Assembly (NCBI GenBank): GCA_019637265.1 | Contig: JAHBVY010000001.1 | Span: 1,860,001-1,924,000, forward strand | Direction: 5' to 3' | Source: Polyangiaceae bacterium | GTDB taxonomy: Bacteria > Myxococcota_A > Polyangia > Polyangiales > Polyangiaceae | DNA: 64,000 nt | Position numbers and translations under genes: made by a program | Notes under the pieces: generated by a model | What the model saw: only the letters and a program-made list of their open reading frames with translations | The model's database searches: none | Told to the model about the DNA's origin: nothing | In this document: one piece after another, positions 1 through 64,000 of the stretch | Layout of the letters: each line of letters starts with the position of its first letter | Numbering within the stretch: position 1 is the stretch's first letter

Positions 1-1592
1 CAGAGCGCCGCCGCCCCGAGGACCCAAAGCGCCACCACGCCCGCCGCGCGGGCGCCGGACCGCGCCGCGAGCTCACGCAACAGCCGCAAGCGCAGCGCGG
101 CACCCAAGATCAACACCGCGAGCACCGCGCCCGGCGGGAGCCCCTTGGCGATCGACACCGCGGCGACCGGCACTGCGGCAGGTGCGCTGACTTGCGCCAA
201 CATCAGCAAGATCCCAACCCACAGCACGAGCAGCCCGGGCGAGCCGCGAAGCGCACCAGGGGGCATCACCTGCTCCAGGCCCGCCGCGAGCGCCAAACCA
301 AGCACCATCCACGCCCCCTGATGGTCCACCAAGAGCGCGAGCGCCCGTTGGCTACGCGCCGTGAGGCTCGAAGGCGTGGGGCCGTTCGGCGCGACGCGCG
401 ACGGATCGAGCGCCACCTCACCCGCGGGGCGCTCATCCCTAGCGCCATGAGCCGCCACGCCGGCGCGCGATGCGTCACCCTCACGGGTGCCCTGACCGTC
501 AGCATCACTCACCGGCGCGCTGCCCAGCAGCGCCCCGGAGACCCACGCGAGGAGCGCCGTCGTCACCAGCGCGGCGAAGGTCAGCGGAGCGCCTAAAAAG
601 ACCAGCGAGAGCAGCGCGAACGGGAGGCTCGAGAGCGGCGCCGCGAAGGCCCACGCGCCGAGGTCCAAAGCGCCACCACCCCGCGCACCGGAGCTCCTGG
701 CGCGAAGCGCCCCCGCACCGAGCGCCCACGCCGCGCGCGGCGCGCCACCTGCATCGCTACGCGAGGACCAAGCGGCGCTGAGCAGCGCGCCGAGCGTCCA
801 CGCCAAGAGCAGCGCCGGCCCCGCATCGAAGGCGAAGTGAGCGAGCCGAGCGAGCAGTGCACCTGACGATGGCTCCGCGTGATGGTGCCCGTGGGAGCCG
901 AAGGAGCCGAGCGCGCCCACCGCCGCCCCGAGCAGCGCCGCCCCCAGATCCAACGTGCGCTCGAGGGCGCCGCGCGGCGGGCTCTGGCGTAGGTCGTGCG
1001 CCACCACGTGGAGCACCAGGCCCGCCGTGAGCCCCGCCACCCACGCCACCACTTGGTCCACCCCCGCCGTCACCCAGTGCCCCAGCACCACGCCCAGCGC
1101 CGCGCTGAGCCCGAGCCCCACCGCGCGCGCCCCCGCTTGGTATTTCCGCGCGGCACCGCCGAACGCCAGCACCACCATCGCCGCCACCGGCACGGTGTGC
1201 GCCGCCAAGGCGAGCACCACGTCGTGGTGATCGTGCCCCACGTGATCGTGCTCCGAGAGCGCCCCCATGCTGAGGCCGTCACCCACTTGGTGCACCAAGA
1301 GGCCCACGTAACCGAGCTCGAGCCCCGCGCGCTCCCCCTGACCGCGGCGGAGACGGACGCTCAGCCCCTTCACGAGCGATGGCAACAGCAACCCGACGGC
1401 GAACACCACCAGCGCTCGCACGCCGAGCGCCCCGTACGCCTCCGGGAGCAAATGAGTGAGCACCACGGCGACGGACGCGGTCAGCGCGAAGCTACGGATC
1501 GGCCCCAGCCAGAGCCCTTTCGGACCCGGCAACAGGCCGAGCGCTGCCCCGAGCGAGACAGATCCCAGCGCGGCGGCCAGCGGCACCCACAC
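1..1592 (-). CDS. ZIP-like / permease-like metal transporter fusion (3' end outside window)
   Basis: An uninterrupted minus-strand frame of 530 codons runs off the left edge. The most upstream start is a GTG at 1592, with an in-frame TAG just upstream at 1604-1602. The N-terminal half reads like a ZIP (SLC39) metal transporter: THLLPEAY in a membrane helix, then LVHQVGDGLSMG followed by a His-rich stretch (HDHVGHDHHD), then LALAAHTVPVAAM, which corresponds to the paired metal-binding helices 4 and 5. A second His cluster (SHGHHH) follows. The C-terminal part is hydrophobic and contains PAAVPVAAVSIAKGLPPGA, reminiscent of the DUF318/SO_0444-type permease repeat, but the usual CSCG motif is not seen. 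It should sit in the inner membrane and move divalent metal such as Zn or Cu. Direction and the fusion itself are inferences. The frame was found by direct translation of the reverse strand. Confidence 0.7.
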   Translation of the reverse strand, partial: MWVPLAAALGSVSLGAALGLLPGPKGLWLGPIRSFALTASVAVVLTHLLPEAYGALGVRALVVFAVGLLLPSLVKGLSVRLRRGQGERAGLELGYVGLLVHQVGDGLSMGALSEHDHVGHDHHDVVLALAAHTVPVAAMVVLAFGGAARKYQAGARAVGLGLSAALGVVLGHWVTAGVDQVVAWVAGLTAGLVLHVVAHDLRQSPPRGALERTLDLGAALLGAAVGALGSFGSHGHHHAEPSSGALLARLAHFAFDAGPALLLAWTLGALLSAAWSSRSDAGGAPRAAWALGAGALRARSSGARGGGALDLGAWAFAAPLSSLPFALLSLVFLGAPLTFAALVTTALLAWVSGALLGSAPVSDADGQGTREGDASRAGVAAHGARDERPAGEVALDPSRVAPNGPTPSSLTARSQRALALLVDHQGAWMVLGLALAAGLEQVMPPGALRGSPGLLVLWVGILLMLAQVSAPAAVPVAAVSIAKGLPPGAVLAVLILGAALRLRLLRELAARSGARAAGVVALWVLGAAAL

Positions 1593-1655
1593 GCGGTCCG
1601 GCTATCGCAAATCAGCTACAGGTTCAACACGCTCGGCGTGAAGCGTGCGCTTACT

Positions 1656-1674
1656 ATTGCACTACTGATGCAAT
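1656..1674. promoter_or_regulatory. 19-bp inverted repeat, candidate operator
   Basis: ATTGCA, 7 bp, then TGCAAT forms a perfect 6-7-6 dyad. It lies in a short AT-richer patch 64 bp upstream of the metal-transporter start and upstream of the divergent gene. A metal-responsive regulator site is a reasonable guess. The sequence does not match a Fur, Zur or MerR consensus that I can name. Confidence 0.4.
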
Positions 1675-1774
1675 TGCTCCAAGGCAGCGCGCGCCACCCG
1701 CGTGAGCCCAAGGCCTCGAGCACCTGCCCCGCATTTCGCCCCTCAGCGCGGCCAGGTGCTGGCAGAATGGGGCA

Positions 1775-2527
1775 TTGCCCAGCTCCTCCGATCCGGACGA
1801 TACCCAGCCCGACGTCAGCGCGCCGGCTGACCCCGGCGCGCCCGCCGACCGAAGCCCAGCGCCGCGTCCTGCGCCTGACAAGCCGCGCGGCGCCCGCCTG
1901 CGCCTACCCATGCTGGGCCGTCACCCGCGCGACCCACCGCCGCAGGACCGCATGAAGGGGATCTCCATCGCGGCGTTCGTCCAGTGGTACGCGACCTCGG
2001 GCGACCCTGAGCGCCTGCGGGCGGTGATCGGCCGCCTGCGCCCCGAGCACCAGGCGCTGCTCGCACCGGAGCGGCCGAGCGCGGGCATCATCGCCAGCAC
2101 CTGGTACCCGTCGGCGCTGGTACATGAGCTGCTCGACGGGCTGACGGAGGGCCTGAGCGAGCGCGAGCTGGACGATCTCGCCGAGCGCGGCGAGGGCGCG
2201 ATCATGGACGCCACGCTGCACGGCACCCACCGCCTGTTCTTCCGCATGCTGGTGACCCCCGAGCGCTACGCGCGCTACTCGCAGGCGCTGTGGGGCCGCT
2301 TCTTCGACTCAGGGCGCGTCGAGTCGTGGGTGGACGGGCGCACCGTCTCCAACCGCGTGAGCGGCTGGCGCGGCTACCACTGCTTCATCTGCAAGATGAA
2401 CCGCGAGGCCCTACGCATCATCCACCAGGCCATGGGCGAGGAGGTGCTCGGCGTGGACGCCGGTGACTGTCGCGCCGCCGGGGCGCTCAGCTGCGTGACC
2501 CACGTGCGCCTCGCCCCCCGGCGCTGA
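1775..2527 (+). CDS. Myxobacterial V4R/heme-NO-binding-like protein
   Basis: Cytoplasmic protein of 250 residues from a TTG at 1775. An ATG at 1952 (MKGISIAAFVQWYA) would give 191 residues, and it begins the part that looks conserved. The first 59 residues are Pro/Ala/Asp-rich and may be untranslated. The C-terminal pattern, GWRGYHCFIC about 55 residues before the end and then CRAAGALSCVTHVRL, resembles the closing Cys...C strand pair of V4R/HNOB-type small-molecule-binding domains and of the DUF2378-like paralogue family of myxobacteria. No enzymatic motif is visible. The gene diverges from the metal transporter with the 19-bp dyad between them, so shared control is possible. Family assignment is tentative; existence of the gene is likely. 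Confidence 0.6.
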   Translation: MPSSSDPDDTQPDVSAPADPGAPADRSPAPRPAPDKPRGARLRLPMLGRHPRDPPPQDRMKGISIAAFVQWYATSGDPERLRAVIGRLRPEHQALLAPERPSAGIIASTWYPSALVHELLDGLTEGLSERELDDLAERGEGAIMDATLHGTHRLFFRMLVTPERYARYSQALWGRFFDSGRVESWVDGRTVSNRVSGWRGYHCFICKMNREALRIIHQAMGEEVLGVDAGDCRAAGALSCVTHVRLAPRR

Positions 2528-2538
2528 ACGAGGCAAGT

Positions 2539-2570
2539 CGAGGGGGCCACCTCGTTTTACCCTTTTTTTT
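2539..2570 (+). terminator. Probable intrinsic terminator
   Basis: CGAGG / CCTCG stem (2539-2543 with 2550-2554, loop of 6) followed by TTTT and, 4 bases later, a T8 run. It lies 11 bp after the stop of the upstream gene. The T8 run is shared with the T/G element at 2563. Confidence 0.55.
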
Positions 2571-2594
2571 GGGGGGGGGTTGGACGGCACCGCG
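2563..2594 (+). repeat. T/G-tract dispersed element, type A (copy 1)
   Basis: T8 then G9, followed by TTGGACGGCACCGCG. This is one of the two longest copies. It lies in the 71-bp gap between two convergent genes and ends 4 bp from the stop codon of the hydrolase gene. Confidence 0.9.
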
Positions 2595-2598
2595 ACTG

Positions 2599-3477
2599 CT
2601 AGCGCCTCAAGAAGCGGAGCGCCTCGGCGAGCTGCGCGTCGGTCATGCTGTGGCCCACCTTCGGTCGCGCCTTCACCTGGTGCGGCCAACCGAGGCGCTT
2701 CAGCAGCTTCCCGAAGCCGTCCGCGTCCTTGCGCGCGCTGGTGTCCTTGAGCCCGTACCCCACGTAGATCGGCGGCCGCTGCTTCACGCCGCGGGCCCGC
2801 TGCTCCAAGTAGTTGGCGCCGCCTCCCGCCAAGGTGGCGTAGCCGTTGGCCTCGAAGGCGCCGCGCAGCGCGAGGCTCGAGGCATAGTACGCCCCATTCG
2901 AGAAGCCGATGAGGAGCACCCGTTTGTAAGCCTCACGACCCGTCTCGAGCAGCGCGCGCGCCTCACGCCACTCCAAGAACAGGCTGGGCTCGTGCTCCGC
3001 CTGGAGCGCGCTGCGCGTGGGCCACGTCCACCAGCGCTCCATATCCTTGGGCCCCACCCCACGGCGCCCGCGCGGCGCCAACAGATCGAAGCCGTTCGCG
3101 CGCGCGGCGCGCACCAGCGCGCGCTGCTGGTTGTGCTGCCAGCCAGAGTCCCCCTTCACCACGCCATGCAGGAAGATGACCAAGGTGTCGGTCGGCTCCT
3201 TCGAGCCTAGCTCGAAGGCGCACACCGCGCAGTCGTCACAGCTGAGCTCGAGCCGGCGGAGCTCCGGAGCGCACCAGTGTTGGTCCGCTTCACTGGGTGC
3301 TTGGTCAGGGTCACTAGGTGATGGATCGGTGTCTCGCGGTGCCTCGTCATTCGGTGACTTATCGCCTGGTGCCTGGTCGGTGGGCGGAGCGCTCTGGAGC
3401 ACTTCAGGGGACGGTGCGCTGAGCAGCGACACGCCGAGCCATGCCAAACCCCCAAAACCCCAAGCGGACCAGCTCAT
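2599..3477 (-). CDS. Secreted alpha/beta hydrolase
   Basis: 292 residues from an ATG at 3477, preceded by GAGGA about 8 nt upstream; a longer reading frame to 3666 has no support. An N-terminal hydrophobic segment (MSWSAWGFGGLAWLGVSLL) looks like a signal peptide. It is followed by a low-complexity Asp/Pro/Ser linker (residues 30-65) and four clustered Cys (CAPELRRLELSCDDCAVC). The catalytic domain contains VIFLHGVVKG (oxyanion strand), GFSNGAYY (the G-x-S-x-G nucleophile elbow), a GLKD Asp region and a late GHS His, in the order expected of an esterase/depolymerase-type hydrolase. The substrate cannot be told. A copy of the dispersed T/G element encodes residues 7-12 of the signal peptide, so the element has become coding sequence here. 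Confidence 0.8.
   Translation of the reverse strand: MSWSAWGFGGLAWLGVSLLSAPSPEVLQSAPPTDQAPGDKSPNDEAPRDTDPSPSDPDQAPSEADQHWCAPELRRLELSCDDCAVCAFELGSKEPTDTLVIFLHGVVKGDSGWQHNQQRALVRAARANGFDLLAPRGRRGVGPKDMERWWTWPTRSALQAEHEPSLFLEWREARALLETGREAYKRVLLIGFSNGAYYASSLALRGAFEANGYATLAGGGANYLEQRARGVKQRPPIYVGYGLKDTSARKDADGFGKLLKRLGWPHQVKARPKVGHSMTDAQLAEALRFLRR
3442..3457 (-). repeat. T/G-tract element, type B, inside a coding sequence
   Basis: On the minus strand it reads TTTTGGGGGTTTGGCA and encodes GFGGLA within the signal peptide of the hydrolase gene. Confidence 0.8.
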
Positions 3478-3665
3478 GGATGAGTCCTCAGGACGGACTG
3501 ATGCAGCTCGACGCTTCGATTCGCTAAATTGACTATTGCGATCGGAGGCGGGAGGACCACGCAGGGGGTGTAGCTGGCGAGCCGATGGCTCGCAACCCGA
3601 CGGCTGCGACGTCAGCGCAGCGCCAAGCGACGCGTGGCGGGCGGCGACGTGCTCCGCGCCGATCA

Positions 3666-4820
3666 CTACTCCGAGGTCCCGCCGTCACAGCGCCGGAGCT
3701 CCGCTGCGCGCGCCACGAGCGAAGCGCCAGGGAAGAGCTCGAGCCAGCTCGCGTGAGGGATCTGCACCGGCACCAGCCCGCGCTCGGGTAGCGGCCTCCC
3801 TCGATCCCACGCGAGCGACGCGCCCGCGCGCAGCACGCCCACCTGAGCCGCGCGTGACCCGCGCCACACCCCGATGGCAACGTCCACCGCGCAAGGCCGG
3901 GCGTCCACCCGGCGCGGCAAGGCGTAGCGCTCACCCCCCGCGTAGGAGACGCGCGCGGCTGACCGAGGCTCGAAGCGGAGCACCTCGCGCCGCACCCAGC
4001 CGCTCACCAGCTCACCCCCCTGCGCGTACCCCACGCGCACCCAACCCTCGCGCTGTTGAAACAGCGAGAGCTCGAGCCACTCACCGCGCGCGAGGTGAAC
4101 CACGACCTCGTCTCGTGTTGGTGAGTCATCCGCACCTCCTGAGCCCGAGCCACCGGCGTGTGCTTCCGGGCCGCGCGCTGGTGAGCCTTCAGGACCTTCT
4201 GGCTCGGGGTGCCCTCCATCGCGCGGCGCCTGAAGCAGCGTCAGGCGCTGCCCGCCGCTCACGTAGCCATAGCCGGTCCTGGGCAGCAGCGAGAGCGCCG
4301 CCCAGGCGTCGTACTCCACGCGGCTCAGGCTGAGCTCGTCGCAGCGGAAGCTCCAGCGCACCCGATCATCCGAAGCCGGCCGAAGCGGCCCCGAGAGGCG
4401 TCGCTCGATCGCCGCGACGTCGCCCTGCACCGACTCGAGCGCGCCGCTCGCGCCGGGCAACAGCGTGTAAGCGCCACGCGGCTCGGCGCGCCGTGGGAAC
4501 ACCCGCGCTCGCTCGAGCTCCGTATGAGCAGTGAGGCTGAAGAATCCATCATTCGCGCTGACTAGAACGCCCGAGGCGCCCACGCTGAGCACCGCGGGCG
4601 CGCGGAACACGTGACCGAAGGGCTGCTCACCGACGGCGGCAGCGAGCGGCAGCGGCGCGCCCCAGCTTCGATGCGGGGGGCTCGTGTGGACGCGACACGC
4701 CGCTTGCTTCGGCGGCTCGAGCGCCGAGGCGTGGAAATCCGCGGGGCTCGCGGCGGGCCTCGCTGAAGCGCAGCCCAGCACGCTCACGACACCCAGCGCC
4801 ATGACGAGCTGCGGCGCCAT
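3666..4820 (-). CDS. Putative lipoprotein with SH3-like segment
   Basis: 384 residues if translation begins at the ATG at 4820 (MAPQLVMALG...); an in-frame ATG at 4802 is also possible, and a longer frame to 4937 is Arg-rich and unlikely. The N terminus ends in a lipobox-like VSVLGC, predicting outer-membrane lipid anchoring. The rest is beta-rich with no enzyme motif I recognise. A Gly/Ser/Glu-rich linker (about residues 215-245) precedes a segment with EGWVRVGYAQGGELVSGWV, the sort of pattern seen in bacterial SH3-like repeats. It diverges from the phosphodiester-glycosidase lipoprotein gene at 5026, with about 200 bp of shared upstream sequence. Function unknown. Confidence 0.65.
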   Translation of the reverse strand: MAPQLVMALGVVSVLGCASARPAASPADFHASALEPPKQAACRVHTSPPHRSWGAPLPLAAAVGEQPFGHVFRAPAVLSVGASGVLVSANDGFFSLTAHTELERARVFPRRAEPRGAYTLLPGASGALESVQGDVAAIERRLSGPLRPASDDRVRWSFRCDELSLSRVEYDAWAALSLLPRTGYGYVSGGQRLTLLQAPRDGGHPEPEGPEGSPARGPEAHAGGSGSGGADDSPTRDEVVVHLARGEWLELSLFQQREGWVRVGYAQGGELVSGWVRREVLRFEPRSAARVSYAGGERYALPRRVDARPCAVDVAIGVWRGSRAAQVGVLRAGASLAWDRGRPLPERGLVPVQIPHASWLELFPGASLVARAAELRRCDGGTSE

Positions 4821-5025
4821 GACAGGCGCCTTGACGAAGCGCGGCGCTTTGCCGGAGCGCAGCGCGCACCTCACGAGGCGGGCACCCACGAAGCGCCCCT
4901 CACGACCCAGCCGCGATCTCACACCCACGCGCCGCACTCGTCGCTCCTCGTCCTCGCTACGGTGCCGGCGCTACCACGCGCGCATCGGAGGAGCCACCTG
5001 CGCCCTCGTCGAGTATGCTCGCGCG

Positions 5026-6138
5026 ATGCTCAGGAGGGCCCACCGACTCGCGCCGCGCAGCGCTGCATTTCAAGGGAGAGGGCGCGGCGTGACGCTGAGC
5101 GCCGCGCTGGCGCTGCTGAGCTGCGCCGAGGCCCCGCCGCCGCGCGACGCGTCGCAACCCCCACCCGCGCCAGCGAGCCCAGCCGCTGAGCCGCGCGCCG
5201 AGGGCGCCGCGGACACGGCAGGCTCCAGTGAAACGAAGGCGCCCGACGCCGCACCCCCGCCGAGCCGCTTGGCGTCCGGCGTGTTCCCGCCACCGAACCT
5301 CGCGCCGCCGTTCGAGCGCAGCGCCCAACCGGGGGACGGTGAGTGGACGCCGGTGCCCGAAGCAGGCGAGGTCGACGGCGCGCCCATCGTCTACACCACG
5401 AGCCTCCGCCCCCACCCCTTCAAGCGCTTCAGCTACGTCCAGGTGGCGGCCATCGATCTCAGCCGCGTGGAGCTGCACTTGGCCGCCGGCTCGAAGGAGC
5501 CGCTCAGCGACGCGCTCCCACCCGAAGCGCGCCCGGGGATGGTCCCTGAGGCTTCTCAATCACGGCTCGCGGCGGTGTTCAACGGCGGCTTCATGACGCG
5601 CCACGGGGGCCACGGCATGGGGCTCGGCGAGGTCGATTTAGTCAGCCCACGTGATGAGCTGTGCACCGTGGCGTTGCTGCCGGACGGCGGCGTCAAGATC
5701 GCCAGCTGGGAGCGCCTGCGCGGCGAGCGTGAGGGCCTCTCCGCGTTTCGTCAGAGCCCCTGGTGCTTGGTGGAGGACGGCGCAACGAGCCCCAAGGTGA
5801 AGTCCCACGAGCAGCGCCGTTACGGCTTGAGCGCCGAGGGCAAGCTCGAGATCCGTCGCTCGGCGGTGGCGGTGAGCCGCGATGAGCGCACGCTCTACTA
5901 CGCCGTGGGTGAGGAGCAGACGCCGGAGCTGATCGCGCAGGCCATGCTGCACCTGGGCGTCGAGAGCGCGGCGCAGCTCGACATCAACTGGAGCTACACC
6001 CGCTTCTTGTTCTTCCAAGAGACGGACGGCGCGCTGCAGGTGACGCGGAGCTTGCTCCCCAAGATGAAGTACACGAAGACGGGCTACGTCGCGCGGAGTC
6101 AGGAGCGCGACTTCTTCTACGTCTTGAGGCAGAAGTGA
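5026..6138 (+). CDS. Phosphodiester glycosidase (NAGPA/DUF2233) family lipoprotein
   Basis: 370 residues from the ATG at 5026, which gives an Arg-rich n-region before the hydrophobic stretch and lipobox (LALLSC). A GTG at 5089, with GGGAGAGG 7 nt upstream, is a good alternative start. After a Pro/Ala linker (residues about 35-105) the domain contains FSYVQVAAIDLSRVELHLAAG, then AAVFNGGFMTRHGGHGMG, then AQLDINWS. The order and the FNGGF motif match the NAGPA-like phosphodiester glycosidase family, which cleaves sugar phosphodiesters and often acts on cell-envelope polysaccharide. It is periplasmic or outer-membrane anchored. The next gene overlaps its stop codon by 4 bp, so they are cotranscribed. 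Confidence 0.8.
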   Translation: MLRRAHRLAPRSAAFQGRGRGVTLSAALALLSCAEAPPPRDASQPPPAPASPAAEPRAEGAADTAGSSETKAPDAAPPPSRLASGVFPPPNLAPPFERSAQPGDGEWTPVPEAGEVDGAPIVYTTSLRPHPFKRFSYVQVAAIDLSRVELHLAAGSKEPLSDALPPEARPGMVPEASQSRLAAVFNGGFMTRHGGHGMGLGEVDLVSPRDELCTVALLPDGGVKIASWERLRGEREGLSAFRQSPWCLVEDGATSPKVKSHEQRRYGLSAEGKLEIRRSAVAVSRDERTLYYAVGEEQTPELIAQAMLHLGVESAAQLDINWSYTRFLFFQETDGALQVTRSLLPKMKYTKTGYVARSQERDFFYVLRQK

Positions 6139-6500
6139 CACTCGATGAGTCATCTCAGCTGACTGAAGCGCTCGACTGCCTCGCCTGCTCGGCCTGCTGC
6201 CGGATGGCGGGGCCCGGGCACGTGCTGGTGCCGGCGGAGGACATCGTGCGCTGGCAGCGCGCGGGGCGCAGCGACCTGGTCGCGAGCTTGGTGGAGGGCC
6301 ACTTCAGCGAGCGCGCCTTCCCCACCCGTGAGGACGGCGCCTGCCGATACCTCGGCACCGCCGCGAGCCCCCACGCGTGCTCCATCTACGCAGACCGCGG
6401 GACCACCTGCCGCGAGTTCGAGCGCGGCAGCCCGCAGTGCCACCAGTACCGCCGCGAGGCTGGGCTCGAGCCTCCACGTGAGGGCGCGCGGCCACGCTGA
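6135..6500 (+). CDS. YkgJ-type cysteine-cluster protein
   Basis: 121 residues. The GTG start overlaps the previous stop (GTGA) and has GAGG about 8 nt upstream, so translation is coupled. The Cys pattern is C15-x2-C18-x2-C21-C22 near the N terminus, followed by CRYL, HAC, TTC and PQC further on. This is the arrangement of the YkgJ/Fli-B-like family annotated as zinc- or iron-chelating. No signal peptide is visible, so it is likely cytoplasmic. Its role is unknown, as for most of the family. It sits between two lipoprotein genes. Confidence 0.85.
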   Translation: MTLDESSQLTEALDCLACSACCRMAGPGHVLVPAEDIVRWQRAGRSDLVASLVEGHFSERAFPTREDGACRYLGTAASPHACSIYADRGTTCREFERGSPQCHQYRREAGLEPPREGARPR

Positions 6501-6560
6501 GCCTTGACATGAAGGCCGCTCCGACTTGGCGCAGCCGCCATCATCGTCTAGTGGAGCGAC

Positions 6561-7688
6561 ATGCGTCGTCTGTTCGCTGTCCCGCTCGCCGTCGTCGTCG
6601 CCTGTGCCGCGACGCCCCCGGAGCCCGCCGAGAGCCCGCGCGGGCCCAGCTCCCATGAAGGCAACCACCTGGGCCACGCCGACGTGGCGTCTGAGGCGGA
6701 CGCCGGCGCGCTGGACGCGAGCTCCCTCACGGAGGTGAGCTCCACGGACGCTGACGCGAGCGCTCCGTCCGAGGGCCCCAGCGCCTGCCCCGAGAACATG
6801 GCGCTCGTGGAGGGCGACTACTGCACCCAGGTGGAGCAGAAGTGCAAGAAGAGCTGGTTCGACAAGTCGAACAAGAAGACGGTGTGTGAGGAGTTCGAGG
6901 CGCCGAGCCGCTGCGTGGGGCAGAAGGTGAAGAAGCGCTTCTGCATCGACAAGTACGAGTGGCCGAACGTCGCCGGGGTGCGGCCCGAGGTGATGAACAA
7001 CTTCTACCAGGCGCAGGTGAAGTGCGCCGCGGTGGGCAAGCGCATGTGCACCGAGAGCGAGTGGACGATGTCCTGCGAGGGGCCCGAGCTCAAACCTTAT
7101 CCATATGGATATTCTCGGGACGCCACCAAGTGCAACGGTGACCACCCGTGGGACGGCCCCAACATGACCTTGGTGGCGCGCCGCGATCCGAAGGAGCTCG
7201 CGCGGCTGTGGCGCGGGGTGCCTTCAGGCAGCCAACCGGAGTGCGTGAGCGACTACGGCGTGCACGACCTCCCGGGCAACGCGGATGAGGTGGTGCAGAG
7301 CGAGCAGACCAGCAGCGACTGGCGCGGCAAATACTCCAGCGTGCACACCGGGGGGCCTTGGTACAAAGGCGTGAGGAACCAGTGCCGCCCGAAGATCTAC
7401 ACCCACGACGAGGGCTTTTATTACTACTTCCTGAGCTTCCGCTGCTGCGCGGAGCCGGACGGCGGTGAGAACGATCCGCTCACCATGCACCAGCGGCGCG
7501 CCCGCTGGGACATGGGTCGCGTGGAGCGCCTGGCGCGCTTCACCGTGGACGAGATGAAGGAGAAGCTCGAGCTGAAGCAGCGCGGGGAGTGCACCTGCAA
7601 GGCGAACGACACGCTGTGCAAGACCATGTGCGGCACCCTGCTCGGCCCGAACGCGAAGGACGCCGACCCGAAGGCGCCGCGCGACTGA
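6561..7688 (+). CDS. Lipoprotein with formylglycine-generating-enzyme-like (SUMF1) fold
   Basis: 375 residues, ATG at 6561 with GGAG just upstream. MRRLFAVPLAVVVAC is a lipoprotein signal. After an Ala/Asp/Ser linker (residues 20-72) the domain runs CPENMALVEGDYC, FCIDKYEWPN, CAAVGKRMCTESEWTMSCEG, and YGVHDLPGNADEVV. This is the typical order of the FGE/SUMF1 fold (the last being the D-x-x-GN-x-x-E-x-V motif). Many Cys suggest disulphides outside the cytoplasm. Most such bacterial secreted proteins are not true sulphatase activators, so catalysis is doubtful. A Lys/Cys-rich tail (ECTCKANDTLCKTMC) is unusual. It lies 60 bp after the YkgJ gene and 21 bp before the acyl-CoA synthetase gene. Confidence 0.8.
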   Translation: MRRLFAVPLAVVVACAATPPEPAESPRGPSSHEGNHLGHADVASEADAGALDASSLTEVSSTDADASAPSEGPSACPENMALVEGDYCTQVEQKCKKSWFDKSNKKTVCEEFEAPSRCVGQKVKKRFCIDKYEWPNVAGVRPEVMNNFYQAQVKCAAVGKRMCTESEWTMSCEGPELKPYPYGYSRDATKCNGDHPWDGPNMTLVARRDPKELARLWRGVPSGSQPECVSDYGVHDLPGNADEVVQSEQTSSDWRGKYSSVHTGGPWYKGVRNQCRPKIYTHDEGFYYYFLSFRCCAEPDGGENDPLTMHQRRARWDMGRVERLARFTVDEMKEKLELKQRGECTCKANDTLCKTMCGTLLGPNAKDADPKAPRD

Positions 7689-7709
7689 CGCACGATCACG
7701 AGGTGACTC

Positions 7710-9479
7710 ATGGGACTATCAGCGCGGCTCCGTTCAACGCTCATCGAGCTCAAGGCCACCGGGCGCACCCTGCGCCACGCGCGGCGGCTCATCCCCGGTT
7801 CGCGTTGGGGCGCCTCGGAGCTCGTGCGGCTGAACGCCGAGCGCTACCCGGGCCGCCCCGCCATCCTCTACCTGGATCAGCGCCTCACCTGGGGTGAGCT
7901 GAATCAGGCGGTGGATCGCTACGCGAGCTTCTTCGCGGATCGGGGGGTTGGGCAGGGCGATCGCGTGTCCCTGATCATGGACAATCGCCCAGACTTCCTC
8001 TTGATCGAGACCGCGCTGGGTCGCGTCGGCGCCACCGCCGCCCTGATCAACACCAACCTGACGCGCGAGCCGCTGATCCACGCCATCGAGATCGGGCGCC
8101 CCAAGCTGTGCGTGCTCGGCACCGAGCACGCGGCCCGCGTGCGTGAGGTGGCCAGCTCGCTGAGCCTGCCTGAAGCCGCGCTCTTGGCCCAGCGGGAGGA
8201 GCCAGGCGGCCCCAGCTCCGACTTCGAGGAGATGAACGCGAGCGTCGCGCGCGCCGTGCCCCGCCGTCATCAGCAGACGAAGAGCGGTGACGGCATGTGC
8301 TTCATCTACACCTCGGGCACCACGGGGCTGCCCAAGGCGGCGATCATCACGCACCACCGCTTCTTGCTCGCGGCGCACGTGTTCGGGCTCACGGTGCATC
8401 AAGCGAGCCCTGAAGACGTGATCTACGTCACGTTGCCGCTCTATCATTCGAGCGCGCAGTGGGCGGGCTGGGGCGCGGCGTGCACCAGCGGGGCGGCCTT
8501 GGCGCTGCGGCGGCGCTTCAGCGCCTCTGCGTTCTGGGATGACGTGGAGCGCTTCGGCGCCACCCGCTTCACGTACATCGGCGAGCTGTGCCGCTACCTC
8601 TTGAATCAGCCCGAGCGCCCGAACGAGCGCACCCATCGGCTGCAGATCGGGGTGGGCAATGGGCTCCGGCCGGACATCTGGGAGCGCTTCACGGGGCGCT
8701 TCAACATCCCGGCGATGCGCGAGTTCTACGGCGCCACCGAGGGCAACGCGCCGATGTTCAACATCGAGGGGCGCCCGGGGATGGTGGGGCGGCTGCGCCC
8801 GGGGCAGATCTTGGTGCGCTGCGATCTCGAGACGGGTGAGCTGGTGCGCGACCAGCGCGGGCGCTGCCGCGAAGTTTCCATAGGAGAAACGGGGCTGCTG
8901 CTCGGGCGCATCAACGCGGTCACCCGCTTCGATGGCTACGTGGACGAGCAAGCCACCTCCAAGAAGGTGGTCCACGGCGTGCTCAAGGTGGGCGACGTCT
9001 ACTTCAACTCGGGGGACTTGTTGGTGCGCCACGAGGACGGCTGGGCGTCGTTCGCCGATCGGGTGGGGGACACCTTCCGCTTCAAGGGCGAGAACGTCTC
9101 CACCAATGAGGTCGCGGAGGTGCTGAACGACGCGCCCGGCGTGCTCGAGAGCAACGTCTACGGGGTGACGGTGACGGGCATGGAAGGCCGCGCGGGGATG
9201 GCGAGCCTGAACGTGGACGACGGCTTCGACATCGACGCCTTCGCGAGCTTCGTCACGGAGCGGCTGCCGGCCTACCAGCGCCCCTACTTCGCGCGCGTGC
9301 AGCGCCAGATGCGGGTGACGCAGACGCTGAAGCACCAGAAGGTGGAGTACCGGCGGGAGGCTTACGACCCGCGCCTGGTGGGGGAAGACAAGCTCTACTT
9401 CTTGGACGAGGGCAGCTACCTGCCGATCGACGACGCGCTGTACGCACGGCTGTCGTCAGGTGAGCTGGCGCCGCGCTGA
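7710..9479 (+). CDS. Long-chain acyl-CoA synthetase, FATP/FadD6 type
   Basis: 589 residues, ATG at 7710. The AMP-binding P-loop YTSGTTGLPK is at about residue 200, with REFYGATEGN at about 338, and the FATP-type signature DRVGDTFRFKGENVSTNEV at about 450-468. The latter distinguishes the fatty-acid-transport-protein/FadD6 branch from FadD. It should activate long- or very-long-chain fatty acids to acyl-CoA using ATP, at the inner face of the membrane. A short positively charged N-terminal stretch precedes the domain. The gene is downstream of the FGE-like lipoprotein and converges with a hotdog thioesterase that could hydrolyse its products. Confidence 0.93.
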   Translation: MGLSARLRSTLIELKATGRTLRHARRLIPGSRWGASELVRLNAERYPGRPAILYLDQRLTWGELNQAVDRYASFFADRGVGQGDRVSLIMDNRPDFLLIETALGRVGATAALINTNLTREPLIHAIEIGRPKLCVLGTEHAARVREVASSLSLPEAALLAQREEPGGPSSDFEEMNASVARAVPRRHQQTKSGDGMCFIYTSGTTGLPKAAIITHHRFLLAAHVFGLTVHQASPEDVIYVTLPLYHSSAQWAGWGAACTSGAALALRRRFSASAFWDDVERFGATRFTYIGELCRYLLNQPERPNERTHRLQIGVGNGLRPDIWERFTGRFNIPAMREFYGATEGNAPMFNIEGRPGMVGRLRPGQILVRCDLETGELVRDQRGRCREVSIGETGLLLGRINAVTRFDGYVDEQATSKKVVHGVLKVGDVYFNSGDLLVRHEDGWASFADRVGDTFRFKGENVSTNEVAEVLNDAPGVLESNVYGVTVTGMEGRAGMASLNVDDGFDIDAFASFVTERLPAYQRPYFARVQRQMRVTQTLKHQKVEYRREAYDPRLVGEDKLYFLDEGSYLPIDDALYARLSSGELAPR

Positions 9480-9528
9480 GCCCGGCTCCGCGCTCGAATG
9501 GCGGCGCTCGGGTGGCGGCGCGCGAGCC

Positions 9529-9960
9529 CTACCCCTGCTCGGGGCCGAGCAGCGCCTGCGTCAAGTCGTCAGGGATCCGCCGGGGGCGCCCGGCGTCGTC
9601 CACGCAGCAGAGCATCGTGTCCCCGCGGCAGAGCAGCTCCTCACCGCGCAGCACCTGATACGAGAAGCCGACGCGCACCCGGGTGAGCACCGCGAGCCGC
9701 GCCACCACCTGGAGCTCGTCGTCGAAGCGCGCCGAGCGCAGGTACTCGAGGCCGGCGGACACCACCGGCAGGTGCCTCCCCTCCGCCCAGCGCGCGTAGA
9801 TCACCCCGCGGCGGCGCAGGTACTCCACGCGCGCGAGCTCGAAGTAGCTGAGGTAGGCCGCGTGATGAACGATGCCCATCAGGTCGGTCTCACCGAAGCG
9901 CACCCGGAGCGATGCTCGGGTCTCGGCGTCGGGGGTGAGCGGCGTCTCCGGTACTTTCAT
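9529..9960 (-). CDS. Acyl-CoA thioesterase, 4-hydroxybenzoyl-CoA thioesterase/YbgC type
   Basis: 143 residues from the ATG at 9960; a frame back to 10014 lacks support. RVRFGETDLMGIVHHAAYL carries the hotdog catalytic Asp (D26) and the following GIVHHAAYLSYFELAR helix typical of this family; the length is standard. It is cytosolic and hydrolyses acyl-CoA thioesters. It converges with the acyl-CoA synthetase gene (49 bp between stops), so a linked role in fatty-acid handling is plausible but not shown. Confidence 0.9.
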   Translation of the reverse strand: MKVPETPLTPDAETRASLRVRFGETDLMGIVHHAAYLSYFELARVEYLRRRGVIYARWAEGRHLPVVSAGLEYLRSARFDDELQVVARLAVLTRVRVGFSYQVLRGEELLCRGDTMLCCVDDAGRPRRIPDDLTQALLGPEQG

Positions 9961-10120
9961 CGCGTCAGATTGGCAGACTGCAGTGCGAGCGGACAAGCGC
10001 CACGCCGAACCCAACCCACCCCTCGAGCCGAGGCGCGGTGACGCGCGATCTGCCGCAGCGTGTCATTCAGTTTCGCGCCCTCGTGCTTTTATTGAGCGCG
10101 CTCTTGGCTATTCTCCCGCC

Positions 10121-11947
10121 ATGAAGCTCTGGGCGCCGCTGTTCTTCTTGTCTTGCCTCTCCCTCTCGCTGGCGTGCTCCACCACGGGCGAAGGCGAACG
10201 CGTGAAGGGGTCGGGCGGCAGCTCGAACGGCGGCAACGGCAACGGCGGTTCAGGGGGCGGCGTGTGCATCCCCTGCATCGAGAACGTGTACCAACCCTGC
10301 ACCGGCAGCGGCGAGCCACGCGACTGCGGCGCGGAGAACCTCACCTGCATCGCCGAGCTCGGCTGCGTCGCCTGCGATCCCATCGAGAACACCTGCGTCG
10401 GTAACGAGGTCCACGCTTGCAACGCGGACGGCAGCGTGGGCTCGCTCATCGAGACTTGCGACGCCGGCCAGGGGCTGCTCTGCAACAAGGGGCGCTGCAC
10501 CACGGAGTGTGAGAAGGAGGCCGACTCGCCCTCCAACGTGGGGTGTGAGTTCTGGGCAGTGGATCTGCCCAATGAGCGCGTCCGCACCATCCTCCCTTTG
10601 TCCGCCGCGGAGTCACCCTGGGGTGTGGTGCTGGCCAACGCGGGCATCACCCCGGCGCACGTCACGGTGGAGCGCAACGTCGCGCCCGTGGGGCAGCCGC
10701 TGCAGCTCCAAGTAGTGCACACCGGCGTCATCCCGGTGGACGGCATCGAGCCCATCGGCCTGCCCACCGCCGAGATCTCCGGGCCCATCGTCAGCGACCC
10801 GCCCGGTCCCCCCGGCTCTCAGCTCACGTCGCTGGCGTTCCGCATCACCACCACCGCGCCGGTGGTCGCCTACCAGTTCAACACCTTCACCAACACCTAC
10901 ACCAACGACGCCTCGCTCTTGTTGCCGCGCTCCGGCCTCGGCACCCTGCACCGCATCCTCGGCTACGTGCCCGCCAAGCCGGTGGCCGTCCCCGGCTTCA
11001 ACATCCCGGGGATCCCGGAGCGCTCGTTCGTCACCGTGATCGGCGTGGAGCCCAACACCCGCGTGCGGATCAAGGCAGGTGGGCGCATCAACACGGACAC
11101 GGTGCACATCCCCAGGATGGAGACGGGGGATGAGTTCGAGATCACCATCGGCCCGTTCGACGTGCTGAACCTCGGCTCCGAGGGCATGCCCGGCGACCTC
11201 ACCGGCACCTGGGTGGAGAGCTCGAAGCCCGTCTCCGTCTTTTCCAGCACGGAAACGGCCTCCATCCGGCGACCCAACATGCCGTCGGACGCAGGCAGCT
11301 GCTGCACCGACCACCTGGAAGAGCAGATCTTCCCCGTCACCGCGCTCGGTCGTGAGTTCGTGATCACGCGCAGCCCGCCGCGCGGCACCAGCGACGTCGA
11401 GGAGGACTTGGTGCGCTTCCTCGGGGTCGCGGAGACGACCGAGATCACCACCAACCTCCCGGGCGGGGACGCCCAGTTCACCCTCGCTCCCGGCGAGCTG
11501 CGCGAGGTGTGGACCAAGGTGGATTTCGTCGCGACGGCCACCAAGCCCGTGATGATTGGTCAGCTGCTGGTCAGCCAGGAGACGACCGAGCAGGGCCGCG
11601 GTGATCCGTCGCTCACCATCTTCCCACCCACCGAACAATACCGTCGGGACTACGCCTTCCTCATCCCGCCCACCTGGCCCAGCAACGACCTGGTCGTCAG
11701 CACCACCGAGTCGAACGTGCTCACCATGGACGGCCAACCGCTCACCGGCTGCACCACCGCGCCGGCGGGCACGGTGGCTGGCATCACCTACGTGGCGAAG
11801 CGCTGCCCCGTGTCCGAGGGCCGGCACCGCGTGAGCGGGACCGAGCCCTTCGGCATCACCGTCTACGGCTACTCGGGGCCCGCGTCCTTCGCCTTCGCCG
11901 GCGGCGCCGACGTGAAGCCCGTGTACGAGCCACCCCCGGTGTTCTGA
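10121..11947 (+). CDS. IgGFc-binding-like lipoprotein
   Basis: 608 residues from the ATG at 10121; the longer frame from 9872 overlaps the divergent thioesterase and is not used. MKLWAPLFFLSCLSLSLAC is a lipoprotein signal, followed by a Gly/Asn stalk (residues about 28-48). A Cys-rich module (about residues 50-140) follows. The main domain (about 145-600) has repeated beta-strand patterns such as VVAYQFNTF, RSFVTVIGVEPNTRVRIKAGG, FDVLNLGSE and PVSVFSSTE. These are characteristic of the IgGFc-binding domain found in many secreted myxobacterial proteins. A surface adhesion role is inferred from the family, not shown. It ends in a 231-bp convergent intergenic region rich in repeats. Confidence 0.8.
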   Translation: MKLWAPLFFLSCLSLSLACSTTGEGERVKGSGGSSNGGNGNGGSGGGVCIPCIENVYQPCTGSGEPRDCGAENLTCIAELGCVACDPIENTCVGNEVHACNADGSVGSLIETCDAGQGLLCNKGRCTTECEKEADSPSNVGCEFWAVDLPNERVRTILPLSAAESPWGVVLANAGITPAHVTVERNVAPVGQPLQLQVVHTGVIPVDGIEPIGLPTAEISGPIVSDPPGPPGSQLTSLAFRITTTAPVVAYQFNTFTNTYTNDASLLLPRSGLGTLHRILGYVPAKPVAVPGFNIPGIPERSFVTVIGVEPNTRVRIKAGGRINTDTVHIPRMETGDEFEITIGPFDVLNLGSEGMPGDLTGTWVESSKPVSVFSSTETASIRRPNMPSDAGSCCTDHLEEQIFPVTALGREFVITRSPPRGTSDVEEDLVRFLGVAETTEITTNLPGGDAQFTLAPGELREVWTKVDFVATATKPVMIGQLLVSQETTEQGRGDPSLTIFPPTEQYRRDYAFLIPPTWPSNDLVVSTTESNVLTMDGQPLTGCTTAPAGTVAGITYVAKRCPVSEGRHRVSGTEPFGITVYGYSGPASFAFAGGADVKPVYEPPPVF

Positions 11948-11982
11948 GGCTGCGCTGACCACCCTCTAAGTCAGTCATACTG

Positions 11983-12008
11983 TTTTTTTTGGGGGGGGTT
12001 CGGTTGCC
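11983..12008 (+). repeat. T/G-tract element, divergent copy
   Basis: T8 then G8, followed by TTCGGTTGCC. The tracts are intact, but the 3' part differs from both type A and type B. It lies between convergent genes, 35 bp after the IgGFc-like gene. Confidence 0.75.
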
Positions 12009-12050
12009 ATGAGAGCACCCGAGCGGCTCTATGGTGCAATGAGAGGCGCT

Positions 12051-12103
12051 GTGAGTCCTCGCGATCAGGTCCCACCAAGCGCCGCGAGTCCTCGTGATCA
12101 GGT
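12051..12103. repeat. Two 20-bp direct repeats, 33 bp apart
   Basis: GTGAGTCCTCGCGATCAGGT at 12051 and GCGAGTCCTCGTGATCAGGT at 12084 differ at two positions. The second runs straight into a palindromic repeat. Noncoding. Confidence 0.85.
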
Positions 12104-12125
12104 AGGGGCGGGTTCAAACCCGCCC
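12102..12125. repeat. Palindromic GTAGGGGCG repeat (hairpin)
   Basis: GTAGGG followed by a perfect 9-bp stem, GGGCGGGTT / AACCCGCCC (12106-12114 with 12117-12125). It belongs to the GTAGGGGCG...CGCCCCTAC family seen at four other places in the window. Confidence 0.8.
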
Positions 12126-12128
12126 GCA

Positions 12129-12156
12129 CAAAAACACTCCGCACAGAGGCGGAGTG
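12129..12156 (-). terminator. Intrinsic terminator of the DUF3943 gene
   Basis: On the minus strand, CACTCCGC and GCGGAGTG (12156-12149 with 12142-12135, loop of 6) form a perfect 8-bp stem, followed directly by TTTTTGTG. It lies 23 bp past the stop of the minus-strand gene. Confidence 0.85.
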
Positions 12157-12178
12157 CACCAATCGTCAGCTGAACAGC

Positions 12179-12958
12179 TCAGCACGGCGCGCCGAGGCCG
12201 CGCTCGAGCTCACCGAGCGGGTCGAGCACACCGCGCACCACGTGGCGGAGCCCGCCGCGCAGCTTGCCGGCCTCGCGATACATCAAGTACCGCGCCTCCC
12301 CCAGCACCAGCCCGGACAGCGGCGTGAACCACAGATCCAGCGCGCTCGGCCTCACCTCGTTGGCCTCGAAGGCGTACTCCCACACCGCGCTCGCCGCGGT
12401 GGTGAAGGCGAGCGCGGTGAGCACCGAGTGACCGCAGCGCCGCGTGCGGTAGTGGAGCTCGCTGCCGAACAGCCCGTGCCCCACGACGTTGATCCACCAC
12501 GCGTCGCCATCCCACTCGAACGCTCGCTGGGAGCCGTCCCAGTACGGCGCCGAGGTGAACGCCGTCTGGTAGTTCTCGAGCCAGCCGCTCACGTCGGTGC
12601 GCGCGAACGGCTCCGGCCACAACCACGCCGCTCCGAGGCGCATGCCCACCATCAACCCAGCGCTGTGCGCGAGGGGCACGCCCCACGACGGCTCGGGTTG
12701 CTCATGCGTCGGATGGGATGCGTCGAGGTGCGCGGCGCTCGGTGCGCCCTCGGATCGCGCCAACAGCTGGGGTGGATCCAGCTGGAGCGGGCCCGGCTCC
12801 CCATCGCTCGCCAGCACCCCGAGCAGCGCGATCCAGGGCCAGCCCATGGCCACAGCGTAGAGCACCGCGATCCGCTTGCCACGGAGTCGGTGCTGTCGGC
12901 GTAACCATTCGACATCATTGGCTTTTTTGAGCGCCGCTCGCCGCGCTGCGCGGCCCAA
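12179..12958 (-). CDS. DUF3943-type envelope protein
   Basis: Up to 259 residues. The start is uncertain: 12958 gives a Lys/Arg-rich lead before the hydrophobic segment, while an ATG at 12847 starts exactly at MGWPWIALLGVLA. After a linker, the core has WWINVVGHGLFGSELHY, SAVWEYAFEANEVRPSALDLWFTPLSG and GEARYLM. This order (a W-x-N-x-x-GH-G motif, then WEY-x-FE, then PS-x-D-x-x-x-TP-x-x-G) is that of DUF3943 proteins. Family members are predicted membrane or outer-membrane-associated and of unknown function. A good intrinsic terminator follows the gene. No obvious operon partner. Confidence 0.75.
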   Translation of the reverse strand: MGRAARRAALKKANDVEWLRRQHRLRGKRIAVLYAVAMGWPWIALLGVLASDGEPGPLQLDPPQLLARSEGAPSAAHLDASHPTHEQPEPSWGVPLAHSAGLMVGMRLGAAWLWPEPFARTDVSGWLENYQTAFTSAPYWDGSQRAFEWDGDAWWINVVGHGLFGSELHYRTRRCGHSVLTALAFTTAASAVWEYAFEANEVRPSALDLWFTPLSGLVLGEARYLMYREAGKLRGGLRHVVRGVLDPLGELERGLGAPC

Positions 12959-13122
12959 CGCCTCACGGTCACTGAAAATGTAGAGAAAGAAGAGTCACGA
13001 ACCGGGGCGACGTCGCCACCTGATGCCGTGACCGTCGCAGCGCGCTCAGTAGACCCAGGTGGAACGGCGAGCGGAGCCGCCCCGGACACCGGTACGCTCT
13101 CGAGCATGGGAGGGACGACTCG

Positions 13123-13722
13123 ATGACCGCGGAGGCAACCATGGAGAGGAGCGCCAGCGCCGGGGAGCCGGAGGCCGAGCTCGCTCGGCTGATTCAGGTG
13201 GGAGAGCACCGAGAGGCGCTTCGGCTGTGCGCTGAGCAGTACGCCGCGAGCGTCGGGCGGCTGTGCATGGCGCTGCTCGGCTCGCAGGCGGAGGCGGAGG
13301 ACACGACGCAGGAGATCTTGCTCGAGGCGCACGCGGGGTTCGCTGGGTGGCGCGCGGAGGGGAGCTTCAAGGCTTGGCTGTTCGCCATCGCCCGGCGCCG
13401 CTGCGCGAAGGCGCTCGAGCGTCGGGGCCGGCGCGAGCAGCGCCTCAGGCTGGTCCAACCCCCCCCACCCCATGAGCACGCAGAAGACTGGGTGATCCGC
13501 CAAGAGCGCGCGGTGAGGGCGAGGAGCGCCATCGCCGAGATCCGCCCGAGCCTACGTGAGGCGCTGGTGCTCCGCTATGGCGCGGAACTCAGCTTCAAAG
13601 AGGTGGGGGACGCGTGCGGCATCGAAGAGGTGGCCGCGCGCAAGCGTGTGTCGCGCGCTTTGGCGCGCCTGCGAGAAGCCATGTCCGACGGTGAGGCCCT
13701 TTCGGGCAGCGAACGGGAGTGA
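13123..13722 (+). CDS. ECF-family RNA polymerase sigma factor
   Basis: 199 residues, ATG at 13123. Region 2 is at about residues 35-100, with AEAEDTTQEILLEAHAGFAGWRAEGSFKAWLFAIARRRCAK (the D-x-x-Q-E motif and the W-x-F-x-IA-R-R helix). Region 4 is at about 138-185, with LREALVLRYGAELSFKEVGDACGIEEVAARKRVSRALARLR, a clear helix-turn-helix. The length is normal for an ECF sigma. The next gene starts 4 bp after its stop and encodes a FecR-domain membrane protein, which is the likely anti-sigma or signalling partner. Its target promoters cannot be read from this window. Confidence 0.93.
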   Translation: MTAEATMERSASAGEPEAELARLIQVGEHREALRLCAEQYAASVGRLCMALLGSQAEAEDTTQEILLEAHAGFAGWRAEGSFKAWLFAIARRRCAKALERRGRREQRLRLVQPPPPHEHAEDWVIRQERAVRARSAIAEIRPSLREALVLRYGAELSFKEVGDACGIEEVAARKRVSRALARLREAMSDGEALSGSERE

Positions 13723-13726
13723 CGAG

Positions 13727-16700
13727 ATGACCGATCCACGTAGTCAGCCAAGCATCGATGACCACCTCGTCGACCTGATCGAGGGCACCGCCGATGAGCA
13801 GGTGCTCGATCTAGTCGCGAGCTCCCCCGCCCACCGCGACGCTCGCTTCGAGGCCGAGCAAGCGGTGATCCTCGCGCGCCAAGCGGGCGCCGACTTCACG
13901 CTCCCGACGGACTTCGCCGCGCGCGTGCTGAGCGCGCTGGACGCCCAGCAGGCCGCTGGCGCCGAGCCGCAGTCAGCTGAAATGCCTACTCTGCTGAACG
14001 CACCCGCGCTCACCGCGGAGGGCGCGCCCGTCACTGAGCGGCTGCCCGCCGTGAGCCATGGACAGTCTCCCGATCCCAATACGGTGAGCGCCGCTGAGGC
14101 CTCCAGCGCCGCCGAGGCGACCAGCCCCGCCGTAGCAGCGAGCGGCGCCGCCGTGGCGAGCGACGCGAGCCCGGGGACCACGAGCACCGCCGAAGGTGCC
14201 ACGAGCGACGCCCCCCAAGGGGAGAAGCAGGCGAGCGACGCCAAGCCGAGCGCCGAGCCCGCCGCGCCGATCTCCATCGCGACCGCGCGGAAGCGTCGCT
14301 TCGCCTACGCCGCCGCCGGGCTCACCGGGCTGGCAGCGGCGGTCGGCCTGACCTGGATCGTCTCGACTCAGCGAGCCACCGAGGAGGGCCCCGTAGCCGA
14401 TGGCTGGCGCGGCGAGGTGACCGAGCTGTTCGGCTCGGGGCTCAGCGTCTGCGACAAGGCGGGCGATTGCAGCGCCGCGAAGGCGGGCGCGGCGCTCGTC
14501 CCTGGCGCCTCGATCCGCACCGACGAGAACACGCGGGTGAGCTTGTCGCTCGCCGATGGCAGCCAGCTCACCCTGGATCGATCGAGCGAGCTCCGGCTGA
14601 CGCCGGGGCAGGCGCGGAGCGCTCAGCTGCTGAAGGGTCGGCTGGCGGCGGACATCACCCCTCAGGCCGACCGCGCGCGCTTCGCGCTGCCGGAGGGCCA
14701 CGTGGAGGTGCTGGGCACCAAGTTCGCCATCACCCTCGCGGACCAGGCGGCGAGCGTCGACGTCAGCCGCGGCTCGGTGAAGCTCACTGACCAAAACGGC
14801 GCGGAGGTGGTGATCGGCGCCGGGGAGCAGGGTCGCCTGTACTCAGGGCTCCCGCCCTACGCCGCCACCACCACGGCGCTCGCCGAGTCGCTCGCCTGGA
14901 GCGACTTCACGAGCCAGCGCGAGCAGGAGGAGCACGATCTTCGAGGGCTGGGGGAGCTCCGCGCGAAGAAGCCGGGGGAGACGGACGAGCGCAAGGGCGC
15001 CGTGCGGCTGACCTCGCACCAGCTGAAGGTGCGGATCGTCGGGCAGATCGCCCGCACCGAGATCGAGGAGGTCTTCACCAATCAGACTGACGAGGTGCTC
15101 GAGGGGATCTTCCGCTTCCCGCTCCCGCCGGACGCCAAGATCGAGCGCCTGGCGCTGGACGTGGACGGCAAGCTCGAGGAGGGCGCCTTCGTCGAGCGCG
15201 ATCGGGCGGCGGCGATCTGGCGTGGGACGATCGCCAACGCGGCGCCCAAGGTGCGTCAGCAAATCCGCGAGGAAATCATCTGGGTGCCTGGCCCCTGGCG
15301 CGATCCGGCGCTGCTCGAGTGGCAGCGCGGCGGCCGCTTCGAGCTCCGGGTGTTCCCGATCCCGAAGCGCAGCGCGCGGCGCGTGGTGCTCGCCTACAGC
15401 CAGGTCATCAAGCAGAGCGCGGGGGTGCGTCGCTACACCTACCCGCTGGCTCACGACCCGAGCGGCACCACCGAGGTCGACCGCTTCTCGATGGATGTCC
15501 AGGTGCGCGGCCACGACGGAGCGTTCGGGGTGAGCACCCTGGGCTACCCCATGGAGCACGAGCAGGGCGCCGACCAAGCCACGCGACGCAGCTTCGAGCG
15601 GACCAGCTTCAAGCCCGCGGGCGATCTGGTGGTGGAGTACGCGCTCCCCGACCGCGACCGCGAGCTCACCGCCTGGACCTACAAGCCGAGCGGCGACGAG
15701 CTGGCCAAGCAGGACGCGAGCGGCGGCAGCTACGTCGCCATCGCGCTGAAGCCGAGCCTGCCGCGCGCGGACGCCAGCCAGCACCGCGACTTCGTGTTCG
15801 TCGTCGACGCCAGCCGCTCCATGTACGGCGAGCGCTACCAGCGCGCCTCGGACCTCACCACCCGCGTGATCCGAGAGCTGGACTCGAACGATCGGGTCAC
15901 GGTGATCGCCTGCGACACCACCTGCCGCGGGATGAACACCGGGATGCTGCAGCCCGGCATGGAGACGGCGGAGGCCGCCAAGCGTTTCCTCGAGGAAAAG
16001 CCGCCGGAGGGTGGCTCGGACGTGGGCGGCGCGGTGGACGCCGCCCGACGAGCGGCGCCGCGAGACGGCTCGCGCGCGCTGCGGGTGGTGTACATCGGGG
16101 ACGGCGCGCCTACGCTAGGCGCCATCCGCCCGGCGTTCATCGAGGACTGGGTGCGCCGCGCGTTGCCCTCGGGCAGCGGGACGCTCACGGCGGTGGCGAT
16201 CGGCGCGGACGCCGACCTCGACACGCTGAACGCCATGGCGCGAGGCGGTGGTGGGGTGGTGCTGCCGTTCGTGCCGGGCCAGCGGCTCTCCGAGGCGGCG
16301 TACGGTGTGCTCAGCGCGACTTACGGCGCGAGCCTCGAGGATGTCCGGGTGGAGCTCCCGCCTGGGCTGACCGAGATCGCCCCCAGCCGCATGAACAGCA
16401 TCTTGGCTGGCGGTGAGGAGCTGGTGGTCGCGCGCATGGTGGGGGACCGCGTGGAGGGTGAGGTCAAGCTGACAGGAGCGCTCGGCGGGCAGCGCTTCGA
16501 GCGCAGCTACCCAGTGACGCTCACCGCCACCAGCGAGCGCGGTAACACCTTCGTGCCGCGGCTGTTCGCCGCCGCCAAGATAGCGGACCTCGAGCTTCAA
16601 GCGACGGACGGCGCCAAACAAGAGGCGGTGAAGCTCTCGCAGCGGTTCAACATCGCGAGCCGCCACACCTCGCTGCTCGTGCTGGAGAGCCCGGCCATGT

Positions 16701-17908
16701 TCAAGGCGTTCGGCCTCGACAACACGCGCTACTTGCCCGAGTGGAGCGGCGACGAAGAGGCGGTGGCCACGGCCGAGGTCGACGCCGACGTGCTCGAGTC
16801 CCCCGCCCAGCGGCGCCCGATCGATCTCGGCTACGACGACCACCGCGCCGCGAGCGGCAGCGCCGCCAAGGCCATGCCGAAGCCCGCTGCCCCACCGCCG
16901 CGCACCAGCATGGAGGCGCCCGCTCCCTTCGCGGACGAGGCGCGCCCGATGCGGCGCGGCGGCATGATACCGATGCGCCGCGTGCATGAGCGGGTGGGGG
17001 TCATCACCACCGATCGCTTGAGCCCCAAGAGCGCCACCAGCGATCGCATCGCCGCGGCGGAGGCCGAGCTGCGCGCCGACGAGAACCGCCGCGACGCCGT
17101 CAAGAAGCTGTACAACCTGCTCGCGGTGAGCGGCGAGCTGGACCGCGCGAGCAGCTTGGCCGAGGCGTGGTCACGGCGCGACCCACTGGACCCCGAGGCG
17201 CTCACGGCGCGCGCCGATCTGCTGGCGCGATCGGGGGACCGTGACGGGGCGATCCGGCTACTAGGCAGCGTGATTGACGTTGCGCCGGGAGACGTGGCAG
17301 GACAGCAGCGGCTGGCGCGGCTCTACCGCTGGGCGGGGAAGCCCGAGCAGGGTTGCCGCTTCAGCCTCGCCATCGCGCAGCTGCGGAGCGACTCGAAGCT
17401 GCTCGGTGAGGCGCTGCGCTGCGCGCGTCAATCGGGCCTCGGCTGGCTCGCCGATCGGCTGCTCGAGGCGAGCCCCGACAACCTGCGCCAAGCAGCCCAG
17501 CGGCTCGCCGACGCGCCAGTCCCCGAGGAGCGCCTGTCAGGCGATCTGCGGGTGGAGGTCGAGTGGACGGGCAGCCGCGTGGACTTGGACATCGCGCTGC
17601 TCCACCCCAGCGGCCATCGCGTGTCTTGGCTCGGCGCGCCCACGCGCTCGGTCATCAGCGCCAGTCACGTCACCAGCACCGAGCGTGAGGGGCTCGCCCT
17701 GCGCGCCGCGCCCACCGGTGAGTACGTGATCGAGGTGGTGAGGGCGAGCGGGCATGGGCCCGTGAGCGGGACCGCGGTGGTGCACGCCGCGGGCGTCACC
17801 CGGCGCATCCCGTTCACCCTGCATGGCGATCGGGCGACCCTGGGCATCGCTCAGATCACCACCCGGACACGCCTGGTGCCCGCAAGCGGCCCCATCGTCC
17901 CGTGGTGA
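13727..17908 (+). CDS. FecR-VIT-VWA-TPR membrane protein, partner of the ECF sigma factor
   Basis: 1393 residues from the ATG at 13727 (GGGAG upstream). The frame continues upstream within the sigma gene, but this start is the natural one. Domains in order: a cytoplasmic N-terminal part with a short helical segment (about 1-70) and an Ala/Ser/Glu linker; one membrane helix (about 190-213); a FecR domain (about 225-375, with PGASIRTDENTRVSLSLADG and VEVLGTKFAI); a VIT domain (about 425-560, with TEIEEVFTNQTDEVLEGIFRFPL split over strands); a VWA domain (about 685-870) with an intact MIDAS motif DASRS; TPR-like helices (about 1115-1230); and a C-terminal beta domain (about 1270-1393). The VWA and TPR parts are periplasmic by topology. 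It is probably the anti-sigma/sensor for the upstream sigma factor, with VIT-VWA acting as the detector. That role is inferred. Confidence 0.85.
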   Translation: MTDPRSQPSIDDHLVDLIEGTADEQVLDLVASSPAHRDARFEAEQAVILARQAGADFTLPTDFAARVLSALDAQQAAGAEPQSAEMPTLLNAPALTAEGAPVTERLPAVSHGQSPDPNTVSAAEASSAAEATSPAVAASGAAVASDASPGTTSTAEGATSDAPQGEKQASDAKPSAEPAAPISIATARKRRFAYAAAGLTGLAAAVGLTWIVSTQRATEEGPVADGWRGEVTELFGSGLSVCDKAGDCSAAKAGAALVPGASIRTDENTRVSLSLADGSQLTLDRSSELRLTPGQARSAQLLKGRLAADITPQADRARFALPEGHVEVLGTKFAITLADQAASVDVSRGSVKLTDQNGAEVVIGAGEQGRLYSGLPPYAATTTALAESLAWSDFTSQREQEEHDLRGLGELRAKKPGETDERKGAVRLTSHQLKVRIVGQIARTEIEEVFTNQTDEVLEGIFRFPLPPDAKIERLALDVDGKLEEGAFVERDRAAAIWRGTIANAAPKVRQQIREEIIWVPGPWRDPALLEWQRGGRFELRVFPIPKRSARRVVLAYSQVIKQSAGVRRYTYPLAHDPSGTTEVDRFSMDVQVRGHDGAFGVSTLGYPMEHEQGADQATRRSFERTSFKPAGDLVVEYALPDRDRELTAWTYKPSGDELAKQDASGGSYVAIALKPSLPRADASQHRDFVFVVDASRSMYGERYQRASDLTTRVIRELDSNDRVTVIACDTTCRGMNTGMLQPGMETAEAAKRFLEEKPPEGGSDVGGAVDAARRAAPRDGSRALRVVYIGDGAPTLGAIRPAFIEDWVRRALPSGSGTLTAVAIGADADLDTLNAMARGGGGVVLPFVPGQRLSEAAYGVLSATYGASLEDVRVELPPGLTEIAPSRMNSILAGGEELVVARMVGDRVEGEVKLTGALGGQRFERSYPVTLTATSERGNTFVPRLFAAAKIADLELQATDGAKQEAVKLSQRFNIASRHTSLLVLESPAMFKAFGLDNTRYLPEWSGDEEAVATAEVDADVLESPAQRRPIDLGYDDHRAASGSAAKAMPKPAAPPPRTSMEAPAPFADEARPMRRGGMIPMRRVHERVGVITTDRLSPKSATSDRIAAAEAELRADENRRDAVKKLYNLLAVSGELDRASSLAEAWSRRDPLDPEALTARADLLARSGDRDGAIRLLGSVIDVAPGDVAGQQRLARLYRWAGKPEQGCRFSLAIAQLRSDSKLLGEALRCARQSGLGWLADRLLEASPDNLRQAAQRLADAPVPEERLSGDLRVEVEWTGSRVDLDIALLHPSGHRVSWLGAPTRSVISASHVTSTEREGLALRAAPTGEYVIEVVRASGHGPVSGTAVVHAAGVTRRIPFTLHGDRATLGIAQITTRTRLVPASGPIVPW

Positions 17909-17924
17909 CCTCAGGCTCCAGCTC

Positions 17925-17969
17925 GCTCAGCAGGACTCCGCGAGCAACGCTCGACGCGCCCTGCTGAGC
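17925..17969. terminator. Long hairpin after the FecR-VIT-VWA gene
   Basis: GCTCAGCAGG (17925-17934) pairs perfectly with CCTGCTGAGC (17960-17969), and inside it CGAGC-AAC-GCTCG forms a second stem. There is no T-run, so it is either a Rho-assisted terminator or an mRNA-stabilising structure. Confidence 0.5.
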
Positions 17970-18037
17970 AACTGGAGCACGAAGGAAGACGGAGCTGAGC
18001 GAGCGCCGGGCTCCGCACCCGCGCAGCGTGCCCCGTT

Positions 18038-18058
18038 GCGGTGCCGTCCAACCCCCAA
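18038..18058 (-). repeat. T/G-tract element, type A, reverse
   Basis: Reads GCGGTGCCGTCCAACCCCCA on the plus strand, then AACC in place of the usual A-run. It lies in the 251-bp gap upstream of pgsB. Apart from this copy and the hairpin at 17925, I see nothing in that gap. Confidence 0.85.
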
Positions 18059-18159
18059 CCGAGCCATCCCGCCATGTGCCTGCTGCAAGCGCCACACGGC
18101 CCGTGCCGGTGTGTGCCCCTCTACCGCTAGCGACGAGACTCCGTGTATGGTGAGCGGGC

Positions 18160-19428
18160 ATGAGCGGCTTCGCGCTCCTCCTCACCGTCACTTGGGCGCT
18201 GATCGCGCTGGCCGCCGTGGAGCTGGGGCTACACCTTCACCGGCTCCGTCAGATCCCGATCCGCGTCCACGTGAACGGCACGCGAGGCAAATCGAGCGTC
18301 GTGCGCCTGATCGCCGCGGGGCTCCGCGCAGGAGGCAAGCGCACCTGCGCCAAGACGACGGGGACGCTGGCGCGAATGATCCTCCCCGACGCGCGGGAGG
18401 TGCCCATCTATCGCCCCGCGGGCGCCAACATCATCGAGCAAAAGCGCATCGTCGCCACGGCTGCCTACCTGGGCGCCGAAGCGTTGGTCATCGAGTGCAT
18501 GGCGCTGAGCCCCGAGCTGCAGAGCCTGTGTGAGCTCAAGCTGGTGCGCTCCACCCACGGCGTCATCACCAACGCGCGCCCCGATCACCTGGAGGTGATG
18601 GGCCCTACCCCGGTCGACGTCGCCAAGGCGCTGGCCGGTATGATCCCAAAGCAGGGCACGCTCTTCACCGCGGAGCAGGAGCACCTGCCGGTATTGGAGG
18701 CGGCCGCTCGTGACCGCGGCTCCTCCTTGGTGGCCATCACGCGGGAGCAGGTCGCGGAGGTAAGCGAGATCGATCTCGCTGGGTTCAGCTACACCGAGCA
18801 CCCGGATAACGTGGCGCTCGCCCTCGCCGTGTGCGGTGAGCTCGGGGTGGACCGTCAAACGGCCCTTCAAGGGATGTGGCGCGCGAAGCCCGACCCCGGC
18901 GCGATGACCGAGCACCTGCTCGACTTCTTCGGGCGGGAGATAGCCTTCGTGAACGGCTTCGCGGCCAACGACCCGGTGAGCAGCGAGCAGATCTGGCGCG
19001 CCACCTGTCGCAAGCACGCGCGCCTCGCCTCACGCATCATCATCTTCAACTGCCGGAGCGATCGGCCCGACCGCTCACGCGAGCTCGCGCGCGCCTTCGT
19101 CGCCTGGCCGCGCGCCGACTTCGTGGTGTTGATGGGCACGGGCACTGACCTGTTCGCGCGGGAGGCGGCGCGCGCCGGCTTCGACGCCACGCGCCTGGTG
19201 TTCGCCGAGGGGCTCGCGGTGAGCGAGCTGTTCGAGCGGGTGCTCGACCTGGTCCCGCGCTCCGCCTTGGTGATGGGGCTCGGCAACGTCGGAGGTCAGG
19301 GGCTGGGCCTCGTCCGCTACTTCCAGAACCGCGCCCGCGTCGATCAAGGCGTGCGTGAGCCCGCGCCCAGGAGCTGGGACGAGCTCCCCTCGCTTCCGCG
19401 CGGAGACAGCCGGAGGGCGCTGTCATGA
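18160..19428 (+). CDS. pgsB: Poly-gamma-glutamate synthase subunit PgsB/CapB
   Basis: 422 residues, ATG at 18160. An N-terminal membrane helix (about 5-24) is followed by the Mur-ligase-type P-loop VNGTRGKSSVVR (residues 39-50), then AKTTGTLARMI, ALVIECMALSPELQ and THGVITNARPDHLEVMGPT. This is the full set expected of PgsB/CapB, an ATP-dependent amide ligase that polymerises glutamate at the inner membrane. The size matches the family. Its stop overlaps the pgsC start (ATGA), and pgsC overlaps the third gene (GTGA), so the three are translationally coupled. Confidence 0.94.
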   Translation: MSGFALLLTVTWALIALAAVELGLHLHRLRQIPIRVHVNGTRGKSSVVRLIAAGLRAGGKRTCAKTTGTLARMILPDAREVPIYRPAGANIIEQKRIVATAAYLGAEALVIECMALSPELQSLCELKLVRSTHGVITNARPDHLEVMGPTPVDVAKALAGMIPKQGTLFTAEQEHLPVLEAAARDRGSSLVAITREQVAEVSEIDLAGFSYTEHPDNVALALAVCGELGVDRQTALQGMWRAKPDPGAMTEHLLDFFGREIAFVNGFAANDPVSSEQIWRATCRKHARLASRIIIFNCRSDRPDRSRELARAFVAWPRADFVVLMGTGTDLFAREAARAGFDATRLVFAEGLAVSELFERVLDLVPRSALVMGLGNVGGQGLGLVRYFQNRARVDQGVREPAPRSWDELPSLPRGDSRRALS

Positions 19429-19880
19429 ACATCGACCTGCTGCCGCTCTCCGTCGGGATCGGCCTCGCCGTGAGCCTCCTGTTCACCGAGGCCTTCGGGC
19501 TCGCCGCGGGCGGGATGGTGGTGCCTGGCTACCTCGCCCTGGCCTGGTCAAACCCCCTGAGCGTCCTCGTCACCGTGGGCGCGGGGCTCATCACCTTCTT
19601 GCTCGTCCACGCGCTCAGCGCCTTCCTCGTGATCTATGGGCGGCGCCGGACGGTGCTGATGATCTTGGTGGGCTACGCGGTGGGGATGGGGCTGCGCGCG
19701 CTGCCAGGCGTCAGCCTGGGGGGGCCCGAGGCGCAAGTCATCGGCTACATCATCCCGGGCCTCATCGCGATCTGGTTGGATCGTCAGGGGGTGGTGGAGA
19801 CGCTCACGGCGCTGACCACCGCGTCCATCGTCGTGCGGCTGATCTTGGTGGCGGTGGTCGGCGTGGAGCTCGACGCGTGA
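19425..19880 (+). CDS. pgsC: Poly-gamma-glutamate biosynthesis protein PgsC/CapC
   Basis: 151 residues, a typical PgsC length. ATG at 19425 overlaps the pgsB stop. Mostly hydrophobic with about four or five membrane helices. It has the family opening (an acidic residue after helix 1 in LLFTEAFGLAAGGMVVPGYLA) and IGYIIPGLIAIWLDRQGVVET. It forms the membrane synthase complex with PgsB. Confidence 0.93.
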   Translation: MNIDLLPLSVGIGLAVSLLFTEAFGLAAGGMVVPGYLALAWSNPLSVLVTVGAGLITFLLVHALSAFLVIYGRRRTVLMILVGYAVGMGLRALPGVSLGGPEAQVIGYIIPGLIAIWLDRQGVVETLTALTTASIVVRLILVAVVGVELDA

Positions 19881-21019
19881 AGAAGCTCTACTGGCGCCCG
19901 CCTGGGGTCTCACGCGCCGCGCTGATGCTCATCACCGGCGTCGCGGTGGTGAGCCTGCTCGCGGTGACTCATTTCCCACAAGTGAAGCAGCAGCCGTGGA
20001 GCGGAGAGAAGCTCGCGGCGGCGCGCCTCGCGCGTGACTCCATGGCGGCCATCAAGCGTGAGAAGGTCCGCCGCGCGATCCCCATCGACTCGCGCTTCGA
20101 TCCCGCGGGCACCGGCGTGATTGGGGAGAGCATCACCCCCGTCACGTCCAACACCGGCTACCTCGACGCCAAGCTCACCAGCGCGAACCCGAACTTCGCC
20201 GCGGTGATCGTCCACCTGCTGAAGCAGGCGGAGGTGGGCAAAGACGATCTCGTGGCGGTGGGTGTCTCCGGCTCCTTCCCCGCGCTCAACGTCTCCACCT
20301 ACGCGGCGCTCGCCACCCTCGGCGCGACGCCGCTCATCATCGCCAGCACGGCGTCGAGTGAGTTCGGCGCCAACCACGTGGGTTACCTGTGGCTCGACAT
20401 GGAAGCCACGCTGGAGAAGCACCACCTGATCGAGTTTCGATCGCTCGCGGCCAGCCTCGGCGGCATCGATGATCGCGGCGTGGGGATGAGCGACACCGGG
20501 CGCGAGCTGCTGCGTGAAGCCATCGCGCGGAGCGGCGCCGTGCGCATCGAAGCAGACTCCCTCACCCACGCCATCGACGAGCGCATGGCGCTGTACGAGC
20601 GGCGCGCGGGGGAGCGCCCCATCCGCGCTTACATCAACGTCGGCGGCGGCTCTGCCTCCGTCGGCACTCACGTGGGTAAGAAGCAGTTTGGCCCGGGGCT
20701 GAATCGATCGCCGCCGAGCGGAGAGGACATGGCCGACTCCGTGATGCTCCGGTTCGCGAAGCGCGGTGTGCCGGTCATCCACCTGTCATCCATGAAGGTG
20801 CTCGCGGAGCGCTACGGCCTGCCGTACGACCCGCGCACCGAGATGCCCATCGGGCAGGGCAACGTGTATGAGCGCACCGAGCCAAACCGCTGGCTCGCGG
20901 CGGGCGGCGTGCTCGCCATCTTGCTCAGCATGCTCGCGTTCATTCGCATGGATCTGGGAGCCCGCGTGCTCAGGCTCACGCCACGCGCGCCCAAGGGTCA
21001 CCCTGAGCAGATGATCTGA
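19877..21019 (+). CDS. pgsW: Poly-gamma-glutamate system protein (PgsW-type)
   Basis: 380 residues from a GTG at 19877 that overlaps the pgsC stop. There is a membrane helix near each end (about 15-33 and 338-356), with a large extracytoplasmic domain between them. Motifs include GESITPVTSNTGYLDAKLTS, DLVAVGVSGSFPALN, STASSEFGANH and INVGGGSASVG. This matches the poly-gamma-glutamate system protein that accompanies pgsBC in several Gram-negatives. No pgsA/capA or pgsE gene follows. The protein may assist export or retention of the polymer, which is inferred from its place in the operon. Confidence 0.85.
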   Translation: MKKLYWRPPGVSRAALMLITGVAVVSLLAVTHFPQVKQQPWSGEKLAAARLARDSMAAIKREKVRRAIPIDSRFDPAGTGVIGESITPVTSNTGYLDAKLTSANPNFAAVIVHLLKQAEVGKDDLVAVGVSGSFPALNVSTYAALATLGATPLIIASTASSEFGANHVGYLWLDMEATLEKHHLIEFRSLAASLGGIDDRGVGMSDTGRELLREAIARSGAVRIEADSLTHAIDERMALYERRAGERPIRAYINVGGGSASVGTHVGKKQFGPGLNRSPPSGEDMADSVMLRFAKRGVPVIHLSSMKVLAERYGLPYDPRTEMPIGQGNVYERTEPNRWLAAGGVLAILLSMLAFIRMDLGARVLRLTPRAPKGHPEQMI

Positions 21020-21317
21020 CCATCACGCTCCCAGCGCGGCGCTGGCGGTGACCCCTCGCGCTGCGCGATGCGGATCGAGGCGGGCCACTCGGAGGCTGGT
21101 CGCGAGGCCACCGTCCGAAGCGCGCGCAGACCTCGGGCGGCGCTCCAGCAGATCGTCCGAAGGCGTGTGCGTAACCCCGAAGTCAAGCCCCTAACGTTCA
21201 CGCCGAGGGGCACGAAACATCGATTATTTCCCTCCATCGCGCGCTCCGCGCCCTCACGCCGACGGGCGCTCGGCGCTCCGTGCAGTCCCCCGCACCTCGT
21301 GTTACAGCCGCCGACTC
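21020..21317. other. Intergenic region between pgsW and terC
   Basis: Holds a palindrome, CCAGC / GCTGG (21031-21045), just after the pgsW stop. That could be a weak terminator hairpin. No manganese-riboswitch core or other recognised element was found before terC. A slightly AT-richer patch near 21205-21235 could hold the terC promoter, but no clear boxes are visible. Confidence 0.4.
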
Positions 21318-22274
21318 GTGACCGTCGTCCATACAACAGACTGGATCATTTTCGTCGTCTCCCTCGTCGTCACGATGGGGCTCGACCTCTTGATCTTCGG
21401 CCGCCACTCCCACCACGTTTCCTTCCGGGAAGCGGCGATCCGCAGCGTGGTGTGGGTGGCTGTGGCGCTCGGCTTCAACGTGTTCCTCTACTTCGAGCAC
21501 GGCAGCGATATCGCCGTCCCGTTCCTGCTCGCCTACGTGGTGGAGAAGTCGCTGTCGGTAGACAACCTGTTCGTCTTCCTCGCTGTCTTCAGCTACTTCA
21601 AGGTCCCTGACGAGCACCAGCAGCGGGTGCTGTTCTGGGGTGTGTTCGGCGCCGTCGTCATGCGCGCCATCTTCATCCTGCTGGGCGCCGCGCTGCTCGC
21701 GAAGTTCAGCTGGACGATGTACATCTTCGGCGCCTTCCTCATCTACACGGGCGTCAAGCTCACGATGGGTGGGGATGACAACGTCGATCCGGCGAACAGC
21801 CCGGTGCTGCGCTTGGCGCGCCGCTTCTTCCGCACCACCACGGAGTACGACGGCGAGCGCTTCTTCACGGTGAAGGACGGCGTGCGCTACGCGACGCCGC
21901 TGTTCCTCGTCTTGCTCGTGATCGAGTTCACGGACGTGCTGTTCGCCGTCGACTCGGTGCCCGCGGTGCTCGCCATCTCGGACGATCTGTTCGTGGTGTA
22001 CGCCTCGAACATCTTCGCGATCATGGGGCTCCGTTCGCTCTACTTCTTGCTCTCGGGCATGATGGGGCGCTTCCACTACCTGAACTACGGCCTCGCGGTG
22101 GTGCTCACCTTCATCGGCGTGAAGATGGTGGTCCACGGCTGGTTCAAGATCTCGAACTGGGTGTCGCTGGGCGTGATCCTGGGCGTCCTGACCGTGAGCA
22201 TCATCGCCTCACTGCTCCGAAAGCCGACCCCCGAAGACGCATCGGAAGAAGCCTCACCCAGCTCAGGCGACTGA
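21318..22274 (+). CDS. TerC/Alx-family integral membrane protein
   Basis: 318 residues from a GTG at 21318. About eight or nine membrane helices. The two family signatures are present: EKSLSVDNLFVF (about 75-86) and EFTDVLFAVDSVPA (about 202-215), each with the acidic residues thought to bind metal. TerC/Alx proteins are implicated in manganese export, tellurite resistance and metallation of exported proteins. Which of these applies cannot be told. It stands alone, with a small GC-rich hairpin (22274-22289) at its stop codon. Confidence 0.93.
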   Translation: MTVVHTTDWIIFVVSLVVTMGLDLLIFGRHSHHVSFREAAIRSVVWVAVALGFNVFLYFEHGSDIAVPFLLAYVVEKSLSVDNLFVFLAVFSYFKVPDEHQQRVLFWGVFGAVVMRAIFILLGAALLAKFSWTMYIFGAFLIYTGVKLTMGGDDNVDPANSPVLRLARRFFRTTTEYDGERFFTVKDGVRYATPLFLVLLVIEFTDVLFAVDSVPAVLAISDDLFVVYASNIFAIMGLRSLYFLLSGMMGRFHYLNYGLAVVLTFIGVKMVVHGWFKISNWVSLGVILGVLTVSIIASLLRKPTPEDASEEASPSSGD

Positions 22275-22321
22275 GCCGCCGGCGCGGCTATGACGCCGCT
22301 ATGACAAGTCCCGTGCGCCTG

Positions 22322-22346
22322 TTTTTGGGGGTTAGACGGCACCGCG
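22322..22346 (+). repeat. T/G-tract element, type A
   Basis: T5, G5, then TTAGACGGCACCGCG (one change from the type A consensus). It lies 47 bp after terC and immediately before a tandem array. Confidence 0.9.
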
Positions 22347-22360
22347 ACGTGGAGCACTGT

Positions 22361-22441
22361 GGCGAAGCCACCCAAGACTCCGCGGCGAAGCCACCCAAGA
22401 CTCCGCGGCGAAGCCACCGAAAAGCACGTGGCGAAGCCACC
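22361..22441. repeat. Four-copy 23-bp tandem array of mini-hairpins
   Basis: GGCGAAGCCACC begins at 22361, 22384, 22407 and 22430, exactly 23 bp apart. Each unit has the core TGGC-GAA-GCCA or GCGGC-GAA-GCC, able to fold into a tiny GAA-loop hairpin. The intervening bases are CAAGACTCCGC in the first two units and then diverge. Too short and too regular for CRISPR. Confidence 0.9.
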
Positions 22442-22558
22442 CGAAACAGCGTGAGCGAGTGTCAGCGTGAGTCGGTGCCCATTCTTTTTTCTGTGTGACT
22501 CGGTCAAGTCACAATTCCCATTGACAGGCGGATATCGTAGCGGCAAGAGTAAGCGCCA

Positions 22559-23002
22559 ATGGCAGACTCCAATGAAATTCGGGCGCGTGTTGATGCTTTC
22601 GTGGAGGAGCTCTCCGCGCTCGTTCAACAGGCAGTGATCGAAAAGATTCAGGCTGCGATCGGGCAGACGACGGGGGAGCGCCCCAGGCGCGCCATCGCCG
22701 CCCCCGCCGCTCCGCGCGCCGCCCGCCCAGCGGGCCCGGCAGCTCCTGCGCGCCGCTCCAAGGGCAAGCGCGGCGGCAAGCGCACGCCGGAAGAGCTCGG
22801 CCAGATGGCTGCGGCGGTACTTCAGTTCGTGGAGAACAACCCCAACGCCAACATCGAGGAGATCGGGCGCGGCGTCGGGCTCGCCACGAAGGATCTCGCG
22901 CTCCCCGTGCGCAAGCTCCTCAAGGAGGGGCGCCTCAAGAAGCGCGGTGAGAAGCGCGCCACGCGTTACAACGCGGGCGGCCGCGGCGGCCGCGTCGCCT
23001 GA
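22559..23002 (+). CDS. Small DNA-binding protein with basic linker and winged-helix-like domain
   Basis: 147 residues, ATG at 22559. The N terminus (1-40) is helical (ADSNEIRARVDAFVEELSAL). The middle (42-80) is Ala/Pro/Arg/Lys-rich and histone-H1-like (ARRSKGKRGGKRT). The C-terminal part (81-135) is RTPEELGQMAAAVLQFVENNPNANIEEIGRGVG, then LPVRKLLKEGRLKKRGEKRATRY, a helix-turn-helix followed by a basic wing. It is likely a nucleoid-associated or regulatory protein; no target is known. A TTGACA 33 bp before the start could be part of a promoter. A GC-rich hairpin follows the gene. Confidence 0.8.
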   Translation: MADSNEIRARVDAFVEELSALVQQAVIEKIQAAIGQTTGERPRRAIAAPAAPRAARPAGPAAPARRSKGKRGGKRTPEELGQMAAAVLQFVENNPNANIEEIGRGVGLATKDLALPVRKLLKEGRLKKRGEKRATRYNAGGRGGRVA

Positions 23003-23014
23003 GAGTGCAGCGAG

Positions 23015-23081
23015 CAGGGGCGCAACGAGCGCCCCTGACGACAACGGTGTAGCGCGGGGCGCAGCAAGCGGCGCCCCTACA
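23015..23081. repeat. Two palindromic GGGGCGC repeats
   Basis: First, CAGGGGCGC / GCGCCCCTG, a perfect 9-bp stem (23015-23037, loop of 5). It begins 13 bp after the stop of the DNA-binding protein gene, so it may act as its terminator. Second, TGTAG...GGGGCGC / GCGCCCCTACA (23048-23081). Both belong to the GTAGGGGCG family. The rest of the gap to 23287 shows nothing recognisable. Confidence 0.8.
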
Positions 23082-23287
23082 GCGCCTAACCAACCCCTTC
23101 AATTCACTCGAGCCGTCTGGCCCCTGCCTCGTCAGGATCGCCAGGCGGCTCTCGTCGTATGGGCGCCTCGCCAACTCACGGCCAACTCACCTCACTCAGT
23201 TTAAGTCAAGGCTACTGACGCTTGATGTCCACCTCACCCGCTTTCGCGGGGAGAGGCCCCCATCCCAATGGCTATCACCCTCGCCGC

Positions 23288-24394
23288 TCAACGCCGGCGC
23301 GGCGGGAGCGGCGGCGGGCGGCGTTCAGAAGCGGGCGTGAGATCGACGCGGCGCCCAGGCGCCGAGCCTGGCACCGCTGAAGAGGGCGCCGATTGGGGAC
23401 CGGATGGCGCCGCAGGCAACTCCGGAAACGGGGGCGGAACGGAAGAGTCACTGACCAGCTCGAGGGACAGGCGCTTGCTACGAGACACCAGCGGCAGCGG
23501 GGGCTCCGTCTGTGATACTGACGGTGCTGCGGCGCGTGCGCGGCGCTCCGGTTGCACCACGAAGGACGACAGCACGGCGCGGAGCGCTCGAACGCTATGA
23601 GGCCTGTCTTCAGGGTCCTTCGCGAGCGCGCGATGGACGAGCTCCTCGATCCCAACCGGGAGCCCAGCGGCGTAGCGTGACAACGGCTTGGGCGGCCGCG
23701 TGAGGACATCCGCCAAGACGATCGAGCTCATCGCGCCTTCGAACGGGGGCCGCCCCGCGAGCAGCTCATATAAAATCGCCCCTGCCGCGTAGATGTCCGC
23801 GCGGTGATCCACCGCGTCTCCCGCCGCCTGCTCGGGTGCGATGTAGTGCACCGTCCCCCACACGTCGCGCTCTTCAGGATCTTTGCCACCTTGGTGAACC
23901 CCCGTGGCGATCCCAAAGTCGAGCACCTTGGCGAAGGGTGTCTCTGGGGTGGGGTGGATCACCATCACATTGGCCGGCTTGAGATCACGATGGACGATCC
24001 CCAGCGCGTGCGCGGCCTCGAGCGCGCTGCACACCTGCATCAAGATCTCACACGCGTAGCCGACCCCCACCGCGCCGCGCGTCTCCAAGATGGAGCCGAG
24101 CGTCTCTCCCTCACACAGCTCCATCACCATGAAGGGAGTGCCATCGTCGGTCTCCCCCAAGTCGAAGACATCCACGACATGGGGGTTGGCGATGCGCGCC
24201 GACGCGCGCGCCTCCGCGAGGAACCGCGCGCGAATTTCCGCGTGGTGTGCCAGGTAGGAGTGCAGCACCTTCAAGGCCACACGCCGGCCCACCCAGGTGT
24301 TCTCGCCCTCCCACACGCTCCCGGCGCTGCCCGCGCCGAGCAGCCGGATCAGCTGGTACTTCTGCCCTAGCGAGTCTCCGGGTGACCAGTCCAC
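23288..24394 (-). CDS. Hanks-type Ser/Thr protein kinase
   Basis: 368 residues from a GTG at 24394, 8 nt after the stop of the SDR gene; the frame continues upstream within that gene, but this start keeps the two apart. Kinase domain about 8-270: the Gly loop LLGAGSAGSVWEG, VALKVL (catalytic Lys), HRDLKPANVM (catalytic loop), DFGIA and GTVHYIAPEQ are all intact, so it should be active. The C-terminal tail (about 275-368) is Pro/Ser/Arg-rich with no membrane helix, implying a soluble kinase. It is cotranscribed with the upstream SDR. Confidence 0.93.
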   Translation of the reverse strand: MDWSPGDSLGQKYQLIRLLGAGSAGSVWEGENTWVGRRVALKVLHSYLAHHAEIRARFLAEARASARIANPHVVDVFDLGETDDGTPFMVMELCEGETLGSILETRGAVGVGYACEILMQVCSALEAAHALGIVHRDLKPANVMVIHPTPETPFAKVLDFGIATGVHQGGKDPEERDVWGTVHYIAPEQAAGDAVDHRADIYAAGAILYELLAGRPPFEGAMSSIVLADVLTRPPKPLSRYAAGLPVGIEELVHRALAKDPEDRPHSVRALRAVLSSFVVQPERRARAAAPSVSQTEPPLPLVSRSKRLSLELVSDSSVPPPFPELPAAPSGPQSAPSSAVPGSAPGRRVDLTPASERRPPPLPPRRR

Positions 24395-24402
24395 GCGCGT
24401 CG

Positions 24403-25170
24403 TCAGCTCGGGCGCCGCGCGACCTCGGTCGCGGTCGCTTGGGCAGTGGGGGTGACGAGCAAGGTCTGAATGCTGACGTGCGGCGGGCGCGTGAGCGCGA
24501 AGCACACGCAGTCGGCGATGTCCTCTGCGCTGAGCGGGGTGACGCCGCGATAGACGTCCTTGGCGCGACCCGCGTCACCGTGGAACCGCACCTCGGAGAA
24601 CTCCGTCTCCGCCATCCCCGGCTGAATCACCAGCTGGCGAACCCCCGTCCCCACCAGCTCGCGGCGCAGCGCGAGCGAGAACGCCTCCACCGCGGCCTTA
24701 CTGGCGCAGTAGCCCGCGCCGTTCGGGTAAGGCTGGACGCCCGCGATCGAGCTCATCTGCACCAAGTCCCCGGAGCCACGCTCGAGCATCCCCGGTAAGA
24801 AGGCGCGTGTGAGGCGCATCAGCCCCATCACGTTGGCCTCCATCATCTCACGCCAGTCCGCCTCGGAGGCGGAGACCACCGGACCCAAGCCGCGCGCGAG
24901 CCCCGCGTTGTTCACCAAAATGTCTGGCGCGCCGTGCTCCTCGAGCACCCAGTGGACGAAGCCCGTCACGCTGTCTTCGCTCGTGACGTCCAGCGCGCGG
25001 TGGCTGCCCCGCTCCCCGAACGGCTCCGTCAAGGTCCTGAGGCGCTCGACGCGGCGCGCCGCCACCACCACCCGCGCGCCCGCGTCGAGCAGGCGCCGAG
25101 CGATCGCCATCCCGATGCCGGCCGAGGCCCCCGTGACCACCGCTAGCTTGTTCGACAGGGATTGCGTCAT
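24403..25170 (-). CDS. Short-chain dehydrogenase/reductase
   Basis: 255 residues from the ATG at 25170; a frame to 25350 extends over the repeat region and is not used. Motifs: AVVTGASAGIGMAIA (the TG-x-x-x-GIG nucleotide loop), NNAGLARG, SSIAG and the Y-x-x-x-K pair in GYCASKAAVEA. It is a classical NAD(P)-dependent SDR; the substrate is unknown. The wording of the C-terminal half (VIQPGMAETEF, LSAEDIADCVCFALTRPPHV) is like the YdfG-type 3-hydroxy acid dehydrogenase branch. It lies 8 bp before a kinase gene on the same strand. Confidence 0.9.
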   Translation of the reverse strand: MTQSLSNKLAVVTGASAGIGMAIARRLLDAGARVVVAARRVERLRTLTEPFGERGSHRALDVTSEDSVTGFVHWVLEEHGAPDILVNNAGLARGLGPVVSASEADWREMMEANVMGLMRLTRAFLPGMLERGSGDLVQMSSIAGVQPYPNGAGYCASKAAVEAFSLALRRELVGTGVRQLVIQPGMAETEFSEVRFHGDAGRAKDVYRGVTPLSAEDIADCVCFALTRPPHVSIQTLLVTPTAQATATEVARRPS

Positions 25171-25194
25171 GAGCTCACTTGGACGGGGGGAGCA

Positions 25195-25218
25195 GGGGGT
25201 TTGGGGGTTTGGCAGCGC
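25195..25218 (+). repeat. T/G-tract element, type B
   Basis: GGGGGTTTGGGGG then TTTGGCAGCGC. The T-run is short and replaced upstream by an extra G5TTT unit. Confidence 0.8.
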
Positions 25219-25246
25219 GCTCGGTGCGACTGCCCCCGCAGCGCGC

Positions 25247-25268
25247 GGGGCGCTGCACGCGCCCCTAC
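25247..25268. repeat. Palindromic GGGGCG...CGCCCCTAC repeat
   Basis: GGGGCG (25247-25252) and CGCCCC (25260-25265), followed by TAC. Same family as the repeats at 12102, 23015, 34977 and 63530. Confidence 0.65.
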
Positions 25269-25324
25269 CACGCCCATCAGCGTAGGCCCAGCGCAGAACC
25301 TGGGCCCTCACGCATCGCCGCGAG

Positions 25325-25364
25325 GCGCAAGGGGGAGACGCGAAGCGCAAGGGTGAGACGCGAA
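25325..25364. repeat. 20-bp tandem repeat, two copies
   Basis: GCGCAAGGGGGAGACGCGAA (25325) and GCGCAAGGGTGAGACGCGAA (25345) differ at one base. Confidence 0.9.
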
Positions 25365-25513
25365 CCCAAGAGTCACGGGCAAGCCCTACGATCGCGGCGC
25401 AGTCTGGGCTAGACTCGCGGGAGGGCTCGCGCCGGCTCGAGCAAGCCGCGCGTGAAGGAGGCCAGTCTCTGGGAGCCCACGATCGCTGGGATTAGCTTGC
25501 CGAGGGCTTGGTG

Positions 25514-27493
25514 ATGAACATGAGACTGCGACGGGCTTCGATCATTGGGGGTGGCTTCACGTTGGCCTGCGCGCTCGCCGTCGCCTGCAGCGGCGCAGAC
25601 GACACCCCCCAGAGCAACATCGGGACCGGCGGCGCTGCCGGGTCCGGGGGCACGGCCGGCACGGGTGGCGACGGCGGCTCGCTGTTCGACGCCGCGTTCC
25701 CTGACGTGATCGAGCCCAACGATCCCAAGTGCACAGATGAGACGGACAGCGACGGCGACGGCATCGCCGACATGATCGAGGGCGACGGGGACACCGACGG
25801 CGACGGCATCCCGGACAAGCTCGACCTCGACAGCGACAACGACGGCATCCCGGACGCGGAGGAGGCCGCGAACCCCTCGCTCCGGCCGGGCGCCAAGGGC
25901 CGTATCCGCACCGGCCCCTGCTCACCGGTGGCCAACTCCGACGATGATCTCGACGGGCCCGACTTCCAAGATCTGGACAGCGACAACGACGGTGTCCCGG
26001 ACGAAGACGAGGTCAAGGGCTGCGCGGTGGACTGCCGCGTGAACGCCGACTGCGACTCGGACACCATCGTCGACATCGTGGAGATGGCCGCTGGCAGCGA
26101 TCCTTGTGACGCATCCAGTCAGCCCACCAACGCGTCGCTCTACTTCATCGTGCCCTACGGTGAAGGCCCGAAGACCCAGCGCTTCCCCTTCTCCACCGGC
26201 ATCAAGGACGCCGACGTCTACTTCATGATCGACACGACGCGCAGCATGCAGCCGGCGATCGACAACGTGAAGTCGTCACTCGACACCACCATCATCCCCA
26301 CCATCCTGAACGGCTCCACCACGGCGGTCCCGCCCATCCCGGCGATCCCCGGCGCCTACCTCGGGATCGGCAGCTTCAAGGACGTGCCGTGGCTTCCGTA
26401 CGGAAACAGCGGGGACCAGCCTTACACCAACCGCTTCTGCGTCGGCGGCTCGCTGGACGACGGCTGCGCCGCGGGCAGCTGGGTGGACGGTAACCTGACC
26501 GAGCCGATCAACACCGGCGGTGTGTTCACCGCGCCGACCAACGTCCGCACCATCTTGGACGACCTCACGGCCAGCGGCGGTGAGGACGCCCCAGAGGCGC
26601 TCACCCAGGCGCTCTTCATGGCGGTGAACAGCTCGCCCTTCGCCTTCACCGGCGGTCCCCCCGCGCAAAACGGCGGGATCTGGAGCCCGCACGCGGCCAA
26701 TTGCGAGCCGGGGCTGCTCGGGCGCGCCTGCCTCCGGCCAGGCAAGCTCCCCATCTTCGTCGTGATCACGGACGCCCCGTCGCACAACGGCCCCACCGCC
26801 ACCTATAACTACGACCCCAGTCAAGCGGGCGGCTCGAAGAGCTACGCCGAGGTGGTGGCCGCGATGAACGCGGTCGGCGCCAAGATAGTCGGTGTCCCTG
26901 TCCAGACCGCGGGCGGCGGCTCGGCGGCGCCGGCGCGCACCGAGCTGGTGGACCTCGCTCAGAAGACGGGCAGCTTGTATTACGACCCCACCTTCGGCGG
27001 GCGCGAGCTGCCGCTGGTCAACGACCCCACCGCCAATGGCCGGGTGGCGGAGGAGGTGGTGCGCCTCATCGGCCTGCTCGCCGGGCAAGGCCTGAACAAC
27101 GTCACCACGCGCACCACGTCCTATGACTGCCCGGGCAACACGGACTGTGATGGAGACGGCATCCCTGACCCGGAGTACCACAACCGCATCGACACCGAGA
27201 CGGGGCTGCCCTTCGACGCCACGCGCCTGATCCAGAGCGTCACTCCGGTGCCCAGCACCCAAACGCCCCTCCCCTACGCGACGCTGGACGCCACCACCTT
27301 CTACAGCGTGCGCGGCGATCAGACGGTGGAGTTCGAGGTCACCGCGAGGAATGACACGCTCAAGCCGGGCGCGCTCACGGTGCTCCGCGCGCTGCTCCGC
27401 GTGCAAACGCCGGGAGGTAAGGAGCTCGGCGGGCGTGACGGCATCAAGGTGATCTACCTGGTGGTCCCGCGCTACGTGGACGTCTTGCGCTGA
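25514..27493 (+). CDS. Thrombospondin-type-3-repeat / VWA lipoprotein
   Basis: 659 residues from the ATG at 25514 (GAGGG upstream; an ATG at 25520 is also possible). Lipoprotein signal ending in LAVACSG, then a Gly-rich stalk. Residues about 75-200 are Asp-rich calcium-binding repeats ([49 protein letters not shown]). A VWA-like domain (about 235-520) starts at [12 protein letters not shown], a D-x-T-x-S MIDAS variant. A Cys-rich DGDGIPDPE copy recurs late (about residue 550). Outer-membrane anchored, likely surface or periplasmic, Ca-stabilised. It is the first gene of an operon with a single-POTRA Omp85 protein 9 bp downstream, which could be its translocator (an inference). Confidence 0.85.
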
Positions 27494-27502
27494 GCGGCCA
27501 GG

Positions 27503-29035
27503 ATGGCCGCGCGACTGACAGCCACGCTGTTCGCGCTGTTCGCGCTGAGTCTGGCGCCCGGCGCGCGCGCCGAAGAGGGCGCTGACGACGAGGCGCTGAC
27601 GAGCGCTCCCCCGGAGGAGGAGCTGCGCGAGCGGCCCCCCGACTTCGCGGAGGAAGAGGCCGGCCTGCGCTACACGCTCGAGGCGATCGAGGTCCGCGGC
27701 AACACCCGGACCCGCGATCGCGTGGTGCTCCGCTACATCCCGTTTCAAACGGGTGATCAGCTCAACGTCGAAGACCCTGCGATCGAGCTGACGCGCTACC
27801 GCCTGCTCGGGACGGGCTTCTTCCGGGACGTCCAGTTCTCCCTCAAGAAGGGCACCGCGCCCGGCAAGGTGGTGCTGGTCGTGGAGGTGTCCGAGCGCAA
27901 CACCTTCGTCGTCAGCGATCTGTGGATGGGGCTCTCGAAGGACGCCGACAACGAGGGCACGCCGAAGCCGCTCACGCCTTACGCCGGGCTCGACGCGGCG
28001 GAGACCAACCTCGCGGGCACTGGGATCTTGCTCGGGGGCGCGCTCGGCCTCGCGAGCCGACAGCTGGCGCTGCGCCTCAGGTTCCTCGATCCGGCGTTCC
28101 TCGGCGGGAGCTGGATGACCAACGGCGAGCTGCTCTACAACGACGCTCGCGACTTCTTCGGCAACCGTGAGGTGCGCTACGTCGCGCCCGCTCAACAAGC
28201 GGAGCGCGTGACGCCGCACGCCACCGTCACCTACAAGCGTTTTGGGGGCTCGTTGGGGGTTGGACGGGACCTCTCCATCTCCACCCAGCTGTGGCTCCAT
28301 TACCGCCTGGAATCCATCGACGCCTCCCCACCGGACGCCGCTTCACACCTGCGCGGGGACGCGAGGGAGCCGATTGACTTCGACGTGCTCCGGGGGCGCA
28401 GCGTGCTGTCGACGCTGCGCGCGACCCTCGAGCACGACACCCGCGATCAACCGGTGCTGCCGACGCGCGGCTGGTTCCTCTCCGCGGTGAGCGAGGTGAG
28501 CCTCACGCCAGCGGGCAGTGACTACCCCTACCAGCGGGTGGAGCTCCGCCTCGACAGGTGGTGGCGGCTACCATTCGATCACGTCATTTCCATGTCGCTC
28601 TTCGGCGGCGCGCTGAGCGGCGACGCGCCGTTCTTCGAGCAGTATTACGTCGGGGATTTCAGCGACTTCTTGCCCGGGCGCGTGCTCGGCTTGAACTTCG
28701 ATCGGCGCCCGCCGCCCAACCTGCTCGGCACCGCGATCCAGGAGGTCCGCTATGGCCGCTACGCGGGGAAGGTCAGCTCGGAGTACCGTATCCCGCTCTA
28801 CCGCGGCTCGCGCTCCGTCTACGGGATCGACCTGTTCGCCAGCGCCGGCGCCTACATCGTCGCGAACCCGCTGGACCTCTCGCGCCCCGCCAGCGGCTAC
28901 TCGGGCCTCGCGCGCGTCCCCATCGACCTCACCGGCAACCTGGGCTTCCGCCTCGACACCAACGCCGGTGCCTTCGCGTTCGCGTTCTCCAGCGCCTTGG
29001 GGTTCGCCCCACCGATTCAGGGCGAGACGGAATGA
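27503..29035 (+). CDS. Omp85/BamA-like outer-membrane protein with one POTRA domain
   Basis: 510 residues, ATG at 27503. A signal peptide ends at GARAEEG, and an acidic stretch follows. A POTRA domain is at about 50-130 (YTLEAIEVRGNTRTRDRVVLRY, GDQLNVED, YRLLGTGFFRDVQF, KVVLVVEVSERN). Then comes a barrel of about 370 residues, with LGLASRQLALRLRFLDPAFLGG and a VLGLNFDRRPPPNLLG region. The protein is shorter than BamA (about 800 residues, five POTRAs) and closer to a specialised translocator or TamA-like assembly factor. It lies between a surface lipoprotein gene (9 bp upstream) and a secreted DUF4390-like gene (ATGA overlap). Confidence 0.87.
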   Translation: MAARLTATLFALFALSLAPGARAEEGADDEALTSAPPEEELRERPPDFAEEEAGLRYTLEAIEVRGNTRTRDRVVLRYIPFQTGDQLNVEDPAIELTRYRLLGTGFFRDVQFSLKKGTAPGKVVLVVEVSERNTFVVSDLWMGLSKDADNEGTPKPLTPYAGLDAAETNLAGTGILLGGALGLASRQLALRLRFLDPAFLGGSWMTNGELLYNDARDFFGNREVRYVAPAQQAERVTPHATVTYKRFGGSLGVGRDLSISTQLWLHYRLESIDASPPDAASHLRGDAREPIDFDVLRGRSVLSTLRATLEHDTRDQPVLPTRGWFLSAVSEVSLTPAGSDYPYQRVELRLDRWWRLPFDHVISMSLFGGALSGDAPFFEQYYVGDFSDFLPGRVLGLNFDRRPPPNLLGTAIQEVRYGRYAGKVSSEYRIPLYRGSRSVYGIDLFASAGAYIVANPLDLSRPASGYSGLARVPIDLTGNLGFRLDTNAGAFAFAFSSALGFAPPIQGETE

Positions 29036-29715
29036 CGCGCGCCCTGACCATTTGCTACCTCAGCTTGCTGGCGCTGGCCACGGGGCTCACCCTGACGCTC
29101 TGGGCTCCCACCGCGGCCGCGCAGGAGGAGGAAGAGCTCACGCGACGCGCGCGCTTCCACTGGGACGCCGATCGCAAGGGCCTCTACATGACGGTCTCCT
29201 TCACGGACGTCATCGACGAGGAGATCCAAAAGAAGCTCCGGCGCGGCCTCCCCACCACCATCGTGTTCACCGGCACCATCTACCGACCCGGCGTCAAGGA
29301 GCCCATCTCCACCACGGTGCAGACCTGCAAGATCACCTGGCACGTGTGGAAGGAAGCTTACCGTGTGGAAATCACTCAGCCCGGCCTACGGCAGCGGCGC
29401 TGGGTGGCGGCGCTCTCGGGGGTGCTCCGGCGCTGCGGCAAGGCGCGGTCCTTGCTCATCGCGGATCGGTCCCAAGCCTCCCCCGGGCAGGCGGTGTACG
29501 CGGTGACCAAGGTGCAAGTGAACCCGGTCTCCGATGAGGTGCTGAAGCGCCTCAAGCGCTGGGTGAGCCGGCCGTCAGGTACCGGGACCGCCGTCCCCGG
29601 CGACGCGCTGTTCAGCACCTTCACCGGCCTGTTCCTCCAGCGCGTCGGCAAGGCCGAGCGCGAGCGCCACTTCAGCACCCCCGCCGCGGTGCCGCGCGTG
29701 AAGCCCAAACAGTAG
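29032..29715 (+). CDS. Secreted DUF4390-like protein
   Basis: 227 residues. The ATG at 29032 overlaps the previous stop (ATGA), so it is translationally coupled to the Omp85-like gene. The N-terminal signal peptide ends at TAAAQE. The first half, with SFTDVIDEEIQKKLRRGLPTTIVFTGTIYRPG, resembles DUF4390, periplasmic proteins of unknown function. No enzyme motif is seen. It probably works with the Omp85-like barrel in the same operon. The assignment to DUF4390 is by eye and moderate. Confidence 0.75.
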   Translation: MTRALTICYLSLLALATGLTLTLWAPTAAAQEEEELTRRARFHWDADRKGLYMTVSFTDVIDEEIQKKLRRGLPTTIVFTGTIYRPGVKEPISTTVQTCKITWHVWKEAYRVEITQPGLRQRRWVAALSGVLRRCGKARSLLIADRSQASPGQAVYAVTKVQVNPVSDEVLKRLKRWVSRPSGTGTAVPGDALFSTFTGLFLQRVGKAERERHFSTPAAVPRVKPKQ

Positions 29716-29771
29716 CGGCACAGCACGCTGCGCCCCGTGCACCGAGCCCCCCTCCCAGGCACACTCCCGCC

Positions 29772-30455
29772 ATGCGCGTCTTCCCCGTCAGCCTGCACCT
29801 CACCGGGCGCCGCGCGCTGGTGCTCGGCGTGGGCCCAGAGCAAGCGCGGCGCGCTCAGGCGTTGGTCGAAGCCGGCGCCGACCTGCTCGTGGTCGCCGAG
29901 CGCCTCGACCCGGCGCTCGCGCCGCTCGCCGCCGGCGGGCAGCTCCGCCACGCAGCGCGGCGCCCCGCGCCGAGCGATCTGTCGTTCGCTTGGCTGGCGG
30001 TCTACGTCGATCGTGATCCTGACGAACGCGCGGCGCTGTTCGCCGCCGCGGAGCGCGAGCGCGTGTTCTTCTGCGCCACCGATCAGCCGGACGCGAGCTA
30101 CAGCCATCCTGCGCTGGCTAAGTCAGGTGACTTGACGATTGCCATCGGCACCGGCGGGCGCGCACCAGGGCTCTCGGCGCGGCTCCGCGTCGAGCTCCAG
30201 GCGCTGCTCGATCGGAGCCACGCCGCGCGCCACGTGGCGCGCCTGGCGGCGCTGCGTGAGCGCACCGCGCCGCACGAGCGGCGCCAGGTGATGGAAGCGG
30301 CCGTGCGCGAGCTGTCGGTTCAAGGCAGCATCCACTTCGGCGCGCCGCTCGAGGGCCCTGCAAGGGCCGCTGAGGATGGGGCGGAGCCGGAGACTCGAGG
30401 CGCGCCCTCGCAGGCTCCTACCGGCGCGGTGCCGTCCAACCCCCCAAAACCCTGA
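29772..30455 (+). CDS. Siroheme synthase N-terminal-type (CysG-N/Met8) protein
   Basis: 227 residues, ATG at 29772. FPVSLHLTGRRALVLGVGPEQARRAQALVEAGADLLVV is the Rossmann start of precorrin-2 dehydrogenase / sirohydrochlorin ferrochelatase. The normal GGG-x-VA-x-RK loop is altered to GVGPEQARR. Later, FFCATDQPDASYSHPALAKSGDLTIAIGTGGRAPGLSARLR matches the V-x-AT-DD...V-x-IS-T-x-G-x-SP region. Family role: NAD-dependent oxidation of precorrin-2 and iron insertion to make siroheme. The degenerate loop leaves activity uncertain. The last ten codons come from a T/G element (GAVPSNPPKP), so the C terminus is probably an acquired extension. It may link to tetrapyrrole metabolism near the B12 riboswitch. 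Confidence 0.82.
   Translation: MRVFPVSLHLTGRRALVLGVGPEQARRAQALVEAGADLLVVAERLDPALAPLAAGGQLRHAARRPAPSDLSFAWLAVYVDRDPDERAALFAAAERERVFFCATDQPDASYSHPALAKSGDLTIAIGTGGRAPGLSARLRVELQALLDRSHAARHVARLAALRERTAPHERRQVMEAAVRELSVQGSIHFGAPLEGPARAAEDGAEPETRGAPSQAPTGAVPSNPPKP
30426..30449 (-). repeat. T/G-tract element, type A, forming a CDS 3' end
   Basis: GCGGTGCCGTCC then AACCCCCCAAAA. It is read in frame by the siroheme-synthase-like gene, giving GAVPSNPPK just before the stop. Confidence 0.9.
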
Positions 30456-30571
30456 GCGCCGAAGCGCGGAGAGCGTCGGCACCGTGAAGGCGTTCGGCGC
30501 CCGCTCCGAAGTGCCTCGCGCCTGATTCGCCAGTCGACCTGACGCGTTCCGAATAGTCCTGGTGACTGACG

Positions 30572-31231
30572 CTACTCGAAGTCGGGCTCACCCGCGTTCG
30601 CGGCCGCTGGGGGGTACGTCGCGAGGATCGCGATCAGGTAATAGCGGTACTGATGGCGCATCTTGTCCCAGTCCACAGGGGGTAACGAGCGGCTCACGCA
30701 CTGCGCGGCGCGCTTGGCCTGGGGGCCGCGCCAATCACCGCTCTGCCCCGGGAACACAGCCAGCGTGCGCTTCCCGAAGTCGATGCTCATGGCGTAGCTG
30801 ATGGTGCCCTGCTTCGGCTCACGGGGGGCGCAGTCCACGTTGTCTTTGATGGCCTTGGCGAGCGCCTCCTCGAAGAACAAGAGCTTGTCGCAGAGCGCTC
30901 CTTCTTGACCACGCGCGCTCTGGGAGGCGGCGCACTTCACGCGCTGCACCGGGCCGAGCCGCACGCGCTCCTCGCTGCCCGCGTCCGGCGTGAACATCGG
31001 GAGCCCGGAGGAGGTCGCCACCGCGCTCGTCACCGCGCCGTCCAAGCTCGAGCTCGGGCGCCGGAGCAAGTAGAGCGGCACCGCGATCAACACCAGCACC
31101 ACGCAGGCGGCGACCACCACCTGCGCGCGCAAAGGCCGATCCCCACGCCCCCCCCCGCTGCCACCGCCCACGCCGAGACGGCGGAGGTTGGGCTCGCTCG
31201 AGACGGGGAAGGAGGGTCGCGCAGAAGGCAT
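30572..31231 (-). CDS. Membrane-anchored protein of unknown function, downstream of a kinase gene
   Basis: 219 residues, ATG at 31231. A Ser/Arg/Gly-rich cytoplasmic N terminus (1-36, with FPVSSEPNLRRLGVGGG) precedes one membrane helix (about 37-57, VVVAACVVLVLIAVPLYLL). The rest is an extracytoplasmic domain with four Cys (VKCAASQ, ALCDKLLFF, VDCAPRE, AQCVSRS), probably two disulphides. I do not recognise the family. It starts 52 bp after the kinase-FHA gene on the same strand, so it may be a substrate or sensor partner; the cytoplasmic Ser/Arg-rich tail would suit phosphorylation. Confidence 0.7.
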   Translation of the reverse strand: MPSARPSFPVSSEPNLRRLGVGGGSGGGRGDRPLRAQVVVAACVVLVLIAVPLYLLRRPSSSLDGAVTSAVATSSGLPMFTPDAGSEERVRLGPVQRVKCAASQSARGQEGALCDKLLFFEEALAKAIKDNVDCAPREPKQGTISYAMSIDFGKRTLAVFPGQSGDWRGPQAKRAAQCVSRSLPPVDWDKMRHQYRYYLIAILATYPPAAANAGEPDFE

Positions 31232-31283
31232 TCGAGGGAGGGGTGGTAGCAGTGATGGCGGCGCGAGCCAGCTGCCGCGGCCG

Positions 31284-32972
31284 CTAGCTATCCAGCAGCG
31301 ACTGCACCGGTTGACCTGGCTCCGCCTTGACCAGGGTCGCGGCGAGATCCAGCGCGTCCGGCATCAAGCCTTGAACCTGCGACACCACCTGCTCCACGAG
31401 GTGGCGCGCCTCGTCGATGCCGGGGCCGCTCATCGCCACCGCGAACTTCAAGGGGCTGATGCGCCCCGCGGTGACCGGCGTGATGCAGAGCAGGAGCATC
31501 TCCGTCAGCTCGATCACGCGCTGCGCGGCGCGCCTCAGCGCCAGCATCTCCAAGATGGTCGGGCGCTCGCTCACCAGGCGGTTCGGGCCGCGCACCTCAT
31601 AGCGCGCGACCGACAGGGGTACGTCGTTCCACTCGGAGAACTGCAGCTCATCCTGCAAGCTCCGGATCAGCTGGTCGCGCTGGAGCAGGCCGGTGAGGCC
31701 ATCGCGGCGCCGAAGGTAAGCCTTGGCGCGCTCGTGCTGTGGGGAGCCGTTCTGGAAGCTGACGAGCTTCACGCGGCACTCACCCAGCTGGATCTCGTTG
31801 CCGTGAAGCAAGGTGACTGACTTCTTGCGATCGTAGCTGTGGTCAGCGTACGTGCCGTTGGTGCTCCCCAAGTCCTCGAACACCCAGGAGCCCGAGCGCC
31901 AGCGCGCCACCGCGTGCTGACCCGAGACGGTGGCCTCCGGCACGGAGATGTCCTGATTGCTGCGCCGCCCGAGGGTGACCTCCGGGGTGCTCAGCGGGAA
32001 CAGGTGACCGGCGGCGTCCGTCGCGTTGGTGGCGAAGGTGACGAGCAGCGCCTGCGCGCCGGGGGTGAAGGACTCCGTGATGGAGCGGCCGAGCGGTGGC
32101 CCGGGGGACAGGCGCTCACGGGGGATTTGCGCCTGGCTGGTGGTGAGCGCGGAGGGGTTGAAGAAGCGCATGTGGCGCGCCTCGGTACGGAGCGTCGGGT
32201 CCTCGCTGAGGCAGCGAAAAATCTGCTTGATCTCGTCGACGCTGAGCCCAGCGGGCACGTCGAACATGATCTGCTGGCGCATCGGCTTGGCGCGCGGCCG
32301 GGAGCCGGGCTCGGGGACGCGGCAAGTCCACATCTCCCACAGCGTGAGGCCCAGCGCGTAGATGTCGTCCTCCGCGCTGGCCCCACCGGAGCGCAGCCGC
32401 TCCGGCGCCATGTAGTTCGGCGTGCCCCCATCGGGCGGCGCCCCAGGTCGCCGCGCGCTGAGCCGCGCGCGCTCCTGAGCGAAGCCGAAGTCGAGGATCA
32501 CGGCTTTGTCGGCGGTGACCATCACGTTGCCCGGCTTCAAGTCCCCATGGACCAAGCCCTGCGCGTGGATGGCCGCCAAGCCCGCGCTGGACTCGCTCGC
32601 GATCTTGCGAAACTCGTCCGCGGTGTAGCCGCCCTGCGCCTTGCGCCGCCGGATGTGGGTGTGGAGCGTCTGACCCGCGATGTGCTCCATCACCAAGATC
32701 GGGCCCCAGGGGCTCGGCGCCAAGTCATGCACCCGGCAGACGTTCGGGTGACTGACGCTGCGCGCCAGGAGCAGCTCCTGGCGCAGCGCCTCGTCGTCCC
32801 CGGGCATGCGGCTCTCTTCCCGCACGATCTTCAGCGCCACCGTCTGCTGGGTGCTGCGGTCGTATGCCAAGAACACCTCGCCCATCCCGCCCTTGCCGAG
32901 GCTCTGGCGGATCTCGTAGCGGTCATTGACGATGGTGCCGTGACCGAGGGGCGGCAGGTTGCGTGCGGTCAT
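31284..32972 (-). CDS. Ser/Thr kinase - FHA - degenerate GGDEF-like fusion
   Basis: 562 residues, ATG at 32972. The kinase domain is at about 15-285: LGKGGMGEVFLA, VALKIV, then HGDLKPGNVM and DFGFAQ. The catalytic-loop HRD is HGD, which is often tolerated, so the kinase is probably active. The FHA domain is at about 330-405, with VTLGRRSNQDI, S-x-x-H in VSGQHAV, and DLGSTNGTY (phosphothreonine binding). The C-terminal part, about 412-562, begins AYLRRRDGLTGLLQRDQL, the typical D-x-LTGL-x-R opening of GGDEF domains. No GG[DE]EF motif follows, so it is unlikely to make cyclic di-GMP. No membrane helix. It diverges from the riboswitch-controlled lipoprotein. Confidence 0.9.
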   Translation of the reverse strand: MTARNLPPLGHGTIVNDRYEIRQSLGKGGMGEVFLAYDRSTQQTVALKIVREESRMPGDDEALRQELLLARSVSHPNVCRVHDLAPSPWGPILVMEHIAGQTLHTHIRRRKAQGGYTADEFRKIASESSAGLAAIHAQGLVHGDLKPGNVMVTADKAVILDFGFAQERARLSARRPGAPPDGGTPNYMAPERLRSGGASAEDDIYALGLTLWEMWTCRVPEPGSRPRAKPMRQQIMFDVPAGLSVDEIKQIFRCLSEDPTLRTEARHMRFFNPSALTTSQAQIPRERLSPGPPLGRSITESFTPGAQALLVTFATNATDAAGHLFPLSTPEVTLGRRSNQDISVPEATVSGQHAVARWRSGSWVFEDLGSTNGTYADHSYDRKKSVTLLHGNEIQLGECRVKLVSFQNGSPQHERAKAYLRRRDGLTGLLQRDQLIRSLQDELQFSEWNDVPLSVARYEVRGPNRLVSERPTILEMLALRRAAQRVIELTEMLLLCITPVTAGRISPLKFAVAMSGPGIDEARHLVEQVVSQVQGLMPDALDLAATLVKAEPGQPVQSLLDS

Positions 32973-33294
32973 GTGTCAACTCGAGAAGCGCGGCAGTGCG
33001 AGCGAGGTGCGGCGTGAGGTCGCGGGTCCAGAGCCCCCGCCCGCCCCGAGAGCGCGAGAGCACCCTAGAGGGTCCGTAGCGTCACCCATATCCTCGAGAT
33101 CTGCAATCGAAAGCCCCAGCGCATACCGAGCAGGTCTTTCGGCGGCCGCCGGGTGGTCAGCGGCGGCGCGCTCGCGGCGATCCTCGAGCGCCTTGCTTGC
33201 CGGTCTTGCACGTGGCCTCTCGGCCTCGCCGCATTCGGGTGACGCCGCATTCGGGTGACTCCGGGCGGCCGTGGTGCTAGCCCCCGCCTGCGCC
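32973..33294. other. Divergent intergenic region upstream of the riboswitch
   Basis: Gap between the kinase start and the riboswitch. It contains a 16-bp tandem repeat at 33228. No clear promoter boxes could be picked out. The promoter that starts the riboswitch RNA should lie just before 33290. Confidence 0.5.
33228..33259. repeat. 16-bp tandem repeat, two copies
   Basis: GCCGCATTCGGGTGAC at 33228 and again at 33244, identical. It lies about 35 bp upstream of the riboswitch and could be an operator duplication. Confidence 0.9.
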
Positions 33295-33470
33295 CATGAC
33301 GGGCGCCTCTCGAAGGCGAGGGAAGCCGGTGCGACACCGGCGCGGCCCCCGCCACTGTGACCGGCGACGACGGCGGCGCAGCTCACGCTGCGACCCACTG
33401 GGCTCAGGCCTGGGAAGGACCGCTCGAAGGATGACCCGGGAGCCAGGAGACCGAGCCTCCGAGAGCAACC
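33295..33470 (+). promoter_or_regulatory. Cobalamin (adenosylcobalamin-type) riboswitch
   Basis: All diagnostic blocks of the B12 aptamer occur in order: GGGAAGCCGGTG then CGACACCGGC (33321-33341), CCCGCCACTGTGA (33348-33360), CCCACTGGG (33393-33401) with CTGGGAAGG (33410-33418), and the B12 box GATGACCCGGGAGCCAGGAG followed by ACC (33430-33452). Spacing is normal. It controls the beta-propeller lipoprotein starting at 33594. The boundaries of the outer stem are approximate. Confidence 0.96.
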
Positions 33471-33506
33471 CCATATCGCGCTGCGGGGTGTCAGTGCCGG
33501 GTGTCT

Positions 33507-33590
33507 GCGGGAGGTGCGCTTGCGCCCCGCCTGCCTCCACCTGCCTGCCCCTTCGGCGCGACCATCGCGGCGGGCGATGAAGGCAGGATC
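33507..33590 (+). promoter_or_regulatory. Probable riboswitch expression platform (Shine-Dalgarno sequestration)
   Basis: The likely ribosome site GGCAGG (33582-33587, 6 nt before the ATG) is complementary to CCTGCC, present twice upstream (33540-33545 and 33544-33549). A GCGGG / CCCGC hairpin (33507-33530) could compete. This suggests translational control by hiding the ribosome site when B12 is bound. The pairing is read by eye. Confidence 0.5.
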
Positions 33591-33593
33591 GAC

Positions 33594-34946
33594 ATGAAGC
33601 AATACTTGATTACGAGTGCAGTGGTTTTGGCGTGCGTCGTGGGCTGCAGCGACGACGAAGACTCGAAGCGCCCCGGCGGCTCGGGCGGCAACGCGGGGAC
33701 GGCCGGTACGGCCGGCACCGCAGGCTCCGGGGGGACCGCAGGCGCGGGCGGCACCGCGGGTACGGGCGCCGTGGGTGGCACCGCGGGCACCGGCGCGGCG
33801 GGCGGAACCGCGGGCACCGGTGCTACGGGTGGCGTGGGTGGCACGGCGGGCACCGGCGGCACCGGCGGCATCTCGGACACCCCCGCGCTGATCGCGGCGG
33901 TCACGGACTACGGCTCGGCCACGGAGTTCGTCAGCGTATCGCTCAGCGGCACCGCTCACACGCCGCTCCGCGTGTCCGATGGCGACGCCGTCTCGGCCGT
34001 GAGCGGCGACCACGCCTTCGTGATCGAGCGCGGCAACGCGGCGCTCCACGTGCTGGATACGCAAGGCGCCGCGGCCCAGACCATCGACTTGAGCGGCGCG
34101 GTCCCGGGCTCCAGCTACCTGAACCCGGTGGGCGTCGCGGTGGCGGCCAGCGGCACCGCCTACGTCCCGCTACAAGCTGCCTCGCACATCGCCGTGGTGG
34201 ACCTCGCCGGCGGCACCGTCACGGGTACCCTCGATCTGAGCGAGTTCCAGCACAGCGAAGACTCCGACGGCAGCAGCGAGCCCGATCACATTTGGTACGA
34301 CGCAGCCCGGAACCGCATCTGGCTCACCCTGGGCCGCATCGACCTCAACACCCCAGCGGCGCCGGACTACCAGGTGATGTGCGTCGGTTCGAGCAGCCTG
34401 CTCCTGGCGCGCGACCTCGACACCGACACCTGGGTCGACCTCAACGGCTCAACCGACGGCGTCGCGCTGGAGCTCCCGCAGATCAACCCCACCGCGGTAC
34501 ATTACCACGCGGCAAGCGACACGCTGTACCTGCTGAACACGGGCTGCATGGAGAGCGACCGCACGGGCCACGGTATCCTCTCGGTGAACCTCGGCACCCT
34601 CGCCGTCACCCCCGAGGTCAGCTTCACTGGCGGTGAGTTCTACGCCCAGCTCGTCTGGCTGACTGATGGAGCGCTGATCAAGCGCTTCGCCGGCTTCAAC
34701 ACGGAGTGGGTGCGCTGGGCGCCCGGCACGAGCGCGCTCGGCGCGTTGGTGGACTTCATGCCGACCTCCGCGGTCGCCGGCGCCGACGGCCAGCTGTACG
34801 GCGTCGACGCGCTGGTCAGCACCGAGGGCACCGTCTTCGAAGTGGTCCGCGTGGCACCCACGGACGGCGAGCGCACCGTGATCGCCAGGAACCCCTTCGC
34901 GAGCGACGATCTCGAGTTCCTGATCGGCACCTCGTATCGCCCCTGA
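33594..34946 (+). CDS. Riboswitch-controlled beta-propeller lipoprotein (BtuG-like candidate)
   Basis: 450 residues from the ATG at 33594 (GGCAGG 6 nt upstream); an earlier in-frame start at 33501 would sit within the riboswitch leader and is rejected. Lipoprotein signal with lipobox VVGC (Cys18), a Gly/Thr/Ala stalk (about 28-95), then a domain of about 355 residues. Its repeating blades resemble YncE/PQQ-type propellers: NPVGVAVAASGTAYVPLQAASH, HIAVVDLAGGTVTGTLDLS, HIWYDAARNRIWLTLGRID, YHAASDTLYLLNTG. The only obvious regulation is the cobalamin riboswitch directly upstream, so the gene is turned on when B12 is scarce. Bacteroides BtuG is also a surface beta-propeller lipoprotein and captures B12 for BtuB. 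No btuB or btuFCD lies nearby. The B12-binding role is inferred. Confidence 0.85.
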   Translation: MKQYLITSAVVLACVVGCSDDEDSKRPGGSGGNAGTAGTAGTAGSGGTAGAGGTAGTGAVGGTAGTGAAGGTAGTGATGGVGGTAGTGGTGGISDTPALIAAVTDYGSATEFVSVSLSGTAHTPLRVSDGDAVSAVSGDHAFVIERGNAALHVLDTQGAAAQTIDLSGAVPGSSYLNPVGVAVAASGTAYVPLQAASHIAVVDLAGGTVTGTLDLSEFQHSEDSDGSSEPDHIWYDAARNRIWLTLGRIDLNTPAAPDYQVMCVGSSSLLLARDLDTDTWVDLNGSTDGVALELPQINPTAVHYHAASDTLYLLNTGCMESDRTGHGILSVNLGTLAVTPEVSFTGGEFYAQLVWLTDGALIKRFAGFNTEWVRWAPGTSALGALVDFMPTSAVAGADGQLYGVDALVSTEGTVFEVVRVAPTDGERTVIARNPFASDDLEFLIGTSYRP

Positions 34947-34976
34947 GGGATCCACTCTGTCGCGGCAACGGGTGGC

Positions 34977-35037
34977 GGCCACCGCGCCTAGTAGGGGCGG
35001 CCCCCGGCCACCGCGCCTAGTAGGGGCGGCCCCCCGT
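34977..35037. repeat. Tandem GTAGGGGCGGCC palindromic repeat, two copies
   Basis: GGCCACCGCGCCTAGTAGGG then GCGGCCCCC occurs twice in direct tandem about 30 bp apart (34977 and 35007), and the second ends in CGTGGCCGCCC, which folds back on GGGGCGGCC. It lies 30 bp after the propeller gene and may help end its transcript. Confidence 0.8.
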
Positions 35038-35063
35038 GGCCGCCCTCCACGCAACGTGGCAAT

Positions 35064-35082
35064 AAGTCACGTAAGCTGACTT
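35064..35082. other. 19-bp dyad AAGTCA-7-TGACTT
   Basis: Perfect 6-bp arms with a 7-bp spacer, 14 bp before the T7 run of the next T/G element. It lies between convergent genes, so it is more likely part of a terminator or repeat than an operator. Confidence 0.45.
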
Positions 35083-35096
35083 CAGCGCCCCGCTCG

Positions 35097-35123
35097 TTTT
35101 TTTGGGGGGGGGTTTGGCAGTGC
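35097..35123 (+). repeat. T/G-tract element, type B
   Basis: T7, G9, then TTTGGCAGTGC. The sequence after it (ACCTCACGGCTTCCCGTCAG) resembles that after the copy at 62565 (CCCTCACGGCTCGTCAG). Confidence 0.9.
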
Positions 35124-35155
35124 ACCTCACGGCTTCCCGTCAGGTGCCTCTGCGC

Positions 35156-37051
35156 CTAGCTCAAGTCACGCGGATCCAACTCACACCAGAGCCACAGCCC
35201 GGCGCCGCTCAGGCGCGGCGAAGCGCCGCCGAGCGCGCCAGACAGCGCACCTTGCGTCACCGGCGCGGCGCTGCTCCATTCCGTCAGCGCACCGCCCGAT
35301 AGCGCGCCCTGCGTCAGCTGCGCGGCGTCGCCGCATTCCGTCAGCGCATCATACGATGCACCGCTTGACAGCGCACCGCCCGACAGCGCGCCCTGCGTCA
35401 GCTTCACGCCCCAAGCACCCCAGAGCCAGCTCACGAGCTGGCCCACGACGCCCAGCGCCACACCGCGCCCGAGCAGCTCCGTGAGCGGGCTACCGCCGGC
35501 GCTGGTGCTCACCGCGACGGGCATGAGCCGCGCACCGCCGAGCGCCGCGCGCACCCGCTCCACCGCGACCTCGAGCCCGCCGAGCTCGTCGATCAAGCCG
35601 CGCTCATGCGCCGCGCGCGCGCTCCACACGCGCCCGCGCGCCAGCGGTTCGAGCTCCTCGAACGCCTTGCCGCGCGCCGTCGCCACCGACTGCACGAAGC
35701 GCCGGTAGCCCGCGTCGATCAGCGCCTCCATGCGCTCGGCCTCGCTCTCCTTCAGGCGCCGGAGCGGCGACATCATGCCCGCGTGCTCACCGCGCGCGAT
35801 GCGCTCCACCCGCACCCCGAGCTGCGAAGCCAGGCCCTCCACGGTGACGCTCGCCGCCACCACCCCGATCGACCCCGTGACGCACGCGGGCTGCGCCACG
35901 ATGGCGCTCGCACCGAGCGCCACCATGTAGCCACCGCTCGCCGCCACATCGCCCAGGTAGGCCACCACCGGCTTCTCCGCCGCCAGGCGCTTCACCGCGC
36001 GCAAAATCCGATCCGAGGCGAGCGCGCTGCCGCCGCGCGAGCTCACGTGGAGCACCACCCCCATCACCTTCGGATCGTGCTGCACCTCGGCGAGCACCTC
36101 GCGCACGTCGTCGTCCACCGCCAGCACGCCGAGCGGCGCGCCGCCCTGCGCCTTGCTCACGATGGCGCCAGAGAGCTGCACCACGGCGATGTGACGCTTG
36201 CGGAAGAGCGGCCGGAGCGCGAGCGAGCGGCGCGCCGCGTAGCGCCCGAGCGGCAGCACCGGAGCACGCTCACCCGCGGCGCGCCCCGCGAGCTCCCCGA
36301 GCCGCCGCTCGAGCTCGTCGTCGTCCAGCACGCCGTCCACCAGCTTCAAGGCCTCGGCCTCCTCCGCGTCGTACGGCGAGCGATGGATCCACGCCTCGGC
36401 CTCCTCACGGCTCACCCCGCGCCCCTCCATCAGGCTCGTCACCAGGCGCTCCCAAGAGTCATCCAACAGCGCGCCGAGCTGCTCCGCCTGCGCCTCGCTC
36501 ATCACCTCGCGGCTGATCGGCTCCGCGGCGGTCTTGTACTCGCCGCGCGCGAACACCCGCGGCTCCACCCCGAAGCGATCGAGCACCCGCCGCAGGTACG
36601 GCGACTCCACGGAGTAGCCGAGCGGCAGCACCCAGGTCTCCGGCGCCAGGTACACCTGGTTCGCCACGCTCGCGAGGTACAGCTCGCGCCCCGAGGCGCC
36701 CATCGGCAGGTAGGCTACAAGCAGCTTACCTGACTTGCGCCAGTCCTCGAGCAAGCCGCGCAGGCTCTGGGTCGCCGCGGCGCCCGCGCCGACGTCATGT
36801 AAGCTGACCACCAGCCCCGCGACCCGCGGATCGCGCGCCGCGAGCGCGAGCGCGCGCCGCACCGCCGCCAGCGAGGTGGGGGCCGGCCCGCGAGCCCAGA
36901 AGCGCCGCCGCCGCGCGAGCTCCACCACGGGGCCATCCAGCTTCAGGCTCAAGAAGGCGCCGGGGGGCGCGGCCGCGCGGTAGCGCAAGGCACGGAGCGG
37001 CCACCACAGGACGAGCCAGCAATTGACGAACAGGGACCACAGGAGTCTCAC
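35156..37051 (-). CDS. sppA: Signal peptide peptidase SppA, 67K type
   Basis: 631 residues if translation starts at the GTG at 37051 (AAGGG 8 nt upstream), giving MRLLWSLFVNCWLVLWWPL as the membrane anchor; ATG 37075 and a frame to 37174 are alternatives. Two tandem S49 domains. The N-terminal one has ARGEYKTAAEPIS, carrying the catalytic Lys. The C-terminal one has VAYLGDVAASGGYMVALG with the catalytic Ser, and GSIGVV. Inner-membrane protease that degrades cleaved signal peptides. The last 85 residues are a low-complexity tail with three LTQGALSGG-type repeats, absent from the usual SppA. Confidence 0.93.
   Translation of the reverse strand: MRLLWSLFVNCWLVLWWPLRALRYRAAAPPGAFLSLKLDGPVVELARRRRFWARGPAPTSLAAVRRALALAARDPRVAGLVVSLHDVGAGAAATQSLRGLLEDWRKSGKLLVAYLPMGASGRELYLASVANQVYLAPETWVLPLGYSVESPYLRRVLDRFGVEPRVFARGEYKTAAEPISREVMSEAQAEQLGALLDDSWERLVTSLMEGRGVSREEAEAWIHRSPYDAEEAEALKLVDGVLDDDELERRLGELAGRAAGERAPVLPLGRYAARRSLALRPLFRKRHIAVVQLSGAIVSKAQGGAPLGVLAVDDDVREVLAEVQHDPKVMGVVLHVSSRGGSALASDRILRAVKRLAAEKPVVAYLGDVAASGGYMVALGASAIVAQPACVTGSIGVVAASVTVEGLASQLGVRVERIARGEHAGMMSPLRRLKESEAERMEALIDAGYRRFVQSVATARGKAFEELEPLARGRVWSARAAHERGLIDELGGLEVAVERVRAALGGARLMPVAVSTSAGGSPLTELLGRGVALGVVGQLVSWLWGAWGVKLTQGALSGGALSSGASYDALTECGDAAQLTQGALSGGALTEWSSAAPVTQGALSGALGGASPRLSGAGLWLWCELDPRDLS
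35230..35405. repeat. Coding tandem repeat in the SppA C-terminal tail
   Basis: A unit beginning GCGCACCGCCCGA occurs at 35286 and 35372 (86-bp spacing), with a partial third copy before them. It encodes TQGALSGGAL-type repeats just before the stop. The 3' end looks expanded by tandem duplication. Confidence 0.75.
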
Positions 37052-37137
37052 GCGGCAACCCTTCGGCGGTGACATCCCCTCGTCAACGGGCGCCTCGCCC
37101 CCCGCGCGTCGACTGGCCCGTGGGCCGACAGTGACTC

Positions 37138-37155
37138 GCCAAACCCCCAAAAAAA
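37138..37155 (-). repeat. T/G-tract element, type B-like, reverse
   Basis: GCCAAACCCCC followed by A7 on the plus strand. It lies about 90 bp upstream of the sppA start, between divergent genes. Confidence 0.85.
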
Positions 37156-37342
37156 CCAAGGGGGTAGAAGCCAACCCACCCTGACGGACTCGCCACGAAC
37201 GCCGCAGCCGACCCTGCCCAAAGTGCCACGAACAGGTCGCGATATCTCACCCCTGGTGCAAGACCGGTGTGTCCCCGCCGTGTCACCCCGCGCACGCGTC
37301 GTGAGGCGTGCGTCAGGCAGGAGCCTGATATATGGGGAGGTC

Positions 37343-39061
37343 GTGAACTACCCGCGCTCGCGAGGCTCGGGCGACATCGCCCCAGGAGATCGCCTGGGCC
37401 GCTACGAGATTTTGATCGCGGTGGCTCAAGGCGGCATGGCGCGCGTCTGGGCAGCGAAGCAGCACGGCCAGCGTGGGTTCAGCAAGGTCGTCGCCATCAA
37501 GACCATCCTGCCGCACCTCGCGCAGGACGAGACCTTCGAGCGCATGTTCCTCGACGAGGCGCGCGTCGCGGCGGGCGTGCATCACCCGAACGTCTGCGAG
37601 ATCTTCGATCTGGGTGAGGAGGAGGGCGTGCTCTACCTCGCGATGGAGTGGGTGGAGGGCGAGAGCCTCGCGCGGCTGCTCAAGCCGGGCACTGGCGTGG
37701 AGGGCGCGCTGCCACGGCGCCTCGAGCCGCGCATCGCCGCCAAGATCATCGCGGAGGCATCCGGCGGCTTGCACGCGGCGCACGAGCTGGTCGACGACGA
37801 CGGCCAGCGCCTCGAGGTGGTGCATCGCGACATCTCTCCGCAGAACGTGCTGGTCGCGATCAACGGTGCGGTCAAGGTGACTGACTTTGGCGTCGCCAAG
37901 GCGCTCGGGATGACCAGCGAGATCACCTCCGCGGGGCAGATCAAGGGCAAGGCCCCCTACATGAGCCCGGAGCAGGCCGCGGGGCAGCCGGTGGACCGTC
38001 GCAGCGACGTGTTCGCGCTGGGCACCTGCCTCTACGAGGCCAGCACCGGCAAGCGCCCGTTCACCGCGCCGGGCGGCAACCAGGTGCAGATCATCCGGCA
38101 GATCTTGAGCGGTCAGTTCGAGCGGCCGAGCGCGCACGTCCCGGACTATCCACCGGAGCTCGAGGCGATCGTGCTGCGGGCGATGGCCATGAGTCCTGAC
38201 GATCGTTACGCCACGGCGGACGAGCTGAAGACGGCGCTCGAGGCGTGGATCGTCCGCGCCGGCGCGGTGGTCACGCAGACGCACATCGGGGCGGAGGTGC
38301 AGGAGCGCGTGGGTCACCTGGTGAGCGAGCGGCAAGAGCGCATCAAGCACTTCGTGCGCCAGAGCCAGGCCGCGGCGGACGCGCCGAACAGCGGCAGCGG
38401 GCGCGAGAGCATGGCGGTGATCGAGCCCGGCTCGTCAGGGGGCTTCACCGGGATCCCTGCCAGCGGCCCCACCACCCACGCCGCGCACAGCCACGTCACC
38501 TCACCCACTCAGACCAGCCCCATGCGCACCGCGCTGCTCGGCGTGGCGGTGGGGCTCGGCGCCTTCGTGCTGATCGGCGGCGCCGTCATCGGCGCTTGGC
38601 TGGCGTTGTCGAAGGGCGATCCGCCCGCGCTCGCGGCCACAGGGCCCAGCGCAGCCACAGGGCCCAGCGCAGCCACAGAGCCCCCAGCGCCCAGCGCGGT
38701 GCCCACCGCCGCAGCGCCCAGCGACTACATCACGGTGCGCACCGTCCCCGTCTCGGGGGTGCAGCTCCAGCTCGGTGACGTGTGGCTCAAGAGCGGCGTC
38801 AACCAAGTGCCCCGGCCGGGCCCGGGGACCACCCAACGGCTGGTGGCCCGCGCCGAGGGTTATGAGGACTTGATCCTCAACCTCGAGTACGAGACGCCCG
38901 CGAACGTCGACCTGGTGCTCACCGCGCGCGCGCCCACCGGCAGCGTGGCCGGAGCGCCGCGCCCGAGCCCCACGCCGCGCCCGGGCCCCAGCCAGAGGCC
39001 AGCCCCGGCGCCGAAGCCCGCGCCCAAACCGGTCGATATCCCTGACAATCCCTTCGACTGA
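37343..39061 (+). CDS. Membrane-anchored Ser/Thr protein kinase
   Basis: 572 residues from a GTG at 37343 with GGGGAGG just upstream. Kinase domain about 12-290: VAQGGMARVWAA, VVAIKTI, HRDISPQNVL, DFGVAKA and GKAPYMSPEQ are intact. HRDISPQN is the variant common in myxobacterial kinases. A linker (about 305-390) precedes a single membrane helix (about 400-422), then an Ala/Pro/Thr stalk with GPSAAT repeats. A PEGA-like beta domain follows (about 455-530; VRTVPVSGVQLQLGD, LVARAEGYEDLILNLEY) and a Pro-rich tail. The extracytoplasmic PEGA domain suggests sensing of the cell wall or periplasm. First gene of a three-gene operon. Confidence 0.92.
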   Translation: MNYPRSRGSGDIAPGDRLGRYEILIAVAQGGMARVWAAKQHGQRGFSKVVAIKTILPHLAQDETFERMFLDEARVAAGVHHPNVCEIFDLGEEEGVLYLAMEWVEGESLARLLKPGTGVEGALPRRLEPRIAAKIIAEASGGLHAAHELVDDDGQRLEVVHRDISPQNVLVAINGAVKVTDFGVAKALGMTSEITSAGQIKGKAPYMSPEQAAGQPVDRRSDVFALGTCLYEASTGKRPFTAPGGNQVQIIRQILSGQFERPSAHVPDYPPELEAIVLRAMAMSPDDRYATADELKTALEAWIVRAGAVVTQTHIGAEVQERVGHLVSERQERIKHFVRQSQAAADAPNSGSGRESMAVIEPGSSGGFTGIPASGPTTHAAHSHVTSPTQTSPMRTALLGVAVGLGAFVLIGGAVIGAWLALSKGDPPALAATGPSAATGPSAATEPPAPSAVPTAAAPSDYITVRTVPVSGVQLQLGDVWLKSGVNQVPRPGPGTTQRLVARAEGYEDLILNLEYETPANVDLVLTARAPTGSVAGAPRPSPTPRPGPSQRPAPAPKPAPKPVDIPDNPFD

Positions 39062-39122
39062 TCGCCCGCGCGGCGCCGCACCCGCTAGCCGCCCGTGAGG
39101 ATTGGGGGTAGATGAACAGGTG

Positions 39123-40085
39123 ATGCGAAGCGTTCGGCAGAGTGCCGCGTGTCTCCTGGCCCTCGGCCTCCTACTGAGCTCAGCGCCCCCTGCCAGCGCC
39201 CAGCCAGAGGCGGGCGGAGAAGGCGACACGCGAGCGGAGGCGGCTCGGCTCTACAACGAGGCGCGGCGCGCGATGACGGAGGAGCGCTACCGCGAGGCCG
39301 CGATGGCGTTCGAGGCCGCGAGTCGCCTGCGCCCTCACGCGGTCGCGCTGTACACCGCGGCGCAGGCCTGGGAGCTCGCGGGGGAGCCGGCGCGCGCCGC
39401 CGACGCGTTCTCGCTGTCCCTCGCCACCCCGAAGCTCGAGGCGGCGCAAGCGGAGCGCGCGCGACAGCGGCTCGAGGCGCTGCAGAAGCAGCTCGGGGTG
39501 ATCCAGGTGCTGGGGGACGAGAGCACCCGCGTGCAGCTCGACGATCACTCCGAGTTTCGCGCGCCGGTGCGGCTGCACGCGACGGAGGGGGAGCACGTGT
39601 TGTTGATCTTGCGGGTCGACGGCTCGGTGGATCGCCGGCCCGTCGACGTGAAGGTCGGTGATCTACTGGAGATCGACGCCGAGGCGCGGGAGTCGCAGGG
39701 TGGGGAGCCAGGTCGGCGCCTGGCGGATCCTCAGCGGCGCGCGATCACCCCCGATGACGAGCAGTCGCTCGCTGGAGGCTCCCCGTGGCAGACGCTGGGC
39801 TTCGTCTCGCTCGGCGCGGGCGTCGCGGGGCTCCTCGGCGGCGCGCTGCTCGGCCTGTCGGCGAACAGCGCCGAGGCGAGCTACCAAGCGAGCCCCGCGC
39901 GTGAAAGCTACGATCACGCCAAGGGCCTCGAGCTGAAGACCAACGTGATGCTGATCGCGGGCGGCGTGCTCACCGGGCTCGGGGTCACGCTGCTGATCTT
40001 GAAGCCGGGGGAAGGTAAAGAGCCCGCGCCGAGCGCGAAGCTCGAGCTGTCGCTCGGCGGCGTCCGCGCCCTGGGGAGCTTCTGA
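39123..40085 (+). CDS. Secreted TPR protein with C-terminal membrane helices
   Basis: 320 residues from the ATG at 39123, which gives a clean signal peptide ending LLLSSAPPASA; a TTG at 39102 is an alternative. TPR-like helices are at about 32-125 (EAARLYNEARRAMTEERYREAAMAFEAASRLRP). A beta segment follows (VIQVLGDESTRVQLDDHSEFRAPVRLHATEGEHVL), typical of PEGA-type domains. Two hydrophobic helices lie at about 222-240 and 272-292. This layout is common in myxobacterial genes next to kinases. Its stop overlaps the next start by one base (TGATG). Function unknown, probably an envelope partner of the upstream kinase. Confidence 0.8.
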   Translation: MRSVRQSAACLLALGLLLSSAPPASAQPEAGGEGDTRAEAARLYNEARRAMTEERYREAAMAFEAASRLRPHAVALYTAAQAWELAGEPARAADAFSLSLATPKLEAAQAERARQRLEALQKQLGVIQVLGDESTRVQLDDHSEFRAPVRLHATEGEHVLLILRVDGSVDRRPVDVKVGDLLEIDAEARESQGGEPGRRLADPQRRAITPDDEQSLAGGSPWQTLGFVSLGAGVAGLLGGALLGLSANSAEASYQASPARESYDHAKGLELKTNVMLIAGGVLTGLGVTLLILKPGEGKEPAPSAKLELSLGGVRALGSF

Positions 40086-41596
40086 TGGCGCTGGCTGGAA
40101 CGACACCGAGGGCTTGGTTCGCCGCGCTGTCCATCGCCGGGTTGGCGGCGGTGGGCTGCAAGCTGGACTTGGATGAGGGGCTGATCGACCAGAGCGCGGG
40201 CGGCGAGGCGGGCGCGGGTGGCCGCGGGGGCGCTGGCGCGAACGGCGGCAGCGCAGGTAGGGGAGGCAGCTCGGGCGGCGGCAGCGCCGGGGACGGCGGC
40301 AGCGCGGGCACCATCGACCTCGACGCCAGCGTCCCCGACAGCGGTGCCTGCACCGATCAGAGCTCTTGTGACGAGCCAACGCATGCCTGCCTGACGCCGG
40401 TGTGCATCGCCGGCGAGTGCGCTTATGAAGTCTGCCCCCCTGACGGGTGCACCGGGCGCACCTGCGGCACCAGCGATCGCTGCGATCTCAGCTCCTCGAG
40501 CTACCTCTTCGCGGCGCATCAGTTCACCGTGGGGGACCAAATCGGCTGCGGCGGGGACGCCAAGGCCTGCATCGCCGCGCTGGACAACCTCTTGTTCATC
40601 GGCACGGAGACGAAGGGCGTCCTCGCCTGGAACATGACCAACCCCAGGTCACCGCGCGAGGTCACCGTCAGGCAACCAGCCTTCGCGGTCACGCGGATCG
40701 CGGCGAGCGCGGGGCGGCTGTGGATGCTCGGGGGCAACGCAGGCAACACCCTGTCCGTCGCGTGGATCGATCGCCCCACCGCCGTGCGCTTGAGCACCCT
40801 GACGACTCAATCGGCCGGGCTCCTGACCCCCGACAACCCCACCCTGCTCTTCCCCGCGACCCCGGGCAGCGCCTTCGTGGTCAAGCCCACACCGACGGCG
40901 GAGCTGTTCCGCACCGGGCTCGTGGGCTCACCGATCGTCAGCGGCGCTTCCCTCGCCCTCCACCCCTCCACCGGGCTCCCCTCCGGCGCGCGCATCGTGG
41001 CCTCGAGCGGCACCCGGACGATCGCGTTCGGCATCGAGAGCGGCAATCGAGCGCCCCAATTCAGCTTCCAGCAGGACGCCGGCACCGTGCAGTCTCAGAA
41101 CGCTGGCGTGGTGGATCTGCTGGCCCAGACAGGCCCCGTGTCCACCTCGACGAACACCCATCAGTTCGCCAGCGGCGTGAACGGCGCGGTGCTGTGGGTG
41201 ACCAACGCGAGCAGCGACGGCAGCACCACGGACGCGGTGCGCGCCTACTGGCCGCTGGCTCACGGCTCGGCGACCGAGTTCAACGGCGCGGCGCAGGTGG
41301 ATCTCGAGGCGGGCTACACCGCCGGCACCTCCATCAACGCGTTGCTCGCTGGGCCCGCGGCCATCCTGAATGACACCCAAGCGATGGTGACGATGGCCGA
41401 CCCCGCCAACACCAGCCAGACCGTGGTGCGCAGCGTGAGCTTCAACGGCACCAGCCTGACGCTCGGGTCGGGTCGCACCGGGATCCCCGAGGGGCCGAGC
41501 ACGCTCGGCGCCGCGGCGGGGCTGCACTTCGGCTACCTCCTGACGCCGGGCATCACCGGCTCGGCCAAGGTGTACGTGTTCGCGCCCGGGTGTTGA
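40085..41596 (+). CDS. Gly-rich-stalk lipoprotein with beta-propeller-like domain
   Basis: 503 residues, ATG at 40085 overlapping the previous stop. The lipobox is at LAAVGCKLD. A Gly/Ala/Ser stalk (about 38-78) and a Cys-rich module (about 88-170, with CTDQSSCDEPTHAC, CIAGECAYEVC, CTGRTCGTSDRC) follow. The remaining 330 residues are beta-rich with blade-like strands (LLFIGTETKGVLAWNMT, RLWMLGGNAGNTLSVAWI, GAVLWVTNAS). Outer-membrane or surface anchored. It closes the kinase/TPR operon, so it may be the external sensor. No enzyme motif. Confidence 0.8.
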   Translation: MALAGTTPRAWFAALSIAGLAAVGCKLDLDEGLIDQSAGGEAGAGGRGGAGANGGSAGRGGSSGGGSAGDGGSAGTIDLDASVPDSGACTDQSSCDEPTHACLTPVCIAGECAYEVCPPDGCTGRTCGTSDRCDLSSSSYLFAAHQFTVGDQIGCGGDAKACIAALDNLLFIGTETKGVLAWNMTNPRSPREVTVRQPAFAVTRIAASAGRLWMLGGNAGNTLSVAWIDRPTAVRLSTLTTQSAGLLTPDNPTLLFPATPGSAFVVKPTPTAELFRTGLVGSPIVSGASLALHPSTGLPSGARIVASSGTRTIAFGIESGNRAPQFSFQQDAGTVQSQNAGVVDLLAQTGPVSTSTNTHQFASGVNGAVLWVTNASSDGSTTDAVRAYWPLAHGSATEFNGAAQVDLEAGYTAGTSINALLAGPAAILNDTQAMVTMADPANTSQTVVRSVSFNGTSLTLGSGRTGIPEGPSTLGAAAGLHFGYLLTPGITGSAKVYVFAPGC

Positions 41597-41616
41597 GTAG
41601 GTGCTGTGCCGCGGTG

Positions 41617-41727
41617 CCCTTGGAGGCGCCGTCGTTCGCTACGCTGACTGGAGCCCTTGGAGGCGCCGTCGTTCGCTACGCTGACTGGAGCCCTTGGAGG
41701 CGCCATCGTTCGGTACACTGACTGGCG
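41617..41727. repeat. 37-bp tandem repeat, three copies
   Basis: Units start CCCTTGGAGGCGCC at 41617, 41654 and 41691, exactly 37 bp apart, nearly identical (the third has CATCGTTCGGTACACTGAC). Each contains GCTACGCTGACTGG. It lies between convergent genes. Confidence 0.95.
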
Positions 41728-41776
41728 CTCTGCGATGCGGAGGCTCTGCGATGCAGAGACTCTGCGACGCTGAAAC
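41728..41776. repeat. 16-bp tandem repeat, three copies
   Basis: CTCTGCGATGCGGAGG, CTCTGCGATGCAGAGA and CTCTGCGACGCTGAAA start at 41728, 41744 and 41760. The array ends exactly at the stop codon of the next minus-strand gene, and a fourth partial unit (CTCAGCG) is the coding end itself. Confidence 0.9.
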
Positions 41777-42901
41777 TCAGCGCACCCGGACGGTGATGCG
41801 GATCCACTCGGAGCCGCCGCGGTTGTCGCGCGCCACCGCCCACAGCTTGTAGTCGCCGGGCTGCTTGGGCGCGTAATACTCCGTGCCGAAGTCCTCGTTC
41901 CAGCCCTTGGTGGCGTCGTTCAAGAGCCGCACGGAGGACTTCAGGCCACCGTCTTCGATGTAGTAGTTCACCCACATCTGCTCGGTGAGGTTGCGCCCCT
42001 CGGAGACGAGGGCGATGTCATCCACCTCGGCGACCGAGCTCGAGATCAGTGGGCGGAAGGCGATCCCCGGGCAGGTCGGGTCGCCATCGTCAGCGCAGCT
42101 GTCCACGCAGGCGACGCGGCTGCAGTCGTCGCTCGGCGCCGGCGGGTTGCTCAGGCACTCGGCGCCGATGCAGTCCGGCTCCACCACGCGACCATTGAAC
42201 TCGAAGCCCGTGATCACCGGGTTCTGGTTCTCGAACGTATCGTAGGCGTAGATGCCGCTGTAGCCCGCGACGAAGTCATCGGCGCCGAGCTGCTTGCCCT
42301 GGTCGTCGAAGCAAGCCACGGGGAAGCCTTGCTCCGCCGGCGCGGGGCCGAGCTGCCCCGCGCACACCGCGAAGAACACGTAGGAGAGGCCATACGGCAC
42401 CAGCTCGGGATCGCGCGGCGGTGGGCGGCTGGAGATGATGTCAGACGGGATGCTGACGGTGTGCTGCTCCCCCAAGCCGACGTTGCCGCCGCCGCCCGAG
42501 AGCGCCTCGAAGCAGCCGTAGTAGAGATCACCCGGGGGGTTGAAGCACCCGGAGTACCAGGCGACCTGCACCGGGCGCGGCGCCTGCTCGCTGCTGTCGT
42601 GCCACAGCAAGCTGAGCGTCACGTCGTCCCCCGGCTTCGCGTAAGGCTTGTCCTTCTGGACGCCGAGCACGCGCAGCGAGGTGACCTTGTGCGGGGGATC
42701 GAACTCCGCGCCGCAGCCCATGGCGAACAGCGCCGCCGTGAGCGCGGTCAAGGCGCCCACGCCGCCGGGCGACGAGCGCCTCGATGAAGCGGTCAGCGCA
42801 CCGCGCGGCGACGCAGCGGCTGCCTTCAGCGCGTCGACGCGGCGCTGCGATGAGACGGCCTCGAGCGGCGCCGAGGTGCGGTGTCGAGCTTGAAGACGCA
42901 T
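41777..42901 (-). CDS. Lipoprotein partner of the TonB-dependent receptor
   Basis: 374 residues if it starts at the ATG at 42901, which overlaps the receptor stop (TGATG). The hydrophobic segment and lipobox (ALTALTAALFAMGC) begin only near residue 48, so a GTG at 42760 may be the true start. The mature protein is beta-rich with several Cys (SGCFNPP, YYGCFEAL, CIGAECLSN, CSRVACVDSCADDG) and an Ig-like C-terminal region (YYIEDGGLKSSVRLLND, DYKLWAVARDNRGG). Translationally coupled to the TonB receptor, it is likely its surface or periplasmic accessory protein. Ligand unknown. Confidence 0.8.
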   Translation of the reverse strand: MRLQARHRTSAPLEAVSSQRRVDALKAAAASPRGALTASSRRSSPGGVGALTALTAALFAMGCGAEFDPPHKVTSLRVLGVQKDKPYAKPGDDVTLSLLWHDSSEQAPRPVQVAWYSGCFNPPGDLYYGCFEALSGGGGNVGLGEQHTVSIPSDIISSRPPPRDPELVPYGLSYVFFAVCAGQLGPAPAEQGFPVACFDDQGKQLGADDFVAGYSGIYAYDTFENQNPVITGFEFNGRVVEPDCIGAECLSNPPAPSDDCSRVACVDSCADDGDPTCPGIAFRPLISSSVAEVDDIALVSEGRNLTEQMWVNYYIEDGGLKSSVRLLNDATKGWNEDFGTEYYAPKQPGDYKLWAVARDNRGGSEWIRITVRVR

Positions 42902-45756
42902 CAGAACTCCCCTCGCAAGCCGAGGCTCGGGATCAGCGGCAGGCCCTCTTGGTAGCTCCGGCGGCTGTAGTTGTAGTTGTAGAGGATCCCCTCGCGCGCC
43001 GCGTTGTTGTAGACGTTCTGCACGTCCAGGTAAGCGCTGAGGCGCCAGTCCTCGAACTGCCAGCGTTTGTCGATGCGCACGTCCAGCTGATGGAACAGCG
43101 GCAGCCGCTCGCTGAAGGCAGGCCCTTGGATCGGCGCATAGGAGCCCGCGTCCGCCGCGAAGAGCCCGGCGAGCGCCGGCGGGCTCAGCGCTGGCGTGTC
43201 GAGTGATCCCGAGATCACGCGGAACCGCGCGCCGAACTCCCACCCGCGGCCGAGCCGGTAACTGCCGAGCATCGTCAGGTTGTGCGTCTGATCGTACTGG
43301 AACAGGTACTGCTCCTCATCCGGCGACTCGCGGCGCACGCTGCGGCTCAAGGTGTAGGCGACCCAGCCGAAGAAGCGGCGGTCCGGCTTGTACTTGAGGA
43401 GCGTCTCGAGCCCCATGGTGTAACCCTCACCCTGGTTGCCGTACTCGTAGCCCCCGGCGCTCGAGGGCGCGCGACTGACCAGGTTGTCCAGGTCCTTGTA
43501 GAACGCCTCCACGCCCACCTCGATGTGGCGTGAGAGCTCCTGCTCCACGCCCACCGCGTAGTGGAGGGCGCGGTTCGACTCGAGCCCCGGCGTCCCGAAG
43601 ACCTGATCCGTCTCCTGGGGTTGCGGCGGCTGGTAGTAGACGCCCGCGCCGGCCTTCACCGTGGTGCGGAGCGCCGCGCGACCGCTCGCCTCGTCCCCAT
43701 CGAGGATCGGGTGCACGATGTCGTAGCGCGCGTTGAGGCGCGGGCTCAGATCCGTCTGCCCGGCGTCGCGCGCGTGATCCAAGCGGAGCCCTGGCACCAC
43801 CCGCATGCGCGCGCTGGGGGACAGCTCCGCCTCCGCGTACCACGCAGGGCGATACCCAACCCCCTGACGAGACTGCTCCATCGGCGGGCGCGCCGCGAAC
43901 GGGCCTGGGTCCGGCTCACCCGGCCGCGGCGGGTTCGGCGCCCTGACGGTGAAGTCATAGGGCATGACGGTGGTGTCCATGCCCACGTTCAGCTTGGCGC
44001 CCGAGCCGAGCGTCCACCCGAACTCGTTCCGAACCTCGATCGGCACCAGGTTCAGATCGAACAGGAAGTTCCCGACGGAGAACGCCAGGTTCGTCTCCCC
44101 CACCGAGAGCATGCTGGTGAGCTCGAGCTCCGGGGTCAGCTTCGATTGGTACAGCATCTGCGCGCGGTAGAAGCTGGTGGAGAAAGACAGGTTACCGCCG
44201 AACGCCGGATCTTCGGCGATGGGGTCCTTGATCAAGATCTCGAAGCGATCGTTCGAGCCGTAGAAGCGCAAGCTGAGCCGGCTGCCCTTCGGGGTGCGGT
44301 GCTCGGCGATCAGCTGGTAGTCGTCGTACACCGGCGCGCTGGTGACCCCGGCGTCCGCGGCCTCGAGCACCGGCTTGAGCCACACATCGAACCAGCTGCG
44401 GCGCCCCGCCACCGCGAAGCTCCAGTTCTTGAGCGGGCCGATCGGCCCTTGCAGCATCAAGCGGGCGTCGATCAAGTCGACCTGCGCCATGCCGTGGTAG
44501 CAGCCCGTCTCCTCCGAGGCCTTGCCGTAGGGACCACTACAGCTCGTGTCCGGCGAGCGCAGCGCGACGTCCACGATGCCGCCCATGAACGTGCCGTAGC
44601 GCGCGCTGAAGTTGCCCGGGTAGAAGTCGATGCGATCGAGCAGCTCCGTCGGCACCACGCTCGAGAGGCCACCGAAGTGGTAAATGAGCGGGACGTTGCT
44701 GCCATCCACGAAGGTGGCGCTGTCCTGCGGTGAAGAGCCCCGCACGATGAGCAGCCCCGCCAGCCCCGGCGGCCGCGCCACGCCCGGCAAGCTCTGGAGC
44801 GAGCGCAGCGCGTCGCCGCCGGTGCCAGGGATGCGCGCTATCTCCCGCCGCGCGACGGTGCGCCGCGTCACCTCGCGCGGTGGGCGCACGCCCTGCACCG
44901 TCACCTCTTCACCCTCGACCTCGGGCGGCAGCGCGTAGTCGAACTCGTACTCGCGGCCCGCCTCGATCTCGAACGGGAAGCGCCCCGGCGAGTAGCCCGG
45001 CGCGCTGATCTCGACGTCGTATTTCCCTGCGGGAAGGCCCTGCACCTGCCAGCGGCCCTCGGCGTCGCTGGTGGTGCCGGTCTGCACCCCCGCGTTGCTG
45101 GTGATGACGATCTGCGCGCCGGCGAGCGGACCGCTGGTGCCAGCGATGCGCAGCGTCCCCCCGATGTTGCCGGTGGTGGCGCCGGGCGGTGGCTCCGCGG
45201 GCCCTTCCTCCCCCGTGCCCTCGGGCTCCGCCGGGGTGAGGGTGAAGGCGTACTGGTAGTGGATCTTTGCGGCGATGGGCTGACCATCTCGAGTGGCCGG
45301 CTCGAACACGAACTTGAGCGCGGCCGCCTCGGCCGCCTCGTCGAAGCCGTGCCCCGCGGGCTCCACCGCCTTGGCGGCGGTGACGCGCCCCGTTTTGTCG
45401 ATGGTGAGCTCCAGGACGACGTTGCCCTCGATGCCCTCTTCCTGAGCCTTCTCAGGGTAAGGCGCCGACTCGAAGTGCTTCAGCTTGGGGGGCACCACCA
45501 CCGGCGCCTTGGGCTTCTCCCCGGGCTTCACCACGGCGCCCGCCGAACCGCTGGGGACCGAGCCCGACCCACTCTCTTGCGCCAGCGCCGAGGGCGCGAC
45601 GAGGCCAAGCCCCAACAGCACACTGAGCCCCGCGCGAGCGCCAGCAACAGAGCGCACGCCAGCAACAGCGCGCGGCGCAGGCGCTGCGCGGTGAGCCGAC
45701 CCAGGGTGAGTGTTCGCCTCGTTCAGGCGCGGGGACCGATGGTTGGGGATCCTCAT
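42901..45756 (-). CDS. TonB-dependent receptor with built-in TonB C-terminal-like domain
   Basis: 951 residues, ATG at 45756 (GAGGGAAG 9 nt upstream). The signal peptide ends near residue 60 (LVAPSALAQE). A TonB-C-like domain is at about 88-175 (YPEKAQEEGIEGNVVLELTI, DKTGRVTAAKAVEPAG, LKFVFEPA), normally found on the energiser TonB. A carboxypeptidase-regulatory-like domain is at about 190-275 (LAGAQIVITSNAGVQTGTTS, GLPAGKYDVEISAPGY), a plug at about 290-410 (GGDALRSLQSLPGVARPPGL, LLIVRGSSPQDS, RYGTFMGGIVDV), and the barrel to the C terminus (LIPSLGLRGEF). Outer-membrane active transporter; substrate unknown. A coupled lipoprotein gene follows. Confidence 0.92.
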   Translation of the reverse strand: MRIPNHRSPRLNEANTHPGSAHRAAPAPRAVAGVRSVAGARAGLSVLLGLGLVAPSALAQESGSGSVPSGSAGAVVKPGEKPKAPVVVPPKLKHFESAPYPEKAQEEGIEGNVVLELTIDKTGRVTAAKAVEPAGHGFDEAAEAAALKFVFEPATRDGQPIAAKIHYQYAFTLTPAEPEGTGEEGPAEPPPGATTGNIGGTLRIAGTSGPLAGAQIVITSNAGVQTGTTSDAEGRWQVQGLPAGKYDVEISAPGYSPGRFPFEIEAGREYEFDYALPPEVEGEEVTVQGVRPPREVTRRTVARREIARIPGTGGDALRSLQSLPGVARPPGLAGLLIVRGSSPQDSATFVDGSNVPLIYHFGGLSSVVPTELLDRIDFYPGNFSARYGTFMGGIVDVALRSPDTSCSGPYGKASEETGCYHGMAQVDLIDARLMLQGPIGPLKNWSFAVAGRRSWFDVWLKPVLEAADAGVTSAPVYDDYQLIAEHRTPKGSRLSLRFYGSNDRFEILIKDPIAEDPAFGGNLSFSTSFYRAQMLYQSKLTPELELTSMLSVGETNLAFSVGNFLFDLNLVPIEVRNEFGWTLGSGAKLNVGMDTTVMPYDFTVRAPNPPRPGEPDPGPFAARPPMEQSRQGVGYRPAWYAEAELSPSARMRVVPGLRLDHARDAGQTDLSPRLNARYDIVHPILDGDEASGRAALRTTVKAGAGVYYQPPQPQETDQVFGTPGLESNRALHYAVGVEQELSRHIEVGVEAFYKDLDNLVSRAPSSAGGYEYGNQGEGYTMGLETLLKYKPDRRFFGWVAYTLSRSVRRESPDEEQYLFQYDQTHNLTMLGSYRLGRGWEFGARFRVISGSLDTPALSPPALAGLFAADAGSYAPIQGPAFSERLPLFHQLDVRIDKRWQFEDWRLSAYLDVQNVYNNAAREGILYNYNYSRRSYQEGLPLIPSLGLRGEF

Positions 45757-46093
45757 GAAACGAACGCTTCCCTCTGCGCGCGAGCCCCCTCCTGAGCAGG
45801 GAGCGAGCTCGGCGCCCGCGCCAGCCGCTCGCGTGGGGCTAACTCAAGCCCTGCGCCAAGACAAGCCCGACTTGAGCCGGCCCGCACGCCCACACCCGAT
45901 GACCCCACGGAAGCGCCGGGCGCGCCCGTTGCTTGTCCTTGGGCTCTCTGGCACACCACGACCTCACCGCGCACGTCGCGTGTTACTGGAGCCCGCCGCC
46001 CCCGATGACTAGGGCCGCGCTCCATTTTTCTCGACCTCCCAACGCCTGTGGCGCCGCTCATACCGGCACATCGCTACCAACCCCCGCCCGCTC
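45757..46093. other. Divergent intergenic region between TonB receptor and xthA
   Basis: 337 bp, GC-rich, no gene that I can support. It should contain promoters for both flanking genes. An AT-richer patch (CATTTTTCTCG) at 46022-46033 is the only hint. No repeats of the families listed here. Confidence 0.5.
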
Positions 46094-46894
46094 ATGAAGA
46101 TCGCCACCTGGAACGTCAACTCCCTGCGCGTGCGCCTCACGCAGCTCATCGCCTGGCTCGACCGCCACGAGCCCGACGTGGTGTGCCTGCAAGAGACGAA
46201 GGTGGTGGACGAGGACTTCCCCTCGGAGGAGCTCCAACGCGCGGGCTACGGCGTCGCCTTCTGCGGCCAGAAGACCTACAACGGGGTGGCGATCTTGAGC
46301 TCGCGGCTCTTGAAGGACGTCCAAATCGGGCTGGCGGCGCCGCCCGACGCGCCCGCCCCCAAGTACCACGAAGAGCCCCGCTTGATCGCCGCGACGGTGC
46401 GCGGCGTGCGCGTCTACTCCGCCTACGTCCCGAACGGTAAAGGCGTCAACCACCCTGACTTCGCAAAGAAGCTCGCGTGGCTCACCGATCTGCGGCGCAC
46501 CGTGGCGCGTGATGTGGAGGCCGGGCTGGCCCCGAAGGGGATCGCGGTGTGCGGCGACTACAACATCGCGCCCGAAGCGCGCGACGTCCACGACCCCGAG
46601 GCGATGCAGGGGCAGCTCCATTTCCACCCGGATGAGCACGCGGCGCTGAAGCAGCTCATGAGCCTGGGGCTGGTGGACGCTTACCGGCTCCACCACCAAG
46701 CGGGCGGCGACTACAGCTGGTGGGATTACCGCATGGGAGCGTTCCGCCGCAATCACGGCCTCCGCATCGATCTCATCCTGCTGAGCGAGTCGCTGGCCGA
46801 GCGTTGCCTCACGGCGACCATCGATCGCGATGCGCGCGCGCTCCCGCAGCCCTCGGATCACGCGCCGGTGCTAGCGGAGCTCAGGCTCGACTGA
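46094..46894 (+). CDS. xthA: Exodeoxyribonuclease III
   Basis: 266 residues, ATG at 46094, standard length. Motifs in order: MKIATWNVNSLRVRL (N7), DVVCLQETKVVDEDFP (metal-binding E), VYSAYVPNG (catalytic Y region), CGDYNIAPEARDV (D and N), RIDLILLSESL and SDHAPVLAEL (final D-H pair). Cytoplasmic Mg-dependent AP endonuclease / 3'-5' exonuclease of base-excision repair. Its last 37 bp overlap the 3' end of the convergent DUF1704 gene. Confidence 0.96.
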   Translation: MKIATWNVNSLRVRLTQLIAWLDRHEPDVVCLQETKVVDEDFPSEELQRAGYGVAFCGQKTYNGVAILSSRLLKDVQIGLAAPPDAPAPKYHEEPRLIAATVRGVRVYSAYVPNGKGVNHPDFAKKLAWLTDLRRTVARDVEAGLAPKGIAVCGDYNIAPEARDVHDPEAMQGQLHFHPDEHAALKQLMSLGLVDAYRLHHQAGGDYSWWDYRMGAFRRNHGLRIDLILLSESLAERCLTATIDRDARALPQPSDHAPVLAELRLD

Positions 46895-47961
46895 GCCTCG
46901 CGCGCGCTGAGCACCCGCGCCGCCGAAACGCTCACCCGCCCCCGCTCGAACCACGCCTCGAGCCCTGGCTCGGCGGCGAACGCGCGCTCCACCTCATGGA
47001 GCCGTGGCAGGTAAACCAGCTCACGCCCCAGCCCACCGCCGCGCAGCGCGCGATCCGCGAGCTCCACCGCGGAGCCCAGATCGGCGCCGAGCGCCAGCGC
47101 CGTCTCCACCACCTCCACGAACGAGGCGCCGCTTCGCACCCAGCGCGCGGCTTGGTGGCGGAGCGCTAGCTCGAACCGCCGCGCGCCGGTGAGCAGCCCG
47201 AGCCGCCGCTCGATGAGGAGCGCGCGCCCCTCCTCGTCGTCCGCCGCGCCCCCGGTGCCCACCCGCAAGAGCCCCAACGGCTCGCTCCGCGCCCGCTCAC
47301 GAGGCAGCACGTGGCCCCGCACCTCGTGCGCCGCGATCCGCCGCGCCTCGTCCGCGCTGAGCAGCACGCCAGGCCGCAAGAGCACGACCCCCTCCGCCAC
47401 CGCCGCCTTCGACTGCAGCGCGGCGTCGAACATCACCCGCGCCGAGAGCCGAAGGCGCCTGAGCTCTGCCTCCACCTGACGCCCGAGGCTCTCGGGCGCC
47501 GAGGCGTCATCGCTCGCGTAGCGCGGCCCCGCTTCGGGCGGCGCCGGTTCGAGCCAGGCGGCTGACCAGACGTGCCCCTGACGACCTGCCTCGCCCCGCG
47601 GCTCGGGGAAACGCCGGAGGCAATAGTCACGCGCCGCGGGCGTGCCCAGGTGCTCCACGATGCCCGCCTCCAGCGCCAGCTCTCCGGCGCGCTGCGCGTA
47701 CAGCGTCGCGAGCGGGCCCTCCGCCATGAGGTGCGTCGCGACGAGCTCGAGCGCGCCCCGAAGCTCGCTGAGGGGCGGCGCCGGGCGGAGCCGCCCCATG
47801 GGCTCACGCGGCGCGCCGCGGAGGAAGCTCTCACGGACGCGCTCGAGCTCACCCGGTGGACGCACCGGGCGCACCCGAGAGAGCAACGCGACCTCCGCCT
47901 CCGCGCGGAGCAGGAACCGAACGAGTAAGTCCCCCTCACGAACCAGCCGGCCGAAGCTCAT
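46858..47961 (-). CDS. DUF1704-type (MATCAP-like) metallopeptidase family protein
   Basis: 367 residues from the ATG at 47961 (GAGGG 7 nt upstream); the frame to 48021 is not needed. AAHEVRGHVLPRERARSE matches the HE-x-x-x-H zinc motif of the DUF1704 / tyrosine carboxypeptidase-like family, and DDEEGRALLIERRLG matches the position of the family's QEGLA motif, with E kept. The rest is helical. Predicted soluble zinc peptidase; substrate unknown in bacteria. Its 3' end overlaps xthA by 37 bp in convergent orientation. It lies downstream of the PIN-PhoH gene on the same strand. Confidence 0.8.
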   Translation of the reverse strand: MSFGRLVREGDLLVRFLLRAEAEVALLSRVRPVRPPGELERVRESFLRGAPREPMGRLRPAPPLSELRGALELVATHLMAEGPLATLYAQRAGELALEAGIVEHLGTPAARDYCLRRFPEPRGEAGRQGHVWSAAWLEPAPPEAGPRYASDDASAPESLGRQVEAELRRLRLSARVMFDAALQSKAAVAEGVVLLRPGVLLSADEARRIAAHEVRGHVLPRERARSEPLGLLRVGTGGAADDEEGRALLIERRLGLLTGARRFELALRHQAARWVRSGASFVEVVETALALGADLGSAVELADRALRGGGLGRELVYLPRLHEVERAFAAEPGLEAWFERGRVSVSAARVLSAREAQSSLSSASTGA

Positions 47962-48102
47962 GGGCTCGCCCTCACCCGCGCGGCGCGCCCCGAGGCGCAC
48001 CGGATCGCCTCGGACGCCCACTGACAGGTTAACTGACGACTAACCACCGCGCGCCTCACCGTCGAACCCGGCGGAGAGTCGTCAGCTGAGCCGATCGAAG
48101 CA

Positions 48103-49422
48103 TCACAGCTTGCTCGCGGCGATGTTGGCGAGCTCGCTGCGCTCCCCCTTCTGGAGCAAGATGTGCCCGGTGACGCGCTCACCGCGCAGCCGATCGGCGC
48201 TCACGCTGAGACCGTTCGTGGCGCTATCGACATAGGGGTTGTCTATTTGGAACGGATCCCCCGTCAGCACGATCTTGGTGCCCTCACCGCAGCGGGTGAT
48301 CACCGTCTTCACCTCGTGGGGGGTCAGGTTCTGTGCCTCGTCCACGATCACGTACTGGTGCGGCAGGCTCCGCCCGCGGATGTAGGTGAGCGGCTCCACC
48401 TCGATTTGACCGTTCTGGAGCAGGTCATCCACGCCGCGACCGCCGCGGCGCTTGCTGCCGCCCGCGACCAACAGGAACTCGAGGTTGTCGAAGATGGGCT
48501 GCATCCACGGGCCCAGCTTCTCGTTCACGTCGCCTGGCAGGTAACCGAGGTCACGCCCCATCGGCATCACCGGGCGGCTCACGAGCAGGCGTGAGTAGGC
48601 GCCGTCCTCCACCGCCAGCCGGAGCCCCGCCGCCAGCGCCAACAGCGTCTTCCCGGTGCCGGCCATGCCCACCAAGGTGACGAGCTTGATCGAGTCGTCG
48701 AGCAGCAGGTCCAGCGCGAACGACTGCTCGCGGTTCCGAGGGCGGATCCCCATCAGCCCCTCGCGCGGCGTGAGCAGCGCCCGCACCTCACCTTTATCCG
48801 AATGGAAACGGCCAAGGGCCGTGCGCGGGCGCGCGCTGTCGTCCTTCAGCATCACGCACACGTTGGGGTAGAGGTGCAGGCCCTGCTGAGGGCTCAGGGC
48901 CCCCTCCGCGAAGAAGTGGTCGAGCTCGGCCGCGCTCACCGCGACCTCCACCACGCCGGTGTCGAGCTCGTCCGGCTCCACCGCCTGGTTCTCGTACACC
49001 TCGGTGCGGAGCCCGAGCGTATCCGCGCGGATACGCAGGTTCACGTCCATCGTGATGAAGATGGTCGGCTGGTCCGGCTGGTCGTCGCGCAGCTCGAGCG
49101 CCGTCTGCAGGATGGCGTGGTCGCCCGAGTCCGGGTGGAGCGCGATGGCGAGGACGGGCCGCCGCGCGGGCACGTGCACCCGGAGCCAACCCTCCTCCCC
49201 CACCCGCACGCCGTTCGCGAGCGAGCCCCCGCGCTCGCGCAGCGAGTCGAGCAAGCGTGAGATGGTGCGCGCGTTCCTGCCGCGCTCCGAGGTGTCGCGC
49301 TTGAACTGATCGATCTCCTCGATCACGTAGATGGGCAAGACGAGCTCGTTGTCCTCGAACTTGAAGATCGCGTGCGGGTCGTGGAGCAGGACGTTCGTAT
49401 CGAGGACGTAAGTTTTCTTCAT
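48103..49422 (-). CDS. PIN-PhoH family ATPase/ribonuclease
   Basis: 439 residues, ATG at 49422. PIN domain about 1-150: TYVLDTNVLLHDP (catalytic Asp), IYVIEEIDQFK, DSGDHAILQTA and FITMDVNLRIRA carry the acidic residues. PhoH ATPase domain about 215-439: GMAGTGKTLLALAAG (Walker A), YVIVDEAQNLTPHE (Walker B) and VLTGDPFQID. This is the PhoH2/YlaK arrangement, whose members are RNA helicases and sequence-specific RNases related to toxin systems. No antitoxin-like gene precedes it; a small acidic lipoprotein gene lies 52 bp upstream. Confidence 0.95.
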   Translation of the reverse strand: MKKTYVLDTNVLLHDPHAIFKFEDNELVLPIYVIEEIDQFKRDTSERGRNARTISRLLDSLRERGGSLANGVRVGEEGWLRVHVPARRPVLAIALHPDSGDHAILQTALELRDDQPDQPTIFITMDVNLRIRADTLGLRTEVYENQAVEPDELDTGVVEVAVSAAELDHFFAEGALSPQQGLHLYPNVCVMLKDDSARPRTALGRFHSDKGEVRALLTPREGLMGIRPRNREQSFALDLLLDDSIKLVTLVGMAGTGKTLLALAAGLRLAVEDGAYSRLLVSRPVMPMGRDLGYLPGDVNEKLGPWMQPIFDNLEFLLVAGGSKRRGGRGVDDLLQNGQIEVEPLTYIRGRSLPHQYVIVDEAQNLTPHEVKTVITRCGEGTKIVLTGDPFQIDNPYVDSATNGLSVSADRLRGERVTGHILLQKGERSELANIAASKL

Positions 49423-49474
49423 GAGGACCGAGCTCGAGTCGTGCAGCCGTCAGGGCGACTGATAGAATTCAGGA

Positions 49475-49930
49475 TCATTCATCCGCGAGCGCCTTGAGGC
49501 CGCAGCGCTCGCCCTTGGGGGCGGCGCCAGCAGCCGCGACACGCCCGCAGCGGTGCTTCGGGACCGGCTTGCTCCCATCCGCCTGAGCGCCGGGCTTGTC
49601 GGCAGCCGCGCTGTCGGCCGACTCGTCCGTGTCGCTGTCGTCAGCCTCGTCATCGTCGGCGTCAGCGTCGTCGGCGGGGCCCGCCTCATCACCGGTCTCC
49701 TCCTCGTCCTCCTCGTCGAGCTCGAGCTCGTTGTCATCGGGGAGCGGCAGGAACGGCAGCCCCGCGCCGGGCGGAGCGGGCGGGTAGACGGACTCGGGCG
49801 CGGTGCGACTGCAGCCGAGCGCCAGCACCAGCGCGCACAGGCTACCGAGGAGGTGGCCCAGCGCACGACGGTCGAGCGCACGACGGCCAGGAGCACGGCG
49901 GCCTGAGCCGGGCGCGGGGGTGAGTGGCAT
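49475..49930 (-). CDS. Small highly acidic lipoprotein
   Basis: 151 residues from the ATG at 49930; a frame to 50137 crosses the T/G repeat and is rejected. An Arg-rich n-region and hydrophobic stretch lead to the lipobox LVLALGCSR (Cys near 40). The mature part has a run of about 50 residues that is mostly Asp, Glu, Ala and Ser (LDEEDEEETGDEAGPADD, then DDDEADDSDTDES), then a basic Cys-containing tail (PKHRCGRVAAAG, KGERCGLKAL). Such acidic stretches can bind cations. Function unknown. Same strand as, and 52 bp before, the PIN-PhoH gene. Confidence 0.7.
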   Translation of the reverse strand: MPLTPAPGSGRRAPGRRALDRRALGHLLGSLCALVLALGCSRTAPESVYPPAPPGAGLPFLPLPDDNELELDEEDEEETGDEAGPADDADADDDEADDSDTDESADSAAADKPGAQADGSKPVPKHRCGRVAAAGAAPKGERCGLKALADE

Positions 49931-50028
49931 GGGCGTAGTCTCGCGAATCGCCTCGTGCCTGCCAACCCAGCGCGCGAAAGCGCCCGCTCCACGGCAGCGC
50001 CAGGATCCGAAGATTCCACGTGAGCTTC

Positions 50029-50051
50029 TTTTTTTGGGGGTTTGGCATCGC
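50029..50051 (+). repeat. T/G-tract element, type B
   Basis: T7, G5, then TTTGGCATCGC. It lies about 90 bp upstream of the membrane AAA-like gene, between divergent genes. Confidence 0.9.
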
Positions 50052-50137
50052 GCTGCCAGGCGCTGAAAAAGTCGATGGGCGGGGCGCTGCCAGGTGCCGG
50101 ATTGGCCCGCTGCCCGGCGCTCAAGTACGGTGGGCAC

Positions 50138-52561
50138 GTGACGTCAGGGCCGCGTGGATCCTCCGGGGTGACGCCGGAGCCGAGCGGGGCCATGGGGCTC
50201 CGCGGCTGGCTCCTGCCGCTCGGCAGCCTGATCTACGTGGGGCTGTCCACGGCGCTCACGGACCAGGGCCTCCGCGGCTTCAGCTGGGTCTTGGTCCTGC
50301 CCGCTTTGGTGTGGGGTTGGCGCAGGACGCGCGCGCCCGAGTCGGGGGTGGACTCGATCGATCCGGCGACGCGCTCCGGCGTGCGCGCCGCGATGTGGGG
50401 CGCCGCTTTGTGGCTCGTCGCGCGCGCGGGCCCCGCGGGTGAGCCGGGGCTCGACGCCGCCGCCAACGTGGGCGTCGCCACCCTCGCGGTCGGCATCTTG
50501 GTCGCCTTGGCGCGCGTGCCGAGCCCGCCGGGGCTGCTCGCGCCACCGCGACAGGCGCGCTCCCTGGACGCGGCGGCCCTGGTCGCCTTCCTGTGGGGGA
50601 TCGCCGTGATGCTGCCGCTCATGCGCGCGCTGGCGCCGGTCGCCGCCAGTCGCCTCGATCCGGTGGCGAGCGACTACGCCAGCGCCACCGCGGGCATCGG
50701 GAGCTTGCTGGTGCTGGTGGCGGCGAGCTGGCGCGCGCGGGTGCTCCGGCGACTCGAGCTCGGCGTCGCCGATCGGGCGCACGGCGCCTTCATGCTCAGC
50801 TTGACGGCGTTCCTGGTCGCGGTCCCCGCGGCGCTGCTCGATGTGGCGCCGCCCGATCGGGTGCTACCGATCGCGATGATCCTCGCGGCGCTCAGCGTGA
50901 GCTGGACGCTCCTGGTGCCGGATCCTCAGGCGGTCAGCCGCGCGCTGCGGGGCATCGTGGTGATCACGCTGCTCGGCGCGCCCATCGCGCTGATCGCAGG
51001 ATTTGCCGCGCGGCAATTACCCGAGCACGCGGGCTCGCTGGTGCTCGCGGCGGGCGCGCTGTGCGTCGCGGTGGGGCTGCTCGCCAAGAGCGTGGCGCGC
51101 CCGCTGTCGCCGGAGCAGACGCGTTGGCTCACGGCGCTCGACGCCGCCACGGAGGACGCGCTCTCCCCCGAGCCCATCACCGCCCTGAAGCGCACCCTGA
51201 CCGCCCTGGGCGCGCTCTCGAACGTGCCCACCAGCCGCCCGGAGCTGTGGCAGCTCGACCCACCGGAGGTGCTCCACGTGGACGTCGCGGGCTACCTCCA
51301 CGAAGCCACCGCCGACGCGCCCCGCGCGCTGTACGAGCTAGCCACGGAGGAGCCCGAGCGCACCCTTCGCGCCGAGACGCTGCGCGCGCTGCAAGTCCGT
51401 CGACCTGACGTACGCCCGCTGCTCGGCTGGCTCGAGGCGCGCGGCGCGTTCAGCGTCACCGTGATCAGCGACGAAGATGGCCCCGCGGGCCTCGTGCTGC
51501 TGCCGCGCGGCGCCCGCAGCGCGCCGATGAGCCTCGCCGAGGCGCGCGCCGTAAGAAACCTCGCAGACCGCCTGAGCGCGCTGATGGAAGTTGCCTCGGC
51601 GCTCAGCCGCTCACGGCAACGCGAGGAGCGCGCCGCCGAAGCGCTCGGCACCGCGCTCGAGGCGAAGGACCGGCTCCAGGCGGCGCTCGACGCCGCTGCC
51701 GACGCCAACCGTCAGCACCCCGAGCTATTAGCCCAGTCGCTGATCGGCGCTGGCTACAGCCCCGCGGCGCGCGCGGCGCTCGATCGGCTGACCCAGCTGC
51801 TCGAGCGACCCCAGGGCGCGACCCACCCCGCGCTGCTCCTCGAGTACCCGCAGGGCACCCCGGCGGTCCCTTGGGCGGCCAAGGCGCACCTGGAGGGCGC
51901 CGACCCAGGCGCGCGCTTCGTGGTGATCGACGCGGCCCGCAGCGAGTACCACCAGCTCGAGACGTGGCGCGGCGCGCGCTCCCCGTTCTTGCTCGCCCAC
52001 GCCGGCACCTTGGTGATCCAAGACGCCGCCGCGCTCCCCAGCGAAATCCAAGACGAGCTGGCGGCCCCCACGGACTGCACCCTGCTCCTGACCCGCGCGC
52101 AGCCCAGCGCTCGGCGCGGCGAGAGCCCCAGCGGGCGGCAGGGCCCCCAGCTGAGCTCACTGCTCGCGGCGCGGGTCGGGGAGCGCATCGTCAGTATTCC
52201 TTCTCTGATCGATCGCGCGGAGGATCTCAGGCCCATGCTGCTCGAGCGCCTGGCGCGCGAAGGCCTTCGTCAGCGTGGCGAACCACTCAGCGCCGAGGGC
52301 CGCGTGGTCGCGCTGCTCATCGAGCACGCCTGGTCAGGCAACGAGCGCGAGCTCGACGCCTGGGTGGAGCGCCTGGTGCAGACCGCGCTGACCAGCGTGG
52401 TGACGGTCGCCGATCTCGCCCGCGCCGGCTTCCGCCCCGACCCCCCCGAGCCCCCTCCGAGACCCACCAGCGAGCTGCCCCAGCTGACCACCGGCGGCGA
52501 CCTCCTCACACCCCTCCCGCTGCCCACCCGAAGGCGCCCCGCCCAACGCCGACGCCGCTGA
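50138..52561 (+). CDS. Polytopic membrane protein with degenerate sigma-54-activator-like AAA domain
   Basis: 807 residues from a GTG at 50138; an ATG at 50192 (MGLRGWLLPL) is also possible. About nine membrane helices fill residues 20-325. A GAF-like region follows (about 380-500; RALYELATEEPERTL, FSVTVISDEDGPAGLVLLPR) and a coiled coil (about 505-550). The C-terminal part has TLVIQDAAALPSEIQDEL, like the Walker B / sensor region of NtrC-type activators (normally LFLDEI-x-x-LP). It also has RAEDLRPMLLERL and HAWSGNERELDAWVERL, like their W-x-GNVREL motif. No Walker A or GAFTGA was found, so it cannot remodel sigma-54. Probably a membrane sensor that kept the fold. Confidence 0.78.
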   Translation: MTSGPRGSSGVTPEPSGAMGLRGWLLPLGSLIYVGLSTALTDQGLRGFSWVLVLPALVWGWRRTRAPESGVDSIDPATRSGVRAAMWGAALWLVARAGPAGEPGLDAAANVGVATLAVGILVALARVPSPPGLLAPPRQARSLDAAALVAFLWGIAVMLPLMRALAPVAASRLDPVASDYASATAGIGSLLVLVAASWRARVLRRLELGVADRAHGAFMLSLTAFLVAVPAALLDVAPPDRVLPIAMILAALSVSWTLLVPDPQAVSRALRGIVVITLLGAPIALIAGFAARQLPEHAGSLVLAAGALCVAVGLLAKSVARPLSPEQTRWLTALDAATEDALSPEPITALKRTLTALGALSNVPTSRPELWQLDPPEVLHVDVAGYLHEATADAPRALYELATEEPERTLRAETLRALQVRRPDVRPLLGWLEARGAFSVTVISDEDGPAGLVLLPRGARSAPMSLAEARAVRNLADRLSALMEVASALSRSRQREERAAEALGTALEAKDRLQAALDAAADANRQHPELLAQSLIGAGYSPAARAALDRLTQLLERPQGATHPALLLEYPQGTPAVPWAAKAHLEGADPGARFVVIDAARSEYHQLETWRGARSPFLLAHAGTLVIQDAAALPSEIQDELAAPTDCTLLLTRAQPSARRGESPSGRQGPQLSSLLAARVGERIVSIPSLIDRAEDLRPMLLERLAREGLRQRGEPLSAEGRVVALLIEHAWSGNERELDAWVERLVQTALTSVVTVADLARAGFRPDPPEPPPRPTSELPQLTTGGDLLTPLPLPTRRRPAQRRRR

Positions 52562-52623
52562 GGCTCCTGCCGCCGCGGCATACTGCGTCTCAACCCACCC
52601 ATCAGCGGTTGGCAGATCGGAAT

Positions 52624-52640
52624 GGGGTTGGACGGCACCG
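52624..52640 (+). repeat. T/G-tract element, type A, truncated
   Basis: GGGGTTGGACGGCACCG without the T-run. It lies between two same-strand genes, 84 bp before the kinase start. Confidence 0.8.
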
Positions 52641-52723
52641 AGCCCCACGGCCGTGAGCTACCACCGCTCCCAGCGACGAACTGAGCGACGCTTCGGCGGC
52701 AAACTGATCTAGGCTGACGGGCG

Positions 52724-55700
52724 ATGGACGGTCAGTGCCTCGGGGGTCGCTTCCAGATCGAGCGGGAGGTAGGGCGCGGGGGGGTCGGCGTCGTGTACCG
52801 CGCGGAGGATCTCGAGACAGGGCGCGCCGTGGCGCTCAAGGTGGTGGCCGCCGAGGTCGGGATGGCCCCGGAGGAGGAGGCGCGCTTGGTGCACGAGGGG
52901 CGGCTGCTCGCGGAGCTCAGCCACCCCAGCATCGTGCAGGTGATCGCCAGCGGCGTGCTGCCGGAGAGCGGTCAGCCGTTCTTGGCGATGGAGTGGCTCG
53001 AGGGGGAGGATTTGGCAGCTCGTCAGGCGCGCTGCCCGCTCAGCCTCGGGGAGGCCGTGGAGCTCACGATCCACGTCGCCCACGCGCTCGCCGCGGCGCA
53101 CCAGGCGGGCGTCATCCACCGCGACATCAAGCCGGGCAACATCTTCCTGGTCTCGAACAGCGGCGCCACCAGCTTCGGCGCGCTGCCCAAGCTGGTCGAC
53201 TTCGGCGTCGCCCGAAGCGACGACAGCCAGGTCCTCCACACCGGTGACATCGTAGGAACACCTGACTACATGTCACCGGAGCAAGCGCGGGGTGACGCGG
53301 CGGTCGACGCGCGCAGCGACATCTACTCCCTCGGCGCCACGTTGTTCGAGCTGATCGCTCGCCGCCCACCGCACGTGGGCCCGAGCCCCATCGCCACCCT
53401 GGCGCGCCTGGTCACCACCTCGGCGCCGCGCCTCAGCGAGATCCGCCCGGAGGTACCCGAGGCGCTCGATGATCTCGTCTACCGCATGCTGGCGACCAGC
53501 CCCGCGGAGCGCCCGGGCTCCGCCGCCGAGCTCGCGACCTTGCTCGAGCGCTCGCTCGCCGACGCGCAGCGCGTGACGGGGCTCGGCGCCAGCGAGGGCG
53601 TGGTGTCGCAGCGGCTGGGGTCGAGCGCCTCACGCCTGCTCACCAGCATCGTGGCGATCCACTTCAGCAAGGGCTCCAGCCGTGAACGCGCGCTGGATTT
53701 GCTGCGCGCGCGGGGGGCCGACGCGGTGCCGCTCGGTCAGGACGCGATCGTCGCGCACCTGGGCGCGCGCCGCGCGGTGGGCACCGAGGCCACCACCGCG
53801 CTCGAGCTGGGGCGGCGCCTGGCGCGCGTCGGCGCGCGGGTGGGGATCGCCACCGGGCGCGCGCGGGTGAGCCTCCACCACGACTCGGGGGCGGTGAAGC
53901 CGATCGGGGAGGTGGTCGACCGCGCCTCGTCGCTCGCGCGTGAAGCGGAGCTGGGGCAGACCCTCGCCGACACCACCACCGCGGAGCTCGGGCGCGGGCG
54001 CTACGAGTTCTTGAGCCGCGACGACGGCTCCTCGGTGGTGGGTGAGCTGCTCAAGGGCGGGCAGCGCGTGGGCGGGGCGCCGTTCGTGGGGCGCGATCGT
54101 GAGCTGAACAAAATCCTCAGCGCTTTCGAGCGCGCGCGCGAGGAGCGCACGCCGGTGGTGGTCAGCGTGAGCGGGCCGCCGGGGATCGGGAAGACGCGGC
54201 TCCGCCGTGAGGTACTCGCGCGGCTGAGCGGCAGCACGCGGGTCATCCTCCAGCGCAGCGACGCCTATGGTCAGGGTCACGCCCTGGGCGCCGCGGCGGA
54301 CGTGGTGCGCAGCATCATCGGGCTCGCCAAGGGCATCACCGCGGAGGAGGCGCGCGAGGCGCTCGACGCGCGGCTGACCGATCACGCGCAAATAGGCGAC
54401 GAGGCCCGCGCCTCCATCGCGCGCATGCTCGCGAACCAAGCCTTGCCGGAGGGCACGGATCCGCGCGGCGCGCGCGACGTGCTGTGGCTGGGGATGACCG
54501 AGCTGGTGATGGCGGTGGTGCGCGCGGAGGCGACCATCGTGGTGCTGGAGGACACGCAGTGGGCGGACCCCGAGAGCGTCGACTTCGTGAACCACCTGCT
54601 CGGACGCGCGGCGGGGCTGCCGCTGATGGTGCTGTTCCTGGTGCGCCCGGAGTTCTGGCAGGTGGAGGGGCGGCTCACGGGGCGTGACCACGTGCGGGTG
54701 GAGCTGAAGCCGCTGTCGCCCCAGGCAACGCTCGCCATCGCTCAGGCGCTGATGGGTGAGCGCGCGAGCGAGCTGGTCTCGGAGCAGATCGCGCAGCAGT
54801 CAGCTGGGCTACCTTTGTTCGCGGAGGAGCTCGCGCGGCTCGCCGCGGCGGGGCGCGACACCGCGCGCGCCCCCACCATCGAGGCGGCGATCCAAGTCAG
54901 CCTGGACGCGCTGAGCGAGTCCTCGCGCGACGCCGTCGGGCGCCTGAGCGTGTTCGGCACCAGCTGCTGGGACGCGGGGCTCGAGGCGCTGGGGGTCCCC
55001 GACGCCGAAGCGCTGATGCGCGAGCTGGCGGCGGCGGAGATCTTGGTGGAGCAAGCGGCGAGCCGCTTCGGCGAGGCGCGCGAGTGGGCGTTCAAGCATG
55101 CCCTGGTGCGCCAGGTGGCCTACGACTCGCTGGGGGAAAAGGAGCGCCAAGAGCTCCACGCGCTGGCCGCGGGCTGGCTCGCCTCCGTGGGGGAGGACGC
55201 GGCGACCGTCGCCGGGCACTACGACCGCGGCGGGGAGCATGAACAGGCCGCGGCGCACTGGGAGCGCGCCGCTCAGCGCGCCCTCGCCGCCAACGCGCTG
55301 AGCGACGCGCTGCAAATGGCCGAGCGCGCGCTGGCCTTCGCCGAGAACCGTCAGGAAGGCTTCCGAAGAGCGCTCTACCTGGACGAAGCCTGGGCGCGCC
55401 TGGATCCGCGCGCCAGCGATCGCGAGACCAGCGTGGGGGAGCTGGAGGCCAATGTTTATGACGAGGCGAGCGCGCTGCGCGCCGAAGGCGCGCGGGCGCG
55501 TTACGACGCCGCGCGCGGCTCGGGTACCGACGTCACCGCGCGGCTGCTCTCCATCCGTGAGCGCGCGCGCGCGCTGGGGCTGAGCGACGAGGAGGTGCGC
55601 TCCACCGCGGTGGCCGCCTCACGCCTGGCGTTCGCCGGACAGTTCGAGGAGGCGGAGGCCGAGGCGGCGCAGCTGCTCGCGCTGGCCGAAGAAGGTGGGC

Positions 55701-56584
55701 ACTTGGCGGCGGCGGTGGACGGCTGGCAAACGCGAGCCATCCTGCGGCAAACGTTGGGTCAGCTGAGCGCCGCGTTGGACGCCCGCCGCAGCGCGGTGCG
55801 CGCCGCCGAGCGCGCCGGGCTGAAGGAGCGTGAGGCGATGCTCACCACCAACTTGGGCTTTGCCCTGACGACCATCGGGGCGCGCAAGGAGGCGCGCAGC
55901 TCACTCGAGGCGGGCTACGCCTTGGCGGAGGCGATCGGTAGCCGCGGGGCGGTGCGCCACGCGCAGATGAACCTGCTGGGGTTCGCGGCGACGTTCGGCG
56001 GCGACAAGCGCTTGGATGGTTACTTGGCCGAGCCGCGCGCCGCGGCGGACGCCGCGGCGAGCGGCGCCTGGGTGTCGACGGATCGCAGCAACCTCGGGGT
56101 GCTGTTCTATCGCGGTTGGGAGCTGCTCCGGAGCGGCGCGGACGTCACCCTCGGCGCGCGCGCGCTGCTCAAGCTCTCGGCGGAGGGTTATCAAGCCTCG
56201 GGGAACCGCGATTTACTCCCGGTCGCGCTCGCGGTGTGGGGCGAGGCCGAGCGCCGCGCCGGCGACTTACCGCGCGCTTTGGAGCTGACCGAGCGCGCCG
56301 CGGAGCTGCTCGCCGCGGGGGCGCACAGCTTGCTCAATGAGAGCACCGTGTTCCTCGCGCTGCACGACGCCGCGGCGGAGGCGGGTGACTTGGAAGCGGC
56401 GCAGAACGCCGTGCGCCGCGGCCTGCCGCACTTGGCGCAGCGACTCCAGGGGCTCAGCCGCACCTCGTACGCCCGCCTGTTCTTGAGTGAGCTGCCGGAC
56501 AACGCGGGCCTGCTCGACGCCGCCGAGGGCTATGGGTTGATCCCAGACAGCATCCAGCGCGTGCTGGAGCGCGGCGCGAGCTAG
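52724..56584 (+). CDS. Ser/Thr kinase - cyclase-like - AAA ATPase - TPR protein
   Basis: 1286 residues, ATG at 52724. Kinase domain about 8-270: VGRGGVGVVYRA, VALKVV, HRDIKPGNIF, DFGVAR and GTPDYMSPEQ intact. About 305-455 resembles a degenerate class III nucleotide cyclase (LTSIVAIHFSKGS, GIATGRARV, GEVVDRASSLAREAE) lacking the metal and substrate residues. The ATPase domain starts about 465 (FVGRDRELNKILSAFERA); Walker A GPPGIGKTR is at about 483 and VLEDTQWADPES is the Walker B. The remaining 800 residues are helical, with TPR-like units (WERAAQRALAANALSDALQM, GEAERRAGDLPRALELTERA). No membrane helix. This architecture is frequent in myxobacteria; partners unknown. Confidence 0.93.
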   Translation: MDGQCLGGRFQIEREVGRGGVGVVYRAEDLETGRAVALKVVAAEVGMAPEEEARLVHEGRLLAELSHPSIVQVIASGVLPESGQPFLAMEWLEGEDLAARQARCPLSLGEAVELTIHVAHALAAAHQAGVIHRDIKPGNIFLVSNSGATSFGALPKLVDFGVARSDDSQVLHTGDIVGTPDYMSPEQARGDAAVDARSDIYSLGATLFELIARRPPHVGPSPIATLARLVTTSAPRLSEIRPEVPEALDDLVYRMLATSPAERPGSAAELATLLERSLADAQRVTGLGASEGVVSQRLGSSASRLLTSIVAIHFSKGSSRERALDLLRARGADAVPLGQDAIVAHLGARRAVGTEATTALELGRRLARVGARVGIATGRARVSLHHDSGAVKPIGEVVDRASSLAREAELGQTLADTTTAELGRGRYEFLSRDDGSSVVGELLKGGQRVGGAPFVGRDRELNKILSAFERAREERTPVVVSVSGPPGIGKTRLRREVLARLSGSTRVILQRSDAYGQGHALGAAADVVRSIIGLAKGITAEEAREALDARLTDHAQIGDEARASIARMLANQALPEGTDPRGARDVLWLGMTELVMAVVRAEATIVVLEDTQWADPESVDFVNHLLGRAAGLPLMVLFLVRPEFWQVEGRLTGRDHVRVELKPLSPQATLAIAQALMGERASELVSEQIAQQSAGLPLFAEELARLAAAGRDTARAPTIEAAIQVSLDALSESSRDAVGRLSVFGTSCWDAGLEALGVPDAEALMRELAAAEILVEQAASRFGEAREWAFKHALVRQVAYDSLGEKERQELHALAAGWLASVGEDAATVAGHYDRGGEHEQAAAHWERAAQRALAANALSDALQMAERALAFAENRQEGFRRALYLDEAWARLDPRASDRETSVGELEANVYDEASALRAEGARARYDAARGSGTDVTARLLSIRERARALGLSDEEVRSTAVAASRLAFAGQFEEAEAEAAQLLALAEEGGHLAAAVDGWQTRAILRQTLGQLSAALDARRSAVRAAERAGLKEREAMLTTNLGFALTTIGARKEARSSLEAGYALAEAIGSRGAVRHAQMNLLGFAATFGGDKRLDGYLAEPRAAADAAASGAWVSTDRSNLGVLFYRGWELLRSGADVTLGARALLKLSAEGYQASGNRDLLPVALAVWGEAERRAGDLPRALELTERAAELLAAGAHSLLNESTVFLALHDAAAEAGDLEAAQNAVRRGLPHLAQRLQGLSRTSYARLFLSELPDNAGLLDAAEGYGLIPDSIQRVLERGAS

Positions 56585-56653
56585 CTGATGCCTGAGCCGA
56601 ACAGCGCGAACCTGAAGCACCACGCGAGAGGTGGCCAGTGACGCTGACCGCTA

Positions 56654-56668
56654 GCCAACCCCCCAAAA
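56654..56668 (-). repeat. T/G-tract element, intermediate type, reverse
   Basis: GCCAACCCCCCAAAA on the plus strand, 70 bp after the large kinase gene. It lacks the GTC of type A and has AAC instead of AAA of type B. Confidence 0.75.
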
Positions 56669-56688
56669 CCCTCTACGCAAAGCAGCCT

Positions 56689-56819
56689 GAGTCAGCCAAG
56701 CGAGCTAACCACGCAGCGCCCCAGAGTCAGCTAAGCAACCTAACCGCGCAGCGCCTCAGAGTCAGCCACGCGAGCCAACCACGCCTCAGAGTCAGCCGCG
56801 CGAGCTAACCGCGCAGCGC
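56689..56819. repeat. Tandem repeat of the alaC 3' end, four copies
   Basis: GAGTCAGC begins units at 56689, 56724, 56759 and 56789 (35, 35 and 30 bp apart). Each unit carries a variant of CGAGCTAACCGCGCAGCGC, and in the last unit this is the end of alaC (…EALRG and its TAG stop, read on the minus strand). The array thus looks like duplicated gene end plus flank. Confidence 0.85.
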
Positions 56820-58007
56820 TTCGCCGATGCGACGGCAGGCCTCGGTGAGGCGCGGTGGATCTTCGATCAGCGCGAAGCGTACGAAGCCCTCACCACCCGG
56901 GCCGAAGCCGGTGCCAGGCGCCACCGCCACGTGGGCGCGCTCGATCAGCCTATCGCCCACCTGAGCCGCCGTGAGGCCTGACCACACGCTGGGGAGGGGC
57001 GCCCAAATGAACATGGTGCCGCTGGGCTCGCTCACGTTGTCCCAGCCGGCGCTGCGCAGCCCCTCGGCGAGCGCCGTGGCGCGGCGCTGATACAGCGCGC
57101 GCATCTCGCTCACCAGCGCGTCACCGTGCTCGAGCGCCCACGCCGCCGCCACCTGCAGCGGGATGAAGGTGCCGTAATCCATGTACGTCTTCAGGTGCCC
57201 GAGCGCGCCGATCATCCGCTCTTGCCCCACCATGTACGCGATGCGCCAACCGGGCATGTGGTAGCTCTTCGACATGGAAAAAACCTCCACCGCGAAGGAC
57301 TTCACCTCCTCTACCGGAACACCGCAATCGAAGATGCTGGGCGCGTAGCGGCTCGCGAAATCGAGATCCGCATAGGCCAGGTCGTGCAGCAGGAGCGCGC
57401 CGCTCTTTTGCACCACGCGCACCAAATCACCGAGCGCTTGCTTCGTCACCACGGCGCCGGTGGGGTTCTGAGGGTAATTGGCGATCACGAGCTTCACGCG
57501 GCCACCCTTGGCCTCCACGCGCGCGATGGCGTCAGCCACGGACTTGGCAGGATCCACCCCGGGGCCCGACGCATAACCCTCCACGCTGGCGCCCGCGATG
57601 CCTGGAGCGCCCGCGTGGATGGGATAACAAGGGTCTGGCACCACGGCGTAATCACCGCGATCGAGGATGGCGAGGCACAGGTGACTGATGCCCTCCTTCG
57701 CGCCCATGGTGACGATGACCTCCCGATCGAGATCGAAGCGCGCGCCATAGCGCCGCTCGTACCAAGCGCCGATCGCCGCGCGCAGCGCCGGGAAGCCGCG
57801 CCCTGGGTGGTAGCGGTGATGGCTGCCGACGTCGGCGGCGGCGTGGAGCTGATCGACGATGGCCTGCGGGGTCGGGTGATCGGGGTTGCCGAGACCCAGA
57901 TCGATCAGGTCGGCGCCGCTCGCGCGCACGCGCGCTTTGAGCGCGTCGGTGGCGACGAAGGCGTAAGTCGGGAGGGCTTCAGCGCGGGGGAAAGACCAGC
58001 TCGTCAT
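56805..58007 (-). CDS. alaC: Alanine-synthesising aminotransferase, AlaC type
   Basis: 400 residues from the ATG at 58007 (MTSWSFPRAEALPTYAF). A class I PLP aminotransferase: LIDLGLGNPDHPTPQAIVDQ, VTMGAKEGISHLCLA, DPCYPIH, NYPQNPTGAVV and LLHDLAYADLDF. The PLP lysine is in FSMSKSYHMPGWR (Lys247), with DYGTFIPLQVAA and FGPGGEGFVRFALIED near the end. This pattern follows E. coli AlaC (glutamate-pyruvate aminotransferase) closely along its whole length. It makes alanine from pyruvate in the cytoplasm. LL-diaminopimelate aminotransferase is a related alternative, less likely. The 3' end lies inside a tandem array. Confidence 0.9.
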   Translation of the reverse strand: MTSWSFPRAEALPTYAFVATDALKARVRASGADLIDLGLGNPDHPTPQAIVDQLHAAADVGSHHRYHPGRGFPALRAAIGAWYERRYGARFDLDREVIVTMGAKEGISHLCLAILDRGDYAVVPDPCYPIHAGAPGIAGASVEGYASGPGVDPAKSVADAIARVEAKGGRVKLVIANYPQNPTGAVVTKQALGDLVRVVQKSGALLLHDLAYADLDFASRYAPSIFDCGVPVEEVKSFAVEVFSMSKSYHMPGWRIAYMVGQERMIGALGHLKTYMDYGTFIPLQVAAAWALEHGDALVSEMRALYQRRATALAEGLRSAGWDNVSEPSGTMFIWAPLPSVWSGLTAAQVGDRLIERAHVAVAPGTGFGPGGEGFVRFALIEDPPRLTEACRRIGEALRG

Positions 58008-58240
58008 CGCGCGCGGACTTATCACGGCGCTCAGAGCGCGACTACCGATGCGCTCGATGGGAGACCGCTGCCTCACCGTCGTGCGCCTCGAGCAGGCGGT
58101 GCGGCCATATGAAGCGGTCACGGGACGCGGCCATACGAAGCAGCCACGCGAAGTCATGCCACGCCCGTCCGAAGCCGCGAAGTCGCGACGGAGTAAACGA
58201 CGCAGCGCGTCGGACGGAGGTTTGCTACCCTTGGGGTACC

Positions 58241-59215
58241 TTGGCCCACCTCTCCCGCTCCACCGCCCGCACCCTCTGGCTTGGCGCGCTCGCGCCGCTC
58301 ACCCTCGCCTGCACCTTGGATGGCGCAGGCACCGGGGAAATCCGCTTGATTCAAGCGGGCGGCACCGGCGCCGAAGCGGGCACCACGGAGGTCCCCTTGG
58401 GTGGTCAGGGCGGGTTCCTGACGGGTGGCGTCGGCGGCTCGGGCGGCAGCGGCAACGGGGGCTCCGGCGCGGGGGGCAGCGCCTGGGGGGGCAGCGGGGG
58501 CTCGGGCAACAGTGGCGCTTCGGGTGGCACCGGCGCCGTCGCGGGCGCGGGGGGCTCCGTGGGAGGCGCGGCGGGCACCGGCGCGACCGGAGGCACCGGC
58601 GGCACGACGACGACCGGGGGCTCGGGCGCGGGGGGTAGCGGCGCAGGTGGCAGCGGCGCTGGTGGTAGCGGCGCGACGGGGGGAAGTGGAGCAGGCGGCA
58701 GCGGCGCGACCGGTGGTACGGGGGCCACGGGCGGGACGGGTGGCTCGGGTGGTACGGTGACCTGCCCGGGTGGGAGCACGGCCTTCGGGAACAGTTGCTA
58801 CGAGCTGTACACCGACGCGGTGAGCTGGAGCACCGCGCGTGATCGGTGCGCAAACAGCAACGGACACCTCGTCACCATCACCTCTCAAGCGGAGAACGAC
58901 TTCGTTCAAGGCATGGCGGTGGCCGCTGGAGCCAACATCTGGATCGGCGCGAATGATACGCGGAGCTCGAATCAGGCCTGCACTGGCAGCTCCCCCTACA
59001 GGTGGGTGACTCATCCCAATGAGTCGTTCCCCGGCGCTGATTGGGGGGACAACAGCCGCAACTGGGCGGCCGGCGAGCCCAACTGCGCGAGGAAGTGGCA
59101 GAACAACGATTGGCGCTACGAGCACTGCGCGACGCTGTACCGCAACGACGGCAAATGGAACGACACCTACTGCAACGACAGCTATGCGTACGTCTGCGAG
59201 TTCGACCCCATCTGA
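58241..59215 (+). CDS. C-type lectin domain lipoprotein with long Gly-rich stalk
   Basis: 324 residues if it starts at the TTG at 58241 (TTGGGG and GGAGG upstream); no ATG fits between the stop of the frame and the signal. The n-region AHLSRSTARTLW and hydrophobic stretch lead to lipobox APLTLACT. A Gly/Ser/Thr/Ala stalk spans about residues 50-190. The lectin domain (about 195-324) has CPGGSTAFGNSCYELY, WSTARDRCANSNGHLVTI, NIWIGANDTRS, the EPN motif in AAGEPNCARK, and DGKWNDTYCNDSYAYVCEF with the WND calcium motif. EPN plus WND usually means calcium-dependent binding of mannose-type sugars. Surface adhesin candidate. Confidence 0.87.
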   Translation: MAHLSRSTARTLWLGALAPLTLACTLDGAGTGEIRLIQAGGTGAEAGTTEVPLGGQGGFLTGGVGGSGGSGNGGSGAGGSAWGGSGGSGNSGASGGTGAVAGAGGSVGGAAGTGATGGTGGTTTTGGSGAGGSGAGGSGAGGSGATGGSGAGGSGATGGTGATGGTGGSGGTVTCPGGSTAFGNSCYELYTDAVSWSTARDRCANSNGHLVTITSQAENDFVQGMAVAAGANIWIGANDTRSSNQACTGSSPYRWVTHPNESFPGADWGDNSRNWAAGEPNCARKWQNNDWRYEHCATLYRNDGKWNDTYCNDSYAYVCEFDPI

Positions 59216-59270
59216 CAGCCTCCTTCACCATCAGTGCCGCGCGACGCTAATGCTGGCGTGGCGCTCAGGC

Positions 59271-59295
59271 GCGGTGCCGTCCAACCTCCAAAAAA
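59271..59295 (-). repeat. T/G-tract element, type A, reverse
   Basis: GCGGTGCCGTCCAACC then TCC and A6: the G-tract is interrupted (GGAGG on the other strand). It lies between convergent genes, 55 bp after the lectin gene. Confidence 0.85.
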
Positions 59296-59335
59296 TCCGA
59301 GCCCTAACTCGACTGGCCCGCGCCCTGGCTTGGCA

Positions 59336-59405
59336 ATCGTCAGCGGGGCTGACGTAGCAACCCGGCGTGACCTATCGTCAGCGGGCCTGACGTAGCAACC
59401 CGGCG
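59336..59405. repeat. 38-bp tandem repeat with hairpin, two copies
   Basis: ATCGTCAGCGGG then CTGACGTAGCAACCCGGCG at 59336 and 59374 (first copy GGGGCT, second GGGCCT). Each contains CGTCAG...CTGACG, a 6-bp stem. The second ends at the stop codon of the MoxR gene and may help terminate it. Confidence 0.9.
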
Positions 59406-60251
59406 CTAAAACCGGCGGCTGCGTCCGCTGCGCGCCTCCGCCACCACCTGGGTGTCCTGCTCCTTCTTCAGGAGCACGCCGGCGAAGGGCAGCTCACGCT
59501 TGATGCGATCGGCGGCGACGCCCGAGCGCGCGAGCACCGCGATCCAATCGACTAGCTCACTGGTGCTCGGGCGCTTCCTCACCCGCGGCGTCGCGCGCAG
59601 ATCGTAGAAGGCGGCGATCGCTTGGTCGGCCAGCTCATCGTCCACCGTGGGGTGATGCACGCGCACCACGCGCTTCATCAGCTCCGGCTCCGGGAAGTCG
59701 ATGAAGTGGAACACGCAGCGCCGCAGGAAGGCGTCCGGCAGCTCCTTCTCGTTGTTGCTGGTGATGATCACCACCGGGCGCTGCGCCGCGACCACCTCAT
59801 CCCCCGTCTCGCTCACCTGGAAGCGCATCTGATCGAGCTCGTGGAGCAGGTCGTTCGGGAACTCGAGATCGGCTTTGTCCACCTCGTCAATCAACAGGAC
59901 CACTCGCTCCTTCGCGGCGAAGGCGCGCCCCAGCGGGCCGTGCTTGATGTAGCGACGGATGTCCTTCACCCCTTCGCCATCCACGTCCCCGAAGCGCGCG
60001 TCGTACAAACGCTGCACCGTGTCGTAGACGTACAAGCCATCTTGCGCGCGGGTGGTCGACTTGACCGGCCAGTGGATCAGCGGGCTGGAGAGCGCCTCGG
60101 CCACCGCGGTGGCGAGCAGCGTCTTCCCCGTGCCCGGCTCGCCCTTGACGAGCAGCGGGCGCTCCAGCACGAGCGCCGCGTTCACGGCGGACTCCAGGGC
60201 CGGATCGGTCAGGTAGGTTGCGGTCCCGGTGAATAGCCTCGGCTCAGTCAC
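59406..60251 (-). CDS. MoxR-type AAA+ ATPase
   Basis: 281 residues, ATG at 60251. LLVKGEPGTGKTLLATAVAE is Walker A (about 38), VVLLIDEVDKADLEFPNDLL is Walker B, VVIITSNNEKELPDAFLRRC is sensor 1 plus arginine finger, and HFIDFPEP matches the MoxR family. These ATPases usually work as chaperones with a VWA-domain partner encoded next door. Here the downstream neighbour is a lectin gene in convergent orientation, and no VWA gene is adjacent, so it is an orphan. Cytoplasmic. Confidence 0.93.
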   Translation of the reverse strand: MTEPRLFTGTATYLTDPALESAVNAALVLERPLLVKGEPGTGKTLLATAVAEALSSPLIHWPVKSTTRAQDGLYVYDTVQRLYDARFGDVDGEGVKDIRRYIKHGPLGRAFAAKERVVLLIDEVDKADLEFPNDLLHELDQMRFQVSETGDEVVAAQRPVVIITSNNEKELPDAFLRRCVFHFIDFPEPELMKRVVRVHHPTVDDELADQAIAAFYDLRATPRVRKRPSTSELVDWIAVLARSGVAADRIKRELPFAGVLLKKEQDTQVVAEARSGRSRRF

Positions 60252-60324
60252 GGGGTCGCTCTAGCACGAACTTCGCGAAGGAGGGCCCCTCTCGAATCAG
60301 CTCGTAGGCGTCGCGAGCCTCCGC

Positions 60325-60344
60325 GGGGTTTGGGGTTTGGGGGG
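60325..60344 (+). repeat. G4T3 tract, possible degenerate T/G element
   Basis: GGGG TTT GGGG TTT GGGGGG, then TGCACTCC. It lacks the conserved TTTGGCA end. It may be an expanded type B copy and could form a G-quadruplex-like structure. Confidence 0.5.
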
Positions 60345-60488
60345 TGCACTCCCTCCAGACATCCTACGCGCATCTCCATCGGACGCTGGCTCTGCTACGG
60401 GTGGCGTGGTGATCACGGTCGTCGACCTCACGGGAGGATCCGAGCGTCCTTGAAGAGCGCTTCCCGCTTCGGGCGGCGTTGAAGAGCC

Positions 60489-60504
60489 GGTTAGACGGCA
60501 CCGC
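60489..60504 (+). repeat. T/G-tract element, type A, 3' part only
   Basis: GGTTAGACGGCACCGC, the same TTAGACGG variant as the copy at 22322. The T and G tracts are missing. It lies 79 bp before the next gene. Confidence 0.8.
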
Positions 60505-60582
60505 ACCTGGAGCGCACCGCCAGCCGAGGCGCCCGGCACCTTTGCGCGCCGCGCGTTCCGTGTCAGTCCCAGCGGAGCAGCG

Positions 60583-61686
60583 ATGCAGCGTTACGAGATC
60601 CGAGGAGCCGGACCGCAGGACGAAGACGCCCTGCTCGCGCTCGCGCGCTTCCTCAACTCCGTCAACCTCCCGAACGATCGTGAGTCCATCCGGCGCCTGC
60701 TCATGGGCTCGGAGGCGAGCTTCTCCGGCGCGGTGCCGCCAGCCCAGCGGCGCTACGTGTTCGTGCTGTGGGATTTGGTGGAGCAGCGCGCCGTGGGGAC
60801 CTCGATGATCGTGGCCCAGCACGGCCAGCGTGAGGCGCCGTACATCTACTTCGACGTCATCCCCGAGGAGAAATACTCCCACGCCGTCGATCGCCACTTC
60901 AATCATCAGCTGCTCCGCCTCGGCTTCTCGTACGATGGCCCGACGGAGCTGGGTGGGCTGGTGGTGGATCCGAGCTACCGCAAAGCGCCCGAGCGCCTCG
61001 GACTGCTCATCTCCTACGTGCGCTTCCTGTTCATCGCGGCGCGGCGCGGCGACTTCAAGGACGAGCTCATCGCCGAGCTCTTGCCGCCCTTGCTCCCCGA
61101 CGGCACGAGTCACCTGTGGGAGGCGCTCGGGCGCCGCTTCACCGGGATGAGCTACGCCGAGGCGGATTTCCTCTCGAGCCAAGACAAAGCCTTCATTCGG
61201 GATCTGTTCCCCTCGGGCGTGATCCACGCGAGCCTGCTCAGTGAGGACGCGCAACGCGTGATTGGTCAGGTAGGCGCCCAAACCAAGGGGGTGGAGAAGA
61301 TGCTGCGGCGCATCGGCTTCACCTACGCCGAGCGCGTCGATCCGTTCGACGGTGGGCCGCACTTCATCGCCGACACCGACCGGGTCACCCTGGTCAGGCA
61401 CACCCTCGCCCTCCCCACCGCGGTGGCGCCTGGTGACGCCGGAGTGATCCACCTCGTGGGGCGCCTCACGGACGCTCCTCCCTACTTCACCGCGCTGCGC
61501 GTCCCCGCGGTGATCGAGGCCGGCGCAGTGAAGCTCACGCGCGAGGACCAGGAGCAGCTCGGGGCCACCCCGGGCGAGCCCGTGTACGCCCTCCCGCTCT
61601 CCCCGCGTGCTACGCTCGCGTCAGACGCCGAGCGCGCTCGGCCCGAGGGCAGCGCCGAGCAAGGCGAGGAGCAGGCAAGCTCGTGA
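60583..61686 (+). CDS. astA: Arginine N-succinyltransferase (AstA) family protein
   Basis: 367 residues, ATG at 60583. The opening YEIRGAGPQDEDALLALARFLNSVNLPND is like AstA, as are EAPYIYFDVIPEEKYSHA, ELGGLVVDPSYRK, GTSHLWEALGRRFTGMSYAEAD and LFPSGVIHASLLSEDAQRVIGQVG. Length and order fit the family (about 340 residues) plus a Glu/Ala-rich tail of about 25. Family role: transfer of succinyl from succinyl-CoA to arginine (first step of the AST pathway). No astB, astC, astD or astE lies in the window, so a different amine may be the substrate. Coupled by overlap (GTGA) to the next gene. Confidence 0.85.
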   Translation: MQRYEIRGAGPQDEDALLALARFLNSVNLPNDRESIRRLLMGSEASFSGAVPPAQRRYVFVLWDLVEQRAVGTSMIVAQHGQREAPYIYFDVIPEEKYSHAVDRHFNHQLLRLGFSYDGPTELGGLVVDPSYRKAPERLGLLISYVRFLFIAARRGDFKDELIAELLPPLLPDGTSHLWEALGRRFTGMSYAEADFLSSQDKAFIRDLFPSGVIHASLLSEDAQRVIGQVGAQTKGVEKMLRRIGFTYAERVDPFDGGPHFIADTDRVTLVRHTLALPTAVAPGDAGVIHLVGRLTDAPPYFTALRVPAVIEAGAVKLTREDQEQLGATPGEPVYALPLSPRATLASDAERARPEGSAEQGEEQASS

Positions 61687-62522
61687 GCAAACAACGACCC
61701 CCTGGCTACCCTGACGCCCCTGGCTGGCCGCCGGCGGCGGAGGGTCCCCCCACCACGCGTTACCCTCACGGCTACCAACCGCCAGACTCCGGCGAGCTCG
61801 CCGCGCCCTCAGCGGTGCCGCCACCCCCGGTCACCCCGCCGGTGAGCGCCCCCACTGGCTGGGACACCACTCGCGTCATCCCGCAGAGCCAGGCGCCGTC
61901 CTCCGACTTCGAGCGCACCATCGCCCAGAGCGACTTGGGGCAGCGCACGATCTCCATCGCGTCGCCGCTCGGGCACACGCAGCTTCTCCACCCGGAAATG
62001 GCGCCGGGCCCCGACTCCGGCGCGCGCCTCGTCGCGTCGCAAGCGAGCACTCAGGCGGTGTACGGCGCCGAGCTCCACCCCCAGGCCCCCGAGTGGATGC
62101 GCATGGGGCGGCTCCTCGCGCTGCAAATCGAGGACGCCATCGCGCGCGGTCAGGGGGACGCCACGACTCAGGCCGCCATCACCCGCGCGTGGTACGCGTG
62201 GCAGCTCGGCGGCTACAGCGCGCAGCAGCTGAAGGACGTGGCGACCAACCTGATGCGCGCCTACAAAATGGCGCGCCAGGCCCCGAGTGAGCACCGCGAC
62301 GCGGTGGTGAACGACTCGGCGGGCGTCGTGTACTCCACGCTCCCCCCCGTGGTGCGCGAGCACTGCGATCGCACCCGCGTGCTGATCGCGCTGCAGCTGA
62401 TGATGGAGTACGAGGATCCTCGCTCGGCGCGCTTCGAGGGCCTGGCCGTGGTGCTCTCCTGGACCGACCAAGCGCGCAGCCTCGGCAAGCAAGCGCTCGC
62501 GGCCGTCTTGGGCGAAGGCTGA
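61683..62522 (+). CDS. Hypothetical protein, Pro-rich N terminus, helical C terminus
   Basis: 279 residues from a GTG at 61683 that overlaps the previous stop. Residues 1-120 are Pro/Ser/Thr-rich and probably unstructured, with several Thr-rich patches (DTTRVIPQSQ, FERTIAQSDLGQRTISIAS) that look like FHA-binding or kinase targets. Residues 130-279 are helical (EWMRMGRLLALQIEDAIARG, AWYAWQLGGYSAQQLKDVA, LIALQLMMEYEDPRSARFEG). No signal or membrane helix. I do not recognise the family. Cotranscribed with the astA-like gene. Confidence 0.75.
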   Translation: MSKQRPPGYPDAPGWPPAAEGPPTTRYPHGYQPPDSGELAAPSAVPPPPVTPPVSAPTGWDTTRVIPQSQAPSSDFERTIAQSDLGQRTISIASPLGHTQLLHPEMAPGPDSGARLVASQASTQAVYGAELHPQAPEWMRMGRLLALQIEDAIARGQGDATTQAAITRAWYAWQLGGYSAQQLKDVATNLMRAYKMARQAPSEHRDAVVNDSAGVVYSTLPPVVREHCDRTRVLIALQLMMEYEDPRSARFEGLAVVLSWTDQARSLGKQALAAVLGEG

Positions 62523-62564
62523 CCGTCGTCCTCCAGGCGCGCACATCACCGCCCTGTCTTCGGG

Positions 62565-62584
62565 TTTTGGGGGTTTGGCAGCGC
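62565..62584 (+). repeat. T/G-tract element, type B
   Basis: TTTTGGGGGTTTGGCAGCGC, a consensus type B copy, between convergent genes. It is followed by CCCTCACGGC as in the copy at 35097. Confidence 0.92.
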
Positions 62585-62600
62585 CCCTCACGGCTCGTCA

Positions 62601-62626
62601 GCCGTCAAGTCAACTAAGCTGACGGC
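62601..62626. terminator. Hairpin across the lolD stop codon
   Basis: GCCGTCA (62601-62607) and TGACGGC (62620-62626) are perfect inverted repeats with a 12-nt loop that contains the lolD stop. No T-run, so terminator activity is uncertain. Confidence 0.4.
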
Positions 62627-63378
62627 ACCTCAGGTGCCACAGCTCCCCCGCCCACCCCAACCGCAGCGCTCTGCCGCGCGGCGTGGTGCTCGCCCTGGTT
62701 GTCCTGCTCCACCTTGCCGTCACGCATCCGCACCACCCGCGGCATGCTCTCGGCGAAGGCGAGGTTGTGAGTGACGACGACCACCGTCGTGTTGTGGCGC
62801 GCGTTGATCTCGAAGAACAAATCGTGGATGGCGCTGCCGGTGGAGGTGTCGAGGTTGCCGGTCGGCTCGTCCGCCAGGATGAGCGCGGGCGCCAGCACCA
62901 AGGCGCGCGCCACCGCGACGCGCTGCTGCTCACCGCCGGAGAGCTCGCCGGGGCGGTGCGTGGCGCGCTCCTTGAGGCCCACCTCCTCCAGCAGCGGCAG
63001 CGCCCGCTCCGCCATCTCCTTGCGTGAGCGCCCCTGAATGAGCCCCGGCATCATCACGTTCTCGAGCGCGTTGAACTCCGGCAGCAGGTGGTGAAACTGA
63101 AACACGAAGCCAATCTTCTGGTTTCGCACCGCGGCGAGCCGCGTGGAGCTCATGGTGGTGAGCTCCTCACCATCCAAGCGAATCGACCCCGACGTCGGGA
63201 GGTCCAGCGTGCCCATGCAGTGGAGCAGGGTGCTCTTACCCGCGCCGGACTGCCCCACGATGGCGAGGATCTGCCCGGCCTCGATCACGAGGTCGATGCC
63301 CTTCAGCACGTCCAGCGTGCGCCCCATGTGCTGGAACGACTTCTTCAAGCCCGAGATGACGACGAGCGGCTCTGCCAT
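62614..63378 (-). CDS. lolD: Lipoprotein-releasing ABC transporter ATPase LolD
   Basis: 254 residues, ATG at 63378. Walker [13 protein letters not shown] (about 41-52), the Q-loop region [21 protein letters not shown] (typical of LolD/MacB), signature [15 protein letters not shown], Walker [13 protein letters not shown] and switch His VVVTHN. It powers release of outer-membrane lipoproteins from the inner membrane with LolC/E. A permease gene of that type precedes it on the same strand. About 25 extra residues ([15 protein letters not shown]...) extend the C terminus past the usual end. The many lipoproteins in this window are presumably its cargo. Confidence 0.93.
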
Positions 63379-63464
63379 GATTCAACTCCAGCCCCTTGAC
63401 GTAGCGCGTCCCCACAGGCGCTGCCTCCAAACACGAGCGGCATCATATTTCCTCGCGGAATCAA

Positions 63465-63545
63465 CCATGCGGCCCTGAAGAGCCATGCGGCCCTGAAGAG
63501 CCATGCGGCCCTGAAGAGCGCCGGCGCCGGCGCGGCGAGCGGCGC
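63465..63545. repeat. 18-bp tandem repeat, three copies, followed by a GCGCCCCTAC repeat end
   Basis: CCATGCGGCCCTGAAGAG occurs at 63465, 63483 and 63501, identical. It is followed by a GGCGCCGGCGC-rich stretch ending GCGGCGCCCCTAC (half of the GTAGGGGCG palindrome family) against the stop of the permease gene. Between lolD and the permease. Confidence 0.9.
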
Positions 63546-63547
63546 CC

Positions 63548-64000
63548 CTACTCATAGCGGATCCCGTCCACTGGCCGGAGCCGGCTCGCGGCGGACGCCG
63601 GGTAGATGGTGGCCAGCGTGGTGACGAGCATCGCGCACAGCGCGATCAAGAGGTAGTCCGTCACGTTGATGCTGATGGGGAGGCGATCCACGTAGTAAAC
63701 GTCAGGATCCAAGCGCGCCCCGGAGACCTTCAAGGCGATGCAGGCCATGGCGCCGGTGACCACACCGAACACGGTGCCTATCGCGCCGATGATCATGCCC
63801 TCGCTCATGAAGATCGCCAAAATCACCCGATCTGAAGTGCCCACCGCCTTCAAAATCGCGATTTCCTTGCTCTTCTCCGTCACCATCAAGAGCAGCGTGC
63901 ACACGATGCAGAAGCTCGCGACGATGCAGGCCAGGAACAAGATCACGAAGGTGACTATTTTCTCCAGCTCGAGCGCGCTGAACAGGCTCCGGTTGAGCTC
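63548..64000 (-). CDS. LolC/LolE-family lipoprotein-releasing permease (5' end outside window)
   Basis: The last 150 residues are present; the frame runs off the right edge without a stop. ELNRSLFSALELEKIVTFVI is followed by three membrane helices (ILFLACIVASFCIVCTLLLM; MSEGMIIGAIGTVFGVVTGAMACIAL; YLLIALCAMLVTTLATIYPA) and the closing PASAASRLRPVDGIRYE. MVTEKSKEIAILKAVGTSDR is the coupling-helix region of the LolC/E-MacB family. Forms the LolCDE complex with the downstream lolD, 169 bp away across a repeat-filled gap. Confidence 0.93.
   Translation of the reverse strand, partial: ELNRSLFSALELEKIVTFVILFLACIVASFCIVCTLLLMVTEKSKEIAILKAVGTSDRVILAIFMSEGMIIGAIGTVFGVVTGAMACIALKVSGARLDPDVYYVDRLPISINVTDYLLIALCAMLVTTLATIYPASAASRLRPVDGIRYE

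Follow-up and report, generated by a model that had tools for sequence, protein, structure and literature searches.

A lone beta-propeller lipoprotein behind a cobalamin riboswitch in a Polyangiaceae genome: a likely BtuG-like corrinoid-capturing protein

In a 64,000-nt stretch of a Polyangiaceae genome (hereafter the window, meaning the whole stretch of DNA that was analyzed), a cobalamin riboswitch is followed by a single gene encoding a lipoprotein with a beta-propeller domain. What could such a protein do for the vitamin B12 economy of its host? In Bacteroides, BtuG serves as a lid on BtuB and has a very high affinity for B12 (PMC10404256, PMC6143338). BtuG-type B12 capture has been described as a specialty of Bacteroidetes that is linked to gut competition; Wexler et al. 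(2018; PMC6143338) reported btuG homologs as exclusive to Bacteroidetes, with none detected outside by BlastP, and the lipoprotein export signal of BtuG as specific to the same group (PMC6143338). The answer that we consider likely is that the window protein is an outer-membrane lipoprotein that would capture corrinoids at low B12 and feed them to a BtuB-type receptor. Computation shows the riboswitch, the lone gene, the lipoprotein signal, a BtuG-like predicted fold, a riboswitch linkage conserved in relatives, a sister clade linked to BtuB, and the presence of MetH without MetE or CbiC. The features of the locus are as follows.

33307..33466, + strand: cobalamin riboswitch aptamer including the P1 stem (RF00174 core at 33320-33452, B12 box, P1 pairing)
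33467..33593, + strand: leader or expression platform, from the aptamer to the start codon (possible anti-ribosome-site and ribosome-site-like stretch; mechanism not established)
33594-34946, + strand: lipoprotein gene (450 aa; signal peptide, lipobox, stalk, propeller domain)
33594..33647, + strand: signal peptide and lipobox VVGC, with Cys18 as the lipidation site (from the sequence)
33675..33869, + strand: Gly/Ala/Thr-rich stalk, approximately residues 28-92 (low-complexity sequence, repeated in tandem at the DNA level)
33870..34946, + strand: beta-propeller domain with a BtuG-like (seven-bladed) fold, stop codon included (AlphaFold2 model, PDB matches)

A cmscan search of the entire window returned a sole Rfam match, to the cobalamin riboswitch family RF00174, at positions 33320-33452 of the + strand (74.9 bits versus a gathering score of 31.5; E = 1.3e-16). 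The 3' part of the B12 box, GAGCCAGGAGACC, is exact and is found inside the core match (approximately 33440-33452), and the folded strand allows a P1 stem around the aptamer (33307-33466). The claim of a complete aptamer with a B12 box, made in the initial annotation, thus held. The way in which the switch acts is not established. A ribosome-site-like stretch, AAGGCAGGA (33580-33588), precedes the start codon at 33594, and CCTGCCT occurs at 33530-33536 and 33540-33546, either copy being able to pair with AGGCAGG. This pairing appears in a local fold (z = -0.81); the longer leader RNA folds with the ribosome site mostly open. A 7-base complement to the ribosome site was reached in 11.5% of the shuffles of the window leader and in 22.6% of those of the leader from a same-genus relative. 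A sequestration hairpin is possible and can form locally, yet is not better than expected by chance, and the initial claim that an upstream CCTGCC hides the ribosome site remains weak. No terminator was found in the leader on the strand of the gene. Repression of the lipoprotein gene by B12 is inferred from the known behavior of RF00174, without expression data.

The lipoprotein gene stands alone because both its neighbors, the upstream gene for a Ser/Thr kinase with an FHA domain (31284-32972) and the downstream gene for an S49 peptidase (35156-37174), are located on the opposite strand. Gene calls come from a simple GC-frame script, and no btuB or BtuFCD gene adjoins 33594-34946. According to the initial annotation, the gene is lone, its lipoprotein product has a Gly-rich stalk, and no BtuB or BtuFCD gene is adjacent; these statements held. 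The lipobox Cys is nearly invariant in a 29-member alignment, and the all-beta domain behind the stalk comprises ~358 residues. No Pfam family exceeded its cut-off in the window protein or in 28 homologs (the same 29 members); the weak matches to Glu_cyclase_2 and Mala_s_1-like families fell below it and were not accepted as identities.

Several other features of the window were recorded. A perfect 29-bp tandem duplication, CGGCCACCGCGCCTAGTAGGGGCGGCCCC, directly behind the lipoprotein gene (34976-35034) resembles an interspersed repeat; its core has no further occurrence within the window. A 57-bp tandem repeat in two copies (35236-35348) falls within the S49 peptidase ORF, at its 3' end. The TonB-dependent receptor encoded at 42904-45756 (- strand) carries an N-terminal TonB_C domain and a CarboxypepD_reg domain in one protein, a fusion of an energy-transducer domain with a receptor; given this architecture and the lack of a match from the riboswitch-linked receptors discussed below, it was rejected as a partner of the lipoprotein.

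Conservation of the riboswitch linkage was assessed in 97 related genomes, searched by protein sequence with the RNA disregarded. The label "Polyangia" for these relatives rests on the initial annotation and on two relatives, one a "Myxococcales bacterium" and the other an "uncultured delta proteobacterium" MAG. Matches due to the Gly-rich stalk alone (weak matches to unrelated lipoproteins) were excluded, and family counts were taken from a propeller-only profile. A related-locus search of genome contigs found no relatives with the single window protein and no sufficiently conserved stretch with a 13-row alignment; with six closer rows it returned two loci only, which were later used for the structure models. 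Loci were counted if they had a full propeller and readable upstream DNA (~27), the counts being made by hand from the result tables with a possible error of one or two. A cobalamin riboswitch is found directly upstream at approximately 20 of these 27 full-length propeller loci, or in 20 of 23 genomes, including the same-genus relative (77.4 bits). Further riboswitch-bearing members were identified in other genomes (L195, L197, L205, L208, L210, and L212). At ~7 loci of the window protein's clade, including those in genomes G044 and G089, there is no riboswitch above the cut-off. Four propeller lipoproteins of the same clade form a tandem array (L078:4943-10911 in G034:C133), which was counted as one locus with ~460 bases upstream and has no riboswitch in its readable upstream DNA.

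Counted from the RNA side, each genome carries approximately 1 to 6 cobalamin riboswitches above the cut-off, and for 45 of 97 such riboswitches whose downstream DNA was read (from 55 genomes), a propeller gene of the family follows within 3.6 kb on the same strand, a TonB receptor being also present at 16 of these 45 loci. Some loci in this set of 97 were fetched for holding a propeller, which biases the fraction somewhat upward. Class I ribonucleotide reductase is encoded behind 14 of the 97.

The propeller-only profile converged at 67 sequences, with some loci represented more than once. In the maximum-likelihood tree, the window protein falls in one clade, where its group of six has 99/97 support; the propellers linked to receptors lie opposite it across the midpoint root, the root split itself being weak (86/66). 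The two propeller clades are homologous (hhalign probability, 98.7). Genes of the sister clade are located directly behind a TonB-dependent receptor gene in riboswitch operons of many genomes (e.g., L100, L101, L153, L155, and L189), which is evidence beyond that in the initial annotation; the BtuB-linked members belong mostly to this clade and not to that of the window protein. In one case (L072), a sister-clade propeller is accompanied by BtuC/D/F-type genes, in the order riboswitch, TonB receptor, propeller, FecCD permease, ATPase, periplasmic binding protein (BtuF-type), and DUF7676 protein, and two members of the window protein's own clade are encoded within 5 kb after this operon. A B12 uptake operon would be expected to have this layout, which provides the strongest argument for a role of the family in B12 uptake.

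The propeller call in the initial annotation, guessed from the sequence, was upheld when residues 91-450 were modeled with AlphaFold2 from an alignment of the window protein with five homologs (mean pLDDT, 81.7; pTM, 0.85). In a Foldseek search of PDB with this model, BtuG entries took ranks 1 to 7 (8bn0; E = 6.8e-11). In VIA-align they took ranks 1 to 10 (8bmx_D; Z = 24.9, 304 aligned, rmsd 3.6 A, 14% identity), followed by 6-phosphogluconolactonase-type propellers (Z = 23.3) and YncE (22.7), which leaves a margin of just ~1.6 Z units over unrelated seven-bladed propellers. A second model, with the homolog L106 as the target (pLDDT, 84.1; pTM, 0.86), was based on the same six aligned proteins and so is not fully independent; it ranked BtuG at positions 1 to 14 in Foldseek, and in VIA the YVTN propeller 1l0q (25.6) tied with BtuG (25.3). 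According to these models, the margin of BtuG over other propellers is small, the Foldseek ordering places BtuG first in both cases, and the solved structures nearest to the window propeller are predicted to be those of BtuG. In sequence comparisons against PDB, the profile of the window protein's clade matched 1l0q (E = 7.6e-10) and YncE (3vgz; E = 3.2e-5), with BtuG chains at merely E = 0.75-1.5; the sister-clade profile placed BtuG chains at E = 0.92-1.4 and had hardly any other matches. The window protein is not a proven member of the BtuG family: its sequence match is not significant (E ~1), and common descent can be neither proved nor excluded from the profiles, so the initial statement that the protein evolved separately from BtuG has not been shown.

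The three computational checks that bear on the initial annotation all favor it: the RF00174 match is significant, structure prediction and fold search yield a propeller with BtuG as the nearest PDB entry, and riboswitch-plus-propeller pairs are present in most relatives. Its central proposal, BtuG-like capture of B12 at the cell surface, is supported by computation, with B12 binding and surface exposure remaining inferred.

The host genome (5.7 Mb, 98.5% complete) carries three cobalamin riboswitches above the cut-off, of which that in the window scores best; the others precede a class I ribonucleotide reductase and a second propeller lipoprotein. The latter pair (L092:8426-9694 and 9761-9918, in G000:C15) is lone, belongs to the sister clade, which gives the host one member from each propeller clade, and is divergent from genes that, by our reading of the adjacent sequences, we take to encode methylmalonyl-CoA mutase. 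The ribonucleotide reductase (NrdA/NrdB) riboswitch was observed at L091:6311-9795 (G000:C12). A fourth match (27.3 bits, G000:C12:17739) is below the cut-off and on the strand opposite to the surrounding genes, and it was not counted. MetH is present in the host genome and both MetE and CbiC are absent, so the host probably depends on imported corrinoids; overall, CbiC is absent from 37 of the 39 genomes searched. A BtuB-like TonB receptor, unlinked to the window gene, is encoded in G000:C12 (~123.8-126.0 kb); it is 36 to 41% identical to the riboswitch-linked receptors, and its best NCBIfam match is TonB-B12, below the cut-off. BtuC- and BtuF-like genes, a BtuFCD-like candidate, were found in G000:C1 (~1.782-1.785 Mb). 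Neither location has a riboswitch above the cut-off.

Other lipoproteins were also noticed in cobalamin-riboswitch operons of the related genomes. A second family (24 matches, including L072:13337-14044, L097:10321-11115, L102:5168-5884, and L164:6112-6852), with the motif VVSLG.GG.I...F....VDGPG.DF.VFENAF, is often encoded between the riboswitch and the TonB receptor and occurs near 20 of the 97 riboswitches. It is related to the Leptospira lipoprotein lipo_LIC13355 (E = 1.5e-14); its profile matched BtuH2 (7BIZ) weakly (E = 0.31), and this match was lost with a trimmed profile. A third riboswitch-driven family of ~400 aa (L133, L138, L140, L143, L156, L157, L161, L162, L167, L171, L178, and L182) spans 12 genomes (G004, G006, G012, G015, G019, G025, G026, G029, G030, G032, G066, and G079). 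The one member scanned has no Pfam match, no credible PDB match was found for the family, and kinship with the propellers was rejected, as hhalign aligned the signal peptide only; the family could conceivably represent another corrinoid binder. A fourth, small group (L139:516-1931, L144:6529-7701, and L164:7388-8047) consists of mutually matching proteins with an apparent internal repeat.

In the proposed mechanism, high intracellular cobalamin would cause the leader riboswitch to shut the lipoprotein gene off, and low cobalamin would allow its expression. The exported lipoprotein would be anchored in the outer membrane by the lipid at Cys18, with the Gly-rich stalk serving as a flexible linker, and its propeller would catch corrinoids outside the cell, as BtuG does in Bacteroides. 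These would then be handed to a TonB-dependent receptor encoded elsewhere, for which the G000:C12 protein is a candidate, and carried inward by BtuFCD-like proteins, possibly those encoded in G000:C1. Contact with a BtuB-type receptor, like binding and surface exposure, is an inference.

The most serious rival is a propeller lipoprotein of the generic YncE/YVTN type that has entered the B12 regulon and is required at low B12 without binding it, for example, in adhesion or envelope stress. In its favor, the clade profile scores 1l0q and 3vgz far better than BtuG (7.6e-10 and 3.2e-5 versus ~1), propeller folds are much alike, and 1l0q ties with BtuG in the second VIA comparison. We nevertheless regard it as unlikely, as BtuG ranks above all other propellers in Foldseek for two models, a sister-clade propeller sits between a TonB receptor and BtuC/D/F-type genes, and the riboswitch linkage is kept across divergent genomes. 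A surface binder of some other ligand tied to the B12 economy (cobalt, heme, or a siderophore) appears more remote still. The ferrichrome-binding lipoprotein XusB (9hqk) and the zinc-handling AztD (6n01) are among the matches of the L106 model, and one homolog has a weak AztD match; however, BtuG outranks both, the aptamer is of the cobalamin type, the host receptor closest to the operon receptors best matches TonB-B12 (albeit below the cut-off), and the genome lacks CbiC, so that it would gain little from cobalt for de novo synthesis. Finally, the riboswitch could be degenerate or misplaced and no longer act on the lipoprotein gene, in line with the lack of a terminator on its strand and of a convincing ribosome-site hairpin. 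Against this, the score is more than twice the cut-off, the core is conserved, and both the same-genus relative (77.4 bits) and most of the clade retain the linkage, which leaves almost no room for this possibility.

Corrinoid capture thus remains the preferred reading. A bolder version of it, less likely than not, would have a Polyangia-type apparatus for surface B12 capture parallel to that of Bacteroides, in which BtuB-type receptors are loaded by propellers of both clades, by a BtuH-like lipoprotein, and by one or more additional lipoprotein families driven by riboswitches. The lone-gene clade would then be a free-standing corrinoid trap working in trans that arose independently of BtuG. 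No report of a myxobacterial BtuG counterpart, or of a Myxococcota cobalamin-riboswitch protein of this kind, was found in the literature searched, which left out most subscription papers. Contrary to the earlier statement, B12 capture by such propeller lipoproteins is probably not limited to Bacteroides. If so, surface corrinoid capture would be a wider strategy, spread through Polyangia-type genomes that mostly lack CbiC, and dozens of unannotated "hypothetical lipoproteins" would become testable B12 binders. Genes that lie behind cobalamin riboswitches and match no family model offer a search route for such proteins.

Among known systems, E. coli YncE and the YVTN propellers (3VGZ, 1L0Q) are seven-bladed proteins of the same general type and the best sequence matches of the clade profile, but they are not lipoproteins of a B12 regulon and mostly rank below BtuG in structure. 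BtuH (B. thetaiotaomicron BtuH2, 7BIZ) and the DUF4465 proteins BtuJ1/J2 also bind B12 as surface lipoproteins encoded at riboswitch loci (PMC8941943, PMC13398666), although they are not propellers. The closest counterpart is BtuG itself (BtuG1-3 of Bacteroides thetaiotaomicron; PDB 3DSM, 8BMY, 8BMX, and 8BAI), whose B12-contact residues include Trp194, Trp272, and Tyr316 (PMC10404256). It shares with the window protein the N-terminal lipid anchor, the seven-bladed propeller, and control by a cobalamin riboswitch, features that in the window protein are predicted from sequence and model, at 12 to 14% identity in the structural alignment and without a significant sequence match. The window protein differs from BtuG in its long Gly-rich stalk, its lone gene, and a host outside Bacteroidota. 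BtuG-like working is likely on this evidence, without binding data and with membership by descent not shown. The adjacency to btuB in a B12 transport operon, typical of BtuG, is absent at the window gene, whereas its sister clade in the related genomes has the TonB-receptor neighbor in common with BtuG.
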